Source: Rhodoferax sp. (GTDB taxonomy: Bacteria > Pseudomonadota > Gammaproteobacteria > Burkholderiales > Burkholderiaceae_C). Taken from it: a stretch of DNA of 64,000 nt. How positions within the stretch are numbered: the stretch's first letter is position 1; the number at the start of each line of letters is the position of its first letter. Location of the stretch: the NCBI RefSeq assembly GCF_023700745.1, contig NZ_JAMPYG010000001.1, positions 310,001 to 374,000 of the forward strand. The letters are read 5' to 3'. The notes beneath the pieces are model-generated. The model saw nothing but the letters and a program-made list of their open reading frames with translations, made no database searches and was not told where the DNA came from. The translations under genes were made by a program, and so were the position numbers. This document shows positions 1 through 64,000 of the stretch, in pieces.

Positions 1-726
1 GGCGGCGGCTCGCTGATGACGCCCATCCTGATCTTTGTCTTCGGCGTCAAACCCTATATGGCGGTCGGCACCGACCTGCTGTTTGCCGCCTTCACCAAAA
101 TGGGCGGCACGGTCAAGATGGCGCGCTCCGGCCTGGTGCCCTGGCGCGTGGTGCTGCACCTGAGCGCGGGCAGCATTCCGGCGGCCCTCATCACACTGTG
201 GATGCTGAAAACCGTGGGTCCGGCTGATGCGGCCATTCAACACCTGATGACCTCGACACTGGGCGTAGCCCTGCTGCTCACGGCAGCCGCCACCCTGTAC
301 AAGGCACTGCGCGGCAAGGCCGCCCCGACACGCATCGCCGCTGGCCAGGAGGCACAAGCCACCACGCCGCGCCACTGGAGCCTGCCCCTGCTGCTGGGCG
401 CCCTGATCGGTACCCTGGTGTCGCTGACTTCGGTGGGCGCCGGTGCCATTGGCGTCACCGCGCTGATGTTGCTCTACCCCATGCTGCCGCTGCCACGCAT
501 CGTGGCCGCCGACATCGCCTACGCCGTGCCACTCACCCTGGTGGCGGGTGCCGGCCACGCCACGCTGGGCTCGGTCGACTGGTCCATGCTGAGCCTGCTG
601 CTGGCAGGCTCGCTGCCTGGCATCTGGCTCGGTTCGCACTTCATGACCCGTGTGTCCGAGCGCGTGATCCGCTCGCTGTTGTCGGTGCTGCTGGCCTATG
701 CCGGCACCAAACTGATCGCGCTCTGA
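1..726 (+). CDS. Sulfite exporter TauE/SafE family permease (5' end outside window)
   Basis: Membrane permease of the TauE/SafE (DUF81) family, which exports sulfite, sulfoacetate or related organosulfur anions across the inner membrane. The reading frame is open to the first base: codons before the ATG at 16 read GGGSL, the glycine-rich start of the first family repeat, so the true start lies upstream. About 240 residues are visible, with several hydrophobic segments and a second glycine-rich repeat (SVGAGAIG, around residue 140), consistent with two inverted repeats. It ends 48 bp before cysI in the same direction, so a role in sulfite or sulfate balance beside the assimilation genes is likely. 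The substrate cannot be read from sequence. Confidence 0.85.
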   Translation, partial: GGGSLMTPILIFVFGVKPYMAVGTDLLFAAFTKMGGTVKMARSGLVPWRVVLHLSAGSIPAALITLWMLKTVGPADAAIQHLMTSTLGVALLLTAAATLYKALRGKAAPTRIAAGQEAQATTPRHWSLPLLLGALIGTLVSLTSVGAGAIGVTALMLLYPMLPLPRIVAADIAYAVPLTLVAGAGHATLGSVDWSMLSLLLAGSLPGIWLGSHFMTRVSERVIRSLLSVLLAYAGTKLIAL

Positions 727-774
727 TTCCTTCGTATTCCAAACCCATCGGCTTCGCTTTAGTATCCAAGAAAC

Positions 775-2583
775 ATGTACCAATACACAGATTTTGACCG
801 TCAATTCATCCGTCAACGTGCGGCCCAGCATCGTGACCAGCTGGAGCGCAACCTGAAGGGTGAACTCAGCGACGACGAATTTCGTCCGTTGCGATTGCAA
901 AACGGCTGGTACATCCAGCGCTACGCGCCCATGCTGCGTGTGGCCGTGCCTTACGGCGAACTGGCCAGCCGGCAATTGCGGGTACTGGCACAAATTGCCC
1001 GCCAATACGACCAACCCAGCGCAGCCGTCTACCAACACGCCAGCAAAATCCAGGCCGAACTGGGTACGCCGCACCTGCCGGTGGGTTATGGTCACTTCAC
1101 CACCCGCCAAAACGTGCAGTTCAACTGGATCCCGCTGGACAAGAGCGCCGATGTCATGGACCTGCTGGCCACGGTCGACATGCACGGCATCCAGACCAGC
1201 GGCAACTGCATCCGCAACATCACCAGCGACGCTCTGGCCGGCATCGCCCCCGACGAGCTTATTGATCCCCGGCCCTATGCCGAAATCATGCGCCAGTGGA
1301 GCACGCTGCACCCTGAATTTGCCTTCCTGCCGCGCAAATTCAAGATCGCCATCAACGGTGCACGCGAAGACCGCGCCGCCGTTTCCTGGCATGACGTGGG
1401 CCTGCACCTGGTGCGCAACGCCGCCGGCGAGATCGGCTTCAAGGTGCTGGTCGGTGGCGGCATGGGCCGCACCCCGATGATCGCCAGCACCCTGCGCGAG
1501 TTCCTGCCCTGGAACCAGATCCTGAACTACCTCGAAGCCGTGGTGCGCGTCTACAACCGTTTTGGCCGGCGCGACAACCTCTTCAAGGCCCGCATCAAGA
1601 TCCTGGTGAAAGCCGAAGGCCAGCGCTTCATCGACGAAGTGGACGCCGAGTACGAGCAGATTTTGTCGCACGATGGCGCGGCACACGCCATACCCCAGGC
1701 CGAGCTGGACCGCGTGACCGCCTCGTTCGTGGCGCCCGCGCTGACAAAACCGGCCGCCCAGCCCGAGGCGATACAGTTCACTGACAAGGAAAGCGCCGAA
1801 TACCAGCGCTGGCTTAACCAAAACGTGCGCGCGCACAAAAACCCGGCGCTGCGCGCGGTCACGCTGTCCTTCAAACGCCTCGGTTTTGCGCCCGGTGATG
1901 CCACGGCAGAACAGCTCGATGCCGCCGCCGATCTGGCAGACCGCTTCAGCGCCGGCGAAGTGCGCGTCACACACGAACAAAACCTGCTGCTGCCCTGGGT
2001 CGCTGCCGCCGAACTGCCCGCCCTGTGGCAAGCCGCCCGCGCTCTGGGCGTGGCCAAAGCCAACATTGGCCTGCTCACCGACATGATCACCTGCCCCGGC
2101 GGCGACCTGTGCGCGCTGGCCAATGCCCGCTCCATTCCACTGGCGCAAGCCATCACCGAGCGCTACCAGGACCTGGACGAACTGCTCGACCTGGGCGCCG
2201 TTGACCTGCACATCAGCGGCTGCATGAACTCCTGCGGCCACCACCACACCGGCCACATCGGCATCCTGGGCGTGGACAAGGATGGTCGCGAGTGGTACCA
2301 GATCTCGCTGGGCGGCTCCGACGGCAGCACGCTCAGCGGCCTGCCCGTGGCCGGCAAGGTCATCGGCCCATCCTTTGCCGCCTCGGAAGTGACCGACGTG
2401 GTGGAAGCGCTGCTCGACACCTACAGCGCCCAGCGCCTGACCGGTGAAACCTTCATTGCCTGCGTGCGCCGCCTCGGCCTGGAGCCGTTCAAGCTGGCAG
2501 CCAACGCCGTCCGCCACGAAACCCGCGACGGTGGCAAAGTGCTGCACATCCACCTCGCCACGGCCGATGCCGCAACCGACTGA
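775..2583 (+). CDS. cysI: Nitrite/sulfite reductase hemoprotein (assimilatory sulfite reductase CysI)
   Basis: Six-electron reduction of sulfite to sulfide with siroheme and a [4Fe-4S] cluster. The 602-residue protein has the duplicated ferredoxin-like and siroheme half-domains of the family. The N-terminal half carries SGNCIRN near residue 142. The cluster ligands are visible as CPGGDLC (C440, C446) and SGCMNSC (C483, C487), the conserved CX5C and CX3C. No flavoprotein partner CysJ is present nearby. A ferredoxin and a ferredoxin reductase lie 3.6 kb downstream and are plausible electron donors (inference). First gene of cysI-DUF934-cysH-cysD-cysN. A related assimilatory nitrite reductase is the alternative, but the sulfur neighbours argue for sulfite. 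Confidence 0.93.
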   Translation: MYQYTDFDRQFIRQRAAQHRDQLERNLKGELSDDEFRPLRLQNGWYIQRYAPMLRVAVPYGELASRQLRVLAQIARQYDQPSAAVYQHASKIQAELGTPHLPVGYGHFTTRQNVQFNWIPLDKSADVMDLLATVDMHGIQTSGNCIRNITSDALAGIAPDELIDPRPYAEIMRQWSTLHPEFAFLPRKFKIAINGAREDRAAVSWHDVGLHLVRNAAGEIGFKVLVGGGMGRTPMIASTLREFLPWNQILNYLEAVVRVYNRFGRRDNLFKARIKILVKAEGQRFIDEVDAEYEQILSHDGAAHAIPQAELDRVTASFVAPALTKPAAQPEAIQFTDKESAEYQRWLNQNVRAHKNPALRAVTLSFKRLGFAPGDATAEQLDAAADLADRFSAGEVRVTHEQNLLLPWVAAAELPALWQAARALGVAKANIGLLTDMITCPGGDLCALANARSIPLAQAITERYQDLDELLDLGAVDLHISGCMNSCGHHHTGHIGILGVDKDGREWYQISLGGSDGSTLSGLPVAGKVIGPSFAASEVTDVVEALLDTYSAQRLTGETFIACVRRLGLEPFKLAANAVRHETRDGGKVLHIHLATADAATD

Positions 2584-2602
2584 AACCTGGAAGCTCCTGA
2601 AC

Positions 2603-3001
2603 ATGAACACGCTTGAACTGATTTCTTCAGCCGCCCATGCCGAGGCGCCGACTGACGGCCAGGTGATCGACCTGGCCAATGACGTCGATCCCCGCACCCT
2701 GACGCTCGATGGCGTCACACGCATCAACCTGCATTTCCCCAAGTTCACCGACGGGCGCGCCTTCAGCCAGGCCTACCTGCTGCGCCGACGCCTCGATTTC
2801 AAGGGCGACATCCGCGCCACCGGCGACGTCCTGGTGGACCAGGTGCTGCAAATGCAGCGCAGCGGTTTCAGCTCGGCCGTGTTGCGCGCCGACCAGAATC
2901 TGGCGCATGCCGAGCGTCAATTGCAGCGTTACCCGGAGTTTTACCAGGGTGATTCCGCCAGCCCGCAGGCCCTGTTCACCCGCCAGAAAGCCACCCCATG
3001 A
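2603..3001 (+). CDS. DUF934 domain-containing protein of the sulfate assimilation operon
   Basis: A 132-residue soluble protein of the DUF934 family, almost always found between cysI and cysH in proteobacteria. Its biochemical function is not established; database names such as putative oxidoreductase rest on context. The conserved core runs from about residue 40 (LHFPKFTDGRAFSQAYLLR) to the DQVLQMQRSGF region. The ATG at 2603 was chosen because an in-frame upstream extension would run into cysI. It starts 19 bp after cysI, and its TGA overlaps the cysH ATG by 4 bp (ATGA), so translation is probably coupled. A role in sulfite reduction or APS reduction is inferred from position alone. Confidence 0.9.
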   Translation: MNTLELISSAAHAEAPTDGQVIDLANDVDPRTLTLDGVTRINLHFPKFTDGRAFSQAYLLRRRLDFKGDIRATGDVLVDQVLQMQRSGFSSAVLRADQNLAHAERQLQRYPEFYQGDSASPQALFTRQKATP

Positions 3002-3756
3002 GTGCGATCGACCTCAACGCCCGCGCCTCCAGCACCTTCGCGCAAAAGCTCGCCGACACCCAGGCACTGCTGCAGCAGGCCGCGCAAGATTACACCCCGC
3101 GACAGAGCGGCGACGCGCCGCGCATCACGCTGGCCTGCAGTCTGGGCGCCGAAGACATGGTGCTGGCGCACCTGATCAACAACCTGCAGCTCAACATCGG
3201 CATCTTTGTGCTGGAAACCGGCCAACTTCACGCCGAAACACTGGCGCTGCTGGAGCGGCTGCAGGCCAGCTCGCGGGCACCAGTGCAGGTGTTCAAGCCG
3301 GTCCAGGAAGTCGCCATCCAATTCGTGGAACGCGAAGGCAAAGACGCCATGTACAAGAGCATTGCCCTGCGCAAGGCCTGCTGCGGCATTCGCAAGATGG
3401 AGCCGCTGGGCCGCGCCCTGGCTGGCAAGGACGCCTGGATCACCGGCCTGCGCCGTGAGCAATCAGGTGCCCGCGCCGAAGTGCCCTCAATCGACCGCAG
3501 CGATGCAGCCAAAGTCAAATATAACCCGCTGGCCGACTGGACCTGGGGCGACGTGTGGTTTTACATCGCCCAAAACAAGGTCGACTACAACCCGCTGCAC
3601 GACCAGTTCTACCCCAGCATCGGCTGTGCCCCCTGCACCCGTGCCATCAGCCTGGGCGAAGACTTCCGCGCCGGACGCTGGTGGTGGGAAGACGAAACTG
3701 CCAAGGAATGCGGCCTGCACGTCAAAGCCAGCCCGCTGCCGAACATAAAAAGCTGA
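2998..3756 (+). CDS. cysH: Phosphoadenylyl-/adenylyl-sulfate reductase CysH, [4Fe-4S] (APS) type
   Basis: Reduces activated sulfate to sulfite and AMP (or PAP) using thioredoxin. The 252-residue protein has the adenine-nucleotide alpha-hydrolase fold. It shows the full cluster signature of the bacterial APS-reducing class: CC at 128-129 and CAPC at 210-213. The catalytic cysteine is C238 in KECGLH near the C-terminus. Enzymes with this signature use APS directly. No APS kinase (cysC) is seen in the window and CysN is not fused to one, which fits direct APS reduction. It overlaps the DUF934 gene by 4 bp and lies 3 bp before cysD, so all three are probably one transcript. Confidence 0.93.
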   Translation: MSAIDLNARASSTFAQKLADTQALLQQAAQDYTPRQSGDAPRITLACSLGAEDMVLAHLINNLQLNIGIFVLETGQLHAETLALLERLQASSRAPVQVFKPVQEVAIQFVEREGKDAMYKSIALRKACCGIRKMEPLGRALAGKDAWITGLRREQSGARAEVPSIDRSDAAKVKYNPLADWTWGDVWFYIAQNKVDYNPLHDQFYPSIGCAPCTRAISLGEDFRAGRWWWEDETAKECGLHVKASPLPNIKS

Positions 3757-3759
3757 AAA

Positions 3760-4731
3760 ATGAACGCACCTACCCCATCAGAACTGCTGCAAACCATGAC
3801 GCACCACCCTCGCCCCGACCATTTAAGCAACGCCCACCTTGACGCACTCGAAGAAGAAACCATCTTCATCCTGCGCGAAGTGGCCGCCGCCTTTGAGCGA
3901 CCGACCCTGCTGTTTTCAGGCGGCAAAGACTCGCTGGTGATGCTCAAGTGCGCCGAGAAAGCCTTTGGCACGCCGGCCACCGGCGGCCGGATTCCCTACC
4001 CGCTGCTGATGATCGACACCGGCCACAACTTCCACGAGGTCACTGACTTCCGCGACGCCCGCGCCAAGGAACTGGGCGCCGAACTGATCGTGCGCAGCGT
4101 TGAAGACTCGATGGCGCGCGGCACCGTGCGCCTGGCGCATCCGGGTGAGTCACGCAACGTGCACCAATCGGTCACGCTGCTCGAAGCGATCGAAGAATTT
4201 CGTTTTGACGCACTCATTGGCGGCGCCCGCCGCGACGAAGAAAAAGCCCGCGCCAAGGAGCGCATCTTCAGCCACCGCGACAGCTTTGGCCAGTGGCAAC
4301 CCAAAGACCAACGGCCCGAGCTGTGGACGCTGTTCAACACCAAACTGCAGCCCGGCGAGCACTTCCGCGTGTTCCCGATCAGCAACTGGACCGAGCTCGA
4401 CGTCTGGCAATACATTGCGCGCGAAGCCATTGCCCTGCCCGCGCTCTACTACAGCCACCAGCGCGAAGTGGTCGAACGCAAGGGCCTGCTGGTGCCGGTG
4501 ACCGAACTCACGCCCCTGAAACCCGGCGAAGTGGCAGAAATGCGCGACGTGCGTTTTCGCACCGTGGGCGACATCACCTGCACCTGCCCAGTCGAAAGCT
4601 TGGCCGCCACGCCGGAACAAATCGTCATGGAGACCCTGGCCGCCGACGTGAGCGAACGCGGCGCCACCCGCATGGACGACAAAACCTCGGAAGCTTCGAT
4701 GGAGAAGCGCAAAAAAGATGGCTATTTCTAG
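3760..4731 (+). CDS. cysD: Sulfate adenylyltransferase subunit 2 (CysD)
   Basis: Catalytic ATP-pyrophosphatase subunit of ATP sulfurylase, forming APS from sulfate and ATP together with the GTPase CysN. The PP-loop SGGKDS is at residues 53-58, and the length of 323 residues is slightly above the usual 300 because of a short N-terminal extension. The conserved C-terminal region CTCPVES and the final EKRKKDGYF are typical. It starts 3 bp after cysH. The gap to cysN is 119 bp instead of the usual few bases, because a pair of REP-like palindromes sits between them. Confidence 0.95.
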   Translation: MNAPTPSELLQTMTHHPRPDHLSNAHLDALEEETIFILREVAAAFERPTLLFSGGKDSLVMLKCAEKAFGTPATGGRIPYPLLMIDTGHNFHEVTDFRDARAKELGAELIVRSVEDSMARGTVRLAHPGESRNVHQSVTLLEAIEEFRFDALIGGARRDEEKARAKERIFSHRDSFGQWQPKDQRPELWTLFNTKLQPGEHFRVFPISNWTELDVWQYIAREAIALPALYYSHQREVVERKGLLVPVTELTPLKPGEVAEMRDVRFRTVGDITCTCPVESLAATPEQIVMETLAADVSERGATRMDDKTSEASMEKRKKDGYF

Positions 4732-4733
4732 CA

Positions 4734-4812
4734 GCCTTCGGCCCGAGGGCGGGCCTCCCACAAAGGCAGGGCCAGCACCCTGTGGGAGCGGCGCCCTCGC
4801 CGCGAATGCCCC
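4734..4812. repeat. REP-like palindrome pair (type B reverse, type A forward) between cysD and cysN
   Basis: Two dispersed palindromes face each other. The first (4734-4768) is type B on the minus strand, with stem GGCCCG/CGGGCC around a CCCT loop. The second (4790-4812) is type A on the plus strand, with stem GCGGCG/CGCCGC around the same loop. Both carry the GTGGGAG head. The pair enlarges an operon junction that is normally tight, so it may affect cysN expression or transcript stability. Confidence 0.85.
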
Positions 4813-4850
4813 CGAACAGCCATTGACCCGTTAACTCAATCACCCTCACC

Positions 4851-6170
4851 ATGATGACCACGAATAATTCCGCTGCGCCAACTGCACAGACCGCGACGCC
4901 AGGCCAGTCCGACACCAGCACGGCCCTCAAATTCATCACTTGCGGCAGCGTGGATGACGGCAAAAGCACCTTGATCGGCCGCCTGCTCGTTGACAGCCGC
5001 TCGGTGCTGCAAGACCAGTTGGCCAACGTCTCCAAAAGCGGCGAAGCCGACCTGGCGCAATTCACCGACGGCCTCTCCGCCGAGCGCGAGCAAGGCATTA
5101 CCATCGACGTCGCCTACCGCTACTTCAACACCGCCAACCGCAAGTTCATCATTGGCGACGCGCCCGGCCACGAGCAATACACCCGCAACATGGTCACCGC
5201 CGCCAGCAGCGCCGATGCCGCCGTGGTGCTGGTCGATGCCACCAAGCTGCAATGGCAGGACGCGGATTTGAATCTGCTGCCACAGACCCGCCGCCATTCG
5301 CTGCTGTGCCACTTGCTGCGCGTGCCCAGCATCGTCTTTGCCGTCAACAAGCTCGACGCTCTGGGTGCCGATGCCGAAAAGGCATTTGTCCATATCCGCG
5401 CAGCACTGGAAAAGTTCTCAGCCGAGGCTGGCATTGAAGTCACCGCCATCGTGCCGATCTCGGCGCTCAAGGGCCACAACGTGGTCGAATCGACCGACGA
5501 CGGCTGGTGCGGCTACAACGGCCTGAGCCTGCTCGACATTCTGGAAGAACTGCCGGTGACCCCCGCCGATACGGCGTTGCCACTGGCATTTCCGGTGCAA
5601 TGGGTCGAAAAATTTTCTGCCAGCGCCGACACCTCGCAAGGTCGCCGGGTGTTCTGGGGCCGGGTCGGTGCGGGCGTTGCCCAGGTCGGCCAGACCGTCA
5701 AGGTGCTGCCCAGCGGACAAACCGCCACCATCGCCCAGGTGCTGGGCCACACCCGCCAGCCGCGCACGGTACCAGCCGGTCACAGCGCCGGTATCGTGCT
5801 CGACCGCGAAGTGGACGTGTCGCGCGGCGACTGGCTGCTGGCCACTGATGCCGCGCCCGCCAGCCGTGAAATCACGGTCACGGTGGCCTGGATGGATGAC
5901 GAACCGCTGGTCGCCGGGCGCACCTACTGGGCGCTGCACGGCCACCGCTGGGTGAAAGCGCGCGTCAAACGCGTGGTGCACCGGCTCGACATCAACACGC
6001 TGGCCGAGGAGGACGCAAGCGCGCTCCCAGCCAACAGCATCGGCCACGTCGAACTGCTGTTGCAGGAGCCCCTTGCCGTGCAGTCGTTCAACACCTCGCG
6101 CGTGCTGGGCGCTTTGGTGCTGGTCGATACCGCCAGCCACAGAACCGCAGGGGCGGCCCTGGTGAATTGA
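4851..6170 (+). CDS. cysN: Sulfate adenylyltransferase subunit 1, GTPase (CysN)
   Basis: Translation-factor-like GTPase that drives APS synthesis by CysD. The 439-residue protein has the P-loop at residues 32-40 (GSVDDGKST), the DAPGHEQYTRNM switch II region and the NKLD guanine-specificity motif, then two beta-barrel domains. It stops at the usual CysN length, so there is no fused CysC kinase domain. Two ATGs in tandem open the frame (4851, 4854) and no convincing ribosome binding site precedes them. It follows cysD after a 119-bp REP-containing gap. Confidence 0.95.
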   Translation: MMTTNNSAAPTAQTATPGQSDTSTALKFITCGSVDDGKSTLIGRLLVDSRSVLQDQLANVSKSGEADLAQFTDGLSAEREQGITIDVAYRYFNTANRKFIIGDAPGHEQYTRNMVTAASSADAAVVLVDATKLQWQDADLNLLPQTRRHSLLCHLLRVPSIVFAVNKLDALGADAEKAFVHIRAALEKFSAEAGIEVTAIVPISALKGHNVVESTDDGWCGYNGLSLLDILEELPVTPADTALPLAFPVQWVEKFSASADTSQGRRVFWGRVGAGVAQVGQTVKVLPSGQTATIAQVLGHTRQPRTVPAGHSAGIVLDREVDVSRGDWLLATDAAPASREITVTVAWMDDEPLVAGRTYWALHGHRWVKARVKRVVHRLDINTLAEEDASALPANSIGHVELLLQEPLAVQSFNTSRVLGALVLVDTASHRTAGAALVN

Positions 6171-6240
6171 CACGATACCGCAGCCCTTGAACCCGAGCCT
6201 TTAAAATCTCTCTTTTGCTTACAACCGAAGAAATACCAAC

Positions 6241-6570
6241 ATGACCCATACCGTCACCGAAGCCTGCATCAAGTGCAAGTACACCGATTGTGTCGATGTC
6301 TGCCCCGTGGACTGTTTTCGCGAAGGTCCCAACTTCTTGACCATCGACCCCGATGAATGTATTGACTGCGCAGTCTGCATCCCCGAATGCCCGGTCAACG
6401 CCATTTACGCCGAAGAAGATGTGCCCAAGGACCAGCGCCACATGACCAAGCTCAACGCCGAGCTGGCCAAGCTGCCCACCTGGAAAAGCATCACCAAGCG
6501 CAAACCAGCGCTGCCCGAAGCCGAAGAATGGAAAGACAAGACCGGCAAACTGTCCGAGTTGATCCGCTGA
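6241..6570 (+). CDS. fdxA: 7Fe-8S ferredoxin FdxA
   Basis: Small electron carrier with one [3Fe-4S] and one [4Fe-4S] cluster. In 109 residues the cysteines are at 9, 12, 17, 21, 25, 40, 43, 46 and 50, the spacing of Azotobacter-type seven-iron ferredoxins (the 3Fe ligands and the extra cysteine of that class are recognisable). A long C-terminal extension (about 55-109) is typical of FdxA. It lies 70 bp after cysN and about 110 bp before a ferredoxin reductase, same strand. An A/T-rich stretch with TAAAAT (about 6202-6207) could be its -10, so it may have its own promoter. Confidence 0.93.
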
Positions 6571-6597
6571 ACCCGAAATCGATTCCCATGTCGGCAC

Positions 6598-6659
6598 CCT
6601 GTGGGAGCAGCATCCTGTGGGAACACTGCTCTGTAGGAGCGGCGCCCTCGCCGCGAAGG
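6598..6659 (+). repeat. REP-like palindrome (type A) with two degenerate partial heads
   Basis: A complete type A unit (GTAGGAG head, stem GCGGCG/CGCCGC, CCCT loop) occupies about 6631-6659. Two truncated GTGGGA heads stand just upstream (6598-6630). It lies between fdxA and the ferredoxin reductase gene. Confidence 0.8.
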
Positions 6660-6678
6660 TCTTTGACCCCCGCACCCC

Positions 6679-7740
6679 ATGACTGACCCCACCCCCATCC
6701 CCACCGACGCCCTGGTCATCGGGGCCGGGCCGGTGGGCTTGTTCCAGGTGTTTCAACTGGGTCTGCAGGGCATCCACGCCCAGGTGGTCGATGTGCTGGA
6801 GCAGGCTGGCGGCCAGTGCATCGAACTCTACCCCGACAAGCCCCTCTACGACATTCCCGGCCTGCCTTACAGCACCGGCCGCGAGTTGACACAGCGGCTG
6901 CTGCAACAAGTGGCCCCCTTCAAACCCACGTTTCATTTCAACCAGCAGGTCAGCCAGCTCAAGCGTCAGGCCGATGGCCGCTGGCTTGTTGCCACGCCGG
7001 AACAGCAATTTCTGACCCGTACCGTGTTCATTGCCGCAGGTGTAGGCGCCTTTGTGCCCAAGGAACTCAAAATTGACGGGCTGGCAACTTTTGCCGGCAG
7101 CCAGTTGTTTTACCGCCTGCCCCGCCCTGAACAACGCAAGGGCCGGCATGTGGTGGTGGTCGGCGGCGAAGAAAACGCGGTGGACAACGCCATCGCCCTG
7201 GTCGCTGAAGGACCCCACCAGGCCGCCAGCGTGACCCTGATGCACCGGCGCGACGTGCTGCAAGCCAGCCCGCAGGCGCTGGAAAAGCTGGCCGAATTGC
7301 GTACCAATGGCCGCATCCAATTTATCACCGGGCAAATCACCAGCATCGCAACGCAGGGCGACCGGCTCACGTCGGTGGCGGTAAACACCCCCGAAGACCA
7401 GACCCTGAACCTGCCACTGGATGCGCTGCTGGTGTGCCAGGGCATCAGCCCCAAACTGGGGCCAATCTCCGAATGGGGCCTGACCATGGAGCGCAAACAA
7501 CTCAGCGTGGACCCGGCCACGTTTGCCACCAGCGAAGCCGGGATTTATGCCGTGGGCGATGTCAACAGCTACCCCGGCAAAAAGAAACTGATCGTCTGCG
7601 GTTTTCACGAAGCCACGCTGGCCGCCTTTGCCGCGGCCAGTTACCTCAACCCGCAAGCCTCGGGCGTGCTGCAATACACCACCAGCAGTGCGCTGTTGCA
7701 GCAGCGGCTGGGCGTTGAAACCAACGCGGCTTCAGCCTGA
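6679..7740 (+). CDS. Ferredoxin--NADP+ reductase, thioredoxin-reductase-like (FNR type 2)
   Basis: Flavoprotein that transfers electrons between NADPH and ferredoxin. The 353-residue protein has an N-terminal FAD motif (GAGPVGLFQ, about residues 14-22), a central NADPH-binding domain with GGEENAVDNA, and a C-terminal AVGDVNSYPGKKK flavin contact. The CxxC redox pair of thioredoxin reductases is absent, which places it with the ferredoxin-NADP reductases of this fold. It lies directly downstream of fdxA in the same direction. I infer that the two provide electrons to ferredoxin-dependent enzymes such as CysI. It ends at 7740, adjacent to the convergent cysE stop. Confidence 0.88.
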   Translation: MTDPTPIPTDALVIGAGPVGLFQVFQLGLQGIHAQVVDVLEQAGGQCIELYPDKPLYDIPGLPYSTGRELTQRLLQQVAPFKPTFHFNQQVSQLKRQADGRWLVATPEQQFLTRTVFIAAGVGAFVPKELKIDGLATFAGSQLFYRLPRPEQRKGRHVVVVGGEENAVDNAIALVAEGPHQAASVTLMHRRDVLQASPQALEKLAELRTNGRIQFITGQITSIATQGDRLTSVAVNTPEDQTLNLPLDALLVCQGISPKLGPISEWGLTMERKQLSVDPATFATSEAGIYAVGDVNSYPGKKKLIVCGFHEATLAAFAAASYLNPQASGVLQYTTSSALLQQRLGVETNAASA

Positions 7741-8514
7741 TTACTTCCCCACTAGCTGATTGAGCTTGTCGGCCTGGAAATGCTCCTGCATGGCAGCGTC
7801 GCCCGGCACCACGGTGCTTTCGTTGCGCTGGCAGCTCAGCTTTTCCAGGGCTTGCCACAGCATGGAAATCTGGTGCTCCTGCGTGGCCGCGTTGTCGATC
7901 AGGCCGCGCATGGCCTGGCTCAGGGGATCGTCGCTTTGCGTGACACCATAGGCTGAAAAGCCCATTTTGGAAGCCGCCTCCTCGCGCTTCGCATCCTGCT
8001 CGGCCTGGATGATGCGCGCCGGGTTGCCCACGGCGGTGGCGCCTGCGGGCACCGGCTTGGTGACCACCGCGTTCGAGCCTACCTTGGCGCCATCGCCCAC
8101 GGTAAAGCCGCCCAGCACCTGCGCGCCTGCCCCCACCACCACGCCACGGCCCAGCGTGGGGTGACGCTTGGTGCCTTTGTAAAGCGAGGTGCCGCCCAGC
8201 GTCACACCTTGGTAAATGGTGCAGCCGTCGCCAATTTCAGCGGTCTCGCCCACCACCACGCCCATGGCATGGTCAAAAAACACGCGCTCGCCAATTTTGG
8301 CGCCGGGGTGAATCTCGATGCCGGTGAAAAAGCGCGCCAGATGCGAAATAAACCGCCCCAGCCATTTGAAGTCATGCGTCCAGCAGGCGTGCGCCAGCCG
8401 GTGCAGCAACACGGCGTGCACGCCGGGGTAACAGGTGAGCACTTCCCAGGCAGTGCGGGCCGCCGGGTCGCGCTCCAGAATGCATTGAACGTCGGATTTG
8501 AGTCTTGAATACAT
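7741..8514 (-). CDS. cysE: Serine O-acetyltransferase (CysE)
   Basis: Acetylates L-serine with acetyl-CoA to O-acetylserine, the carbon acceptor for sulfide in cysteine synthesis. The 257-residue protein has the N-terminal helical domain followed by a left-handed hexapeptide-repeat beta-helix ([33 protein letters not shown]). The catalytic His of the [16 protein letters not shown] region is present. A tail of about 60 residues after the beta-helix is longer than in enteric CysE. Its stop abuts the stop of the ferredoxin reductase gene (convergent). Confidence 0.93.
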
Positions 8515-8565
8515 GGGGTGAGTTTATTCGCTCGCAAAGGCGTCTGCTAATGTGGCATCGGCGCC

Positions 8566-8661
8566 CTGCAGGAGCGGCGCCCTCGCCGCGAATGCCCCCA
8601 GAACAGCCTTCGGCCCGAGGGCGGGCCTCCTACAAAGGCAAGGCCTCCCACAAAGGCAGGG
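8566..8661. repeat. REP-like cluster between cysE and trmJ (type A forward, type B reverse, partial)
   Basis: Type A forward (8566-8598, head with CAGGAG) is followed by type B reverse (8606-8639) and a truncated extra head (8640-8661). It fills most of the 173-bp gap between the starts of cysE and the end of trmJ. Confidence 0.82.
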
Positions 8662-8687
8662 CCGCCCTCTTTATGGGTTGTCCGGCT

Positions 8688-9410
8688 TCACTGCTGCTTC
8701 AGCATCATCTTGGCAATGCCGCGCAGGATGTGGATTTCTTCCTGGGTCACCGCAGCGCGGTTGAACAACTGGTTCAGGCGCGGCATGAGTTTCTTGGGCG
8801 ATTGCGGGTCCAGAAACCCGATGCTGGTGAGCCCCTGCTCCAGGTGCGCCAGCATGCCGGCCACCTGCGCCGCGTCCGCCAGCACCGGCTCTGTGGTGGC
8901 CGGCTGCACTGGGTAGCCGCCCAGCGCCTCACGCCAGTCATAAGCAATCACCTGCAGCGCCGCCGCCAGATTGAGCGAGCCAAACCTGGGGTTGCTCGGA
9001 ATGCTCAGGCAGGCATGGCAGCGGTAAACGTCTTCGTTGGCCATGCCGAAACGCTCGGAACCAAACAAAAAAGCCACGCCGGTCTGGCTGACATCGGGGG
9101 CTTTCAGCAGCGCCTCAAAGTGCGCCCGCGGTGCCACCGTGGGCGGGCCGAAGTCGCGCGGTGTCATGGCGGTAGCACACAGGTGCGTCATGCCATCCAG
9201 CGCTTCATCGAGCGTGGCCACAATGCGGGCGTTCTTGAGCACGTCAAGGGCACCGCTGGCGCGCTGGATGGTTTCTTCGCGGTTGAGCACATTGGCCCAG
9301 CGCGGCGCCACCAGCACCAGATCGTCAAAACCCATGGTTTTCATGGCGCGTGCGGCAGCGCCGACATTGCCGGCATGACTGGTATGGATCAGAATAAAAC
9401 GCGTCTGCAT
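8688..9410 (-). CDS. trmJ: tRNA (cytidine/uridine-32-2'-O)-methyltransferase TrmJ
   Basis: SPOUT-class RNA methyltransferase that 2'-O-methylates position 32 of tRNAs using SAM. In 240 residues the family signature [20 protein letters not shown] (about residues 9-28) and the knot motifs ([15 protein letters not shown], then [13 protein letters not shown]) are intact. The C-terminal helical extension matches TrmJ. It is divergent from suhB with only about 107 bp between the chosen starts, a common arrangement in betaproteobacteria. Confidence 0.93.
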
Positions 9411-9517
9411 GGTGGCCCGTTAAAATAACGCTATTGTCGCTGTCCGCATCGCCGTTCAGCGCTCCGCTCTTTCATCATACAGACCCAGGCCCGATCCGTC
9501 CGTCTTACACAATTCAT

Positions 9518-10387
9518 ATGACAACTTCAAACTTGCACCCCATGGTCAACGTGGCCGTCAAAGCTGCCCGCGCTGCCGGCGCCATCATCAACCGCGCCGC
9601 GCTCGACGTCGAATCGGTCCGCGTGTCCCAAAAGCAGGTCAATGACTTTGTCACCGAGGTGGACCACGCATCCGAAGCCATCATCATCGAAACCCTGCTG
9701 GGCGCCTACCCCGGCCACGCCATCTGGGCCGAAGAATCAGGCCGCATGCATGGCGCGCAAGACTCCGAATTTGTCTGGATCATCGACCCGCTCGACGGCA
9801 CCACCAACTTCATCCACGGCCTGCCGATTTATTGCGTCAGCATTGCGCTGGCAGTCAAGGGCAAGGTCGAGCAGGCGGTCATTTACGACCCCAGCCGCAA
9901 CGACCTGTTTACCGCCACCAAAGGCCGCGGCGCCTACCTCAACAACCGCCGCATCCGCGTCGCCAAACGCACCCGCCTGCAGGAATGCCTGCTCTCCACC
10001 GGCTTCCCCTACCGCCCGGAAGACGACCTCAACACCTACCTGCGCCTGATGGGCGACATGATGCAACGCACCGCCGGCCTGCGCCGCCCCGGTGCCGCCG
10101 CGCTCGATCTGGCCTACGTGGCAGCCGGCTTTACCGACGGCTTTTTTGAACTCGGCCTGCAACCCTGGGACATGGCCGCTGGCTCGCTGCTGATCACCGA
10201 GGCCGGCGGCCTGGTCGGCAATTTCTCGGGCGACGCCAATTTTCTGGAACAAAAAGAATGCATGGCCGCCAACCCGCGCATCTACGGCCAGATGGTGGCC
10301 ATTCTTGGCAAATACAGCAAATTTGCCGGCGCCGGCGACAAAGCCGCCGTGCGCGAAGCCGTGGCCGAGTTGGCCAAGACGCAATAA
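9518..10387 (+). CDS. suhB: Inositol-1-monophosphatase family protein (SuhB)
   Basis: Mg-dependent phosphatase of the inositol monophosphatase family; in E. coli SuhB also assists rRNA transcription antitermination. The chosen ATG gives 289 residues. An upstream ATG at 9434 would add 28 residues without similarity to the family, and the [16 protein letters not shown] start matches SuhB. The metal-binding motifs are intact: EESG, then DPLDGTTNF, and WDMAAG near the C-terminus. A possible -10 element (TAAAAT) lies at 9421-9426, shared with the divergent trmJ region. Confidence 0.92.
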
Positions 10388-10400
10388 CACCCCCCGCCCC

Positions 10401-10434
10401 CTGTAGGAGCGGCGCCCTCGCCGCGAATGCCCCC
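10401..10434 (+). repeat. REP-like palindrome (type A)
   Basis: A single complete type A unit with GTAGGAG head, GCGGCG/CGCCGC stem and CCCT loop. It sits between the convergent ends of suhB and relA, where it could also serve as a transcript 3' end. Confidence 0.82.
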
Positions 10435-10446
10435 AGTTGAATTGAC

Positions 10447-12669
10447 TTACCTTCGCCTGGCCGAGCGCACGCCGGAGAGTTCGGCGACCAGGCCGAGTAC
10501 TTTGTGCAGGCGGCCAGTGTCGGCGACCTCGACCGTGAAGGTCATCCACGCGGTGCCTTTGATGGACTGGGTCTGCACGCCGATGACATTCATTTTTTCC
10601 TTGGTGAAGACCTCGGAAATGTCACGCAGCAGACCTTGCCGGTCTTGCGCTTGCACCGCCACGTCGACCGGGAACACCGAGCCGCCGCCGGCTTGGCTCA
10701 GACCCCATTCGACGTCGATCAGGCGTTCGCCATTTTTGGCGACCATTTCCTTCAGGTTGGGGCAGTCGGTGCGGTGCACGCTGACGCCCTTGCCGCGGGT
10801 GACAAAACCGCAGATGGCGTCGGGCGGCGCCGGTTTGCAGCATTTGGCCATTTGGGTCATGAGCGAGTCCACGCCAACCACCAGCAAGCCGCCTTTGCTC
10901 GGGTTGCTGTCGCTGCGGGGTTTGCGGATGAGCGGCGCCTCCAGGTCGTGCTGAGGGGGTTCGTCCGGGCGCAGCAGCTGCTCGATGGTGCGCAATGAAA
11001 ACTCTTCCTTGCCGACCACTTCAAACAGGGCGTCGGCCGAGGTGAAGCCGAGCTGGGAGGCCAGGTCGTCGAGCTTGAGGGCGGTTTTGCCCTCGCGCTG
11101 CAGCAGTTTTTCGACGGCTTCGCGGCCTTTGGCGGTGGTTTCGGCCAAAGCCAGGGCGTTGAACCAGGCCCGTACCTTGGTGCGCGCGCGGTGGCTGACC
11201 AGGTAGCCCTGCTCGGGGTTGAGCCAGTCGCGCGAGGGGCCGCCCTCTTTGACCGTGATGATCTCGACGGTCTGGCCGTTCTTGAGCGGCGTGTTGAGCG
11301 GCACCATGGCGCCGTCAACGCGCGCGCCCCGGCAGCGGTGGCCCAGGCTGGTGTGCACGCTGTAGGCGAAGTCCACCGCGGTGGCGCCCTGCGGCAACTC
11401 GACGATGGCGGCCTCGGGGGTGAGCACGTAGATGAGGTCGTCAAAAGCGCCTTGCGTCTGGATGCCCGAGAGGTCGCGTTCCCATTCCAGCAGCTGGCGC
11501 AGCACGGCAATTTTGGCGTCGTAGGCGCCGCTGGCCGAGACGCCGGCATAGCCTTTGGCACCGGCTTCCTTGTAGGCCCAGTGGGCGGCAACGCCGTTTT
11601 CGGCGTGGTCGTGCATGGCCTGGGTGCGGATCTGGATCTCGCAGACCTGGCCGCCGCTGTCGCGCACCACGGTGTGCAGCGACTGGTAGCCGTTGACCTT
11701 GGGCTTGGCGATGTAGTCGTCGAATTCTTCGGCGATGGGTGTGAAGTGGCTGTGCACCCAGCTCAGGGCGGCGTAGCACTCGGGCACGCTGGCGACCACG
11801 ATGCGCAGCGCGCGCACGTCGTACACATGCTCGAAGTCCAGCCCCTTGCCGCGCATTTTCTTGACGATGCTGTAGATGTGCTTGGGTCGGCCCGAAACGC
11901 TGGCATTGATGCCGTTGGCATTCAGGTCGGCCTCGAGCCGGGCGCGCAGGCGTTCGACGTAGGCCTCGCGCTCGGCGCGCTTTTCATCGAGCCATTTGGC
12001 CACCTGGCGGTAGGTGTCGGGCTCCTGGAAGCGAAACGCCAGGTCTTCCATTTCCCACTTGATTTCCCAGATGCCCAGGCGGTTGGCCAGCGGCGCAAAA
12101 ACCTGCAGGGCCTCGGCGGCGATGCCTTCGGGGATAGGTAATTTGGAGGCGGCAAAAAAGCGCAGGGTTTGCAAACGCGACGCCAGGCGCAGCATGACCA
12201 CGCGCAGGTCGCGCGAAAACGCCAGCAGCATCTTGCGCACGTTTTCGGTTTGCATGGCAGCGGGCTGCAGGCCGGCGCTGTGGCCGCGCGCGCGCACCAG
12301 CCGGGCCTGGCGCTGTACCCGAACCAGCTTGGTGGTTTCCATGGCGAGCGCGGCAAAATTGTCGCCAAAGGCCTTGGCGATCACCTCTTGCGGACGGTTC
12401 AGGTGGTCGCAGGTATAGACCAGGTAACTGGCGGCCTGCATGGCTTCGGAGCCGCCAATGCTGCGCAGGATGGCCGCCACGGCGTCGGCGTGGGCCAGAA
12501 TGTTTTCACCGGTGTCGAGCAGTTCGGTGACCAGCAGGGGTTCGGCAAAAGCACGCGCGCGCGCCAACGCATGGGCCTGCTCCGGCAAGCTGTCAGCAGT
12601 GGCGGCCACCACCGGCAGGACCGGTTTGGCGGCGGGATCAGGGTTGGCTGTGGCTTGGCTTTTCATCAA
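10447..12669 (-). CDS. relA: RelA/SpoT family (p)ppGpp synthetase, RelA type
   Basis: Ribosome-associated alarmone synthetase of the stringent response. The 740-residue protein has a degenerate N-terminal hydrolase domain, a synthetase domain, a TGS domain (YVLTPEAAIVELPQGATAVDFAYSVH region), a helical/zinc-finger region and a C-terminal ACT domain. The catalytic HD of active hydrolases is missing (CDHLNRPQE stands in that region). The synthetase carries EFDD at residues 315-318, the acidic ExDD signature of RelA rather than the basic RxKD of SpoT. So synthesis without hydrolysis is expected. The start is the first of two adjacent ATGs. Confidence 0.93.
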   Translation of the reverse strand: MMKSQATANPDPAAKPVLPVVAATADSLPEQAHALARARAFAEPLLVTELLDTGENILAHADAVAAILRSIGGSEAMQAASYLVYTCDHLNRPQEVIAKAFGDNFAALAMETTKLVRVQRQARLVRARGHSAGLQPAAMQTENVRKMLLAFSRDLRVVMLRLASRLQTLRFFAASKLPIPEGIAAEALQVFAPLANRLGIWEIKWEMEDLAFRFQEPDTYRQVAKWLDEKRAEREAYVERLRARLEADLNANGINASVSGRPKHIYSIVKKMRGKGLDFEHVYDVRALRIVVASVPECYAALSWVHSHFTPIAEEFDDYIAKPKVNGYQSLHTVVRDSGGQVCEIQIRTQAMHDHAENGVAAHWAYKEAGAKGYAGVSASGAYDAKIAVLRQLLEWERDLSGIQTQGAFDDLIYVLTPEAAIVELPQGATAVDFAYSVHTSLGHRCRGARVDGAMVPLNTPLKNGQTVEIITVKEGGPSRDWLNPEQGYLVSHRARTKVRAWFNALALAETTAKGREAVEKLLQREGKTALKLDDLASQLGFTSADALFEVVGKEEFSLRTIEQLLRPDEPPQHDLEAPLIRKPRSDSNPSKGGLLVVGVDSLMTQMAKCCKPAPPDAICGFVTRGKGVSVHRTDCPNLKEMVAKNGERLIDVEWGLSQAGGGSVFPVDVAVQAQDRQGLLRDISEVFTKEKMNVIGVQTQSIKGTAWMTFTVEVADTGRLHKVLGLVAELSGVRSARRR

Positions 12670-12699
12670 TATAGTTGGTGTTGATCGTCATGGCGAATT

Positions 12700-12790
12700 G
12701 TGTGGGAGGCCCTGCAGTTGTAGGAGGCCCGCCCTCGGGCCGAAGGCTGTCCTGGGGGCATTCGCGGCGAGGGCGCCGCTCCCACAAAGC
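12700..12790. repeat. REP-like cluster upstream of relA (partial, type B forward, type A reverse)
   Basis: A truncated head (about 12700-12716) precedes a type B forward unit (12717-12748). A type A reverse unit (12754-12789) follows, and further isolated CTCCCACA heads continue to about 12818. It fills the gap between relA and the hydrolase gene transcribed towards it. Confidence 0.82.
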
Positions 12791-12830
12791 CCTGCTCCCA
12801 CAAGTGCAACTCCCACAGTGGCCACGGATT

Positions 12831-13742
12831 TCATGGGTGATCCAGCAAAAATGAGACCACGGCTTGTACCTGGTCGGCGGCGATAAACGTGGGCGCGTGG
12901 CCGACGCCGACAAATTCGAGCAATTGGGCCCTGGGGCCGCGCTGGGTCATGGCCTGCGCGGTCTGGCGCGACAGCAGATCGGAGTCGGCGCCACGAACCA
13001 GCAGCGTGGGGGCGCTGATGTGGTCATAGGCTTGCCACAACAAGGCCTCGCCCTGGGCCGCGGATTCGGGTGTGACGGCGGCAAAGGGCTGGGCCAGTGC
13101 CGGGTCGTAGTGCAGCGTGAGGCGGCCGCTGCCGTCGCCCAGCGGTTTGAGCATGGGCCGGCACAGCGCCAACCATTCGGCCGGTGTGTGCGGGCCGAAG
13201 GTGCTGGAAACGGTCCACATCGCGTCAGCGGCCTGCTGTTCGGTGGCAAAGGCGCCGGTGTTGCCCAGATACTGGCCAATGCGTTGCAAGGCCTGCCACT
13301 CGATGGCCGGACCGACATCGTTGAGCACCAAACGGCGCACTTTGGCAAAGGCCGGGGCATTGGGCAGGCCCGCCACCGCCATGCCGATCAGGCCGCCCAT
13401 GCTGGTGCCGACCCAGTCGAGGGTGGCGGGTTGCAGTTGCTGCAACAGCGCCAGCATGTCGGCCGCGTAGCAGGGAATCTGGTAGCCGCTGGGGTCTTTG
13501 AGCCAGTCGCTTTTGCCACGCCCGACCACGTCCGGGCAGACCACACGCAGGCTGTGGCCGGTGCTGGCAGCATGCGCGCACAGGGCTTGCGCCAGCACGT
13601 CGAAATCGCGCCCCTGGCGTGTCAGACCATGCACACACAACACCACATGGCCGCTGTCGGGCTGGCCCCACTGCCAATAGGCCATGCGGTGGCCGCCCTG
13701 GGCATCGGGGCAGGTGACAAATTGGAGGGTGGGTTCCGGCAT
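12831..13742 (-). CDS. Alpha/beta fold hydrolase
   Basis: A 303-residue single-domain alpha/beta hydrolase, probably cytoplasmic as no signal peptide is visible. The oxyanion-hole HG (VHGLTRQGRDF), the nucleophile elbow GTSMGG (about residue 112) and a late histidine (GVGHAPTF, about 285) make an intact Ser-Asp-His triad likely. The substrate is unknown. The CVHGLTRQ and RGKSDWL regions resemble epoxide-hydrolase or lactonase-like esterases. It stands alone between relA and bdhA. Confidence 0.85.
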   Translation of the reverse strand: MPEPTLQFVTCPDAQGGHRMAYWQWGQPDSGHVVLCVHGLTRQGRDFDVLAQALCAHAASTGHSLRVVCPDVVGRGKSDWLKDPSGYQIPCYAADMLALLQQLQPATLDWVGTSMGGLIGMAVAGLPNAPAFAKVRRLVLNDVGPAIEWQALQRIGQYLGNTGAFATEQQAADAMWTVSSTFGPHTPAEWLALCRPMLKPLGDGSGRLTLHYDPALAQPFAAVTPESAAQGEALLWQAYDHISAPTLLVRGADSDLLSRQTAQAMTQRGPRAQLLEFVGVGHAPTFIAADQVQAVVSFLLDHP

Positions 13743-13860
13743 GGCGATGTCTGCAATCTAAAAGGAGGCTGGATAATGACCGTGTAGCATCCTAATTCAA
13801 ACTCGGTGCCATCACGTTTGGTGCGGCACTATTCAATTATTTTTTTCGGAGAAATACACC

Positions 13861-14631
13861 ATGCTCAAAGGTAAAACAGCGCTTGTCACCGGGTCCACCA
13901 GCGGCATCGGCCTGGGCATTGCCAAAGCACTGGCGGCCCAGGGTGCCAACATCGTCATGAACGGCTTTGGCGATGTGGCAGGCGCCCAGGCCGAGGTGGC
14001 TGCGCTGGGCGTGCAGGTGGCCTACCACGGCGCCGATATGAGCAAGCCGGATGAAATTGCCGCCATGATGACCTATGCCGCCGAACGGTTTGGCCGGGTT
14101 GACATTCTGGTGAACAACGCCGGCATCCAGCATGTGGCGCGGGTCGAAAACTTTCCGCCCGAGCGCTGGGACGCCATCATCGCCATCAATCTGAGCAGTG
14201 CGTTCCATGCCACGCGGCTGGCGCTGCCGGCCATGCAGGCGGCGGGCTGGGGCCGCATCATCAACGTGGCGTCGGTGCATGGCTTGGTGGCTTCAGCAGA
14301 AAAATCGGCCTATGTCACGGCCAAGCACGGCGTGGTCGGCCTGACCAAGGTGACCGCGCTGGAAAACGCCACCAGCGGCATCACCTGCAACGCGATTTGC
14401 CCCGGCTGGGTGCTGACGCCGCTGGTGCAGAAACAGGTGGATGCCAAGGCCGCCGCACTGGGCTTGTCAAATGATGACGCCAAAAAGCTGCTGCTGGGCG
14501 AAAAAGAGCCGTCCATGCAATTCACCACCCCCGAAGAACTGGGCGCGCTGGCCGTGTTTTTCTGCTCCCCCGCCGGCAACAACGTGCGCGGCGTAGCCTG
14601 GAACATGGACGGCGGCTGGGCCGCGCAGTAG
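13861..14631 (+). CDS. bdhA: 3-hydroxybutyrate dehydrogenase
   Basis: Short-chain dehydrogenase that interconverts 3-hydroxybutyrate and acetoacetate with NAD(H), used in polyhydroxybutyrate turnover. The 256-residue protein has the Rossmann motif TGSTSGIGLGIA (residues 10-21), NNAG, and the catalytic Ser-Tyr-Lys with YVTAKHG. The long loop NAICPGWVLTPLVQKQVDAK is characteristic of this dehydrogenase. A clear GGAGA ribosome binding site precedes the ATG. Confidence 0.93.
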   Translation: MLKGKTALVTGSTSGIGLGIAKALAAQGANIVMNGFGDVAGAQAEVAALGVQVAYHGADMSKPDEIAAMMTYAAERFGRVDILVNNAGIQHVARVENFPPERWDAIIAINLSSAFHATRLALPAMQAAGWGRIINVASVHGLVASAEKSAYVTAKHGVVGLTKVTALENATSGITCNAICPGWVLTPLVQKQVDAKAAALGLSNDDAKKLLLGEKEPSMQFTTPEELGALAVFFCSPAGNNVRGVAWNMDGGWAAQ

Positions 14632-14638
14632 CAGCAAT

Positions 14639-14659
14639 AATTGGGGTCAGATTCCAATT
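14639..14659. terminator. Small hairpin containing GGGGTCAGA after bdhA
   Basis: Inverted repeat AATTGG/CCAATT encloses GGTCAGATT, 8 bp after the bdhA stop. There is no following T-run, so factor-independent termination is doubtful. It shares GGGGTC(A/T)GA with hairpins after the AEC transporter gene and after znuA. Confidence 0.4.
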
Positions 14660-14675
14660 AATTTCAATACCAATA

Positions 14676-14819
14676 GCCTTCGCGGCGAGGGCGCCGCTCC
14701 CACAGAGGCAGAGCTCCCACAGAGGCAGGATCACCACAGAGGCTGGGCTTCCTCAAAGTCAGGGCCACTGAATAGGGATGTGCTTTTGTAGGAGCGGCGC
14801 CCTCGCCGCGAATGACCCC
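14676..14819. repeat. REP-like cluster between bdhA and hipB
   Basis: Type A reverse (14676-14709) and type A forward (14786-14819) flank about 75 bp holding degenerate CTCCCACAGAGGCAG-like heads. The cluster makes up most of the 291-bp gene-free stretch before the hipB promoter. Confidence 0.83.
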
Positions 14820-14864
14820 TAGTGCAAAGGCTGCTTGCCAGCGCTTCCAAAGCTGATTAATGGC

Positions 14865-14893
14865 TTGACAAGCGTTTGCTTATTATCTAATAT
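14865..14893 (+). promoter_or_regulatory. Strong sigma70-type promoter of hipBA
   Basis: TTGACA at 14865-14870, a 17-bp spacer, then TAATAT at 14888-14893. This is a near-consensus promoter 30 bp upstream of the hipB ATG. The -10 overlaps the left arm of the palindrome described next, so repression by the HipB product is expected. Confidence 0.75.
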
Positions 14894-14922
14894 GACCCCA
14901 TAAATAATTTAACGGGTCATAT
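14890..14922. promoter_or_regulatory. Palindromic operator of hipBA
   Basis: Perfect inverted repeat ATATGACCC, 15-bp spacer, GGGTCATAT, ending directly at the hipB start codon and overlapping the -10. HipB-type antitoxins bind palindromes in their own promoter, so autoregulation is the likely role. Confidence 0.7.
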
Positions 14923-15255
14923 ATGGCTCAAAAAAATACAGAACAACTTCCACGCGAAGTTCTCAGGCACCTTGAGGAGCTTGGGCAGCGCGTGCGCACT
15001 GCGCGCGTGCGCCGCCGCATGAGCACAGAGGACCTGGCACAGGCCTGCGGCATTGGGCGGCGCACCCTGTACCGCATCGAAAGCGGCGAGCCCGGCATCG
15101 CCCTGGGAACATTCATGAGCGTGCTCTGGAAACTCGGACTCCTGGACAGCATTGCCGGTATCGCCAACCCAGATACCGACGACCACGGCAAGATTCTCGA
15201 AGCAGCCTCCCGCCCGCAGCGTGTGCGCGCGCATGTTCCGGACAACGACTTTTAA
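14923..15255 (+). CDS. hipB: HipB-like helix-turn-helix antitoxin
   Basis: A 110-residue Cro/CI-type helix-turn-helix protein (HTH about residues 26-75, with EDLAQACGIGRRTLYRIESGEPGIALGT). It lies 8 bp before hipA, the standard antitoxin-toxin order. It probably binds HipA and represses the operon through the palindrome overlapping its promoter. The C-terminal tail of about 25 residues is longer than in E. coli HipB. Its annotation rests on the HTH fold and on hipA adjacency. Confidence 0.85.
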   Translation: MAQKNTEQLPREVLRHLEELGQRVRTARVRRRMSTEDLAQACGIGRRTLYRIESGEPGIALGTFMSVLWKLGLLDSIAGIANPDTDDHGKILEAASRPQRVRAHVPDNDF

Positions 15256-15263
15256 AGTATCCC

Positions 15264-16538
15264 ATGACCGGCAAAGAAAACCTCTGCTACGTTTACACCC
15301 AGTTGCCAGGCACCTTCGAATGGGTGCCCTGCGCGTCGCTGAAAGTCCGGCAAGTGGGTGCTGGCGCATTCCAGGGCACATTCACCTACGGCAAGCGCTA
15401 TCTGGCGCGAACAAACGTCGTCGAGCTTGACCCGTACCATCTCAAGCTGACCGACAAACCCATACTGTTCACCAAGCTCAAGGGCATCCCCAGTGCCTTG
15501 CGCGACGCCAGCCCGGACGCATGGGGCCGCCGCGTCATCCAGGCTCGTCTTGCGCGCGAAGAGGCAGACCTGTCTGAAATGGACTACTTGCTCAACGGCC
15601 CTGATGACGGGGCAGGCAACTTGCGCTTTGGCCTCTCGGCACAGCCACCGGGCCCGAGCAAGCCATTCAACCGCACCCACCAGCTCCAGGCCTTGTCCAG
15701 GGCGGCTCAGCAGCTCGAAGAAACAGGCAAGCTGCCTTTCGAGGTGCTGGAAAGCTTGGAGCCCGGCACCAGCATGGGTGGCGCACGCCCCAAGGTCACG
15801 GTTGAAGACAACCACCGCATCTACCTCGCAAAGCTTCCCGAGAAGCAGGACAAGCACAACATGCAACGCATCGAGTACGCCACACTCGAACTCGCCCGCG
15901 CGGCAGGACTGCAGGTGTGCGGCACACGGCTGGAGTCGATTGGCCAGACAGACGTGTTGATGCTGCAGCGCTTTGACCGTGAATGGAATCCGGATGCCAA
16001 CGCCTATGCACGCCATGCACTGGTGTCGGGGCTCACCGTGCTGGATGCCGAAGATGGCTACACCGGCCGTGGCCGTTGGTCGTACCTGCTGCTGGCCGAC
16101 GAAATCCGTCGCTGGTCCATCAAGCCCGACGCTGACAGGATGGAGTTATTTCGCCGGATGGTCTTCAACGCCATGGTCACCAATAACGATGACCACCCAC
16201 GCAACCACGCCATGCTCCGCACTCCAGGCGGCTGGCGCCTGTCACCTGCCTACGACATCGTGCCGGTTGCGCTCCTGTCCCAGGAGCGTCGGGACCTGGC
16301 GCTGGAGGCTGGGCGCTATGGCCGCGTGGCGAGCGTCTACAACCTCTTGTCGGGCTGCGCCAGCTTTGGCCTCAAGCTTGAGGAGGCTCAGGTAATCATC
16401 GACAAGATGGTGGAGGTGGTCAAAGACTGGCGCGAGTTGTTCGCAAGGCACCAAGTGGAGGAGCGCTCCATAGAACACGTCTCGGGTGCCATCCTGCCCG
16501 AATGCTTCTTCCGCAAGGACCCGACCCCGGCCCCCTGA
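15264..16538 (+). CDS. hipA: HipA family Ser/Thr kinase toxin
   Basis: Toxin kinase of a type II HipBA module; E. coli HipA phosphorylates glutamyl-tRNA synthetase and causes dormancy. The 424-residue protein has the HipA N-terminal subdomain and the kinase core. The glycine-rich GTSMGGARPK loop is near residue 169. The catalytic DDHPRNH is at 309-315 and the metal-binding YDIVP at 330-334. All are intact, so it is probably an active kinase. A and T content is slightly higher than in the neighbours in the upstream region only. The target is not predictable. Confidence 0.9.
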   Translation: MTGKENLCYVYTQLPGTFEWVPCASLKVRQVGAGAFQGTFTYGKRYLARTNVVELDPYHLKLTDKPILFTKLKGIPSALRDASPDAWGRRVIQARLAREEADLSEMDYLLNGPDDGAGNLRFGLSAQPPGPSKPFNRTHQLQALSRAAQQLEETGKLPFEVLESLEPGTSMGGARPKVTVEDNHRIYLAKLPEKQDKHNMQRIEYATLELARAAGLQVCGTRLESIGQTDVLMLQRFDREWNPDANAYARHALVSGLTVLDAEDGYTGRGRWSYLLLADEIRRWSIKPDADRMELFRRMVFNAMVTNNDDHPRNHAMLRTPGGWRLSPAYDIVPVALLSQERRDLALEAGRYGRVASVYNLLSGCASFGLKLEEAQVIIDKMVEVVKDWRELFARHQVEERSIEHVSGAILPECFFRKDPTPAP

Positions 16539-16590
16539 CAAGCATCAGCCCCACCGTCATTGCTTTGCTCGCAGTAACAAGCGACTCAAA

Positions 16591-17301
16591 TCATTTCAAC
16601 TGCACCGAGCCCGATACGTTGACGTTGACTTGGCTGACACCGGCTTCGAGCGGCACCGGTGATGCCTCGTCAGCCGTGGTCCGGATGCTGGCTGCCATCA
16701 TGTAGGGTCGCACCGGGCCCGGCTGGTTGGCGTTGACCTGGATGTCACCGAGTGTGTAGCCGCCAAAGCCGAAGCTTTTGGCAATCTCCAAGGCGCTTTT
16801 TTGGAACTGCGCGATGGCCTGGCTCTGGGCTTGTGCCTGCGCGTCCTGGCGCTGCTGCGCACTCAGACCAAAGACGACGCTGGCCACGCTCAGGGTCTGG
16901 AGTTGCGCCGCGGTCTGACTGATGCGCACGAAATCGCTGCCCTGTAGCACCAGTTCGGCGGTGCCTTGCCAGCCGACCAGTTTGCCGTTGCGGTCGTGCC
17001 GCGGCGAGAGCCCGAAACGCCCGGTGCTGACGCTCATCTGGGGGCTTTGGGCCTGGCGCCGGGCCAGGCCCAGCGCGGTATCGAGTGCGGACTTGAGCTG
17101 GTTTTGCACTTCTGGCGCGTTGCTGCCTTCGCGCTGGGTGCTCAGGGTCAGGGTCAGCTCGTCCTGCGGCACCTGGACCGTGGCACTGGCCGATAGGCTG
17201 ACGCGTTGTGTCGGCAGGGCTTGTGCCTGGTTTTGTGAAAAAACGGCTTGGGATGCGGCGAGCATGACGCCTGCAGCCAGCCATTGGCTATGAATTTTCA
17301 T
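16591..17301 (-). CDS. SIMPL domain-containing (DUF541) periplasmic protein
   Basis: A 236-residue secreted protein of the SIMPL/DUF541 family (function poorly known; some members are linked to oxidative stress). The start at 17301 has an AGGAG ribosome binding site and opens a signal peptide (KIHSQWLAAGVMLAASQAVFS). An upstream in-frame start would place 32 non-matching residues before it. The core shows VSLSASATVQVPQDELTLTL and later the SIMPL repeat. It is divergent from the response regulator, with about 135 bp in between. Confidence 0.87.
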   Translation of the reverse strand: MKIHSQWLAAGVMLAASQAVFSQNQAQALPTQRVSLSASATVQVPQDELTLTLSTQREGSNAPEVQNQLKSALDTALGLARRQAQSPQMSVSTGRFGLSPRHDRNGKLVGWQGTAELVLQGSDFVRISQTAAQLQTLSVASVVFGLSAQQRQDAQAQAQSQAIAQFQKSALEIAKSFGFGGYTLGDIQVNANQPGPVRPYMMAASIRTTADEASPVPLEAGVSQVNVNVSGSVQLK

Positions 17302-17436
17302 TTTTGACTCCTGGTGAATGGGTGCCCATGACAGGCAAGAATTTTGTAACATCATGTCAACGCGCTCAAAAAAATCACAAAACCTGCTTTCAAACACGCA
17401 AAATCGCGTTTGTTACAAATAGCCCTGGAACGAAGT

Positions 17437-18165
17437 ATGTCCCCAAATTCTGACCGTGTTGACAAAATTTTGGTGGTTGACGACGACGCCCGTATTCGCG
17501 ACCTGTTGCGCCGCTACCTGACACAAGAAGGCTTCGATGTGCTGCAGGCCGAAGACGGCAAGGCGCTGACGCGGGTGCTTTTGCGCGAGCCGGTCGATCT
17601 GATCGTGCTCGACCTGATGATGCCCGGCGAGGACGGTTTGTCGGTGTGCCGGCGCCTGCGCGCTGCCAATGACCGCACGCCCATCATCATGCTCACAGCC
17701 AAGGGCGAGGATATTGACCGCATCGTGGGGCTGGAAGTGGGTGCCGACGACTACCTTGGCAAGCCGTTCAATCCGCGCGAACTGCTGGCCCGCATTCATG
17801 CGGTCCTGCGCCGGCGACCGCAGGTTGAAGCGCCGGGTTCGCCGTCGGCGGACAATGAAACGGTGACTTTTGGCCCTTTCAGTTTCGACCTGGGGGTGCG
17901 CATTTTGCGCAAAGGGGATGAGGAAATCAACCTGACCACCGGCGAATTTGCCATGCTCAAGGCGCTGGTTCGGCACCCGCGACAACCCTTGTCGCGTGAA
18001 AAACTGGCGCATCTGGCCAGAGGCCGCGATTTTGAACCGTTCGACCGCAGTCTGGATGTGCAGGTGTCGCGCCTGCGCAAGCTGGTGGAGGTTGATGCCA
18101 CCGTGCCGCGGTACATCCAGACCGTGTGGGGTGTCGGCTATGTTTTTGTCCCCGATGGCAACTAG
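17437..18165 (+). CDS. ompR: OmpR-family response regulator
   Basis: A 242-residue two-component regulator with receiver domain (acidic DDD near residue 12, phosphoacceptor D59 in VLDLMMPGEDG) and a C-terminal winged helix (LSREKLAHLARGRDFEPFDRSLDVQV). It is close to the OmpR/RisA regulators of betaproteobacteria. The ATG at 17437 is preferred over a TTG at 17410 because MSPNSDRVDKILVVDDD fits the family start. It overlaps the kinase gene by 11 bp, so the pair is co-translated. Regulated genes are not evident. Confidence 0.9.
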   Translation: MSPNSDRVDKILVVDDDARIRDLLRRYLTQEGFDVLQAEDGKALTRVLLREPVDLIVLDLMMPGEDGLSVCRRLRAANDRTPIIMLTAKGEDIDRIVGLEVGADDYLGKPFNPRELLARIHAVLRRRPQVEAPGSPSADNETVTFGPFSFDLGVRILRKGDEEINLTTGEFAMLKALVRHPRQPLSREKLAHLARGRDFEPFDRSLDVQVSRLRKLVEVDATVPRYIQTVWGVGYVFVPDGN

Positions 18166-19489
18166 ACACGGCTTGAGCCTGTTCTGGCGAACTTTTGTAC
18201 TGCTGGTGCTGCTGCTGCTGGGTAGCGTGTTCGCCTGGACCAGAACCCTGAACGAACTCGAATCGGAACCGCGTGCCATCCAGACCGCGCGGCAAATTGC
18301 TTCACTGGTCAACCTGAGCCGTGCCGCGGTGATGCACACCGACAGCATTACCCAGGTGTCGTTGTTCAAAACGATGAAAGACCAGGAGCATGTGGTGATC
18401 ATGCCGCGCGAGCCCAATGACCAAGTTCAGGCGCTGAAAAATGATGAGCTGAACGGCTACATCGAAACAGAACTGAAGTTGCGGCTGGGTCCGAACACGC
18501 CGGTGGCGGAACGCGTCAACGGGGTGGACGGTTTGTGGATTGGTTTTGACATCAACAAGGACCATTTCTGGCTGCAAACGGATCTGTCCCGCTTTGACAA
18601 ACCCGAAGCCAAGACCTGGCTGGTCTGGCTGACCACTGCGGCCGTACTGTCGCTGCTGGGCGCGGCCTGGATTGCCGGGCTGATCAACCGCCCGCTGAAA
18701 GACCTGTCGTTTGCCGCCAAACGGGTGCGCGATGGTGATTTTGAAGCCAGCCAGCTCGATGAGTCTGTGAGCACCAGCGAGATCCGGGCGGTCAATATCG
18801 GCTTTAACAGCATGACCCAGAAACTGGCCAAGATCGAAGAAGAACGCGCCGTGATGCTGGCCGGCATTTCGCACGACCTGCGCACACCACTGGCGCGCCT
18901 GCGGCTGGAAACCGAGCTCAGCGTGAATGATGGCACGGCCCGCGAGAACATGGTCAATGACATTGCACAGCTCGATGCCATCATCAACAAGTTTCTGGAT
19001 TACGCCCGGCCAAGCCAGATCAAATTCAGCCCGGTGGCACTGAACCCGCTGATGGAGCAGTGCCTGAGCAACCTGCGCAGCCGCCCTGAGCTTGAGCTCA
19101 ATGTGGCGCTGGAACCCAATCTGATGGTGCAGGCCGACGCGGTGGAGCTGCAGCGCGTGATCACCAACTTGATAGAAAACGCGGCGCGCTACGGCAAATC
19201 GGTGGATACCGGGATGGCGCAGGTGGAGGTGTCAGCCCGCAGGATGGACAGCACGGTGCTGCTGCGCATTCGCGATCATGGCCTGGGCGTGCCCGCTGAC
19301 CAGCTCAAGCAATTGACGACACCATTTTTTCGGGGCGAGGCGGCACGTACTGCCGCCAACGGCACCGGACTGGGGCTGTCGATTGTGCAAAAAATCGTCT
19401 CGCACATGGGCGGCACGCTGGAACTCAGCAATGCCAGCAGCGGCGGCCTGTGCGTCAACATTCGCCTGCAGCGCGCTGACGCAGGTTAA
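18155..19489 (+). CDS. EnvZ/RisS-like sensor histidine kinase
   Basis: Inner-membrane sensor partner of the preceding regulator. The 444-residue protein has TM1 (about 8-25, FWRTFVLLVLLLLGSVFAWT), a periplasmic region of about 125 residues, TM2 (about 155-175) and a HAMP domain. The H-box follows with H240 in ISHDLRTPLARLRLE, then an ATPase domain with NLIENAARYG and GTGLGLSIV. The start at 18155 overlaps the regulator stop and opens directly into TM1. A longer in-frame extension upstream only reads through the regulator gene. Confidence 0.9.
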   Translation: MATRHGLSLFWRTFVLLVLLLLGSVFAWTRTLNELESEPRAIQTARQIASLVNLSRAAVMHTDSITQVSLFKTMKDQEHVVIMPREPNDQVQALKNDELNGYIETELKLRLGPNTPVAERVNGVDGLWIGFDINKDHFWLQTDLSRFDKPEAKTWLVWLTTAAVLSLLGAAWIAGLINRPLKDLSFAAKRVRDGDFEASQLDESVSTSEIRAVNIGFNSMTQKLAKIEEERAVMLAGISHDLRTPLARLRLETELSVNDGTARENMVNDIAQLDAIINKFLDYARPSQIKFSPVALNPLMEQCLSNLRSRPELELNVALEPNLMVQADAVELQRVITNLIENAARYGKSVDTGMAQVEVSARRMDSTVLLRIRDHGLGVPADQLKQLTTPFFRGEAARTAANGTGLGLSIVQKIVSHMGGTLELSNASSGGLCVNIRLQRADAG

Positions 19490-19495
19490 TAGCCA

Positions 19496-19528
19496 GCCTT
19501 CGGCCCGAGGCGGGCCTCCCACAAAGGC
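19496..19528 (-). repeat. REP-like palindrome (type B, shortened loop)
   Basis: Type B unit with stem GGCCCG/CGGGCC but one C fewer in the loop. A truncated head follows to about 19540. It lies between the convergent kinase and ygiQ genes. Confidence 0.78.
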
Positions 19529-19543
19529 AGGCCTCCCTCAAAG

Positions 19544-21835
19544 TCAGCGATTGCCTTTGTCGCGCGGCGGCAGGCCGGTGTGCTGGGTCAGCAGCTGGCC
19601 TGGCTTGGGCGTTTTGCTTGCCACGGTGGTGGAGTTTTTGCGTCGGGCGCTGGTGTAGCTGCCGTCGGTCATGGGCTGGAACGTGGGAATCAGATGGTGC
19701 TTGCCGTTGCCGATCAGGTCGGCGCGGCCCATGGCCTTGAGCGCGTCGCGCAGCAAGGGCCAGTTGTTGGGGTCGTGGTAGCGCAAAAAGGCCTTGTGCA
19801 GGCGGCGGCGTTTTTCACCGCGCACCACGTCAACGCGCTCGCCCCGGTCATCGCGGTGAATGCCCTTGAGCGGGTTCAGGTCGGTGTGGTACATGGCGGT
19901 GGCGGTGGCCATGGGGCTGGGGTAGAAGGTTTGCACCTGGTCGGCGCGGAAGCCGTTTTTCTTGAGCCAGACCGCCAGGTTCATCATGTCTTCGTCGCTG
20001 GTGCCGGGGTGGGCGGCGATGAAGTACGGGATCAAAAACTGCTTTTTGCCGGCCTCCAGCGTGAACTTGTCAAACAGGGTCTTGAACTTTTCGTAGGTGC
20101 CGATGCCAGGCTTCATCATCTTGGACAAGGGCCCTTGTTCGGTGTGCTCGGGCGCAATCTTGAGGTAGCCGCCCACGTGGTGCTGCACCAGTTCCTTGAC
20201 GTATTCGGGGCTTTGCACCGCCAGGTCGTAACGCACGCCGGAGCCGATCAAAATCTTCTTAACGCCTTTGAGGGCGCGGCCGCGGCGGTAGATGTTGACG
20301 AGCGGCTGGTGGTCGGTGCCCAGGTTTTGGCAGATGCCCGGAAAGACGCAACTGGGCTTGCGGCAGGCGGCTTCGATCTCGGGGCTTGTGCAGCCCAGCC
20401 GGTACATGTTGGCGGTGGGGCCACCAAGGTCGGAGATGGTGCCGGTGAAGCCCTTGACCTTGTCGCGGACGTCCTCGATTTCCTTGATGATCGATTCTTC
20501 GGAGCGGCTCTGGATGATGCGGCCCTCGTGCTCGGTGATCGAGCAAAAGGTGCAGCCGCCAAAGCAGCCGCGCATGATGTTGATGGAAAAGCGGATCATT
20601 TCCCAGGCCGGGATTTTGGTGGCGTGGTCATGGCTGCCGTTCTCATCCGCGTAACTGGGGTGCGGGCTGCGCGCGTAAGGCAGGCCAAAGACGAAGTCCA
20701 TCTCGGCGGTGGTGAGCGGAATGGGCGGCGGGTTCAGCCAGACGTCTCGTGCGGTAGCGCCCTCGCCGTGCGCCTGCACCAGGGCGCGAGCGTTGCCGGG
20801 GTTGGTTTCCAGGTGCAGCACGCGGTTGGCGTGGGCGTACAGCACGGCGTCGGACCGGACCTGCTCGTAGCTCGGCAGGCGGATGACGGTGCGCTCGCGC
20901 GGCGGCAGGGTGTGTTTGCCGTTGCGCTGGGGCAGCGCCGGGTTGGGCATGAAGCTGAGGGGCTTGACGCCTTCTTCGACGGGGGTCGCATTTTCCTTGG
21001 CGCAGCTGCTGCCCTGCCCGGCTGCCTGTTCGCTGGTGGTCTGGTAGGGGTTGATGTGGGATTCGACCGGGCCTGGCACATCGACTTCGGTGGAATCGAG
21101 TTCGAACCAGCCCAGGCGGGTGTCGTCGTCGGTGCGGCGCACAAAGGCGGTGCCGCGCACATCGGTGATCTGTTCCACTGGCTCGCGCCGGCTCAGGCGG
21201 TGGGCAATTTCTACCAGCGCGCGCTCGGCGTTGCCGTACAGCAGCAGGTCGCATTTGGCGTCCACCACGATGCTGCGACGCACCTTGTCACTCCAGTAGT
21301 CGTAGTGCGCGATGCGGCGCAGGCTGCCTTCGATGCCGCCCAGAATGATGGGCACGTCCTTGAACGCTTCGCGGCAGCGCTGGCTATAAACAATGGCCGC
21401 GCGGTCGGGCCGCTTGCCGCCGATGTCGCCGGGGGTGTAGGCGTCGTCGGTGCGGATCTTGCGGTCGGCGGTGTAGCGGTTGATCATGCTGTCCATGTTG
21501 CCCGCCGTGACGCCCCAGAACAGGTTGGGTTTGCCCAGCGCCTTGAAGGGTTCGGCGCTTTGCCAGTCGGGTTGGGCGATGATGCCGACGCGAAAGCCCT
21601 GCGCCTCCAGCATGCGGCCAATCACCGCCATGCCGAAGCTCGGGTGATCGACATAAGCGTCACCCGTGACCAGCACCACGTCGCAGCTGTCCCAGCCCAG
21701 TTGCTCCATCTCGGCGCGGCTCATCGGCAAAAACGGCGCCGTGCCGAAACGGGCCGCCCAGAACTTGCGGTAGCTCGACAGCGGCTTGGCGGCGCGCGGG
21801 AAAAAGGAGACGTCAACAGGGGCGTTCATGGGCAC
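19544..21835 (-). CDS. YgiQ family radical SAM protein
   Basis: A 763-residue radical SAM enzyme of the YgiQ family, conserved but of unknown reaction. The N-terminal domain is followed by the radical SAM core with CFGGCTFC (C424, C428, C431), the SAM cluster signature, and the family C-terminal domain. The predicted role in tRNA or cofactor modification is unproven. The gene stands alone, divergent from the thiamine locus. Confidence 0.9.
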
Positions 21836-21959
21836 TCAGGATCAGGGGAAGGCGCCGAGTGTAAGGTTTAGGCGCTTTAAACGTTGCCATCAAGGTCATT
21901 GCCAACATGACTTGTGCCCGCGTGGCGATAGAATCCGGCCTGCGTTTCACGACGCATTC

Positions 21960-22052
21960 GCTAGGGGTGTTGTGCTGTCAGCGGGGCTGGCAGGACGACT
22001 GAGAAAGTCCCTTTGAACCTGATTGAGGTAATCCTCGCGCAGGGAAGCAGGT
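21960..22052 (+). promoter_or_regulatory. TPP riboswitch (THI box) upstream of cytX
   Basis: Conserved thiamine pyrophosphate aptamer elements are in order: GGGGTG (P2 strand) near 21965, CTGAGA near 21999, CCCTTTGAACCTGATT (22009-22024), and the closing GCAGGGAAGC near 22038. About 88 nt separate it from the cytX ATG at 22140. It probably controls the whole cytX-thiO-thiS-thiG-thiE operon. The remaining 304-bp gap before 22140 holds no other gene. Confidence 0.93.
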
Positions 22053-22139
22053 TAAAAACCGGTGCTCGCAGCCTTCTCTGGCGAGATTCAAAACCCGGTC
22101 GATACCGCCGACCTGCCAACTTTTGCATGGAGCAAACGG

Positions 22140-23459
22140 ATGGCAACTACAGCTACTTCTGATTCCAGCCAGACCGCCGCGCCGAACACGGCACTGTCAG
22201 CCGTGCCCGCGTCCGAGCGGGTTTTCAACTGGCACAACCACGCCTCACTGTGGTTCAGCCTGGGCGTGGGTCTGCTGGTGATGCAGGTGGGCGCCTACCT
22301 GGTGCCGGCCGTGGGCAGCCGCGATGCGGCCATTGCGATTGTGCTGGGCTCGCTGGTTGGCGCCGGCCTGCTGGCCTGGACCGCGCGGCTGGGCTGCCAG
22401 ACCGGCTTGTCGAGCGCGGCGCTGATGCATGCCACCTATGGCAGCGCTTTTGCCAGGTTGCCGGTGCTGCTGAACATGGCGCAACTGATTGGCTGGACCA
22501 CCTTTGAGCTGGTCATCATGCGCGACGGCACGGCGGCCATTGGCCAGCAATCGTTTGGCCTGGGGCTTGACGGCACCTGGGGCCGGGTGCTGACCACGCT
22601 GCTGTGGGGCGGCGTGCTGGTGTGGTTGCTGTCGCGCCCGATGACGCAACTGGTGCGCAAGATTGTCAGCCGGGTGGCGCTGCCGCTGGTGATTGCCTCG
22701 CTGCTGTGGCTGACCTGGCAGTTTGGTGGCCAGGTGCAGGCGCTGGGGCTGGCCGCGTTCTGGGCGCGCCCGGGCGACGGCAGCATGGGAATGCTGTCGG
22801 CCATGGACCTGGTGATGGCGATGCCGGTGTCGTGGCTGCCGCTGGTGGCCGACTATGCGCGTTATGGCACCTCCGGCAAAAGCGCCTTGCGCGGCACCTG
22901 GCTCGGCTATGCGCTGGCCAATATCTGGTGTTACGGCCTGGGCGTGATGGTGGTCACGGTGGCCGCCCCGGGCACCGACCTGGTCAGTGCGCTGCTGTTG
23001 GCGCAGGGCGGCCTGCTGGCCCTGACGCTGATTCTGGTGGACGAGGTGGACAACGCTTATGGTGACGTGTACTCGGGCGCGGTGTCGGGCCACAGCATCA
23101 AGCCGGGCTGGAGCGTGCGCCAGTGGGGCCTGGGCCTGGCGGTGTTGTGCACCGGTCTGGCGCTGGTGTTGCCGATGCACAGTCTGGAGCCGTTTTTGCT
23201 GATGCTGAGTTCGGTGTTTGTGCCGCTGTACGGTGTGATTCTGGGCCGACTGGCGCTGTCGGGTGGGGCCGTGGTCAGCCACGGCAAAGCGGTTGACTGG
23301 TCAGCGGCGCTGCTGTGGCTGGGCGGCATTGGCTGCTACCACGCGCTGGCGCAATGGGCGCCGCAGTGGGGGGCGGCGCTGCCCACGCTGGCCGCCACTT
23401 TTGTGCTGGCCTGGCTCACGCGCCCCGGCGTTGTCCGTGTGCAGGAGGTGCGCGCATGA
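22140..23459 (+). CDS. cytX: CytX-like hydroxymethylpyrimidine transporter (cytosine permease family)
   Basis: Nucleobase-cation-symport type permease under TPP control, predicted to import the thiamine precursor hydroxymethylpyrimidine. It has 439 residues and about 12 hydrophobic segments, with the cytosine-permease-like NWHNHASLWFSLGVGLLV start. The ATG at 22140 has GGAG at 22129; an earlier in-frame ATG (22062) lies inside the leader. Its TGA overlaps the thiO ATG by 4 bp. HMP specificity is inferred from the riboswitch and neighbours. Confidence 0.87.
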   Translation: MATTATSDSSQTAAPNTALSAVPASERVFNWHNHASLWFSLGVGLLVMQVGAYLVPAVGSRDAAIAIVLGSLVGAGLLAWTARLGCQTGLSSAALMHATYGSAFARLPVLLNMAQLIGWTTFELVIMRDGTAAIGQQSFGLGLDGTWGRVLTTLLWGGVLVWLLSRPMTQLVRKIVSRVALPLVIASLLWLTWQFGGQVQALGLAAFWARPGDGSMGMLSAMDLVMAMPVSWLPLVADYARYGTSGKSALRGTWLGYALANIWCYGLGVMVVTVAAPGTDLVSALLLAQGGLLALTLILVDEVDNAYGDVYSGAVSGHSIKPGWSVRQWGLGLAVLCTGLALVLPMHSLEPFLLMLSSVFVPLYGVILGRLALSGGAVVSHGKAVDWSAALLWLGGIGCYHALAQWAPQWGAALPTLAATFVLAWLTRPGVVRVQEVRA

Positions 23460-24691
23460 ACATCGTCATTTTGGGCGCCGGCCTGATGGGGCGGCTGCTG
23501 GCGTGTTCGCTGGCGCGCGCCGGGCACACCGTCACCGTCCATGAAGCCGCCGAGGCCACGGACCGTCGCGCCGCCGCCTTTGCCGCTGCGGCCATGCTGG
23601 CACCGCTGGCCGAGTCGGCGGTGGCTGAAGACCCAGTGGTGCGCATGGGGCAGTATGGCCTGACACGCTGGCCCGAGCTGATTGCGGCCCTCGACACGCC
23701 GGTTTTTTTTCAGCAACAAGGCACCCTGGTGGTATGGCACCGCCAGGACACGGCTGATGCACAGCGCTTTGCACACCTGCTGAGCGCCACCGGCCAACGA
23801 CAGCCTGACCTGCCCGCGCCAAAAACGCTGGATGCGGCTGGCCTGGACCAACTGGAACCCGGCATGGGCGCGCGTTTTGCACAGGGCCTGTACCTGCCCG
23901 GCGAAGGCCAGCTGGACAACCACCAGCTGATGGATGCCCTGCTGGCGCAATTGCAGCGTCTGCAGGTCACCCTGCACTGGGGCAGCCCGCGCAGCCCGGA
24001 CGACTTTGCACCGGGTCAGGCCGGCCAGCCTGACTGGCTGCTGGACTGTCGTGGCCTGGGCGCAAAACCCCAATGGCCAGGCGTGCGCGGTGTGCGCGGC
24101 GAGATCATTACCCTGCACGCCCCGAACGTGACGCTGTCGCGCCCGACCCGGCTGATTCACCCGCGTTATCCGATCTACATCGCGCCCAAACAGGACGGCT
24201 ATTTTCTGGTGGGTGCCACCGAAATCGAGTCTGAAGACCGCTCGCCGATGAGTGTGCGCTCGGCGCTGGAGTTACTCAGTGCTGCCTACACCGTGGACAG
24301 CGGCTTTGGCGAGGCACGCATCCTGGACCTGGTGGCCCAATGCCGCCCCACCCTGCCCGACAACCTGCCGGCGGTGCGCCGCCTGGGCGCGCGCTGCCTG
24401 CAAGTCAACGGCCTGTACCGCCACGGCTACCTGATCGCCCCGGCCATGCTGGATGTGGTCTTGCAATTGATAGATAAGGGACATTCGGCACTGGCCGCTG
24501 AGTTTGACCTGGCCGTGATGGCGGCTGACCCTGTGGGAGCGGCGCCCTCGCCGCGAATGAATTCCAACAGCCTTCGGCCCGAGGCGGGCCTCCTACAAAA
24601 TCCAGACATCCCTCTGACCCCGGCTGGTGACCCTGTGGGAGCGGCGCCCTCGCCGCGAATGAATTCCGGCTTCCGGGAGCCTGCAAGATGA
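23456..24691 (+). CDS. thiO: Glycine oxidase-type FAD enzyme ThiO, C-terminus extended by REP sequence
   Basis: FAD-dependent amine oxidase that makes dehydroglycine for thiazole formation in organisms lacking ThiH. It has 411 residues, with the FAD motif GAGLMGRLLACSLA at 7-20 and HGYLIAPAM near the C-terminus. The last roughly 50 codons translate three REP-like palindromes, and the peptide DPVGAAPSPRMNS occurs twice. These residues are not part of the family fold. The stop still overlaps the thiS ATG by 4 bp (24688-24691), so coupling was preserved. Whether the extra tail is tolerated or removed is unknown. Confidence 0.87.
   Translation: MNIVILGAGLMGRLLACSLARAGHTVTVHEAAEATDRRAAAFAAAAMLAPLAESAVAEDPVVRMGQYGLTRWPELIAALDTPVFFQQQGTLVVWHRQDTADAQRFAHLLSATGQRQPDLPAPKTLDAAGLDQLEPGMGARFAQGLYLPGEGQLDNHQLMDALLAQLQRLQVTLHWGSPRSPDDFAPGQAGQPDWLLDCRGLGAKPQWPGVRGVRGEIITLHAPNVTLSRPTRLIHPRYPIYIAPKQDGYFLVGATEIESEDRSPMSVRSALELLSAAYTVDSGFGEARILDLVAQCRPTLPDNLPAVRRLGARCLQVNGLYRHGYLIAPAMLDVVLQLIDKGHSALAAEFDLAVMAADPVGAAPSPRMNSNSLRPEAGLLQNPDIPLTPAGDPVGAAPSPRMNSGFREPAR
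24526..24667. repeat. REP-like units inside the thiO 3' end, with 40-bp in-frame direct repeat
   Basis: Two type A forward units (24531-24559 and 24631-24660) and one type B reverse unit (24570-24598) lie in the reading frame of thiO. The segments 24526-24565 and 24628-24667 are identical over 40 bp. The 102-bp period is a multiple of three. Confidence 0.88.
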
Positions 24692-24897
24692 CGACACGCA
24701 TCAAGGTGCTGATCAACGGCCAGGCCCTTGAGTTGCCAGCCCCCGCCACGCTGGCCGATGCCGTGGCGCAGCTGGAGCTGAAGCCGCCTTTCGCCGCCGC
24801 CATCAACCTGCAATTCATCCCCAATACCCAATACCACCACACCCCATTGAACGACGCCGATCAGATCGACCTGATTGCGCCGGTGACCGGGGGCTGA
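24688..24897 (+). CDS. thiS: Sulfur carrier protein ThiS
   Basis: Ubiquitin-like sulfur carrier of 69 residues that ends in the required Gly-Gly (IAPVTGG) for adenylation and thiocarboxylation. It donates sulfur to ThiG in thiazole synthesis. The beta-grasp pattern (INGQALELPAPATLADAVAQL) is recognisable. It overlaps the thiO stop by 4 bp and is followed 12 bp later by the thiG ATG. Confidence 0.95.
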   Translation: MTTRIKVLINGQALELPAPATLADAVAQLELKPPFAAAINLQFIPNTQYHHTPLNDADQIDLIAPVTGG

Positions 24898-24909
24898 GGA
24901 TTGACCACC

Positions 24910-25725
24910 ATGAACATGTTCCCGGACACCACCACTGCCGACACCCTGGTGCTTTACGGCCAGGCCTTTGCCAGCCGCCTGCTGCTGGGCACCTCGCGCT
25001 ACCCGTCGCCCGGCGTGCTGCAGGCGGCCGTCAGGCTGGCGCAGCCGGCCATGCTGACCGCGTCCCTGCGCCGGCAAAATCTGCAGGCCGCCGAGACTGC
25101 GCCGAACACCTTCTGGGCCATGCTGGCCGAGCTGAAGGTGCCGGTGCTGCCCAACACCGCGGGTTGCCACAGCGTGCAGGAAGTCATTACCACGGCGCAG
25201 ATGGCGCGCGAGGTGTTTGGCACGCCCTGGCTCAAGCTGGAACTGATTGGCGACGACTACACGCTGCAGCCCGACACCCTGAACCTGGTCGACGCCGCCA
25301 GCCGGCTGATCAAGGATGGTTTTCAGGTGCTGCCCTATTGCACCGAAGACCTGGTGCTGTGCCAGCGTCTGGTCGATGTGGGCTGCCAGGCCATCATGCC
25401 GTGGGCCGCGCCGATCGGCACCGGCAAGGGCCCGCTCAACCCTTACGCGCTGCGCACCCTGCGCGAACGCCTGGACGTGCCCATGCTGGTGGACGCCGGC
25501 TTGGGTTTGCCCTCGCACGCTGCCCAAGTGATGGAGTGGGGCTTTGACGGCGTGCTGCTCAACACCGCCGTGGCGCTGGCGCAAGACCCGGTGCGCATGG
25601 CCGGCGCCTTTGCCAGCGCCACCCAGGCGGGTCGCGCTGCGTTTTTGTCGGGGGTCATGCCCGAGCACGACAGCGCACAACCCAGCACGCCGGTGCTGGG
25701 CACGCCGTTCTGGCACCAGGCCTGA
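24910..25725 (+). CDS. thiG: Thiazole synthase ThiG
   Basis: Forms the thiazole phosphate ring from DXP, dehydroglycine and ThiS thiocarboxylate. About 271 residues fold as a TIM barrel; LGTSRYPSP, NTAGC, LKLELIGD (Schiff-base lysine region) and GFDGVLLNTAVA are typical. The ATG at 24910 was chosen over a TTG at 24901, which would sit directly on the GAGGA ribosome binding site (24896-24900). Adjacent to thiS and thiO, it needs no ThiH. Confidence 0.95.
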   Translation: MNMFPDTTTADTLVLYGQAFASRLLLGTSRYPSPGVLQAAVRLAQPAMLTASLRRQNLQAAETAPNTFWAMLAELKVPVLPNTAGCHSVQEVITTAQMAREVFGTPWLKLELIGDDYTLQPDTLNLVDAASRLIKDGFQVLPYCTEDLVLCQRLVDVGCQAIMPWAAPIGTGKGPLNPYALRTLRERLDVPMLVDAGLGLPSHAAQVMEWGFDGVLLNTAVALAQDPVRMAGAFASATQAGRAAFLSGVMPEHDSAQPSTPVLGTPFWHQA

Positions 25726-25760
25726 ACGCCGGACCAGGCACCACCCACACCACGTTTCAG

Positions 25761-26720
25761 ATGAACGCTTTCAACGAACTTGACACCCTGGCCCATGAGA
25801 TCGTGCGCCAGCACGGCCCGTTGGCACTGCAAGCCGATGCACTGGAGCGGCTGCCGACCTACCTGGCAGCACTGCCCACCACCGTGACCGGACTGGTCCC
25901 GCAAGCGGTCTATGCCGCTTGTCGCGCACTCGATTTCATCGATGCCGATGCCCGCTGTTTGACCGCTGCCTGGCAACGCCAGACCAGGCGTACCGGCCAA
26001 TTCGATCCCGGCGCCTGGCCCACCGACCCGCAAGATTTTGATTTGAATGTCAAGGTCCATGAATCAAACGCCATCGCGGCGAGGGCGCCGCTCCCACAAG
26101 CAAGCTTTGCCCCCTGCCCGCATCGGTTGGGGCTTTACGCGGTGTTGCCCGATGCGGCCTGGGTCGGACGCATGGCGCGGGCCGGGGTGCCGACGGTACA
26201 GTTGCGCTTCAAGTCGGACGACCAAGGCGCCATCATGCGTGAGGTACACGCCGCTGTGCAGGCGGTGCAAGGCACGGGCGCGCTGCTGTTCATCAACGAC
26301 CACTGGCAGGCGGCCATCGCGGCCGGCGCCTATGGCGTGCATTTGGGGCAGGAAGACCTTGAGGCGCTGGGCGGTGCTGACCTGAACGCCATTCGCGCGG
26401 CGGGTCTGCGCCTGGGACTGAGCAGCCACGGTTATGCCGAGATGCTGCGCGCGGCAAGCGTGCGGCCCAGCTACATCGCCATGGGGGCTGTATATGCCAC
26501 CACGCTCAAGCGCATGGCGACACCGCCGCAAGGGCTGGCGCGTCTCACCATGTATGCCGCATTGCTGCGTGACACACCGACGGTCGCAATTGGCGGTATT
26601 GACGCCGCGCGGCTGCCCGAGGTGCTGGCCTGCGGCGTGGGTTCCGTGGCGGTGGTGCGGGCGCTGGTAGCCGCCGATCAGCCCGAGGCACAGGTGGCCG
26701 CGTTGCAGGCCATGTTTTAA
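25761..26720 (+). CDS. thiE: Thiamine phosphate synthase-like protein with N-terminal extension and REP-encoded linker
   Basis: Probable thiamine phosphate synthase. The C-terminal half (about residues 125-319) is ThiE-like: VQLRFK, FINDHW, GVHLGQED, the GAVYATTLKRMATPPQGL loop and IGGID. Around 100 N-terminal residues have no clear ThiE match. Codons at 26068-26101 translate a reverse type A REP unit (peptide AIAARAPLPQ). It is the last gene of the cytX-thiO-thiS-thiG operon. A second, shorter and more canonical ThiE lies at 27553-28200, so the two are probably paralogs. Confidence 0.82.
   Translation: MNAFNELDTLAHEIVRQHGPLALQADALERLPTYLAALPTTVTGLVPQAVYAACRALDFIDADARCLTAAWQRQTRRTGQFDPGAWPTDPQDFDLNVKVHESNAIAARAPLPQASFAPCPHRLGLYAVLPDAAWVGRMARAGVPTVQLRFKSDDQGAIMREVHAAVQAVQGTGALLFINDHWQAAIAAGAYGVHLGQEDLEALGGADLNAIRAAGLRLGLSSHGYAEMLRAASVRPSYIAMGAVYATTLKRMATPPQGLARLTMYAALLRDTPTVAIGGIDAARLPEVLACGVGSVAVVRALVAADQPEAQVAALQAMF
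26072..26100 (-). repeat. REP-like palindrome (type A, reverse) inside the thiE-like gene
   Basis: A complete type A unit (CCCT loop, GCGGCG/CGCCGC stem) is read in frame and encodes part of the linker between the N-terminal extension and the ThiE domain. It adds no stop codon. Confidence 0.85.
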
Positions 26721-27556
26721 AGGTCGCGCAGTTGCATGGGCAGCGGTGCAAAACCGTGGTTGAGCGGGCCCTCGCCCTGACCGGTTTTGACCGAGGCCCC
26801 GGCCTGCAGCGCGTGGCGCACAAATTCGCGGGCCTGTTGCACGGCTTGCGTGAGCGTGGCACCCAGCGCCAGATGCGCCGCAATGGCGCTTGACAGCGTG
26901 CAGCCGGTGCCGTGGGTGTTGCCGGTGTCGATGCGCGAGGCTTCCATCCAGAGCGGATCGCCTGACGCTTGCAGCAGCAGGTCGGTGACCACGTCCCCCG
27001 CCAGATGCCCGCCCTTGAGCAGCACGGCGCGGGCGCCGCGCGCCAGCAGTTCAGCCGCCGCCTGTGCCATGTCGTGCACACTGGTCAGCGGTCGCCCGAC
27101 CAGCAGCGCGGCTTCGTCGAGGTTGGGCGTGATCAGCGCAGCGCGCGGGAACAACTCGGCCACCAGCACGGCGATGGCCGGGTCGTCGATCAGCTTGGCG
27201 CCGCTGGTGGCGACCATCACCGGGTCGAACACCACGCGGCTGAGCTGGTGGCGGTCGATGGCCTGCGCCACGGTGCGCACGATTTCGGGGGAATGCAGCA
27301 TGCCGACCTTGACGGCGTCGGCACCGATGTCTTCGAGCACCGCGTCGATCTGGGCGCGCAGCATGTCGGGCGGCACGGCATGGATGGCGCGCACGCCGCA
27401 GGTGTTTTGGGCGGTCAGCGCGGTGATGGCCGTCATGCCGAAGCAGCCCAGCGCGGCAAAGGTTTTGAGGTCGGCCTGGATGCCGGCGCCGCCACCGCTG
27501 TCCGAGCCGGCGATCGACAGGACGCGGGGGTACTGGTGAATGCATTCCGTGTTCAT
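26717..27556 (-). CDS. thiD: Hydroxymethylpyrimidine/phosphomethylpyrimidine kinase ThiD
   Basis: Phosphorylates HMP twice to HMP-PP for thiamine phosphate synthesis. It has 279 residues of the ribokinase fold, with SIAGSDSGGGAGIQADLKT at 14-32 and the anion-hole DTGNTHGTGCTLSSA near the C-terminus. The start at 27556 is where the thiE TGA ends (4-bp overlap). An open frame continuing further upstream only runs through the shadow of thiE. It is the last gene of the riboswitch-controlled thiM-thiE-thiD operon. Its stop at 26717 overlaps the end of the thiE-like gene, which runs the other way. Confidence 0.94.
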   Translation of the reverse strand: MNTECIHQYPRVLSIAGSDSGGGAGIQADLKTFAALGCFGMTAITALTAQNTCGVRAIHAVPPDMLRAQIDAVLEDIGADAVKVGMLHSPEIVRTVAQAIDRHQLSRVVFDPVMVATSGAKLIDDPAIAVLVAELFPRAALITPNLDEAALLVGRPLTSVHDMAQAAAELLARGARAVLLKGGHLAGDVVTDLLLQASGDPLWMEASRIDTGNTHGTGCTLSSAIAAHLALGATLTQAVQQAREFVRHALQAGASVKTGQGEGPLNHGFAPLPMQLRDL

Positions 27557-28200
27557 GGGAGCCTTTGTGATTTGAAAATTTCTGTGAAAGATTGGGCGGC
27601 CTGGCCAGGATCCGGCGCTGAACAGATGGCGCTGACCACGGCCAGGCCGTCGGCACCAGCCTGCAGCAGCTCCGCCGCGTTGCCGTGGTGGATGCCGCCA
27701 ATGGCGACCAGCGGCAGCGCGGTCAAGGCGCGCACTTGGCGGACGCCCGCCAGGCCCCAGGGCGGGGCAGTATCGGTTTTGGTGGGCGTGGCATAGACCG
27801 GGCTGATGCCCAGGTAATCCACCGGCTGACCGGCGGCACGCGCCACATCGTCGAGGTTTTCCACCGACAGGCCGATGAACACCTCGGGCGGCAGCAGTTG
27901 CCGTGCCAGCGCCACCGGCATGTCGGACTGGCCCAGGTGCACGCCCTGGGCGCCACAGGCCAGCGCCACATCCAGGCGGTCGTTGATGACCAGGGGCACG
28001 CCCAACGGGGCCAGCAGGTTCCTGACGGTCAGCGCCAGTGCCACAAAGTCGCGCGTGGCCAGGGCTTTTTCGCGCAACTGGACACAGCTCACACCGCCCT
28101 GCACCGCCGACAGCAGCACGTCGGTGAGGGTGCGGCCGCGCAGGCTGGCCTGATCGGTAACCAGATAGAGGTGCAGCGCCCCGGTCAATGCCTGGTGCAT
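27553..28200 (-). CDS. thiE: Thiamine phosphate synthase (canonical ThiE)
   Basis: Joins HMP-PP and thiazole phosphate to thiamine phosphate. The 215-residue protein has the usual length and motifs: VQLREK, INDRLDVAL, GVHLGQSDMP, the SPVYATPTKTD loop and IGGIHHGN. It starts 3 bp after the thiM stop and overlaps thiD by 4 bp. It is the second ThiE-type gene within 2 kb, in a salvage-type operon with thiM and thiD. Confidence 0.94.
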   Translation of the reverse strand: MHQALTGALHLYLVTDQASLRGRTLTDVLLSAVQGGVSCVQLREKALATRDFVALALTVRNLLAPLGVPLVINDRLDVALACGAQGVHLGQSDMPVALARQLLPPEVFIGLSVENLDDVARAAGQPVDYLGISPVYATPTKTDTAPPWGLAGVRQVRALTALPLVAIGGIHHGNAAELLQAGADGLAVVSAICSAPDPGQAAQSFTEIFKSQRLP

Positions 28201-28203
28201 CGT

Positions 28204-29034
28204 TTATGGGCTGACGGTGAGCTTGAGGCGGCTCAAAAACGTGGTCTCGTCGAGCAACTGCAAATGGTCGAGCAGTGCCATTTGCAAGCTGCCCACGCCC
28301 TGGCCTTGTGCCTGCACCGCCTGGGTGGCCACTTCGCCGACCACGCCCAGGTAGGCCATGGCCGCGACGGTGGCGCGCCAGGCGTCGGGCTGGACCGCAC
28401 AGAACGCCCCCACCAACGCCGTGGCCGAGCAACCCACGCCGGTGATGCGCGTCATCCATTCATGGCCGTTGGCCAGGCTGGCATGGCGACCATGGGCATC
28501 CAGCACGTGGTCGAGTGGGCCGCTGACGCAGACCACACCGCCACTGCGCTCAGACAGCGCACGCGCGCCCTGCAGCGCATCGGCCACGGCCGCGCTGCTG
28601 TCCACACCACGCGTTTGCGCGGCCATGCCCGCCACGCTCATGATTTCCGAGGCGTTGCCACGAATGACCGTTGGCATGGCCTGGCGCAGGATAGCCTTAA
28701 TGCTGTCGTTCCGATAAGGGGTGGCGCCAGCACCCACCGGGTCGAGCACGGTGGGAATGGCGCGCGCCGAGGCCACGTCCAGCGCCTGGCACATGCTGTT
28801 GATCCAGTAGGGCTCCAGCGTGCCGATGTTGAGCACCAGCGCCTGGGCGATGGCGGCCATGTCGGCCACCTCTTCGTGGGCGTGCGCCATCACCGGTGAG
28901 GCGCCCATGGCCAGCAGCACATTGGCGTTGAAGTTCATCACCACCAGGTTGGTGATGGAGTGCACCAGCGGGCGCTGCGCGCGCACCGCCAGCACATCGG
29001 CCCAGAGATCGGAAGGTAAAAGTGGCTTGGCCAT
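28204..29034 (-). CDS. thiM: Hydroxyethylthiazole kinase ThiM
   Basis: Salvage kinase that phosphorylates thiazole alcohol. It has 276 residues from the ATG at 29034; a TTG at 29049 would add five residues. The ribokinase-fold motifs are [39 protein letters not shown] and [10 protein letters not shown]. It is the first gene after the minus-strand TPP riboswitch, with only about 50 bp of leader between. Confidence 0.95.
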
Positions 29035-29084
29035 GACAGATTCCAGCAAGTGATCCGGGGCCGTTCAGCGCAACGCCTGGGGTG

Positions 29085-29165
29085 AACGCTTTCCTACGCT
29101 GGCACGACCCAGATCAGGTTCAAAGAGTTTTTCTCAGCCACCCGACCGGGCGGCACCTCTAGCGC
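29085..29165 (-). promoter_or_regulatory. TPP riboswitch (THI box) upstream of thiM-thiE-thiD
   Basis: Read on the minus strand, all aptamer landmarks are present: GAGGTGCC near 29160, GGCTGAGA near 29137, TTTGAACCTGATCTGG around 29131-29111, and the closing GCGTAGGAAAG near 29098-29088. It likely switches transcription or translation of the salvage operon. Confidence 0.94.
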
Positions 29166-29214
29166 TGCGAATTATGACGGATACACAGGGAAGCCCGGAC
29201 AAGCAGGCCAGGGT

Positions 29215-29607
29215 TTACGGCGTGCGCCTGGCGATATGTGCACGCAACCAGTCAGCAAAGGCGTCTTCAGACAAGTCGTCCGAAGCGACGGCGAGCATGG
29301 TGAGTACACAGTCAGCATCATCAGCCACCAATTGGTAGCCATTGAGCCGCAAAAATAGCTCGGCAGCGACAAAACCCGTTCGCTTGTTGCCATCGATAAA
29401 AGCGTCATTGCGAGAAAGCCCGTAGCCATAGACAGCGGCCAGAGCGGCTGCATCGGGGTTACCGTAAGCCGCCAAATTGATAGGGCGTGCCATTGCAGAC
29501 TCCAACAAGTTGTCATCCCGGACACCACTGCCTCCGCCGTGCTCGGCCAGTTGCATATCGTGAATCGCCAGAATGACGGCACGCTCAATCCAGATCCAGG
29601 CGTTCAT
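29215..29607 (-). CDS. doc: Doc-like (Fic fold) toxin with altered active-site motif
   Basis: A 130-residue death-on-curing family protein. Fic/Doc motifs are present from about residue 64 (GLSRNDAFIDGNKRTG), but the position that is His in typical HxFx(D/N)GNK motifs is Asp68 here. The codon GAC differs from CAC by one base. That His is essential for catalysis in P1 Doc, so this toxin may be inactive or altered. It overlaps the 4-bp end of the antitoxin frame. The antitoxin itself is interrupted by a stop, so the module looks decayed. Confidence 0.82.
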   Translation of the reverse strand: MNAWIWIERAVILAIHDMQLAEHGGGSGVRDDNLLESAMARPINLAAYGNPDAAALAAVYGYGLSRNDAFIDGNKRTGFVAAELFLRLNGYQLVADDADCVLTMLAVASDDLSEDAFADWLRAHIARRTP

Positions 29608-29828
29608 TTTGCCAACTCGTGCAAGACATTGCGTCGCTCTTTCATCACCTCACGCGCCAAACGCATTTAAGCCTCGAAGACCGGGTCGTTTGGAGTTATG
29701 CGCAGCCCATCTGGTGACTCTGTGACATAAAACGTGTCCCCTTTTTCCAATTTGAGCTGGGCCAACAATTCTTTGGGGAAAACCGCGCCCACCGAGTTCC
29801 CGATTTGTGTGAGTTTGAGCGTGTACAT
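29604..29828 (-). pseudogene. Interrupted AbrB/MazE-type antitoxin of the Doc module
   Basis: The frame opens at 29828 with an AGGAG ribosome binding site and encodes an AbrB-fold DNA-binding domain (MYTLKLTQIGNSVGAVFPKE). A TAA stop at 29667-29669 cuts it after 53 residues. In the same frame the reading continues for 20 more codons (MRLAREVMKERRNVLHELAK) to a TGA that overlaps the toxin ATG, as intact family members do. Restoring CAA at the stop would yield 74 residues. An ATG follows the stop directly, so a separate peptide of the C-terminal toxin-binding part could be made. Confidence 0.78.
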
Positions 29829-29892
29829 AAAAAATCTCCTAAAAGTTATAACGCTTGTAATACCAAGCAAAGGCATTCAAGCTGTCAATCAT

Positions 29893-31020
29893 TCAAGGCT
29901 TGGCCGGAGGCACCACCACAAACCGGCCCGATGCCGCGCTTTGTTCGCCCAGCGTCAGGAGTTGCATCACCGCATGCACCTGCGCCGGTGTCACACCGGG
30001 CTCGGGCTGCAGTCCCCACAGGTGGTCGCGCAGCTGGGCGTAATAGGCCAGGTAGTTGCCCGCCGGATTGGGGGCCGCCATGCGCACCGACACCGGGGTC
30101 GTCACGCCGGGGATGTTTTCCATGCGCAGCAATTGACCCGGTTGCGGGTCTTGACCCCAGTTATCAAGTGCATCCAGTTGCGGCCGCTGACCTGTCTTGA
30201 GGGCGTCTTCCTGCACGTCCAGCCCGAACTTGGTCAAGCTGCCCCGGGTGCCATGGACCACCCAGCGCGGCCCCGGCTCAGCCACCAGTGTGCTGGCATG
30301 CAGGATCACGCGCAGACTGCCATGCCGGGTGTCGTAACGCAGCACGGCATGAAACCAGTCGTTCACCAGGGCGTCGTCGCGCACGCTGGCCTGCTCCAGC
30401 AGCAGGGCATCCGGCCGGCCAAACAAGACCAGCGACTGGTCCACCAGGTGCGGCCCAAGGTCGAACCAGAGGCCGGAGCCGGGCAGGTTTTGCTCGCGCC
30501 AGCGCGTCGGCACAGTGGGGCGGTAGCGGTCAAAGTGCGAATCAAGCTGCACCACTCGGCCCAACTGGCCGCTTTGGATCACTTGCTGCAGCGCCAGAAA
30601 ATCACTGTCGAAGCGCCGGTTCTGAAATACCGTGAGCACCCTGCCCTGCTGGCACGCCAGATCAAGCAGCGTTTCAGTTTCGGTCAGGGTCACGGTGCAG
30701 GGTTTGTCCATCACCACATGTTTGCCCGCTTGCAGCGCAGCTTGTGCCAATTCGAAATGGCTGGCGTTGGGGGTGGCGATCACCACCAGATCAATGGCGG
30801 GGTCAGCCAGGGCAGCGCTGACGGAAGCCACGCAGGACACGGCCGGCCAGTCGCGTTGCACCGCGTCCGTCTGGCGCGTGACAATGCAGGCCAGTTGCAG
30901 ACCGGGCACGCCGGCGATGAGCGGCGCATGAAAGATGCGACCGGCACCGCCATAACCGATCAGGGCAACTTGCAGTGGCGGGTATTGGGCAGGAGGTGGG
31001 GCTGATGGCGCAGGTTTCAT
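29893..31020 (-). CDS. Gfo/Idh/MocA family oxidoreductase
   Basis: A 375-residue NAD(P)-dependent oxidoreductase. The N-terminal Rossmann motif is IGYGGAGRIFHAPLI (about 22-36), followed by the family DKPCTVTLTET region and the dimerization barrel with GSGLWFDLGPHLVDQ. The ATG at 31020 is preferred over a TTG 51 bp upstream. The substrate is unknown; the second domain resembles inositol- or glucose-fructose-type dehydrogenases only in outline. It is divergent from the acyltransferase. Confidence 0.87.
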   Translation of the reverse strand: MKPAPSAPPPAQYPPLQVALIGYGGAGRIFHAPLIAGVPGLQLACIVTRQTDAVQRDWPAVSCVASVSAALADPAIDLVVIATPNASHFELAQAALQAGKHVVMDKPCTVTLTETETLLDLACQQGRVLTVFQNRRFDSDFLALQQVIQSGQLGRVVQLDSHFDRYRPTVPTRWREQNLPGSGLWFDLGPHLVDQSLVLFGRPDALLLEQASVRDDALVNDWFHAVLRYDTRHGSLRVILHASTLVAEPGPRWVVHGTRGSLTKFGLDVQEDALKTGQRPQLDALDNWGQDPQPGQLLRMENIPGVTTPVSVRMAAPNPAGNYLAYYAQLRDHLWGLQPEPGVTPAQVHAVMQLLTLGEQSAASGRFVVVPPAKP

Positions 31021-31096
31021 ACCCGGATCATCACCGAAAATGCAGCCAGGGGAAGACCCACACGTGACCAAGACTTAAATCGCGCACAATTTGGCC

Positions 31097-31999
31097 ATGC
31101 TTCAATTTTTGCCAGCGCCGATCAACGGTGCCATTGCCAGCACACTGATGTTGCTCAACATTTTGTTTTGGGTACCTGTTTTGCTGCTCGCCGCCACCGT
31201 CAAGCTGCTGCTGCCGTTCAGGCGGGTGCGTCTGGCCATTGACCCGCTGCTGCTGCAGATTGCCGAAGCCTGGATTGCAGGCAACAGTGCCTGGATGCGG
31301 CTGACGCAGCCGCTGCAATGGCAAGTGACGGGCATTCAGGATCTGGACCGACGCCAGTGGTACCTGGTCATTTGCAACCACCAGTCATGGGTCGATATTC
31401 TGGTGTTGCAGCATGTGCTGAACCGGCGTATTCCGCTGCTCAAGTTTTTTCTCAAAAAACAATTGATCTGGGTGCCCATCATGGGACTGGCCTGGTGGGC
31501 ACTGGAGTTCCCGTTCATGCGTCGGCACAGCGAAGCTTTTCTGCAAAAGCACCCCGAAGAGCGTGGCAAGGACGCCGCGACCACGCGTGCGGCCTGCGAA
31601 AAATACGCGCTGGTACCGACCAGTGTGATGAATTTTGTCGAGGGCACCCGCTTCACCCGCGCCAAACAGCAACGCCAGCAGTCGCCCTACCGGCACCTGC
31701 TCAAGCCCAAGGCGGGCGGCATCAGCCTGGCGCTGGATGCCATGGGCGAAAAATTTGGCGCGGTGCTCGACATCACCATCGCCTACCCGGATGGTACGCC
31801 CAATTTCTGGCAATTTTTGCAGGGTCGCGTGCCTCGGGTGATTGTGCAGGCCCGCACCCTGGCAGTGCCACGGCTTGCCGCCAATGCAGCGGGTGACCTC
31901 TCGCAGGCCTGGCGGGAACTGTGTCAGGCCTGGATCAACCAGTTGTGGACTGACAAGGATGCCCTGCTGGACAGGCTTCAGGCCCATAAAAACCAATAA
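31097..31999 (+). CDS. Lysophospholipid acyltransferase-like protein (YihG type)
   Basis: A 300-residue membrane-bound acyltransferase of the PlsC/LPLAT superfamily. One N-terminal hydrophobic segment (about 8-35) is followed by the NHQSWVD motif (HX4D, about residue 96). A second motif, FVEGTRFT, is near residue 182. It is close to E. coli YihG, which acylates lysophospholipids. The ATG at 31097 is preferred over a TTG six bases upstream. It is followed by a lipase gene on the same strand after 58 A/T-rich bp. Confidence 0.85.
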   Translation: MLQFLPAPINGAIASTLMLLNILFWVPVLLLAATVKLLLPFRRVRLAIDPLLLQIAEAWIAGNSAWMRLTQPLQWQVTGIQDLDRRQWYLVICNHQSWVDILVLQHVLNRRIPLLKFFLKKQLIWVPIMGLAWWALEFPFMRRHSEAFLQKHPEERGKDAATTRAACEKYALVPTSVMNFVEGTRFTRAKQQRQQSPYRHLLKPKAGGISLALDAMGEKFGAVLDITIAYPDGTPNFWQFLQGRVPRVIVQARTLAVPRLAANAAGDLSQAWRELCQAWINQLWTDKDALLDRLQAHKNQ

Positions 32000-32057
32000 A
32001 TTACTTTAACAATCACTAATAAAATATTGATTTAGTTCAATAAACAAAGAAGGCTTC

Positions 32058-32960
32058 ATGCTTGCAAGATTACTGCGTTGCATTTACCTGATTCAGCTGT
32101 TCTGCGGTGCTTTGCTGGGCGCCTATGCCGCCACCCAACTCGGCCAAAGCGGTGTCAATGCGCTACCGCTGGTGTTGTTGTGCACCCTGTTGTTGCCCCT
32201 GTTGCTGCAATTTGGTGTCATCTGCGTGAGCATGGTGCAATCACGCCCCAAGCTGGCCGGCGCCCTCTGGTGGCGGGCTTTTGGCGGTGAATTTTTAGCT
32301 GCCTTGCGTATTTTCTGGTTGCAATTGCCATGGGCTGCAACAAAAACAGAGGTCCGATTCCCGGATCTGCCCCGGCAAACACAGCCCTGGCGAATGCCGG
32401 TGCTGCTGGTGCATGGCTACATCTGTAACTACCGGGTATGGGACAAGACCGTCAAGGCGCTACACCAGGCAGGCCACCCGGTACTTGCGATCACGCTGGA
32501 GCCTCTCTTTACCTTGATTGATGATTACGCCCCTCAAATCGAGCAGGCCGTGCGGCAGTTGCAACAGGCCACCGGTGCCGGGCAGGTGGCGCTGGTCGGA
32601 CACAGCATGGGCGGCCTGATCATTCGGGCCTGGCTACGTCAATATGGCAGTGCCAATGCGGCCCGGATCATCACGCTGGGAACCCCACATCAGGGGACCA
32701 AAATGGCCAGTTGGTCGCCAACTACCAACGCAGCCCAAATGGCATGGCACAGCCCGTGGCTGCAGAACCTGCAAGCCGAGGAAACGCCGGCAAGCCGGCA
32801 ACTGATGCACATCGCCCTGACGCAGCACGACAATATCGTCTACCCGCAGCGCGAACAGGTGCTGACGGATGCCAAGGTCACCGAATTCAGCGGGCTGGGT
32901 CATCTGGAGCTGTGTCTGGATGGTCGGGTGATCCGGTGGTTGCTGGAAAAACTACACTGA
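32058..32960 (+). CDS. Lipase/esterase, alpha/beta hydrolase with membrane N-terminus
   Basis: A 300-residue triacylglycerol-lipase-like alpha/beta hydrolase. Two hydrophobic segments occupy about residues 5-65, so it may be membrane-anchored. The HGY oxyanion region (VLLVHGYICNYRVWDK), the nucleophile GHSMGG (about residue 180) and a late GLGHLELC histidine complete a triad. GTPHQGTKMA is typical of bacterial lipases. A GAAGG ribosome binding site precedes the ATG. With the upstream acyltransferase it may form a phospholipid-remodelling pair (inference). Confidence 0.84.
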   Translation: MLARLLRCIYLIQLFCGALLGAYAATQLGQSGVNALPLVLLCTLLLPLLLQFGVICVSMVQSRPKLAGALWWRAFGGEFLAALRIFWLQLPWAATKTEVRFPDLPRQTQPWRMPVLLVHGYICNYRVWDKTVKALHQAGHPVLAITLEPLFTLIDDYAPQIEQAVRQLQQATGAGQVALVGHSMGGLIIRAWLRQYGSANAARIITLGTPHQGTKMASWSPTTNAAQMAWHSPWLQNLQAEETPASRQLMHIALTQHDNIVYPQREQVLTDAKVTEFSGLGHLELCLDGRVIRWLLEKLH

Positions 32961-33008
32961 TCCCGGCCAATCTTTCATGTCAATGCTGCAAAGCAGAAAC
33001 TTGCTCGC

Positions 33009-33014
33009 TATAAT
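33009..33014 (+). promoter_or_regulatory. -10 element upstream of rpsU
   Basis: A perfect TATAAT 130 bp upstream of the rpsU ATG, inside a long leader (about 33020-33140). No good -35 is visible at the expected spacing. The leader has no gene. Confidence 0.5.
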
Positions 33015-33140
33015 CCTAGGCTTTGCTGGCAAAACTCCGCTGCCTGATCAACTTTTAAGCGGAGAAAATCGTAAACAGTCAGGTTTTAGGCCCGATCTTC
33101 CCGAAACTGGACGTTTACACATTTAGGATCTCTTGACGTA

Positions 33141-33353
33141 ATGACAACCATCCGTGTTAAAGACAACGAACCCTTTGACGTCGCACTGCGCCGCTTCAAA
33201 CGCACCATTGAAAAACTGGGCCTTTTGACCGACTTGCGTGCACGCGAGTTCTACGAAAAGCCCACCTCTGAGCGTAAGCGCAAGAAGGCTGCTGCCGTCA
33301 AACGCAATTACAAGCGCATCCGCGCCATGCAATTGCCCAAGAAACTGTATTGA
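33141..33353 (+). CDS. rpsU: 30S ribosomal protein S21
   Basis: Small-subunit protein of 70 residues with the usual start [20 protein letters not shown] and a basic C-terminus. It is needed for initiation and is often first in the rpsU-dnaG-rpoD locus. Here yqeY follows, and dnaG does not appear in the next genes. A strong terminator lies just after it. Confidence 0.97.
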
Positions 33354-33392
33354 GCCTGTCGTTCTGACAGGGCTGCTGCAGCCTCTTGAACA

Positions 33393-33425
33393 AGCTCGCC
33401 GGGGACGCTCAGGCGGGCTTTTTTT
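33393..33425 (+). terminator. Rho-independent terminator between rpsU and yqeY
   Basis: Stem AGCTCGCC/GGCGGGCT (33393-33400 with 33412-33419), an 11-nt loop and a run of seven T. It could attenuate transcription into yqeY. Confidence 0.85.
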
Positions 33426-33455
33426 ATGCCCAATCCAATCACAGGAGCCACCAAA

Positions 33456-33902
33456 ATGTCCCTCAAAGACCAAATTACCGAAGACATGAAAACCGCCATG
33501 CGGGCCAAGGACAGCGCGCGTCTGGGGACCATCCGCCTGCTGCTTGCCGCGGCCAAGCAAAAGGAAGTGGACGAGCGTGTGGTGCTGGACGATGCCGCCA
33601 TGATCGCGATTGTGGACAAGCTCATCAAGCAGCGCAAGGATTCGGTGGCCGCCTACACCCAGGCCAGCCGGATGGATCTGGCAGACAAGGAAAGTGCCGA
33701 GATCGTGGTACTGCAAGCCTATTTGCCGCAGCGCCTCAGCGCTGAAGAAGTCAGCGCGGCGGTACAGGCCATTGTGGCCGGCCTGGGCGCCAAGGGCCCG
33801 GGTGACATGGGCAAGGTCATGGCCGCCGTCAAAACACAACTGGCCGGCAAGGCGGACATGGCCATGGTGTCACAAGCCGTCAAGGCGGCACTGGCCAACT
33901 GA
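33456..33902 (+). CDS. yqeY: GatB/YqeY domain-containing protein
   Basis: A 148-residue YqeY protein, an Asn/Gln amidotransferase tail-like domain of unclear role. The AGGAG ribosome binding site at 33443 fixes the ATG at 33456; an ATG at 33426 lies just after the terminator and is not family-like. Motifs include RLGTIRLLLAAAKQKEVD and PGDMGKVMAAVK. It is usually beside rpsU. Confidence 0.93.
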   Translation: MSLKDQITEDMKTAMRAKDSARLGTIRLLLAAAKQKEVDERVVLDDAAMIAIVDKLIKQRKDSVAAYTQASRMDLADKESAEIVVLQAYLPQRLSAEEVSAAVQAIVAGLGAKGPGDMGKVMAAVKTQLAGKADMAMVSQAVKAALAN

Positions 33903-33903
33903 G

Positions 33904-36189
33904 TCAGGTCTGGCCTCTTTCGAGGCTGTTGCGCATGGCGGTGTGTACCACCTCGTCGAGTGCGCTGTCGACCATGGAGTGCTCGGACACCAGGCGCAGC
34001 GCCTGGGTATGCACAAGATGTTCAAGCGAGGGCCGTGTCATGGACTGGGTCTGGCCTTGCACGCCGGTAAACAGGTACATGGTGCGTTGCGGACTGATCC
34101 AGCTGAGCTGGCTACGCTGCCAGTTTCCCTGGATGGCAATTTCCACCCAGGAACCGACCACCAATTTTTCAAGCGACGGCAATGACGGTGCAGAAGCACC
34201 CTGGGTTGGTGGCGGCACTGGCCGATTTACCGGAAAATCGTCAGGCATTTCCATGAATCCTGAAACCTTGGCTTCTTCAGGTGCCAGCCAGTGCCTGTGG
34301 TTGCCCGGCAAATTGGTCTTGTCAATTCTGGGCGCAACAGTGGATGCATCGGGCGCAGGCCGGAAAGCCTGCTGATGCAGTTTCATGAGAGCGTCGAAAA
34401 ACAGGCTTGTTTTCACGGCCGGATAATCAATCAGGCCCAGCCCTTCACGTAATTTCGCCAGGAGCTTGGATACCAGTTTGGTGAGCTGGCCCAGATCCTT
34501 TCGGGTCAACTCAGGCTGGGCGCTCCACAACAGGAGATTGACCAGATTTTTATACCCGCCGGGATCTTCGGTGCCCCCGGTTTTGTTGTTGAGTTCTGCG
34601 GTTGCAATCACTTGAGCCCATGGTCCGCAAAGAAATTCGGCGACCGAGGCGGGCACCTGCCGCATCTCGGGGATAAGGTCGAGGTTGGCACTGATCTTTT
34701 CGGCCAGCAGGTTTCGTTCTTCCACGCGGTTGAGGACGCGCATGGCCTGTTGCACGGTCTGCTGTGACTGGATCACTTGCTCCGACCACATGTTGTTGAG
34801 GTTGAAAAGCGCCAGATCGAAAGGCTCGGCGCTGTCGATCTGGATGCGCGACAGGGGATTCACGTAGCGGTGCAATGAGCGGATGAAGCGTGCGCATTCA
34901 GGTGTATCTGCCGAACCAAAAACCAGGCCACGCTGGGTGATTTCCTGCAACATGCGTCGCGCCGGATGTTGCTTGTTATTGAAAAACCGGGGATCGACCA
35001 ATACCAGCCGCAACAGGGCGGGTTCAAGGTTGGCGATGACATCGCGAATGGGCTTGAGCAACCGGGTGTCTTTGACCAGGTTGTCAATCATCTGCACCAT
35101 CACCTCAAAACTGAGAACCTGGGCAGAACTTTGACAGCTTTTGCGCAACATCTGCCGTGTGGATTCGGCTTGCCCGGCCTTGTCCATCAAGGTGTCCTGG
35201 CGCTGCGACAAAGGTACCACTTCTTCGTCTGCCTGGTTCATGTTTTGCAGCGCCTCAAAGGCGGCTGGGACCGTCGAGGCGAAATCAGTGGTCGCCTGCG
35301 CGAAGTCTGGCGTTGGCGAAGCATCCGCGGTGTCCGCCACGTTCCAGTCCAATGCTCCCGCGAACTGGGTCACCGCTTCATCAGGGGCAACCTCTTGTTG
35401 AGAGTCGGTCTGATCTGCCAATAATTCACGCAAGCGGTTCAGGGTCAACACACTGGGCTGCTGTGATGTTTCGTCAGCCCCATTTTTCCAGTGCACAGCT
35501 GCTTGGCCGCGGGCCGCCACAAGCGGCTTCTCCGGTTCGCCTGCTGGCAGCGGCAGCACACCATAAGATTTGATTTTCTGCGCCAACGCACTGTAGGAGG
35601 ATTTCAAGGCATCCCCCAAACCAGAGGCCAGGTGCTGGGTCCAGGTGATTCGCACTTGGATCGGCACTGCCGCCTGCAGCAGCACCTCCTGCAAAACAGT
35701 CAGGTAAGTTTGCGGTCGCAAGGGATTGCGCTCGGGTTGGACATGTGCCAGGCCCAACAAGGTTCCGATGCATCCGTTGAGTTCACTCAAGCTTTGTTGT
35801 GCGATGCTTTGGACCAACTGCAATGCACGGGCGAATTCAACGCGCTCCTGCACCTGGCTTTCATCCATGTTCTCCAGCTGCCTATGGCTTAGCTCACCCA
35901 GGGTCAGCTCGCCAAACTGGGAGCTGACCGCTTGTTTGTCCTCAAATGCCTGACGCAACAAGACTGGAAAGCGGGCACACAAAGCTGCAGCTTTTTCATC
36001 CAGCAGCTTGATGCACAGACCGAGTTGGGCGTGCTCGTGTTGCCCGGTGGCACGGTTGAATTCCTGCGCAAGCGATCGACGCGTCACCAGAAACACATGG
36101 CTCAGCAAAGCCTCGCCATGGCGTGCCGACTGTGCCAATGCGGCACGAAACAGCGTGAGGTATTGCTCGGATCGACTGGCTGAATTCAC
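33904..36189 (-). CDS. DUF1631 domain-containing protein
   Basis: A 761-residue protein of the DUF1631 family, seen mostly in beta- and gammaproteobacteria. Function is unknown; the old label thymidine phosphorylase has no support in the sequence. The C-terminus has a PilZ-like beta-region (LVVGSWVEIAIQGNWQRSQLSWISP, about 680-705), suggesting possible c-di-GMP-related or surface functions. The start is GTG at 36189 with a poor ribosome binding site. It converges on yqeY. Confidence 0.85.
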   Translation of the reverse strand: MNSASRSEQYLTLFRAALAQSARHGEALLSHVFLVTRRSLAQEFNRATGQHEHAQLGLCIKLLDEKAAALCARFPVLLRQAFEDKQAVSSQFGELTLGELSHRQLENMDESQVQERVEFARALQLVQSIAQQSLSELNGCIGTLLGLAHVQPERNPLRPQTYLTVLQEVLLQAAVPIQVRITWTQHLASGLGDALKSSYSALAQKIKSYGVLPLPAGEPEKPLVAARGQAAVHWKNGADETSQQPSVLTLNRLRELLADQTDSQQEVAPDEAVTQFAGALDWNVADTADASPTPDFAQATTDFASTVPAAFEALQNMNQADEEVVPLSQRQDTLMDKAGQAESTRQMLRKSCQSSAQVLSFEVMVQMIDNLVKDTRLLKPIRDVIANLEPALLRLVLVDPRFFNNKQHPARRMLQEITQRGLVFGSADTPECARFIRSLHRYVNPLSRIQIDSAEPFDLALFNLNNMWSEQVIQSQQTVQQAMRVLNRVEERNLLAEKISANLDLIPEMRQVPASVAEFLCGPWAQVIATAELNNKTGGTEDPGGYKNLVNLLLWSAQPELTRKDLGQLTKLVSKLLAKLREGLGLIDYPAVKTSLFFDALMKLHQQAFRPAPDASTVAPRIDKTNLPGNHRHWLAPEEAKVSGFMEMPDDFPVNRPVPPPTQGASAPSLPSLEKLVVGSWVEIAIQGNWQRSQLSWISPQRTMYLFTGVQGQTQSMTRPSLEHLVHTQALRLVSEHSMVDSALDEVVHTAMRNSLERGQT

Positions 36190-36212
36190 TGGGGTACTCG
36201 CTTACCGGTCCG

Positions 36213-37874
36213 TTAACGCAGCGCCTTGAAACGCATGCGGTGCGGCCGTGCGCCCTCCTCGCCCAACCGTTTTTTCTTGTCGGCTTCGTATTCCTGATAG
36301 TTGCCATCAAAAAAGCACCATTGGCTGTCGCCTTCGCAAGCCAGGATGTGGGTGGCAATGCGGTCCAGAAACCAGCGGTCATGGCTGATGACCATGACCG
36401 AGCCGGCAAATTCGAGCAAGGCGTCTTCGAGGGCGCGCAGGGTTTCCACGTCGAGGTCGTTGGAGGGTTCGTCGAGCATCAGCACGTTGCCGCCGGCAAT
36501 CAGCGTCTTGGCCAGGTGCAGGCGCCCGCGCTCACCGCCAGAAAGCGTGCCGACACGTTTTTGCTGGTCGGCACCATTGAAATTGAAGCGCCCGCAATAG
36601 GCACGGCTGGCCATGGTGAACTTGCCGATGTTGAGCATGTCGAGCCCGCCCGAAACGTCTTCCCAGACGGTCTTGTCATTGCTCAGGTCGTCGCGGCTCT
36701 GGTCGACAAAGGCCATCTTGACGGTGGCGCCGACCTTGACCTCGCCGCTGTCGGGTTTTTCCTTGCCCGCGATCATGCGAAACAGCGTCGACTTACCGGC
36801 GCCATTGGGGCCGATGATACCGACGATGGCACCCGCAGGCACCTTGAAGCTCAGGTTGTCGATGAGCAGGCGGTCGCCAAAGGATTTGCTGACGTTGACG
36901 AATTCGATGACTTCGTTGCCCAGGCGGTCGGCCACGGGAATGAAGATCTCGTTGGTTTCGTTGCGCTTCTGGTACTCGAAGTCGGACAGTTCCTCGAAGC
37001 GGGCCAGGCGGGCCTTGCTCTTGGCCTGGCGCGCCTTGGGGTTCTGGCGCGACCATTCAAGCTCTTTTTTGAGCGCCTTGGCGCGGGACTCTTCGCCCTT
37101 TTGCTCCTGCTCCAGACGGGCCTGCTTTTGTTCCATCCAGGAGCTGTAATTACCCTTGTACGGGATGCCGTTGCCACGGTCGAGCTCCAGAATCCACTCG
37201 GCGGCGTTGTCCAGGAAGTAGCGGTCGTGGGTGATGGCGACCACGGTGCCGCTGTAGCGCTGCAGGAATTGCTCCAGCCAGTCCACCGATTCAGCGTCAA
37301 GGTGGTTGGTCGGCTCGTCCAGCAGGAGCATGTCGGGGTGCTCCAGCAGCAGGCGGCACAAGGCCACGCGGCGCTTCTCACCGCCCGACAACACGCCTAC
37401 CCGGGCCTCCCACGGCGGCAGGCGCAGGGCGTCGGCGGCAATTTCGAGCTGGTGTTCGGAGTCGGTGCCGGCAGTAGCAATGATGGCTTCCAGCTCGGCC
37501 TGCTCGGCAGCCAGCTTGTCAAAGTCGGCGTCTTCGTCGCCATAGGCGATGTAGACCTCTTCAAGGCGAGCCTTGGCTTTCAACACCTTGCCCATGGCCT
37601 CTTCCACGGTTTCGCGCACGGTCTTGTCGGGATCGAGTTGCGGTTCCTGCGGCAGGTAGCCGATGTTCAGGCCCGGCATCGGGATGGCTTCGCCCTCAAT
37701 TTCCTTGTCGAGCCCGGCCATGATCTTGAGCAGGGTGGATTTGCCGGAGCCGTTGGTGCCGAGCACGCCAATCTTGGCACCGGGGAAGAAGCTGAGAGAA
37801 ATGTCTTTCAGAATGTGCCGCTTGGGCGGCACGATCTTGCCGACGCGGTTCATTGAAAATACGTATTGAGCCAT
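36213..37874 (-). CDS. ettA: Energy-dependent translational throttle protein EttA (ABC-F)
   Basis: ABC-F ATPase that gates the first elongation step of the ribosome in response to ADP/ATP. The 553-residue protein has two ATPase domains with Walker A motifs GTNGSGKST (about 39) and GPNGAGKST (about 356). The linker of the EttA subclass includes arm residues. There is no membrane domain, so it is not a transporter. Its stop lies 23 bp from the DUF1631 start in the same direction. Confidence 0.94.
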   Translation of the reverse strand: MAQYVFSMNRVGKIVPPKRHILKDISLSFFPGAKIGVLGTNGSGKSTLLKIMAGLDKEIEGEAIPMPGLNIGYLPQEPQLDPDKTVRETVEEAMGKVLKAKARLEEVYIAYGDEDADFDKLAAEQAELEAIIATAGTDSEHQLEIAADALRLPPWEARVGVLSGGEKRRVALCRLLLEHPDMLLLDEPTNHLDAESVDWLEQFLQRYSGTVVAITHDRYFLDNAAEWILELDRGNGIPYKGNYSSWMEQKQARLEQEQKGEESRAKALKKELEWSRQNPKARQAKSKARLARFEELSDFEYQKRNETNEIFIPVADRLGNEVIEFVNVSKSFGDRLLIDNLSFKVPAGAIVGIIGPNGAGKSTLFRMIAGKEKPDSGEVKVGATVKMAFVDQSRDDLSNDKTVWEDVSGGLDMLNIGKFTMASRAYCGRFNFNGADQQKRVGTLSGGERGRLHLAKTLIAGGNVLMLDEPSNDLDVETLRALEDALLEFAGSVMVISHDRWFLDRIATHILACEGDSQWCFFDGNYQEYEADKKKRLGEEGARPHRMRFKALR

Positions 37875-38129
37875 GGGTCTATTGCATTCACATAAGAGAT
37901 AAAGACAGCATTATCGGTGTACTCAAGCTAAAAAAAACGGGGGGGTGCCAGAGCATGCGACAATACGCGGGCTTGTGGGGCTTCAGTTGCCTGCAAGACC
38001 AGCACCTTGCTGGGAACCCAGGTACAGCACCGCGGTTCCATTTTTGATCCCATCTGCCTTTGACTGAACTGCTGCTACCCGCACAGAACAGGCCGATGCC
38101 CTGGCGCCCTGGATGGGGTGCACCTCTAA

Positions 38130-39887
38130 ATGAAATTTGAAGAACTAAATCTGGCTCCGGCCATCATCAAGGCCGTGCTTGAGCAAGGCTACGAAACTCC
38201 CACGCCAATTCAGGCACAGGCCATTCCGGTCGTGCTCGAAGGCCATGATCTGCTTGGTGGTGCCCAGACCGGCACCGGCAAAACGGCCGCCTTTGTGCTG
38301 CCCATGCTCAACAAGCTGAGTGCCACCGAAGCCCCGCGTAACAAATTTGGTGGCGTCGCCACCCGCGCCCTGGTGCTGACCCCGACCCGCGAGCTGGCGG
38401 CACAGGTGGAAGAATCGGTGCAAACCTACGGCAAGTACCTGGCATTGACCTCGGTCGCGATTTTTGGCGGCGTCGGCATGAACCCGCAGATCAGCCGCCT
38501 GAAAAAAGGCGTCGACATCCTGGTGGCCACACCCGGGCGCCTGCTCGACCTGATGCAGCAAGGCATGGTTGACCTGAGCCAGGTGCAGATCCTGGTGCTC
38601 GACGAGGCCGACCGCATGCTTGACATGGGGTTTATCCACGACGTGAAAAAAGTGCTGGCTGCGGTGCCCAGGGAAAAGCAGAGCCTGCTGTTTTCGGCCA
38701 CCTTCAGCGATGAGATCCGCGAACTCGCCGCCACACTGCTGAAAAATCCGCAAAGCGTGCAAGTGACGCCGCGTAACACCACGGTGCAACGCATCACGCA
38801 ATTGATTCACCCGGTGGGTCGCGGCAAGAAAAAAGCACTGCTGGCACACATCATCCAGGAAAAAAACTGGAGCCAGGTGCTGGTGTTCACCCGAACCAAG
38901 TTTGGTGCCAACAACGTGGCCGAGTTCCTGGAAAAAAATGGCATCACGGCCATGGCCCTGCACGGCAACAAGAGCCAGTCGGCCCGCACCCAGGCGCTGG
39001 CGGGCTTCAAGAGCGGCGAGATGCGCGCGCTGGTGGCCACCGACATTGCCGCCCGCGGCATTGACATCGACGACCTGCCGCATGTGGTCAATTACGACAT
39101 TCCCAATGTGACCGAAGACTACGTGCACCGCATTGGCCGCACAGGCCGCGCCGGTGCCGACGGTACGGCGGTGAACCTGGTGAGTCTGGACGAAGAAGGC
39201 TTCATGCAAGCCATTGAGCGCTTTACCAAACAAGACATCCCGGTGCAAATCATCCCTGAGTTCATGCCCGAGCCTGGTGAAAAAGCCGAGCCCATTGCCA
39301 TGGGGCGCCAGACGATCTGGGGCGGTGCCGGCAAGCCGCCAAGCCGTGATGTGATGCAGGCTGCGGCCAAGGCGGCTCGCACCGAAATGCTGACCCGGGT
39401 GCGCGAGAGCAGGGGCCCGGGCGCGGCCCGAAGTGGCAATGGCGGTGGCGGCAGAGGCCCGGCCCCCGGTGGTCGCGGCGGCAGCCGTGGCGGCCGCGGC
39501 AACGCAGCAGGCACCGGTTTTGCCGGCGAAGGCCGTGAGGCGGAGCCACGCAGCCACCTGAGCGCAGCCGAGCAAGCGGCGCGTGGCCCTGGTCAACGCC
39601 AGGCCCGCGGCTACGGCGGCGGCAATGGCGGTGGTTACGGTGGTCCGGTCGATGCCGGCGCGGGCACCTCGCGCTCCGGCGCCGGTGGTCAGCCCGACCC
39701 GATGCGCACCAGCGTTGACATGATGACCGACCGCGGTCCACGTCGCGGTGGTTTCGGTGGCGGTAACCGCAACGCCGGTGGCGGCGGTGGTTTTGGGGGC
39801 GGCGGTCGCCCCAGCGGTGGAGCCGGCCGGCCGGGCGGCAACCGCCCGCGCAATGCCAGCGGCACCCGCGGTCAGTCAGGCCGCTAG
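38130..39887 (+). CDS. rhlE: DEAD-box RNA helicase RhlE-like with glycine-rich tail
   Basis: ATP-dependent RNA helicase, 585 residues. The core has AQTGTGKT (motif I), [16 protein letters not shown] (motif II), SAT, and [10 protein letters not shown] (motif VI). The last roughly 150 residues are very rich in Gly, Arg and Asn (RGG-like repeats), typical of RhlE-type helicases that act in ribosome or RNA decay. The leader of 255 bp upstream of the ATG has no gene. Confidence 0.92.
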
Positions 39888-39888
39888 G

Positions 39889-40272
39889 CTAGCCGCGCAC
39901 AAACAGCGTTTGCAGGGGCTCCGGCCCCACCTGGCGACTCCAGTGGCCGTGGCGCTTGGCATCAAAAACCTGACCTGCCGGCAACAGGTCGGCCGAGTAG
40001 AAATGCTCGCCCGGCTTGAAGATGCGTGAGCTGCCGTCCTGCAGGCCGATTTCCATCTGACCGCCCAAAATGAAGACCCATTGCGGGTCGGTGGTGCAGT
40101 GGAAGCTGCTGCGAAAACCCACCGGACTGGCGCGCAACTGGTACCCTCCCGACGGCATCAGGGCCGACAAGGCCGAAAGCGGTGAACCCTGGTCGAGAGC
40201 CACCGGTTCTTCCCTGAAGCGCGCATAACCGTCGCTGTCGGTAAATAAAATAACTTTCGTGAACTGGGTCAT
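39889..40272 (-). CDS. Cupin domain-containing protein
   Basis: A 127-residue protein of the cupin superfamily, with the two-motif beta-barrel pattern (GEHFYSADLLPAGQVFDAK). The chosen start at 40272 has a GGAG ribosome binding site; a longer in-frame start would add 53 residues lacking similarity. The first cupin metal motif is weak, so metal binding cannot be confirmed. The stop almost abuts that of rhlE (convergent). Confidence 0.75.
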   Translation of the reverse strand: MTQFTKVILFTDSDGYARFREEPVALDQGSPLSALSALMPSGGYQLRASPVGFRSSFHCTTDPQWVFILGGQMEIGLQDGSSRIFKPGEHFYSADLLPAGQVFDAKRHGHWSRQVGPEPLQTLFVRG

Positions 40273-40349
40273 GTTGACTCCGTGATGAACAATGGCCTTG
40301 ATTATTGCCTGCCAAGTCAAGGCGCACCCAACTTGAAGGAACCCAAACC

Positions 40350-40742
40350 ATGCGACTGCTGCACACCATGCTGCGCGTTGGCAACTTGCAACGTGCCATC
40401 GATTTTTACACCCAGGTGCTGGGTATGACACTGCTGCGTACCTCGGAAAATCCTGAGTACAAGTACACGCTGGCCTTTGTCGGTTACGGCAGCAACCCGG
40501 AACATGCCGAACTGGAACTCACCTACAACTGGGGCGTGGACCACTATGAGCTGGGTACCGCTTACGGCCATATTGCGCTGGCCGTACCCGACGCTGTAGC
40601 CGCCTGCGACAGGATTCGCCTGGCGGGCGGCAACGTGACGCGCGAGGCCGGCCCGGTCAAGGGCGGCAGCACGGTGATTGCCTTTGTCACCGACCCGGAT
40701 GGCTACAAAATAGAGTTGATCCAGCGACCAGAGTCCGCTTGA
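40350..40742 (+). CDS. gloA: Lactoylglutathione lyase (glyoxalase I)
   Basis: Converts the methylglyoxal-glutathione adduct to S-lactoylglutathione. The 130-residue two-repeat VOC-fold protein has the usual start [20 protein letters not shown] and the metal ligands of the Ni-dependent class (H5, E in ELELTYN, H in YGHIAL, E in KIELIQ). The GAAGGA ribosome binding site fixes the ATG at 40350. It is divergent from the cupin gene. Confidence 0.95.
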
Positions 40743-40761
40743 GCGCCCCGCGGGCCCAAGC

Positions 40762-41412
40762 TTAGCGCGCCAGATTCCTCAGATTTGCCGTTTCACCAGC
40801 CAGACGGGTCACACGACCCCAGTCACCCTGTTCAGCGGTGCTCGCTGGCACCAGCCAGGAGCCGCCGACACACACGACGTTGCCCAAGGCTAAAAAGTCG
40901 GGGGCGTTTTGCAGGGTGACACCGCCCGTGGGGCAAAACCTGACGTCAAAAAATGGGCCCGCCCAGGCCTTGAGCATGGCCACGCCGCCGGCTTGCACTG
41001 CCGGGAAAAACTTGAGTTCGGTGAAGCCGTCTTCGCAGGCGGCCATGATCTCGCCACCCGTCGCCACGCCAGGCAAGAGTGCCAGACCCATGTCGCGGCA
41101 GGCCTGCCCCACCGTGGAGGTGTAGCCCGGACTGACCGCAAAACGCGCTCCGGCATTGGCGGCGGCCTGGGCGTCAGCCCGGCTGCGCACCGTGCCGGCA
41201 CCCACTACTGCCTCGGGGACTTCGCGGGCGATGGCCTCGATGCAGGCCAGCGCCTGGGGCGTGCGCAGTGTGACTTCGAGCATGCGAATGCCGCCCGCCA
41301 GCAGAGCGCGCGCCATCGGCACTGCGTGCGCCACGTCGTTGAGAACAATCACCGGGATCACCGGGGCATCTTGCATGACCTGCAAGGCGGTCAAGGGCGT
41401 TTGATTTGTCAT
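40762..41412 (-). CDS. eda: 2-dehydro-3-deoxy-phosphogluconate aldolase (KDPG aldolase)
   Basis: Last step of the Entner-Doudoroff route, splitting KDPG to pyruvate and glyceraldehyde 3-phosphate. The 216-residue TIM barrel has the Schiff-base lysine in ELKFFPAVQAGG and the FCPTGGV region. The ATG at 41412 is preferred over a TTG 12 bp upstream. It lies 93 bp after edd on the same strand. Confidence 0.94.
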   Translation of the reverse strand: MTNQTPLTALQVMQDAPVIPVIVLNDVAHAVPMARALLAGGIRMLEVTLRTPQALACIEAIAREVPEAVVGAGTVRSRADAQAAANAGARFAVSPGYTSTVGQACRDMGLALLPGVATGGEIMAACEDGFTELKFFPAVQAGGVAMLKAWAGPFFDVRFCPTGGVTLQNAPDFLALGNVVCVGGSWLVPASTAEQGDWGRVTRLAGETANLRNLAR

Positions 41413-41505
41413 GGGATCTTTCAATAAAAGGAGTAACAGTCATTTCGATTGCTGCGTCGCTGCGTTCCTCGCAATGACGACCAGCGCGGCAATCCATGCG
41501 CCTGG

Positions 41506-43332
41506 TCAGAGCCAGCTGCAAGCGCCCTCTTCGGCGCTCAGGGCATTTCTGCGCATGCTGGCAAACAGCTCGCGACCCATGCCCTGGCCATTGGCCTGGC
41601 GTAGCGTCTCCGGCATGGGCAAAACGTCGCGTGCGCTCCATTCAGCATCCGTCAGCAACACCTGCAGTGTGCCCGCATTGGCGTCCAGCCGGATCATATC
41701 GCCGTCGCGCACTCGCGCCAGCGGGCCCCCGGCAGCAGCCTCGGGCGAGACATGAATGGCAGCAGGCACCTTGCCCGAGGCACCGCTCATGCGGCCGTCA
41801 GTGACCAGCGCAACCCGGTAGCCCTTGCCTTGCAGCACGGCCAGCGGCGGCGTCAGCTTGTGCAGTTCGGGCATGCCATTGGCCTGCGGACCCTGCCAGC
41901 GCACCACGCAGATCACATCGCGGTTGAGTTCATCAGCAGCAAAGGCTTGGTGCAAGGCGTCCTGCGAGTCAAAGACGCGGCAGGGTGCCTCGATCACATG
42001 GCGGTCATCGGGGACGGCCGAAATCTTGATCACGCTGCGACCCAGGTTGCCCTGCAGCAGTTTCAGACCGCCGCTGGGGCTGAACGGGCTGCTTGCCGGG
42101 CGCACCACCGATTCGTCCAGGCTGGCCGCTGCGATATCCCATTGCAGGCGGCCGTCTTCGGCAGCGCGCGGGATACCGGTGTACTCACGCAGGCCACCAG
42201 GCCGGTTGGTCAGCACATCAGCGTGCATGAAGCCGCCATCGAGCAGTTCGCGGATGATGAAGCCGGGACCACCGGCCGCCTGGAATTGGTTGACGTCGGC
42301 GCTGCCGTTGGGATAGACGCGACTCAGCAGCGGCACGACATCGGACAGCGCCGAGAAGTCATCCCAGTCGATCACGATACCGGCGGCGCGCGCCACTGCC
42401 ACCCAGTGGATCAGGTGGTTGGTGGAGCCCCCGGTGGCCAGCAAGGCGACCATGGCGTTGACGATGCAGCGTTCATCGACCACACGGCCAATGGGTGGGC
42501 ATTTGTAATTGGCGCTGCCCAGCACGGTGCGCAGCGCCTCGCGGGTGAGTTCGTTGCGCACGTCAGCGCCGGGGTTGATGAAGGCGGTGCCCGGTACATG
42601 CAGGCCCATGGCTTCAAGCAGCATCTGGTTGCTGTTGGCGGTACCATAAAAGGTGCAGGTGCCGGCGCCATGGTAGGCCGCAGATTCAGCCGCCAGCAAT
42701 TCTGTGCGCCCGACCAGGCCCTGGGCGGCTCGTTCACGTATCTTGGATTTTTCATTGTTGGACAAGCCGGAAGTCATGGGTCCGGCCGGCACAAAGACGG
42801 TGGGCAAATGACCAAATTGCAGCGCGCCAATCAGCAGGCCAGGCACGATCTTGTCGCACACGCCCAGCATCAGCGCACCGGCAAAGACGTCGTGGCTCAG
42901 CGAAACGGCCGTGGCCATGGCAATCACGTCGCGCGAAAACAGGCTCAGCTCCATGCCCGGCGTGCCCTGCGTGACGCCGTCGCACATGGCAGGCACGCCG
43001 CCGGCCACCTGTGCCGTGGCACCGTGTCTGCGCGCCTCGGCCTTGATCAGGTCGGGGTAATGCTGCAGCGGCGCATGGGCCGACAGCATGTCGTTGTAAG
43101 CGGTGACGATGCCGATGTTGGGCGCTTTTTCTGCGACCACGCGCAATTTGTCGTTACCAGGTAACGCAGCAAACGCGTGTGCCACGTTGGCGCAACCCAG
43201 GCGTTGGGCACCCGGTGGCCGCTGCAGCGCAGTCTCAAGCCGGGCCAGATACGCCGTGCGTGTGGGCAAACTGCGCTGGGCGATGCGTTCGGTGACCAAA
43301 GCCACGGTGTCGTTGAGTTTCATGGTTTTCAT
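41506..43332 (-). CDS. edd: 6-phosphogluconate dehydratase (Edd)
   Basis: [4Fe-4S] dehydratase producing KDPG from 6-phosphogluconate. The 608-residue protein is of the IlvD/Edd family, with cluster cysteines in [10 protein letters not shown] and [10 protein letters not shown] and the [20 protein letters not shown] signature. Two nearby ATGs (43332, 43323) are possible starts and neither has a strong ribosome binding site. It forms an operon with eda. Confidence 0.94.
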
Positions 43333-43340
43333 AAAAGTTG

Positions 43341-43415
43341 GTAACTAAGTTACATACGCAATCTTACCCGCTAAATTGAATCCAGCAGGACTGCATAGTT
43401 ACCAATGGGTTACCA
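43341..43415. promoter_or_regulatory. Possible operator region between edd and pdxH
   Basis: A perfect 13-bp palindrome GTAACTAAGTTAC lies at 43341-43353, just upstream of edd. Two more GTTACCA half-sites are at 43398-43404 and 43409-43415. The pattern resembles binding sites of RpiR/HexR-type regulators of Entner-Doudoroff genes, but the regulator is not identified. Confidence 0.5.
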
Positions 43416-43460
43416 ATTCCGCAACCGATCCCGCCAGAACGAATTCCCTATACTTCCGGC

Positions 43461-44114
43461 ATGACCCATATTGCCAATCTCCGAAAAAGTTACGAACGCG
43501 CCGAACTCAGCGAAGACGCCTCGCATGCCGATCCCCTGAAACAGTTTGAACAATGGCTCAAAGAGGCCATGGCAGCCGAAGTGCCCGAGCCCAACGCCAT
43601 GACCGTGGCCACGGTGGCCAGCAACCTGCGTCCCAGCACGCGCGTGGTGCTGATCAAGGATTATGACGAACGCGGCATTGTCTGGTACACCAACTATGAC
43701 AGCCGCAAGGGCCAGGAACTGGCCGGCAACCCCTATGCGGCCCTGCAGTTCCATTGGGTCGAACTGGAACGCGTGGTGCGCATCGAGGGCATCGTGGAAA
43801 AGGTCAGTGCCGAAGAGAGCGACACCTACTTTCACAGCCGTCCGCTGGATTCGCGCATTGGCGCCTGGGCCAGTCCACAAAGCCAGGTGATCAGTGGGCG
43901 TGGTGTGCTGGTAGCCAATGCGGCACGTTATGGTGCCCAGTTTTTATTGAACCCGCCACGGCCGCCGCACTGGGGCGGCTACCGGCTCAAGCCTGACAAC
44001 TGGCAGTTCTGGCAGGGGCGCAAAAGCCGCTTGCATGACCGGCTGCAATACCGTTTGGTGCATCCGTCAGACAGCGCCGACCTGTCCTGGGTCCGGGAGC
44101 GGCTGGCACCTTAG
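43461..44114 (+). CDS. pdxH: Pyridoxamine 5'-phosphate oxidase
   Basis: FMN-dependent oxidase forming pyridoxal 5'-phosphate. The 217-residue protein has the usual [24 protein letters not shown]-type FMN region (read from about residue 52), PxxAxxFxW, and the C-terminal RLHDRLQYR region. It is divergent from edd across about 130 bp, and its end overlaps the convergent AEC transporter by 4 bp. Confidence 0.95.
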
Positions 44115-45061
44115 GGCAGCAGCGCCACCAACGGCATCACCAGAGTGGTGGTCGCCAACCCGATGACAGTGGACACCGTCATGCTGGCGGTTACAAGATC
44201 CTGCGCCACTTCGTAGCGCTGCGCAAACAAAAACACATTGGCGCCCATGGGCAGCGAGGCAGTGACGATCATCACGGTCAACGGCAAACCCGACATGCCC
44301 AAGGCCAGTCCCAACGCCGCCACCAGGCTGGGCAGCACCAGGTTTTTGAGCAAACTGATGCCCAAAGCACTCTTCAGATACGGGCCCACCTGGACCTGTG
44401 TCAACGTCACGCCAACCAACACCAAAGCCACAGGACCAAAGGCACTGCCAAGCAGGTGCAGGGGCTTGTCCACTACCTCTGGCAGCACCAAGCCAGTCTG
44501 GGCAAATAACAGGCCCACGATGATGGGCAATGGCACCGGGTGAATGACGCCGCTTTTCACGGCCGCCAGCACCGTGAGCGCCATGTGCCTTTGACCACCC
44601 TGCCCGGTGGCGCGCTCCTCCCGGGCGGACACCAGCTCAAGCACCACGGTGGCCAGCGTCAGCAGCACCAGGGAGTGCACGGAGATCAGGGTAAAGAGTG
44701 TCACCAGACCGGCTTGGCCGTAAGCCAGGCCAATCAGCGGGATGCCGATCATCACGGTGTTGCTGAAGGTGGCGGCCAGCGCCAGTACGGCCGTGCGCCG
44801 GCTCCAGCCCCGCCACGCCAGCATGCCGGCAAACAGCAGCAGGGCAGCCACAAAATACATGGCCACCGGCTTGAAATTGAGCTGCTCCACATGCACCGTG
44901 CTCATGGTACGAAACAGCAGTGCTGGCGTGAGCACCATGAACACCAGGTTGGACAAGTCCTTGATGGCTTCCGCCCTGATCCAGCCGGCACGACCCGCAA
45001 TGAACCCAATGGCGATCAATAAAACGACAGGCAGCAGGGCAGAAAAAACCGGGTGATTCAC
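44111..45061 (-). CDS. AEC family transporter
   Basis: Auxin-efflux-carrier-type membrane permease of about 316 residues and roughly ten transmembrane segments. The GTG at 45061 gives a start directly into the first hydrophobic segment ([20 protein letters not shown]); a TTG three codons earlier is possible. Members export malonate, malate or amino-acid-derived compounds; the substrate is unknown here. It converges on pdxH with 4 bp overlap. Confidence 0.87.
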
Positions 45062-45067
45062 GTCAGG

Positions 45068-45093
45068 CAATCAGATTGAGTGGGGTCTGATTG
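45068..45093. repeat. Hairpin with GGGGTCTGA upstream of the AEC gene
   Basis: Inverted repeat CAATCAGA/TCTGATTG (45068-45075 with 45086-45093). It lies between the AEC start and the DUF3149 stop. Its loop shares GGGGTC(A/T)GA with the hairpins after bdhA and znuA. Confidence 0.45.
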
Positions 45094-45107
45094 TCCCTGA
45101 TCGTGCG

Positions 45108-45251
45108 CTACTTGCCAGCGCTCTTGGCACTTTCAGCCATTTTTGACCTCAACACACCGTAAGCAATTCCCAAGCCAACGACGATCGCGGCGATCACCAC
45201 AAAGCTCATGATGCCGTAGTCGGTGGAAAAAAGGTCTTGTAGAGCTTTCAT
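45108..45251 (-). CDS. Small membrane protein, DUF3149 family
   Basis: A 47-residue protein with one transmembrane helix (about 14-35: MSFVVIAAIVVGLGIAYGV) and a charged C-terminus. It starts with MKALQDLFSTDYG, the typical start of DUF3149. AAGGA lies upstream of the ATG. Function unknown. It is transcribed towards the AEC gene and may be cotranscribed with it. Confidence 0.82.
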   Translation of the reverse strand: MKALQDLFSTDYGIMSFVVIAAIVVGLGIAYGVLRSKMAESAKSAGK

Positions 45252-45377
45252 GGTGCGCGTCCTTAAAAATATCAATCACCGAGCCCAAACGGGCGTCGCT
45301 GAACTATGCGACGTCGCATGCCTTGAAAATCTGACCTACATCAAATTTCAGGAAAATAAGTCGTGACCGCGCCCGGG

Positions 45378-45908
45378 TTATGGCGTCTGGTTGGTGGTCT
45401 GGGCCGCCGTGGCGCAGTCGGCACAGACACCTCGTACCGCCAGATCCAGACTCAAACCCTGATAGCCCAGCGCCTTGAGCGCTTGCAAGGCGTTTTGCGC
45501 AGCCACTTCCAGATCAAGCGCATTGCCCTGCAAGGCACCCTGCAAAGGTTGGTCGCGATGGCAGTTCTGGCATTCGAAGTGCGGCAAGGCATGCACGCTG
45601 GCGGGCATGGCCTGGTAGCGCCGCACCCGCCTGGCATCAACCCGGCACAGCAGCAGGCCCACTTGCGTCAGGCGATCAATCAGGCGATAAAGGGTGACGC
45701 GGTCGAGCGTGCTGCCTGTTTCGCCCTGGGCTTCTGTGGCGGTGTCGTTTTGCAGCGCCGTTTGCAACTGGGCGTGGGTATAGCTGGTGTCCGGGTGCGC
45801 CAGCAGCCAGCCCAGCACACGCCGGGCCGCATCGGTGCGCCGCAAGCCATGGGCAGACAGCAAGGCATCGATGGGATCGACGAGAGATAAAGGGGACGCG
45901 ACAGGCAT
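45378..45908 (-). CDS. zur: Fur-family zinc regulator (Zur-like)
   Basis: Metal-responsive repressor of about 176 residues. Fur-fold DNA-binding region (about 25-95: LSAHGLRRTDAARRVLGWLL, TLYRLIDRL) and the two CxxC motifs (CQNCH, CADC) that bind structural zinc are visible. The start is uncertain: ATG 45908 was chosen, and 45947 or 45983 also lie in frame. It faces znuCBA, so zinc control of that operon is the best inference. An oxidative or iron role is less likely. Confidence 0.82.
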   Translation of the reverse strand: MPVASPLSLVDPIDALLSAHGLRRTDAARRVLGWLLAHPDTSYTHAQLQTALQNDTATEAQGETGSTLDRVTLYRLIDRLTQVGLLLCRVDARRVRRYQAMPASVHALPHFECQNCHRDQPLQGALQGNALDLEVAAQNALQALKALGYQGLSLDLAVRGVCADCATAAQTTNQTP

Positions 45909-45950
45909 CGGACGGAATTTGTGGCTATGAATTTGCTTCGGAAGCATTTT

Positions 45951-45998
45951 ATTGCAATTGAGTTGCGATAAACTATATTGCAATTCAGTTGCATTATT
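45951..45998. promoter_or_regulatory. Tandem putative Zur operators between zur and znuCBA
   Basis: Two near-identical 20-bp units with a 26-bp period, ATTGCAATTGAGTTGC (45951-45966) and ATTGCAATTCAGTTGC (45977-45992). Each is an imperfect palindrome of form GCAAYTSARTTGC. They lie in the divergent promoter region, fitting a Zur site for both directions. Confidence 0.7.
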
Positions 45999-46026
45999 GC
46001 AGCAATTTACCGATTTTCATCATGCC

Positions 46027-46224
46027 ATGACGCATCCAGCTCCCATACACCTGCACGATCACGCGCGTGCACCCACCCATGCCAGCCTCCCCCAGGCCAG
46101 AATCAGCAGGCGCCTGAGCGTACTGGCCTGGCCTGCATGGCGAAGAATCCTGGTCATCCTGCCGCTGGTGATCACGCTCTGGCTGGCTGTTTGGTGGGCC
46201 AACATGGGAGCGGTCCCGTGGTAA
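46027..46224 (+). CDS. Small His-rich single-TM protein before znuC
   Basis: A 65-residue open frame whose N-terminus is rich in His (THPAPIHLHDHARAPTH), followed by one hydrophobic segment (about 44-60, ILVILPLVITLWLAVWWANMG). It overlaps the znuC GTG by 7 bp. The position after the Zur operators suggests a metal-related accessory role. No family was recognised, and the coding status is moderately likely because of translational overlap and its composition. Confidence 0.6.
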   Translation: MTHPAPIHLHDHARAPTHASLPQARISRRLSVLAWPAWRRILVILPLVITLWLAVWWANMGAVPW

Positions 46225-46955
46225 GGATTGACAACCTGACGGTGAGCTACCGCCAGCACCCTGCCCTGCACCACGTCAGCGGCGAATTTGCCAATGGCTC
46301 CCTCACCGCCGTGATCGGTCCCAATGGCTCGGGCAAGAGTACGCTGCTCAAAAGCATCATGGGCCTGCTGACAAGCTCTGGTGGACGTGTTCAGGTGAAT
46401 ACGCCGCGTGCACGCATCGCCTACCTGCCGCAAATGACCGAGATCGACCGCAGCTTTCCGATGCCGGTGCGCGATTGCGTGCTGCTGGGTTGCTGGAGCG
46501 CCTTGGGAGCCTGGGGCGGCGTCACTGCCGACATGCTGGCCTGTGCCGATGCCGCCATTCACAACGTCGGGCTGGAGGGTTTTGAGGAGCGCACGGTGGG
46601 CTCGCTGTCGAGCGGACAGTTTCAGCGCGTGCTGTTTGCCCGTCTGCTGATGCAGGACGCCGATCTGATTCTGCTCGACGAACCCTTCAACGCGATGGAC
46701 TCGCGCACCACGGCCACGCTGCTCGACCTGATCAAACAGTGGCACGCCCAGGGCCGCACCGTGATTGCCGTGCTGCATGACGACGCCCAGGTGCGCGCCC
46801 ACTTTGATCAGACGGTGCTGCTGGCGCGCGAACTGGTGGCCTGGGGCGATACAGCGGCGGTGCTGACAGATGCCAATTTGCTGCGTGCCCGCGCCCTGGC
46901 CGAAGCCTGGGACGATAGCGCCGACATTTGCCACACCGACGAGGTCACCGCATGA
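46218..46955 (+). CDS. znuC: Zinc ABC transporter ATP-binding protein ZnuC
   Basis: ATPase of the ZnuABC-type metal importer, 245 residues. Walker A GPNGSGKST, signature LSSGQFQRV and Walker B LILLDEPF are intact. The start is GTG at 46218 with GGGAG eight bases upstream (46206-46210); a longer upstream frame has no similarity. It overlaps znuB by 4 bp. Zinc rather than manganese is inferred from the Zur context. Confidence 0.9.
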   Translation: MVRIDNLTVSYRQHPALHHVSGEFANGSLTAVIGPNGSGKSTLLKSIMGLLTSSGGRVQVNTPRARIAYLPQMTEIDRSFPMPVRDCVLLGCWSALGAWGGVTADMLACADAAIHNVGLEGFEERTVGSLSSGQFQRVLFARLLMQDADLILLDEPFNAMDSRTTATLLDLIKQWHAQGRTVIAVLHDDAQVRAHFDQTVLLARELVAWGDTAAVLTDANLLRARALAEAWDDSADICHTDEVTA

Positions 46956-47836
46956 TGGCGCTGTGGGACTTTGTGGTCGGCCCGTTTGCCGAATTCGCCT
47001 TCATGCGCCGTGCGCTGGTGGCCACGCTGGCGCTCGCCGTGAGCGCCGCCCCGCTTGGTGTCTTCCTGACGCTGCGCCGCATGAGTCTGCTGGGTGATGC
47101 CATCAGCCACGCTGTGCTGCCCGGTGTGGCGATTGGTTTCATGTTTTCTGGCCTGTCACTGACCGCCATGGCCGCCGGTGGCGTGATCTCGGGCATGCTG
47201 GCCGCCGGCCTGGCCGGCTTCATCAGCCGCTTCACCACGCTGAAAGAAGACGCCAGCCTGGCCGCAATTTACCTGGTGGCGCTGGCCCTGGGGGTGACCC
47301 TGTTATCGCGGCAAGGTACACAGCTCGACCTGCTGCACATTTTGTTCGGCAGTGCCCTGGGGGTGGATGGCTCCGGATTGCTGCTGGTGGTCAGCGTCGC
47401 CAGTGTCAGCGTGATCGCCCTGGCGGCGCTGTACCGCGGACTGGTACTGGAGAGCTTTGACCCGGTATTTCTGGCTGCCGCGGGCTGCGGCTGGGGCCGT
47501 CGCGGCTGGATCTGGCAGCAGGCTTTTCTGATGCTGGTCGTGGTCAACCTGGTGGCCGGCTTTCAGACCCTGGGCACGCTGATGGCGGTGGGTCTGATGA
47601 TGCTGCCAGCGGTATCGGCCCGGCTCTGGCACGATTCCTTGAGCGCTCAACTGGTCAACGCCAGCGTCCAGGCCGCCTTAGCCGGCAGCGTCGGGCTGCT
47701 GCTGTCCTACCACCTCGACACACCCAGCGGGCCGACCATCATTGGCTGCGCCGGGCTGCTTTACGGCCTGTCCCTGGCGGTATCGCCCGGCGGCTGGCTG
47801 CCCCGCGCGCTCAAGCGCCCGCACCGGGTCGGCTGA
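46952..47836 (+). CDS. znuB: Zinc ABC transporter permease ZnuB
   Basis: Metal ABC permease of the ABC-3 family, 294 residues, about eight hydrophobic segments. The ATG at 46952 overlaps the znuC TGA (ATGA). Characteristic SLLGDAISHAVLPGVAIGF is near residue 45, and GFQTLGTLMAVGLMMLPA is near residue 215. Confidence 0.92.
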   Translation: MMALWDFVVGPFAEFAFMRRALVATLALAVSAAPLGVFLTLRRMSLLGDAISHAVLPGVAIGFMFSGLSLTAMAAGGVISGMLAAGLAGFISRFTTLKEDASLAAIYLVALALGVTLLSRQGTQLDLLHILFGSALGVDGSGLLLVVSVASVSVIALAALYRGLVLESFDPVFLAAAGCGWGRRGWIWQQAFLMLVVVNLVAGFQTLGTLMAVGLMMLPAVSARLWHDSLSAQLVNASVQAALAGSVGLLLSYHLDTPSGPTIIGCAGLLYGLSLAVSPGGWLPRALKRPHRVG

Positions 47837-47867
47837 ATTTACCCCCAATAGACAAGAAAACCACACC

Positions 47868-48770
47868 ATGATCAACATCCTCGCGATCCCGGCACTGCTT
47901 TTTGGCGTGCTCTTCATGCCAGTCGGCCATGCCACAGAGCCGGTTCCGGTGGTGGCCTCGTTCAGCATCCTCGGCGACCTGGTGCAGGTGGTGGGTGGCG
48001 AGCGTGTGCAGGTCACGACCCTGGTGGGGCCCGATGCCGACGCCCACAGCTTCGAGCCCAGACCCGCCGACGCGAGGACCATTTTGAAAGCACGGCTGTT
48101 TGTGATCAATGGGCTCAACTTTGAACCCTGGGCCGAAAAACTGGCCAAATCGGCCGCTTACCAGGGCAGCATGGTGGTGGCCTCGCGTGGCGTCAAGCCG
48201 CTTCAGCTGGAAGCCGCTGGCCACGGTCACGGCCACCATGATGCCGACCCGCACGCCTGGCAAAACCCCAACAACGTGGTGCTGTACGTACAAAATATTG
48301 CTGCCAGCCTGTCCAAAGTGGACCCTGCGGGTGCGAGCAGCTACCAGGCCAATGCAGCGCGTTATGCCCAACAGCTGCAAGAGTTTGATGCGCAAGCCAG
48401 GGCGCAAATTGCCGCCCTGCCCGCAGCCAAACGCAAGGTGATCACCTCACACGATGCTTTTGGCTACTTTGCGGCGCATTACCAGATCAAGTTTCTGTCG
48501 CCTGAGGGTGTCAACGCCGATGCCACGCCCAGCGCGAAACATGTGGCCGGGTTGATCCGGCAAATGAAGCGCGAAAAAATCAGGGCCGTCTTTGTCGAGA
48601 ACATGAGCAACCCCAAATTGATCGCGCAACTCAGCAAAGACGCTGGCGCCACGCTGGGCGGCACCCTGTACTCCGACGCGCTGTCCGGGCCGGCTGAGCC
48701 GGGTTCAAGTTACCTCAAAATGATGCAGCACAACCTGACGCAACTGCTTGCCGGCATGCTACTTAATTAG
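47868..48770 (+). CDS. znuA: Zinc ABC transporter substrate-binding protein ZnuA
   Basis: Periplasmic metal-binding protein of 300 residues with a signal peptide (MINILAIPALLFGVLFMPVGHA). The metal site is visible: DAHSFEP, a short His-rich loop (GHGHGHHDADPHAW) instead of the long loops of some ZnuA, SHDAFGYFAAHY and YSDAL. It starts 31 bp after znuB. The final gene of the zinc operon. Confidence 0.92.
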   Translation: MINILAIPALLFGVLFMPVGHATEPVPVVASFSILGDLVQVVGGERVQVTTLVGPDADAHSFEPRPADARTILKARLFVINGLNFEPWAEKLAKSAAYQGSMVVASRGVKPLQLEAAGHGHGHHDADPHAWQNPNNVVLYVQNIAASLSKVDPAGASSYQANAARYAQQLQEFDAQARAQIAALPAAKRKVITSHDAFGYFAAHYQIKFLSPEGVNADATPSAKHVAGLIRQMKREKIRAVFVENMSNPKLIAQLSKDAGATLGGTLYSDALSGPAEPGSSYLKMMQHNLTQLLAGMLLN

Positions 48771-48773
48771 TTG

Positions 48774-48809
48774 GGGTCAGAGCACATCACTGCGTGAGTG
48801 GTCTGACCC
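48774..48809. terminator. Hairpin after znuA containing GGGGTCAGA
   Basis: Stem GGGTCAGA/TCTGACCC (48774-48781 with 48802-48809) and an inner stem CACT/AGTG. It lies between the convergent znuA and CMD genes, so it could be a bidirectional end. No strong T-run. Confidence 0.5.
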
Positions 48810-48817
48810 GCAAAGTC

Positions 48818-49174
48818 TCAGGATGGGTTGGCTGGTGCCATCGCATCCCAGGCCGCCAGCGCCTCGGCCACCAGCATCAGGCCGGGGCCGCCGCCCATGT
48901 AGACACAGACCGCCAGCGCCTCTTCGAGCTCGCCGCGGGTGCAACCCAGGCGGTGCAAAGCCTTGACGTGAAACGCAATGCAGCCAGCGCAGTGCTGGGT
49001 GATGCCGATGGCCAGGGCAATCAGCTCCTTGTGTTTGGCGCTGACCAGCCCCTCGGCCATCGAGGCCTTGGCCAACTGGGCAAAACCCTGCATGGCTTCG
49101 CCTTGCGATTTGCGAAAGGGACCGAGCTTGTCATTGATGCTCTTCATCAGGCCAATGGAATCAAAGGTACTCAT
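48818..49174 (-). CDS. Carboxymuconolactone decarboxylase family protein
   Basis: AhpD-like fold protein, 118 residues. The family CxxC-type motif with His (HCAGCIAFHVKAL, about residues 62-75) is present, so peroxidase-type or disulfide activity is possible. The ATG at 49174 has AAGGAG upstream; a GTG three bases earlier is an alternative. Function is unproven. Convergent to znuA. Confidence 0.85.
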   Translation of the reverse strand: MSTFDSIGLMKSINDKLGPFRKSQGEAMQGFAQLAKASMAEGLVSAKHKELIALAIGITQHCAGCIAFHVKALHRLGCTRGELEEALAVCVYMGGGPGLMLVAEALAAWDAMAPANPS

Positions 49175-49341
49175 CACACTCCTTGCTTTTGAAAATCTAC
49201 CAACTTCAGCAATCAGTTGCCGTATGCCGTCACGATGGCAAGCCTTGTGTTGTTGAACCCAGGGCCTGTTTGCATCACGCCATGATTACATAAGTCATGC
49301 TGGAATTATTGTAAATGCAAGTCACTGGGTCACCCAAAACC

Positions 49342-49769
49342 GGGTGCGATTCAAAGTGATGTGGCACCCTGAAGAAATCATGGCATCACGTGATACCCGG
49401 CCCGGCGACTGGGCCATGCGCATGCGGTTTTGGGGTGAAAACACACGCGAAATTGAAGCGGCTGTATGCAAGCGCTCGTCGTCGCGCGCCTTCCACCCCA
49501 AAGCCCGGTCGCATAGCCCAATCACCGTGCCTGACGCTGTCGAAGTTAGCATTTTTGTGGCAACCCCACCGCTCGCAAAATCAGTCGGGCGATACGTTTT
49601 GCGAAGGTCAAGGAGGAGCCCGCGTAGCGGGCGGGGGACACGTAGCAAAGCGTATTGCCCGGCTGATTCGCCCATGACCGTGTTTTCTGCCCCGACCCGA
49701 TAGACCTACCTGCGTGCTTCGGAAAAGAAGAATTCATCTGAAGCCCGCACATCATTTTGAATCGCACCC
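49342..49769. mobile_element. Putative decayed non-autonomous element with 22-bp inverted repeats
   Basis: Left end at 49342-49363 (GGGTGCGATTCAAAGTGATG, 20 shown) and right end at 49748-49769 are inverted copies over 22 bp with about 1-2 mismatches. The 428-bp interior has no recognisable transposase. Short CCCAAAA sequences stand beside both ends and may be a target duplication. The 656-bp gene-free stretch 49175-49830 is filled mainly by this unit. IS family assignment is not possible from sequence alone. Confidence 0.5.
49579..49668. repeat. 90-bp nested palindrome
   Basis: Outer arms AATCAGTCGGGCGATACG and the reverse complement of AATCAGCCGGGCAATACG (49579 to 49668) enclose a smaller perfect hairpin GCCCGC/GCGGGC with a 3-nt loop near 49618-49632. 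It lies inside the putative element above. Confidence 0.65.
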
Positions 49770-49830
49770 CCAAAAACACCGGACTCCAACCTACAAAAGC
49801 AACATGAATTGGCATCCGACCCTCAATTGG

Positions 49831-50634
49831 TCAGCGCTGCATGGCCCAGCGGGCAAAGTAACTCAAAGCGTCGACCACGGCCACCAGCAGCATCATGGCG
49901 ATCAGTACCGAACTGGTTTCCATCATCTGGAACAAGCCCATGTGAAAGGCCAGCATCTGCCCCAGACCACCGGCGCCAACGACACCCAGCACGGCCGCCG
50001 CACGGATGTTGTTTTCCCAGCGGTACAGGGTGTAGCTCACCAGTTGCGGCAAGGCCTGGGGGAAATCGGCGTACCAGAACACCTTGGCCTTGGATAGACC
50101 ACGCACGCGCAGGGCCTCGGCCGGACCCTGCGGCTGGTTCTCGAAACTCTCGGCAAACAGGCGACCCAGCACCCCCGTGGTGTGCAGCGCCAGCGCCAGC
50201 GTGCCTGCCAATGGACCCAGCCCGGCCGAGATCAGCAGCAGCGCGGCCCAGACCAGTTCGGGAATACTGCGCAGTGCATTGAGCAGCAGCCGGGTCGGGC
50301 CACGCCAGCGTGCCGCGTCACCGGCGTGGGTTCGGGCCGCAGGCAGGGCCAGCGCCAAACCGGCCACAGCCGCCAGCGCCGTACCCAGCGCCGACATGGC
50401 CAGGGTCTCCAGGCTGGCCCACAGCACTTTGTGCAGAAACGCCGGGGCGGTTTGCGGCACCAGCAACTCACTGACAAAACGCCCCATGGAAGCCAGCGCG
50501 TCCAGCGACCAAAACCTGCCCCACTGCAAGTCCAGCGACATGAAGCTGGCCAGCACCAGGACCAGCAGCCCAAGGTTGAGCCAGCAGGCCTTGCAGCGCC
50601 AGTGCCACAGCGGCGGTGGACGCACGGGGCTCAT
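49831..50634 (-). CDS. phnE: PhnE-like ABC permease (second)
   Basis: Inner-membrane permease of 267 residues in the phosphonate/phosphite/selenate-type ABC family, with about six hydrophobic segments and the EAA-like loop region RALRVRGLSKAKVFWYADFPQAL. Its start overlaps the preceding permease stop by 4 bp. The transport substrate is probably a selenium oxyanion given the sen cluster; phosphonate genes are absent. Confidence 0.85.
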   Translation of the reverse strand: MSPVRPPPLWHWRCKACWLNLGLLVLVLASFMSLDLQWGRFWSLDALASMGRFVSELLVPQTAPAFLHKVLWASLETLAMSALGTALAAVAGLALALPAARTHAGDAARWRGPTRLLLNALRSIPELVWAALLLISAGLGPLAGTLALALHTTGVLGRLFAESFENQPQGPAEALRVRGLSKAKVFWYADFPQALPQLVSYTLYRWENNIRAAAVLGVVGAGGLGQMLAFHMGLFQMMETSSVLIAMMLLVAVVDALSYFARWAMQR

Positions 50635-51467
50635 GCCAGCGCCTTCCTCAGCAGGCCACTGGCCCGGTCGGCCAGCCAGACCAGCGCCATGAACACCAGC
50701 AACATGGTGGCCACTTCGCTGCCATTAAACATCTTCATCGAGGCGTCCATCTGCTGACCCAGACCGCCGGCACCGACAAAGCCCAGCACCGTCGACGAGC
50801 GGATGGCGCACTCCCAGCGGTAGACCGTGTAGCTGGTGAGCTCAGTAGCGCTTTGCGGCAGCAAGCCGTAGCAAAAGGCCTGCAAGCGGCCACTGCCGTT
50901 ACGCAACAGGGTTTGTGTGGGTTGTCCATCGCTGGATTCCAGAATCTCGGCGTAGACCTTGCCCAGCATGCCGGCGTAAGTGAGCGCAATGGCCAACACG
51001 CCCGAGGTCGGGCCCAAGCCGACGACGCGGACAAAAATCAGCGCCCAAATCAGCTCGGGCACACTTCTGAGCAACATCAGCAGCCAGCGCACCGCCTGGC
51101 GGACGGTAGCGGGCAACAAGGCCATGCGACCCGACAGGGCAGACACCGAGAGGGGGCGCGCCGCGATCAACGCCAGCGGGATGGCCCAGCCCAGCGCCAG
51201 CACGATGCCCGCCGTGGCGATGGCCACGGTGCGCCAGGTCTCGCGCGCCACCAGTAGCAAAAACTCCGGTTCCAGCTTGGGTGGGAAAAAGTCCCCCAGA
51301 AAGCTCAATGTGGGGCGCAGGCTCTCGGGGCTAAAGAGCGTCCAGGGCTTGAATTCAGCCAGCACCAGCAGCGGCCAGGCCACCACGCCCGTGACGAGCA
51401 GCGCAAACAGCCGGCCGATCCAGGCGGGGTCGCGTCGTGCCGCAGCCGGTGTGCGCAGGATTCCCAT
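50631..51467 (-). CDS. phnE: PhnE-like ABC permease (first)
   Basis: A 278-residue permease paralog of the next gene, with a similar C-terminal half (TSYTVYRWECAIRSSTVLGFVGAGGLG against the sister's SYTLYRWENNIRAAAVLG). Together the two permeases probably make a heterodimeric channel for the PhnD-like binding protein. It starts 1 bp after the ATPase gene stop. Confidence 0.86.
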   Translation of the reverse strand: MGILRTPAAARRDPAWIGRLFALLVTGVVAWPLLVLAEFKPWTLFSPESLRPTLSFLGDFFPPKLEPEFLLLVARETWRTVAIATAGIVLALGWAIPLALIAARPLSVSALSGRMALLPATVRQAVRWLLMLLRSVPELIWALIFVRVVGLGPTSGVLAIALTYAGMLGKVYAEILESSDGQPTQTLLRNGSGRLQAFCYGLLPQSATELTSYTVYRWECAIRSSTVLGFVGAGGLGQQMDASMKMFNGSEVATMLLVFMALVWLADRASGLLRKALA

Positions 51468-51468
51468 G

Positions 51469-52299
51469 TCAGCGGCAGGTCAAGGCCACGGCCGGGACAG
51501 CGGCTGGCGACAGCTCAAGCGGCGTGGCCGGCCCGGTCAACTCGTCCAGGTGGCGCGCGTACAGATCGGTCAGGCGCTCAGGGGTCACATCAGAGGTCGG
51601 CAGGTCAAACACCACTTCGCCATCACGCAAACCCACGATGCGCGGGAAGTGCTGCAGCGCCATGTCGACATGGTGCAAGGTAGCGACCAGCGTGGCCTGC
51701 TGGTCACGCGCCACTGCGGTGATCGACGCACAGGCCTGGCGGGCGCGCTCGGGGTCGAGCGCCGACAGCGGCTCATCGACCAGCAACAGGCGCGCGTTGG
51801 CCACGGCCAGCCGCGCCAGCCCGACCCGCTGGCGCTCGCCGCCTGAGAGTCGGTCGACGCGCTCGAACAATTTTTCAGCCAGGTCAAAGCGCGCCAGTGC
51901 CGCTTCGGCCAGTTCGATCTGCCGTGGGTAGAGCAAGTTGCCCAGGCTGGCCCACAACCCCATGCCCGGCAGCAGGCCGGCCAGTACGGCCGTGATGACC
52001 CGCTGGCGCGGCGGCAACGGTGGCACCTGCGGGGCAAGACAGAGTTGACCGCGCAGGCGCTGCAAGTCTGCCGTGCGCAAGGCCCACGGATCGCGCCCAT
52101 CGAGCAGCAATTGGCCTGCGCTCGGCTTGAGGGCGCAGGCCATCACCTGCAGCAGCGTGGTTTTGCCCGCACCCGAGGGGCCGATGATGGCCACCTGCTC
52201 GCCCTGCGCCAGGCTCAGGTCCATGGCCTTGAGCGCTGGCGCAGCTGATGCGGGTGCCGACGGGTGCTGCGCCGAGCAGCCCTGCAAGGCTATGTGCAT
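51469..52299 (-). CDS. phnC: PhnC-like ABC transporter ATP-binding protein
   Basis: ATPase of the PhnCDE-type importer, 276 residues. Walker A GPSGAGKTT, signature LSGGERQRV and Walker B LLLVDEPLS are intact. It sits 18 bp after the binding-protein gene. In phosphonate systems this gene is normally accompanied by phn lyase genes, which are lacking. Selenium import is therefore more likely. Confidence 0.88.
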   Translation of the reverse strand: MHIALQGCSAQHPSAPASAAPALKAMDLSLAQGEQVAIIGPSGAGKTTLLQVMACALKPSAGQLLLDGRDPWALRTADLQRLRGQLCLAPQVPPLPPRQRVITAVLAGLLPGMGLWASLGNLLYPRQIELAEAALARFDLAEKLFERVDRLSGGERQRVGLARLAVANARLLLVDEPLSALDPERARQACASITAVARDQQATLVATLHHVDMALQHFPRIVGLRDGEVVFDLPTSDVTPERLTDLYARHLDELTGPATPLELSPAAVPAVALTCR

Positions 52300-52317
52300 C
52301 GCAACAAGCCGCCTGGC

Positions 52318-53178
52318 TTACTTGAGCAGGCCGGCACTGCGGGCTGCCGCCTCGATGCCCTGGTAATTGGCGGCCTGGGTCGGGATGAAACGGCTGGCAC
52401 GTTGCAACTCCAGCAAGGCCTTGCCTTCGGGCGTGCTGTTGTTCAGGTCCAGAAAGGCTTGCGTGAGCTTGGTGCGCAAGGCCGGTGCCATGTCGGCGTG
52501 CACGGTCCAGTTGTAGTCAAAATAAGCCGGCGTGGTGTAAAACACCCGGACCTTGGCGGTGTCGACTTTTTTGTCGGCCACAAACTTGTCCCAAACCGAA
52601 ATATTGAGCGCACCGGCGTCGACCTTGCCTGCCGCCACGGCGGCAATGGTGGCGTCATGGGCACCCGAGAACGCCACGCGCTTGAGGTCGGTGTCGGGGT
52701 TGATCCTGGCCTCCAACAGATAGTTGCGCGGCATCAGGTGGCCGGAGGTGCTCGACGCCGAGCCAAAGCTCAGGGTTTTGCCTTTCAGGTCGGCCAGCGC
52801 CAAGATGCCCGGCTGCGAGGTGATGAAAACCGATTTGAAGTTAGCGTCTTCGGCGCGTTGCACCAGCGGCAGTACCTTGCCGCCCGAACGCACGTTGGCC
52901 TGAACAAAAGTGAAGCCGCCAAACCAGGCCATGTCGACCTGTTTGTTCACCAGTGTTTCCACGGCGGCAGCGTAATCGGACACCGGGGTGAATTCCACCT
53001 TCATACCCAGTTTTTGCGACAGGTAGCTCACCAGCGGGGCCGCCTTGCGCGCCAGTTCGGTGGGCGATTCGTCGGGGATGGCGGTGATCTTGAAAACCTG
53101 TTGCGCGACGCTTTGGCCACTGATGCCAAGGACGGCGCAAGCCAGCAGGGTGTTGAGGGTGAAACGGCGTGAGGTCAT
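52318..53178 (-). CDS. phnD: PhnD-like periplasmic substrate-binding protein (putative selenate/selenite binder)
   Basis: A 286-residue binding protein with signal peptide (MTSRRFTLNTLLACAVLGIS). The ligand-site regions are TAIPDESPTEL near residue 33, then VDMAWFGGFTF and FGSASSTSGHLMPR, as in PhnD-type proteins. A clade of such proteins is annotated as putative selenate binding proteins. The gene is divergent from egtD and the first of the four-gene transporter operon; the sen cluster lies directly on the other side. Confidence 0.85.
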   Translation of the reverse strand: MTSRRFTLNTLLACAVLGISGQSVAQQVFKITAIPDESPTELARKAAPLVSYLSQKLGMKVEFTPVSDYAAAVETLVNKQVDMAWFGGFTFVQANVRSGGKVLPLVQRAEDANFKSVFITSQPGILALADLKGKTLSFGSASSTSGHLMPRNYLLEARINPDTDLKRVAFSGAHDATIAAVAAGKVDAGALNISVWDKFVADKKVDTAKVRVFYTTPAYFDYNWTVHADMAPALRTKLTQAFLDLNNSTPEGKALLELQRASRFIPTQAANYQGIEAAARSAGLLK

Positions 53179-53214
53179 GAGCTTAAAGTGCTTTCTGTGA
53201 ATGAATAAATGCGG

Positions 53215-53228
53215 TTGACGCATGTCAA
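53215..53228. promoter_or_regulatory. Palindrome TTGACGCATGTCAA in the phnD-egtD divergent region
   Basis: Perfect arms TTGAC/GTCAA with a 4-bp centre in the 140-bp region between the phnD and egtD starts. Read on the minus strand, TTGACA is part of a possible -35 for the transporter. Possible shared operator; regulator unknown. Confidence 0.4.
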
Positions 53229-53318
53229 GGTGCGCCAAAGCCGGGGGGCAATGGTAATCAAAAATGTCGATGGCTGTCAGGAGCGCTACGATCAGGCCCC
53301 AGCCACTCACAGCAAGCC

Positions 53319-54311
53319 ATGAAAACGCCTGACTTTGTCCAACTGCACCACGACAGCGCCGAGCACATTCGCCACGAGCTTGTGCAGGGCCTGACGGCCA
53401 ACCCGCAGCCCGGCGGCGCCACGGTGAGCCCGAAGTTTTTGTACGACGCGCTGGGCTCGCGCCTGTTCGAAGCCATCACCGAGCTGCCCGAGTACTACCC
53501 GACGCGCACCGAGGCGGCGATCTTCAAGACGCATGCCCAGGCCATGGCCCGGGCCATGCCGCCAGGGGCCACGCTGATTGACCTGGGCGCGGGCAACTGC
53601 GGCAAGGCTACCGGGCTCTTTGACGTGCTGCGCCCCAGTCGCTATGTGGCGGTGGACATCTCGGTCGATTTTTTGCGCGCCACCCTGAACCTGTTGCAGC
53701 GTCAGTACCCGGCCATGGACCTGGTCGGCATCGGGCTCGATTTTTCTCAAACGCTGGAGTTGCCACCTCAGGCCGGTGAACCTGGCGCGGGCCCAAGGCT
53801 GCTGTTTTACCCGGGCTCGAGCATTGGCAACTTCACCCCGACCCAGGCCCTGGTCTTCTTGCGCCAGGTGCGCGCGGCCTGTGGTCCGGTGGCGGGCAGC
53901 GGGCTGCTGATCGGGGTGGATCTGGTGAAAGACGCCACTGAACTGGAAGCCGCCTATGACGATGCCCTGGGTGTCACCGCCGCTTTCAACCGCAACCTGA
54001 TCTCCAACGTGAACCGACTGGTGGGCACCGACATGCGGCTGCCCGACTGGGCGCACCACGCCTTGTTCAACCCCATGGCGTCGCGCATTGAAATGCATCT
54101 GGTGGCACAGCGCGACCTGATGGTGCAGTGGCCGGGCGGCCAGCGCGCCTTCAGCCAGGGTGAGCGCATCCATACTGAAAATTCTTACAAATGGACAGTG
54201 GCTGGTTTTTCGCAGTTGCTGCGCGAGGCGGGTTTTGCCGAGCCGCTGGTGTGGACCGATGCGCCGAGCGCCGATGCGGGTCGCTTTGCCGTGATGTGGG
54301 CGGGTGCCTGA
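53319..54311 (+). CDS. egtD: L-histidine N(alpha)-methyltransferase EgtD
   Basis: SAM-dependent trimethylation of histidine to hercynine, the scaffold of ergothioneine and selenoneine. The 330-residue protein has the EgtD start PKFLYDALGSRLFEAITELPEYYPTR (about 38-63) and the SAM motif LIDLGAGNCGKA. The Asn/Tyr histidine-binding regions SSIGNFTP and SNVNRLVG, and the C-terminal SYKWTVAGF, are typical. It faces the transporter operon and its stop is 12 bp from the senA stop. No egtB-egtC pair is present besides senA. Confidence 0.93.
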   Translation: MKTPDFVQLHHDSAEHIRHELVQGLTANPQPGGATVSPKFLYDALGSRLFEAITELPEYYPTRTEAAIFKTHAQAMARAMPPGATLIDLGAGNCGKATGLFDVLRPSRYVAVDISVDFLRATLNLLQRQYPAMDLVGIGLDFSQTLELPPQAGEPGAGPRLLFYPGSSIGNFTPTQALVFLRQVRAACGPVAGSGLLIGVDLVKDATELEAAYDDALGVTAAFNRNLISNVNRLVGTDMRLPDWAHHALFNPMASRIEMHLVAQRDLMVQWPGGQRAFSQGERIHTENSYKWTVAGFSQLLREAGFAEPLVWTDAPSADAGRFAVMWAGA

Positions 54312-54323
54312 GCCATGACTTTT

Positions 54324-55589
54324 TTACCCGGTGCAGCTTCTGAACCCCGCATGCATGTCGTTGCGCTCGGGCGTGAAGTAATTGCGGTAGCGCGGGTGCA
54401 CCATGCGCTCGGCGCTGGCCCAACTGGCACCGCGCAGCACCGGCCGGTCGCCAAACCAGGGGGCCGAGTAGTCAAGGTAAGGGTGTGCCACAAAACCGGG
54501 GTACGGGCTAAACCTGCTGGCGGTCCATTCCCAGACCTCGCCCCAGTGAAAATCAGCCTGGGTCATGGCGGCCTGTTCCCACTGTGCTTCGGTGGGCAAC
54601 TGGCGGCCGGCCCAACGGCACCAGGCCTCGGCCTCGAAATAACTCAGGTGACAGGCGGGGGCTTCCAGGTCCAGCGCGTGCCACTGACCAAAGCGGCATT
54701 GTTCCCACAGCGGCGCGCCCTGGCCCAGGCTGACCTGGCGCAAATAACGCGGACTGGCCACAACCGCAGCGCCCTGCCCGGCTTGCAGCCACTGCCAGCC
54801 CGGCCCGGACCACCACTGGGCGTCGGTATAGCCACCTGCCTCGACAAAGGGCAAATAGCGCCGCCACGACACCGGTCGGTCGTCGATGGCATAGGCGTCC
54901 AGCGGCACGCTGTGCGGCCCCAGTTCGTTGTCAAAGGCAAAGCCCTGGCCTGTGTAGCCCAGCGTCCAGTCACCCGCCGCCAGTTTGAGCAACTGCGCCG
55001 AGCCACGGGTTCGCGGGGTCTGGTCGTGGATAAGCGCTGGCGGCAGCGCCAAGGCCAGGGACTGCGCCATATAGACGGCCGCCTCGCCGTGCATGTCTTC
55101 ATGGAACAAGGCCAGGCGGTAGAAATACAGCGCGGCATCGTCGGTGGGTTCAGCCGCCAGCAAGGCCAGGGTCTGCGCCAGCGTGGCCTGCAGATACGCC
55201 CGGGTGGCCTGCAAGTCAGGCAGCGGCAAATGCCAACGGCTGTCGTGCGCCACCACACTGGAGTTGTACAGTGCATCGGCTTGCGGCAACAACGCGGGCA
55301 CGCGTGCCACCAGCGGATCCGCCTGCACCCCCAAACGGCGCTGCGGGTTGCGCGCCAGCCAGAATTCCTGAAACCAGGCGATGTGACCTGCTTCCCACAG
55401 CGGCGGGTTAAGTTGTGGGCTGCACGGCACGGCCAGCCCCGGCCCCAGCGCTGCCTCGTAGGCATTCAGCAAGGCCAGCGTGCGGGCGCGGCTGGCCTGC
55501 AGCAGCTGCGCCAACGCCTGCGGGTCTGCGCTGCGCGCCGCCTGGGCGGGTTGCCAGCGGTGCCAGGGTGGAGTCGACTCGGGGAGCAT
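54324..55589 (-). CDS. senA: Selenoneine synthase SenA (EgtB-like, SUMF1 domain)
   Basis: Non-heme iron enzyme that couples a selenosugar (or a sulfur donor) to hercynine. The 421-residue protein has a DinB-like N-terminal domain with likely iron ligands H69, H163 and H167 (GHIAWF, HEDMH) and a C-terminal SUMF1/FGE-like domain (QLPTEAQWEQAA, WEWTASRFSPYPGF). The family name rests on homology to EgtB together with the adjacent senB and senC. An ordinary EgtB role is the alternative. The ATG at 55589 lies only 5 bp from the divergent senB ATG. Confidence 0.85.
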   Translation of the reverse strand: MLPESTPPWHRWQPAQAARSADPQALAQLLQASRARTLALLNAYEAALGPGLAVPCSPQLNPPLWEAGHIAWFQEFWLARNPQRRLGVQADPLVARVPALLPQADALYNSSVVAHDSRWHLPLPDLQATRAYLQATLAQTLALLAAEPTDDAALYFYRLALFHEDMHGEAAVYMAQSLALALPPALIHDQTPRTRGSAQLLKLAAGDWTLGYTGQGFAFDNELGPHSVPLDAYAIDDRPVSWRRYLPFVEAGGYTDAQWWSGPGWQWLQAGQGAAVVASPRYLRQVSLGQGAPLWEQCRFGQWHALDLEAPACHLSYFEAEAWCRWAGRQLPTEAQWEQAAMTQADFHWGEVWEWTASRFSPYPGFVAHPYLDYSAPWFGDRPVLRGASWASAERMVHPRYRNYFTPERNDMHAGFRSCTG

Positions 55590-55594
55590 GGCTG

Positions 55595-56623
55595 ATGACC
55601 TCCATCAAAAAACAAGTGGTGATTGTGAGCCCGGCGCTGGCCGATGCCAACAACGGCAATTGGCAAACCGCCAGGCGTTGGCAAAAATTTCTGCAGACAC
55701 CCACAGCCAGCCACCCCGGATTCCAGGTGCGCATCGTGACCCAGTGGCCTGATGGCCCGGCTGCCGCACACGACAGCGCCATGATCGCCTTGCACGCGCG
55801 GCGCTCGGCGGCGTCGGTCAACGCCTGGGCGCAAAGCCAGTGGTGTGACACAGACTTGCAGCCGGTGGCCGGCCTGGCCGTGGTGCTGACCGGCACCGAC
55901 CTGTACCGCGACATCCAGACGGATGTGCAGGCCCAGCGTTCGCTGCAGTTGGCACAGCGCCTGGTGGTGTTGCAAGACCTGGGCTTGGCGCGCTTGCCGA
56001 CGGCGCTACACCCCCGCACCCAAGTGATTTATCAGTCCACGTCGGCGCGCCAGAGCCTGGCCAAATCGGCGCGCTTGCTCAGGGCGGTGATGGTCGGCCA
56101 CCTGCGCGACGAGAAGTCGCCACAGACCCTGTTTGCCGCCGCCCGACTGCTAGAGCCCTTTGATGCCATTCACATCGACCACATTGGCGCGCCACTGGAC
56201 GCCGCCCTGGCGGCCCAGGCGCAGGCCACGGCCACCGCCTGCCCTGGCTACCGCTGGCTGGGCGCCTTGCCGCACGAGGCCACGCGCCGGCGCATCCAGC
56301 GCGCCCATGTGCTGGTGCACACCAGCCGCATGGAAGGCGGCGCCCATGTGGTGATGGAGGCGGTGCGCTGCGGCACACCGGTGCTGGCCTCGCGCATTGA
56401 CGGCAATGTGGGCATGCTGGGGACCGATTACGCGGGCTACTTTGACTGGGACAATGCACACCAGCTGGTCGATCTGCTGCGGCGCTGCCGCCACGAACCA
56501 GCTTTTTTGGCGCTTTTGCAAGCCCAGTGCGCAGCGCGTGCACCGCTGTTTGCGCCAGAGGCCGAGCAATTGGCGCTGCAACAGCTGGTGACCGGACTCA
56601 CCGCACCGCCCGCCTGCCGCTGA
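55595..56623 (+). CDS. senB: Selenosugar synthase SenB (glycosyltransferase)
   Basis: GT4-like glycosyltransferase of 342 residues, predicted to build a selenosugar from selenophosphate and a UDP-sugar. The start at 55595 has GGGGAG upstream, inside the senA coding region. N-terminal VVIVSPALADANNGNWQTARRW and the late EGGAHVVMEAVRCGTPVLAS nucleotide-sugar motif are typical. The nearest named proteins are the SenB family of selenoneine clusters. It lies between senA (divergent) and senC. Confidence 0.86.
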   Translation: MTSIKKQVVIVSPALADANNGNWQTARRWQKFLQTPTASHPGFQVRIVTQWPDGPAAAHDSAMIALHARRSAASVNAWAQSQWCDTDLQPVAGLAVVLTGTDLYRDIQTDVQAQRSLQLAQRLVVLQDLGLARLPTALHPRTQVIYQSTSARQSLAKSARLLRAVMVGHLRDEKSPQTLFAAARLLEPFDAIHIDHIGAPLDAALAAQAQATATACPGYRWLGALPHEATRRRIQRAHVLVHTSRMEGGAHVVMEAVRCGTPVLASRIDGNVGMLGTDYAGYFDWDNAHQLVDLLRRCRHEPAFLALLQAQCAARAPLFAPEAEQLALQQLVTGLTAPPACR

Positions 56624-56665
56624 CAGCCACCGCTCTTTTTTGTTTTTTCTGAAGCTTTTCTCCTG

Positions 56666-58957
56666 ATGCAACACCCCAGTCAACCCATTGCCAGAGACAT
56701 CGTGCTGATTGGCGGCGGCCACAGCCATGTGGGCGTGCTCAAACGCTTTGGCATGCAGCCCGAAACCGGCGTGCGCCTGACCGTGATCTGCACCGATGTC
56801 CATACGCCCTACTCTGGCATGTTGCCAGGCTACGTGTCGGGCCACTACGCTTATGACGAGGTGCATATCGACCTAGCAGGGCTGGCCGTGTTTGCCGGTG
56901 CCCGGCTTTACCGCGACGAGGTGGTGGGCATTGACCGCGCGGCCCAAAAAGTGCTGTGCCGCCATCGCCCGCCGGTGCCTTACGACTGCTTGTCGATCAA
57001 CATCGGCTCGACGCCGCGCCTGAACGGTGTCACCGGGGCCGATGCCTTCAGCACGCCGGTCAAGCCCATCACCCGCTTCAACCAGCGCTGGCTGGCGCTG
57101 CTGGCCAGGGTGCAAGAGCACACCCAGGGGCTACTGCGCATTGCGGTGGTTGGCGCCGGGGCTGGCGGGGTTGAGCTGCTGTTGTCAATGCAGTATCGCC
57201 TGCGCCAGGAACTGATGTCTCGCGGGCACGACCCCGCACTGCTGCAGTTTCACCTGCTCACAGCGACAGACAGCATCCTGCCGACCCACAACACGCGGGT
57301 GCGCCGCAAGTTTGCCAGCGTGCTGGCCGAGCGTGGTGTGCAGGTGCTCCTGAATGCGGAGGTCACGCGGGTCGAACCCGGTCGGCTGCTCTGTGCTGGC
57401 GGCCAGGTGGTCGAGGCCGACGAGATCATGTGGGTCACGCAAGCGGGCGGTGCGCCCTGGCTGCAAGATACCGGCCTGGCGCTCGATGCCGGCGGCTTTG
57501 TGCGGGTGAACGACCAGCTGCAAACCGTCACCGATCCGACCATTTTTGCCGCCGGCGACATTGCCGCCATGGACAATTTCCCGCTGGAAAAGGCCGGCGT
57601 GTTTGCCGTTCGCATGGGCCGGCCGCTGGCCGACAACCTGCGCCTGAGCGTGCAGGGTCGCGCCTTGCGGAGCTACCGGCCGCAATCGCGCTGGCTCGCC
57701 CTGATCAGCACCGGCGACCGTTATGCCGTGGCCTCGCGCGGCGCTTTGGGTTTCTGGGGTGACTGGGTGTGGCGCTGGAAAGACGGGATCGACCGGCGTT
57801 TCATGCGCAATTTTTCCGAATTTCCCGACATGCAAGCCAAAACGGAGGCACCGGCGCGCAGCACAACGTCACAACTGGCGCTGAACCCGGACGAAGCCCT
57901 GCAGGCGATTTCGGCCATCGCCATGCGCTGCGGTGGCTGTGGTGCCAAGGTGGGAGCCACAGTACTGTCAAGGGCGCTCGCGTCCTTGCAAGTGGTGCAG
58001 CGCGACGATGTACTCATCGGCCTCAAAGACCCCGACGACGCGGCGGTGGTGCGCGTGCCGCCCGGCATGGCACTGGTGCATTCAGTGGACTTTTTCCGCG
58101 CCTTTGTCGACGACCCCTACCTGTTCGGCAAGGTTGCCGCCAACCACGCCCTGGGTGACATTTTTGCCATGGGCGCCGAGCCGCAGTCGGCCACCGCCAT
58201 TGCCACCGTGCCCCCGGGGCTGGAGGCCAAGGTCGAAGACCTGCTGTTCCAGATGATGAGCGGCGCGGTCGAGGTGCTCAACGACGCCGGCTGTGCGCTG
58301 GTGGGCGGTCACACCGGGGAAGGGTCTGAACTGGCACTGGGCTTTGCGGTGAACGGCCTGATGGACGAGCAGCTGGCAGGTGTCACGCGCAAAGGTGGCA
58401 TGCAGCCCGGCGATGTGCTGATTCTGACCAAGCCGATTGGCACCGGCACACTGTTTGCCGCCCACGCCCGGCTGGCGGCCAAGGGGCGCTGGATCGACGC
58501 CGCGCTGCAGTCCATGGTGCTGTCCAACCGGCAAGGTGCCCAGTGCCTGCGCGACTTTGGCGCCACCGCCTGCACCGACCTGACCGGCTTTGGCCTGCTG
58601 GGCCACCTCGTCGAGATGACCCGGGCCTCAGAGGTAGATGCCGAACTGGTGTTGTCAGCGCTGCCGCTGCTGGAAGGTGCGCAGGAAACCGTAGCGGCGG
58701 GCATCGTGAGCTCGCTGCAACCCGCCAATGTGCGCCTGCGCCGGGCGCTGCGCAATCAGGAAGAATTTGTCATTCACCCGCGTTACCCGCTGCTGTTCGA
58801 CCCACAAACTGCCGGTGGCCTGCTGGCCAGCGTACCGGCTGACCGGGCTCAAGGCTGTGTGGCGGCATTGCAGGCAGCTGGTTATAGCAACACAGCCATC
58901 ATTGGGCGCATCCTGGCGCAGGGCGAGGCGCTGGAGCCTGTGGTGTTATTACCGTGA
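56666..58957 (+). CDS. senC: Selenide, water dikinase fused to an NADH-dehydrogenase-like flavoprotein (SenC/SelD)
   Basis: Two-domain 763-residue protein. Residues 1 to about 380 form a pyridine-nucleotide-disulfide oxidoreductase-type flavoprotein (IGGGHSHVGVL, GAGAGGVEL, FAAGDIAAMDNFPLEKAGVFA). Residues about 405-763 are SelD, with C425 in GCGAK at the position of the catalytic Cys/Sec of E. coli SelD and DFFRAFVDDPY and GHTGEGSE motifs. Selenophosphate made here would feed SenB. The upstream domain may supply reduced selenium or redox coupling. It starts 42 bp after senB, same strand. A general selD role cannot be excluded. Confidence 0.88.
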   Translation: MQHPSQPIARDIVLIGGGHSHVGVLKRFGMQPETGVRLTVICTDVHTPYSGMLPGYVSGHYAYDEVHIDLAGLAVFAGARLYRDEVVGIDRAAQKVLCRHRPPVPYDCLSINIGSTPRLNGVTGADAFSTPVKPITRFNQRWLALLARVQEHTQGLLRIAVVGAGAGGVELLLSMQYRLRQELMSRGHDPALLQFHLLTATDSILPTHNTRVRRKFASVLAERGVQVLLNAEVTRVEPGRLLCAGGQVVEADEIMWVTQAGGAPWLQDTGLALDAGGFVRVNDQLQTVTDPTIFAAGDIAAMDNFPLEKAGVFAVRMGRPLADNLRLSVQGRALRSYRPQSRWLALISTGDRYAVASRGALGFWGDWVWRWKDGIDRRFMRNFSEFPDMQAKTEAPARSTTSQLALNPDEALQAISAIAMRCGGCGAKVGATVLSRALASLQVVQRDDVLIGLKDPDDAAVVRVPPGMALVHSVDFFRAFVDDPYLFGKVAANHALGDIFAMGAEPQSATAIATVPPGLEAKVEDLLFQMMSGAVEVLNDAGCALVGGHTGEGSELALGFAVNGLMDEQLAGVTRKGGMQPGDVLILTKPIGTGTLFAAHARLAAKGRWIDAALQSMVLSNRQGAQCLRDFGATACTDLTGFGLLGHLVEMTRASEVDAELVLSALPLLEGAQETVAAGIVSSLQPANVRLRRALRNQEEFVIHPRYPLLFDPQTAGGLLASVPADRAQGCVAALQAAGYSNTAIIGRILAQGEALEPVVLLP

Positions 58958-59043
58958 TTCGTTTGGAAAACTTCTGACCTTGACGAATTTTTGGCTTAGG
59001 CGCTGCCTCTGATACTTTAAAGATATTGTTAACGCTAAACCGC

Positions 59044-59115
59044 GCAGTGGCTGGCTTTGGCGGCTTCCTCATACTGGAGTACCAGAAATCGTCAGCCCCC
59101 AAAGCCAGCCACTGC
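59044..59115. repeat. Stem-loop A with 17-bp perfect arms
   Basis: Arms GCAGTGGCTGGCTTTGG (59044-59060) and its exact complement (59099-59115) enclose a 38-nt loop. The loop contains a 19-bp core at 59073-59091 (ACTGGAGTACCAGAAATCG) that recurs inverted in stem-loop B. Confidence 0.8.
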
Positions 59116-59188
59116 ACTGACGCTGGTGAAAAAATAAAGATTGGTAACTCGGTTTTTTTACCACCTTTGCATATCCACCGCCTCGCGT

Positions 59189-59257
59189 GGCAACCGGCAG
59201 GGGTGGTCACCGATTTCTGGTACCCCAGTTGAGAGGTGGCCGCCCCTACCGGTTGCC
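59189..59257. repeat. Stem-loop B with 18-bp arms
   Basis: Arms GGCAACCGGCAGGGGTGG (59189-59206) and CCGCCCCTACCGGTTGCC (59240-59257) match at 16 of 18 positions. The loop carries CGATTTCTGGTACCCCAGT at 59211-59229, the inverted copy of the core in stem-loop A (18 of 19 identical). Confidence 0.8.
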
Positions 59258-59261
59258 GCGC

Positions 59262-59346
59262 GCAGCACAAAACAAGCTACCCCAAGCAGTGCAGCACAGA
59301 GCGACCAACCCCGTCGTTTGCCCCTCGCAGCACAAAAAACTTTACC
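59262..59346 (+). repeat. Three imperfect direct repeats (GCAGCACA...)
   Basis: GCAGCACA starts at 59262, 59291 and 59327, each followed by about 20 bp of similar A- and C-rich sequence (for example AAACAAGCTACC against AAAAACTTTACC). Spacing is 29 and 36 bp. The stretch lies just after stem-loop B and before the tetR gene. Confidence 0.5.
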
Positions 59347-59386
59347 CAGCCTTCACACCCCATTTCAGCTTCAAGCCCTAGAATAG

Positions 59387-59402
59387 GTAATTGATTAATT
59401 AC
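59387..59402. promoter_or_regulatory. Palindromic TetR-type operator
   Basis: GTAATTGATTAATTAC is a palindrome (GTAATT/AATTAC around GATT) 10 bp before the tetR ATG. Autoregulation of the operon by its own TetR is likely. Confidence 0.65.
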
Positions 59403-59412
59403 TTCAGGCAAC

Positions 59413-60051
59413 ATGCAAGTTCTGGACAAGACAGCCAAACAGCGCACCGAGGTGCGTCAAGCCGGGTTGGTGGACGCCGCACTGATGCTGGCTGCGCAAC
59501 GCAGCCCGGCAGACATCACCACAGCTGACCTGGCGCATGCGGTCGGCATATCGCAAGGTGCAGTGTTCAAGCACTTCGCCAGCAAGGAAGCCATCTGGCT
59601 GGCCGTGCTCGACTGGATGGCCGACACCTTGATGGCGCGTCTGCAACTGGCGGCCAAGGGTGCAGAAAACGTCGCCTTGCCGGCCCTGCGAGCGGTCTTT
59701 CTGGCCCATGTGGACTTCGTCATGCACTACCCCGGCGTGCCCCGGCTGATCTTTCAGGAGCTACAGCGTCCGGGCGACACCGCGCTGAAAAACCGGGTGC
59801 GTGAGTTGCTGCTGCACTATCGACAGTTGCTGCTGGGCGTCTTGCAGCAGGCCCAAACACAGCAGGCACTGCGCCCAGGCATCGACCTTTCCGCCGCCGC
59901 CGTGCTGTTCATCGGTTCAATCCAGGGCCTGGTGATGCAAGCCATGCTGGCTGACGATGTGCCCGCCATTGCCAGACAGGCTCCTGGCGTTTTTGCCATT
60001 CTCCAACAGGGGCTGCAATGCCCGCCCAATGACCTTGAAGGAAGACCATGA
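59413..60051 (+). CDS. TetR/AcrR family transcriptional regulator
   Basis: A 212-residue regulator with an N-terminal helix-turn-helix (about residues 30-55: TADLAHAVGISQGAVFKHFASKEAIW) and an all-helical effector domain. It overlaps the following adaptor gene by 4 bp, so it is in one transcript with the efflux genes that it probably represses. Confidence 0.9.
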   Translation: MQVLDKTAKQRTEVRQAGLVDAALMLAAQRSPADITTADLAHAVGISQGAVFKHFASKEAIWLAVLDWMADTLMARLQLAAKGAENVALPALRAVFLAHVDFVMHYPGVPRLIFQELQRPGDTALKNRVRELLLHYRQLLLGVLQQAQTQQALRPGIDLSAAAVLFIGSIQGLVMQAMLADDVPAIARQAPGVFAILQQGLQCPPNDLEGRP

Positions 60052-61244
60052 ACGCCACAGCCTTACTCAAACGCCGCCTGATGCTGGGTGCCATTGCCCT
60101 GGCCCTCGTCGCCGGCATGGCCTATGTGTCGCTGCGCACCGGCCCGCTGGCGCCCATCAAGGTCACAGTGGCCAGCCCCGTCGAGGGCAGTCTGAACCCG
60201 TCCATTTTTGGCATCGGCACGGTCGAAGCGCGGCGCAGCTGGATGGTCGGTCCGACCGTGGCCGGGCGCGTGTTGAGCGTCAAGGTAGATGTGGGCGACC
60301 AGGTCAAGGCCGGGCAACTGCTGGCCGAAATGGACCCGGTGGACTTGAGTGAGCGCCTGGCCGCATTGGATGCCTCATTGGCGCGGGCTGGCAGTGCCCA
60401 GGCTGCCGCGCAGGCACAGTTGCTGGACTCCAAAGCACGCAGCGCGTTAGCTGCCAGCACGACCCAACGCAACCAGGACCTGGCACGGCAAAACTTCATC
60501 AGCCCCGGCGCGCTGGATGCCGTCCTGCAGAGCCAGGCTTCGGCCAGCGCGGCAGTACAGGCGGCGCAAGCCAATCTGGCAGGCACCGGCCAGGACCTGA
60601 CGCGCCTCAAAGCAGAGCGCGCAGCATTGGCACAGCAGCATGACAACTTACGCCTGTTCGCCCCGGCCGACGCGGTGGTGACCACGCGTGACGCCGAGGC
60701 GGGCAGCACGGTGGTGGCGGGACAACCCGTGCTGCGCCTGATGGACCCGGCCAGCCTGTGGATCAGGCTGCGTGTTGACCAGGGCCGCTCGGCCGGTCTG
60801 GCCAACGGTGTCAAGGCCAGCATCGTGCTGCGTTCCCGACCACAAACGCCCTTGAGCGGCCAGGTGGCACGGCTGGAACTGTTGGCCGACAGCGTGACCG
60901 AAGAGCGCCTGGCCCAGGTGGCGTTTGATGCGCCGCCGACTGCCGTGTCGGTGGGGGAAATGGCCGAAGTCACCTTGCAACTGCCCACCACCACGCCGGC
61001 ACTGCTGTTACCCAACGCCGCCATCCAGTATCAACAAGGCCAGAGCGGTGTCTGGCGCGTGACCAGTGGCAAGCCTGAATTCACTTCGGTGGAGCTCGGC
61101 ATCCAGAGCCTGGACGGCCAGGTGCAGGTGCTCAAGGGACTGGATAAAAGCGACCAGGTGGTGGTCTACAGCCAGAAAGCCCTGAGCAGCGGCTCGCGCA
61201 TCTCGGTGGTAGACGCCTTGGTGAAGCCCGAGGCATCCCAATGA
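60048..61244 (+). CDS. HlyD/RND-type periplasmic adaptor subunit
   Basis: Membrane fusion protein of 398 residues: an N-terminal anchor (about 13-30, MLGAIALALVAGMAYVSLR), biotinyl-lipoyl half-motifs (VGPTVAGRVLSVKVDVGDQVKAG), a coiled-coil hairpin region (about 100-190, Ala/Gln/Lys-rich) and a beta-barrel. It would link the downstream permease to an outer-membrane factor. Its ends overlap neighbours by ATGA. Similar adaptors pair with DevBCA-type exporters. Confidence 0.89.
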   Translation: MNATALLKRRLMLGAIALALVAGMAYVSLRTGPLAPIKVTVASPVEGSLNPSIFGIGTVEARRSWMVGPTVAGRVLSVKVDVGDQVKAGQLLAEMDPVDLSERLAALDASLARAGSAQAAAQAQLLDSKARSALAASTTQRNQDLARQNFISPGALDAVLQSQASASAAVQAAQANLAGTGQDLTRLKAERAALAQQHDNLRLFAPADAVVTTRDAEAGSTVVAGQPVLRLMDPASLWIRLRVDQGRSAGLANGVKASIVLRSRPQTPLSGQVARLELLADSVTEERLAQVAFDAPPTAVSVGEMAEVTLQLPTTTPALLLPNAAIQYQQGQSGVWRVTSGKPEFTSVELGIQSLDGQVQVLKGLDKSDQVVVYSQKALSSGSRISVVDALVKPEASQ

Positions 61245-62434
61245 TCAGCCTGGCCGGCCGCGACATCCTGCATGGTTGGGGCAAGTTTGCCCTCACCGGC
61301 CTGGGGCTGGGCTTGCTGATTGGCGTGACGCTTTCGATGGCTGGTATCTACCGCGGCATGGTGGATGATGCGCAGGCCCTGCTGAGCAACAGCCAGGCTG
61401 AGCTGTGGGTGGTGCAAAAAGACACCCAGGGCCCGTATGCGGAGTCGTCCAGCATCAAGGACGACGTGGTGCGCAGCGTGCGCGGCATGCCAGGCGTAGC
61501 GCAAGCCGCCAACGTGACCTACCTCACCATGCAGGTGCAGCGCCCCGGTGGCGAGGAAGCCCGCACCATGGTGGTGGGCGTGGAGCCCGGCAAACCCGGT
61601 GCGCCGGCTTACCTGGTGGCCGGGCGCCAGCTTACCCGCAACCACTATGAAGCCGTGGCCGATGTCAAGACCGGCCTCAAGCTGGGCGACGCGGTGCGCG
61701 TGCGCCGCCACAACTACACCGTGGTCGGGCTCACCGCACGCATGGTGTCCTCGGGCGGTGACCCGATGCTGTTTGTGCCGCTCAAGGACGCGCAGGAAGC
61801 GCAGTTTTTAAAGGACAACGACAGCATCGTCAATGACCGCACCCGCACCGCGGCCAACCCGGCTTTCAACCGCCCCGGCGTGCCGGGATTGCTCGATGCG
61901 GTACAAAACCTGCAAACCAGCAGCCACAACGTCAACGCCGTGCTGGTGCAGTTGCAACCGGGCTGGCAGGCCGATGAGGTGGCCGATGCCCTGAAGCGCT
62001 GGAAGCATGTGCAGGTTTACACCCGCGCTGGTATGGAAGACATCCTGGTGGCCAAGTTGATTGCCACCTCGGCCCGCCAAATCGGCATGTTTCTGGCGAT
62101 CCTGGCGGTGGTGAGCGCGGCCATTGTGGCCTTCATCATTTACACCATGACGCTGGGCAAAATCCGCGAAATTGCGGTGCTCAAGCTGATTGGCACGCGC
62201 AACACGACGATTGCCAGCATGATCCTGCAACAGGCCATGGGGCTCGGGCTGATCGGCTTCATGGTGGGCAAGATCTCGGCCACGGTCTGGGCGCCGATTT
62301 TCCCCAAATACGTGCTGCTGATGCCGCGCGATGCGGTCATCGGCCTGCTCGCCACCCTGCTCATTTGCGCCCTGGCCAGCACACTGGCGATTCGCGTGGC
62401 GCTCAAGGTCGACCCCGCCGAGGCGATTGGATGA
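61241..62434 (+). CDS. FtsX/MacB-like ABC transporter permease (DevC-like)
   Basis: A 397-residue permease with one N-terminal transmembrane segment (FALTGLGLGLLIGVTLSMAGIYRG), a large periplasmic domain (about 45-275), and three further helices in the C-terminal FtsX domain (IGMFLAILAVVSAAIVAFIIYTM and following). The DevBCA-type arrangement suggests lipid or macrolide-type export; the substrate is unknown. Confidence 0.88.
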   Translation: MISLAGRDILHGWGKFALTGLGLGLLIGVTLSMAGIYRGMVDDAQALLSNSQAELWVVQKDTQGPYAESSSIKDDVVRSVRGMPGVAQAANVTYLTMQVQRPGGEEARTMVVGVEPGKPGAPAYLVAGRQLTRNHYEAVADVKTGLKLGDAVRVRRHNYTVVGLTARMVSSGGDPMLFVPLKDAQEAQFLKDNDSIVNDRTRTAANPAFNRPGVPGLLDAVQNLQTSSHNVNAVLVQLQPGWQADEVADALKRWKHVQVYTRAGMEDILVAKLIATSARQIGMFLAILAVVSAAIVAFIIYTMTLGKIREIAVLKLIGTRNTTIASMILQQAMGLGLIGFMVGKISATVWAPIFPKYVLLMPRDAVIGLLATLLICALASTLAIRVALKVDPAEAIG

Positions 62435-63165
62435 GCACCATGAACACACAACAAACAAGCACGGGCGGCATCCGCATTGAAGGCCTGCGCAAGGTCTACG
62501 GCAAGGGTGACAGCGCCGTCGAGGCCCTGAAAAACGTCAACCTGGTGGTGGCGCCTGGCGAGGTGGTGGGACTGGTTGGACCCTCTGGTTCGGGCAAGAG
62601 CACACTGCTTAAATGCCTGGGCGCCATCATCGAACCAACCTCGGGGCGCATGACCCTGGGCAGCGACGTGATTTACGACAACGGCTGGAAGGTGCCCGAC
62701 CTGCGCGCGCTGCGGCGGGACCGCATTGGCTTCATTTTTCAGGCGCCCTATCTGATCCCGTTTCTGGATGTGACCGACAACGTGGCGCTGCTGCCCATGC
62801 TGGCCGGTCAGGCCAACCCGCAAGCCCGAGCCCGGGCGCTGGAATTGCTCACCGCGCTCGATGTGCAGCACCGCGCCAAAGCCGAACCCTCACAACTCTC
62901 GGGGGGCGAGCAGCAACGGGTTTCCATAGCACGGGCATTGGCCAACCGTCCGCCGGTGATCCTGGCCGACGAACCCACTGCGCCGCTCGACAGCGAACGT
63001 GCCCTGGGCGTGATGCGCATCCTGAACCAGATGGCGGTGCAGGCCCATACCGCGATCATCGTGGTGACGCACGACGAAAAAATCATTCCCACCTTCAAGC
63101 GGATCTACCATATCCGCGACGGCCAAACCGTTGAAGAAGCCGGCGAAGGCCGCTCGCTGGCTTAG
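62431..63165 (+). CDS. ABC transporter ATP-binding protein (DevA-like)
   Basis: A 244-residue ATPase, MacB/LolD/DevA-like. Walker [25 protein letters not shown] signature and [12 protein letters not shown] are intact. The start at 62431 overlaps the permease stop by 4 bp. With the two genes before it, it forms a tripartite exporter under a TetR regulator. Confidence 0.9.
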
Positions 63166-63172
63166 TGGCGTT

Positions 63173-63553
63173 TTACTCGAACGAGGGTATCTCGGGCTTG
63201 GCCACGGGTTTGCCCGCAGCCACCCAGGCATCAAAACCACCGGCGATGGAGCGCACATTCAGGTAGCCCATGTCGTGCAGGGCTGTCGCAGCCAGCGCGG
63301 CACGGCCGCTGGTTTTGCAATACAGCAAAAGGTTCAGGTCACGCGCCTGCAGTGCCGGGTTGGCGCTGAATTTGAATTCGAGCATGCCGCGCGAAATATG
63401 CACGGCACCCGCCAGATGACCGGCGGCAAATTCATCAGCTTCGCGCACATCCACCAGCACATCGGCTTCACGGATGGCTTGCTCGGCATCAGCCACAGTG
63501 ATTTCGTCTACGCGGGTTTTGGCAGCAGCAACCAGGTCGTGGGCAGTTTTCAT
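63173..63553 (-). CDS. Rhodanese-like domain protein
   Basis: A single-domain sulfurtransferase of 126 residues. Active-site loop CKTSGR with C79 and the VDVREADEFAAGHLAGAVHI region are typical. The final tail is about 20 residues. It converges on the exporter operon (7-bp gap) and probably acts alone, in sulfane sulfur or thiol metabolism. Confidence 0.92.
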   Translation of the reverse strand: MKTAHDLVAAAKTRVDEITVADAEQAIREADVLVDVREADEFAAGHLAGAVHISRGMLEFKFSANPALQARDLNLLLYCKTSGRAALAATALHDMGYLNVRSIAGGFDAWVAAGKPVAKPEIPSFE

Positions 63554-63677
63554 CAGGCAGTTTCCAGTCGGGAGTTGAGAGACTCCGAATAGTATCCGTA
63601 GTTTCTTAAGTATCTACGGGTACAGGGGTTCTGAAATAGCCGCTGCGTGGACAAGCTCAGCGGATCCCCTTCAGGTC

Positions 63678-64000
63678 CTACCCCAACATCTTCTTGGTGA
63701 CCAGCGTGATGCCCGAGTCGGTGACCCGAAAGCGTTTTTTGTCCTGCACCGGGTCCATGCCAATCACGGTGCCCTCGGGCAGCACGCAATTTTTGTCAAT
63801 GATGCATTTCTTCAGAATGCAATGCCGACCGATCTGAACATTAGGCAGCACCATCGAGTCTTCGATGACGGCGTAACTGTGCACATGCACCCCGGAGAAC
63901 AGCATGGACCGGCGTACTGTGGCACCGCTGACAATGCTGCCGCCCGAAACCATCGAGTCGACCGCATAACCGCGCCGGGCGTCGTCGTCAAAAACGAACT
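63678..64000 (-). CDS. glgC: Glucose-1-phosphate adenylyltransferase, C-terminal part (cut by window end)
   Basis: ADP-glucose pyrophosphorylase for glycogen synthesis; only the last roughly 107 codons are present. The C-terminal beta-helix repeats ([21 protein letters not shown], then [25 protein letters not shown]) are characteristic. The frame stays open to the last base, so the start lies beyond the window. It may belong to a glycogen gene set there. Confidence 0.88.

Follow-up and report, generated by a model that had tools for sequence, protein, structure and literature searches.

A Rhodoferax gene island that places a TIGR04553-type PhnDCEE importer beside candidate genes of selenoneine biosynthesis

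The island occupies positions 49831–58957 (9.1 kb) of the window, the whole 64,000-nucleotide stretch of Rhodoferax sp. DNA that was analysed (C1:310001–374000 of a 3.21-Mb assembly of 35 contigs that is 94.6% complete). It contains eight intact open reading frames (ORFs), which encode a PhnD/PhnC/PhnE/PhnE importer, EgtD, SenA, SenB, and SenC. The sequence-only reading had listed four transporter genes divergent from egtD, a senA, a senB, and a SelD fusion within about 9 kb, and this content was confirmed as intact ORFs at the following positions. The importer genes lie on the minus strand and comprise two ABC permease genes, phnE2 (49831–50634) and phnE1 (50631–51467), the ATPase gene phnC (51469–52299), and a phnD-like gene for the substrate-binding protein (52318–53178), the start of which is more likely at 53178 than at the mechanically called 53310. 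A 140-bp divergent promoter region (53179–53318), delimited on the sequence, separates these genes from egtD on the plus strand (53319–54311). The counting of 8-mers in 36 phnD/egtD regions, some of which were shortened by long ORF starts, yielded only GC-rich words and no common promoter motif. The egtD and senA genes (54324–55589, minus strand) are convergent with a 12-bp gap, and 5 bp separate the start codon of senA from that of the divergent senB (55595–56623, plus strand). The senC gene (56666–58957, plus strand) completes the island. The sen genes do not form a single operon, since senA is on the opposite strand to senB and converges with egtD.

Profile comparison placed EgtD, SenA, SenB, the SelD domain of SenC, and the substrate-binding protein above the cut-offs of their NCBIfam models; scores are given here as bits over the cut-off of the model. 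EgtD, the histidine N-alpha-methyltransferase that forms hercynine, matched TIGR03438 (343/290.9). SenA matched the selenoneine synthase model NF041186 (522/420), its assignment as an EgtB was rejected (TIGR03440, 255/360), and the closest solved structures, 8ryz and 8k5i, are selenoneine synthases (E ~1e-123). Similarly, the structures closest to SenB, 8jjq and 8fbx, are selenosugar synthases (E ~1e-112). The SenB alignment, inspected by eye, retains N20, T23, H58, R61, T83, T85, D86, R155, K158, and the EGGAHV motif, all of which are described for Variovorax SenB in the accessible part of PMC10891094. SenC is a fusion of an oxidoreductase with SelD, the selenophosphate synthetase, and an alternative assignment to the related non-SelD fusion family TIGR04369 was rejected (444/700). 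The homology of SenB and SenC had been named beforehand as a point on which the sequence-only reading could fail, and it held for SenB (TIGR04348, 433/300) and for both the N-terminal (TIGR03169, 493/310) and SelD (TIGR00476, 296/125) domains of SenC. Within the SenC motif GCGAKVG, the cysteine and lysine align with those of SelD and are retained. Both residues have a catalytic role in SelD.

The reactions that lead from selenophosphate and hercynine to selenoneine are established for the Variovorax homologues (PMC9814287 and the accessible part of PMC10891094). The sen cluster of Variovorax paradoxus DSM 30034, described in the same sources, resembles the island in having SenA, SenB, and a SelD-type SenC, whereas the Rhodoferax island additionally contains egtD and the PhnDCEE importer, and its SenC is an oxidoreductase-SelD fusion. 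As judged by family models, the four enzymes of the island belong to known kinds, and the prediction that they make selenoneine is well supported. A search for EgtB with TIGR03440 across the Rhodoferax genome (94.6% complete) found the SenA locus as the sole match, below the cut-off, which distinguishes the genome from those with an ergothioneine pathway. The full enzyme set of EgtD, SelD-like SenC, SenB, and SenA thus stands as it had been proposed, and since the genome shows no other EgtB-like enzyme, selenoneine is the only visible fate of hercynine. Absences of this type are soft, because the assembly is incomplete. The same genome contains one match to SelU, none to SelA, and a second SelD (432 bits) on contig C24, and we infer that the fused SelD of SenC is reserved for selenoneine.

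Both permeases of the importer contain the Pfam domain BPD_transp_1; PhnE2 scored above the cut-off of TIGR01097 (248/216.7) and PhnE1 narrowly below it (210/216.7). PhnC contains the Pfam domain ABC_tran, and its top model, TIGR02315, was below the cut-off (185/266). The substrate-binding protein is the one protein of the genome above the cut-off of TIGR04553 (406/250), named by NCBI “putative selenate ABC transporter substrate-binding protein”, and its best named match, among the matches listed, is from a Rhodoferax MAG and is 93% identical. It failed the phosphonate PhnD model TIGR03431 (159/261) and differs in this from PhnD, the phosphonate-binding protein of E. coli. Because of this combination, the earlier proposal that the importer serves selenium oxyanion instead of phosphonate coincides with an existing NCBI hypothesis: the selenium idea predates this analysis as the name of the family, in which selenate is the putative cargo, and the name “putative selenate ABC transporter” is also used in PMC13077682. 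Phosphonate utilization elsewhere in the genome, looked for as the C-P lyase subunit PhnJ (PF06007), gave no match in the 94.6% complete assembly; the genome thus differs from those with C-P-lyase-linked phosphonate PhnDCE systems, in matching neither PhnJ nor the PhnD model. A selenium oxyanion as the cargo, in place of phosphonate, is supported by the TIGR04553 membership, the failed PhnD model, the missing PhnJ match, and the gene neighbourhoods described below, and stays putative.

Comparison with solved structures connects the binding protein to PhnD1 of picocyanobacteria. PhnD1 (7S6G and 5LQ5) passes the TIGR04553 cut-off and groups in the same clade as the binding protein from the window, which in structural alignment is 44% identical to 7S6G and 35% to 5LQ5. 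Three chains of the phosphite-binding protein PtxB are positioned outside this clade, in the other clade of the tree, which has 21 rows. All ten described pocket positions are identical between the window's protein and cyanobacterial PhnD1, and the capping tyrosine, Tyr222, is invariant in the 65 sampled relatives. Selenite is a three-oxygen pyramid, as is phosphite. The accessible parts of the published studies report dissociation constants of PhnD1 for phosphite of 0.051–2.8 µM, determined in tests of phosphorus compounds, and describe no link to sen genes. Specifically, 5LQ5 binds phosphite at 0.051 µM and phosphate at 182 µM, and 7S6G binds them at 0.67 and 7.4 µM; the stated preference for phosphite over phosphate is 11-fold for MITS9220 and about 3,500-fold for MIT9301. 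Because the pocket favours the three-oxygen phosphite over phosphate, selenite seems a likelier cargo than the selenate of the family name. In the literature searched, the only TIGR04553 members found with known measured ligands were picocyanobacterial PhnD1 proteins, and no selenium-oxyanion binding assay for importers of this type was found in print. The same search, which covered a minority of subscription papers, returned no paper that connects sen genes with an importer of the PhnDCE type, or PhnD1 with selenite. The selenium idea is the family's own; the TIGR04553 membership and shared pocket of picocyanobacterial PhnD1 are the new point.

The surroundings of the importer were compared across 300 genomes, sampled evenly over the order; 66 were above the TIGR04553 cut-off and 65 above the SenA cut-off. 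In 13 of 65 loci, the window's own excluded, the importer had Sel, Sen, or EgtD genes at a distance of no more than about 8.5 kb, compared with 0.6–1.0 expected from a Poisson model with three or five target genes per genome of 3.8 Mb. These loci belong to eight families, which were counted because relatives are not independent. The neighbours were SelD in 12 loci, SenA or SenB in 9, and EgtD in 8, whereas the remaining 52 loci, several of them on short contigs, had no such gene nearby. Among the best 80 of 567 confirmed named loci, a set therefore skewed to close relatives, 55 had Sel, Sen, or EgtD genes nearby (SelD 50, SenA or SenB 37, EgtD 30), and SelD was an oxidoreductase fusion in 10 and a single protein in 41. 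The divergent adjacent phnD/egtD pair recurs in 27 of these 80 and in 6 of the 65 sampled relatives, and the island is a compact set common to many relatives. Neighbours were recognized by BLAST bits against the window's proteins, a threshold that does not tell weak SenA and EgtB apart; such weak matches were near the importer in 13 of the 80 named and 4 of the 65 sampled relatives. Clustering of the neighbours yielded, besides the transporter, SelD, EgtD, SenA-like, and SenB proteins. The other clusters resembled ordinary genes or shadow ORFs, as judged by look. TIGR04553 and PhnJ occurred together in nine genomes, on different contigs in eight of them; in the remaining one (G253), a distance of about 0.5 Mb separated the two.

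Across the 300 genomes, SenA was present in 32 of 66 TIGR04553 carriers and 33 of 234 others (Fisher, p = 2.9e-8), SelU in 61 and 155 (p = 9.4e-6; the 216 SelU genomes were selected by strong E-values, and 214 are above the model cut-off), and SelA in 33 and 53 (p = 4.4e-5). Any of the three was found in 62 carriers and 159 others; the carriers without them are G159, G170, G195, and G205, and the SenA match of G170 reached 419 bits against the cut-off of 420. When the genomes were shuffled within families (289 of the 300), the association of SenA was not significant (32 observed, 28.9 expected, p = 0.10), nor were those of SelU (p = 0.18), SelA (p = 0.76), and any of the three (p = 0.40); PhnJ accompanied TIGR04553 in 9 genomes compared with 12.4 expected. 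Co-occurrence was therefore dropped as the main evidence, and the case for the importer is carried by adjacency.

We consider it fairly probable that the island constitutes a route from import to product, in which the TIGR04553-type importer takes up selenium as an oxyanion, with selenite as the likeliest form, for the production of selenoneine, an antioxidant. The context makes a selenium role of the importer plausible. Selenite would enter through PhnDCEE and be reduced to selenide, perhaps with the help of the FAD/NAD oxidoreductase domain of SenC. The SelD domain of SenC would convert selenide to selenophosphate, from which SenB would transfer the selenium to a UDP-sugar. EgtD would convert histidine to hercynine, and SenA would join the selenosugar with hercynine to give selenoneine.

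The chances are about even that the importer provides the selenium for all selenium products that the cell makes, selenouridine among them in this genome, and is not specific to selenoneine. SelU is present in 61 and SelA in 33 of the 66 carriers, SelD is the commonest selenium-related neighbour (50, compared with 37 for SenA or SenB, in the best 80 of 567 named loci), and the Rhodoferax genome itself contains SelU and the second SelD; however, egtD is not known to take part in selenouridine synthesis, and yet it recurs divergently from phnD in the 27 and 6 loci mentioned above. This general supply is a broader form of the import-to-product route and both can hold together; the importer probably feeds selenouridine synthesis as well.

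It appears unlikely that the importer takes up phosphite or phosphate, the role put forward for PhnDCE of picocyanobacteria, and lies beside the sen genes only incidentally. The pocket residues identical to those of PhnD1 and the affinities of 5LQ5 and 7S6G for phosphite and phosphate agree with such uptake, and the authors of PMC10284923 conclude, in its accessible text, that picocyanobacterial PhnDCE is a constitutive phosphate transporter. Nevertheless, picocyanobacteria with only PhnDCE fail to grow on phosphite, as stated in the accessible sources, and, since its hosts are unable to use this compound, there is dispute about the cellular role of the transporter. The adjacency to Sel, Sen, and EgtD genes in 13 of 65 loci from eight families and the lack of a PhnJ match in the Rhodoferax genome (94.6% complete) also speak against phosphorus uptake. 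Selenate, reduced inside the cell, is the least probable cargo: the NCBIfam name of TIGR04553 suggests it and the 7S6G crystal contains phosphate, also a four-oxygen ion, which leaves room for selenate, but the capping tyrosine, invariant in 65 of 65 relatives, disfavours a fourth substituent, and PhnD1 bound phosphate less tightly than phosphite, by a factor of 3,500 for MIT9301 and of 11 for MITS9220.

Beyond selenite import for selenoneine in Rhodoferax, we suggest tentatively, as a possibility on the doubtful side, that PhnDCE importers of the TIGR04553 type are selenite importers in general, and that PhnDCE of the picocyanobacteria Prochlorococcus and Synechococcus serves them as the selenium importer. 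Tight binding of phosphite would then reflect no more than the three-oxygen pyramid that it shares with selenite. In both groups, the importer would be paired with an oxidoreductase-SelD fusion, and the importer of the Rhodoferax island would feed selenoneine synthesis. What most deserves to be followed up is that the importer belongs to the same family as cyanobacterial PhnDCE, the PhnD1 of which has already been purified and crystallized. If the proposal is true, bacteria possess a dedicated high-affinity selenite importer, the island is a compact selenite-to-selenoneine module, and the genes annotated as a phosphonate or phosphite set, those of very abundant photosynthetic organisms of the ocean among them, have been linked with the wrong element.

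The selenium island (49831–58957) is flanked by other transport genes. A zinc-type ABC importer, comprising an ATPase, an ABC-3 permease, and ZnuA (45978–48770), lies immediately ahead of it, and a TetR regulator with HlyD-type and MacB/FtsX-type efflux genes (59413–62434) follows immediately past it. Sulfur assimilation genes are located about 45 kb from the island, and encode a nitrite/sulfite reductase family protein (775–2583; best model match of 209 bits, below the cut-off of 523) and CysN (4851–6170; 412 bits, cut-off 336). Sulfite reductases can reduce selenite.

Within the island, the start codons of senA and senB are divergent and only 5 bp apart (55589–55595). Because of this spacing, at least one promoter of the pair must be positioned inside the coding sequence of the adjoining gene, unless a start codon is misplaced. 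In the relatives, SenA/EgtB-like genes adjoin the importer and egtD at loci L046 (genome G269) and L047 (G298), with scores of 405 and 379 bits, respectively, below the SenA cut-off of 420 bits. Both genomes encode a separate SenA above the cut-off, away from these loci (505 bits in G269 and 509 bits in G298).

The lid residues of the importer's binding protein (window 52318–53178), matching the "putative selenate" model TIGR04553, were compared among 65 such proteins (loci L042–L106). The combination Asp36-Asn192-Asp221 is present in 38 proteins, and Glu-Asp-Asn occupies the same positions in 25, the three residues changing jointly; the remaining two have odd combinations. This residue pattern suggests that TIGR04553 proteins possibly comprise two ligand-lid types.
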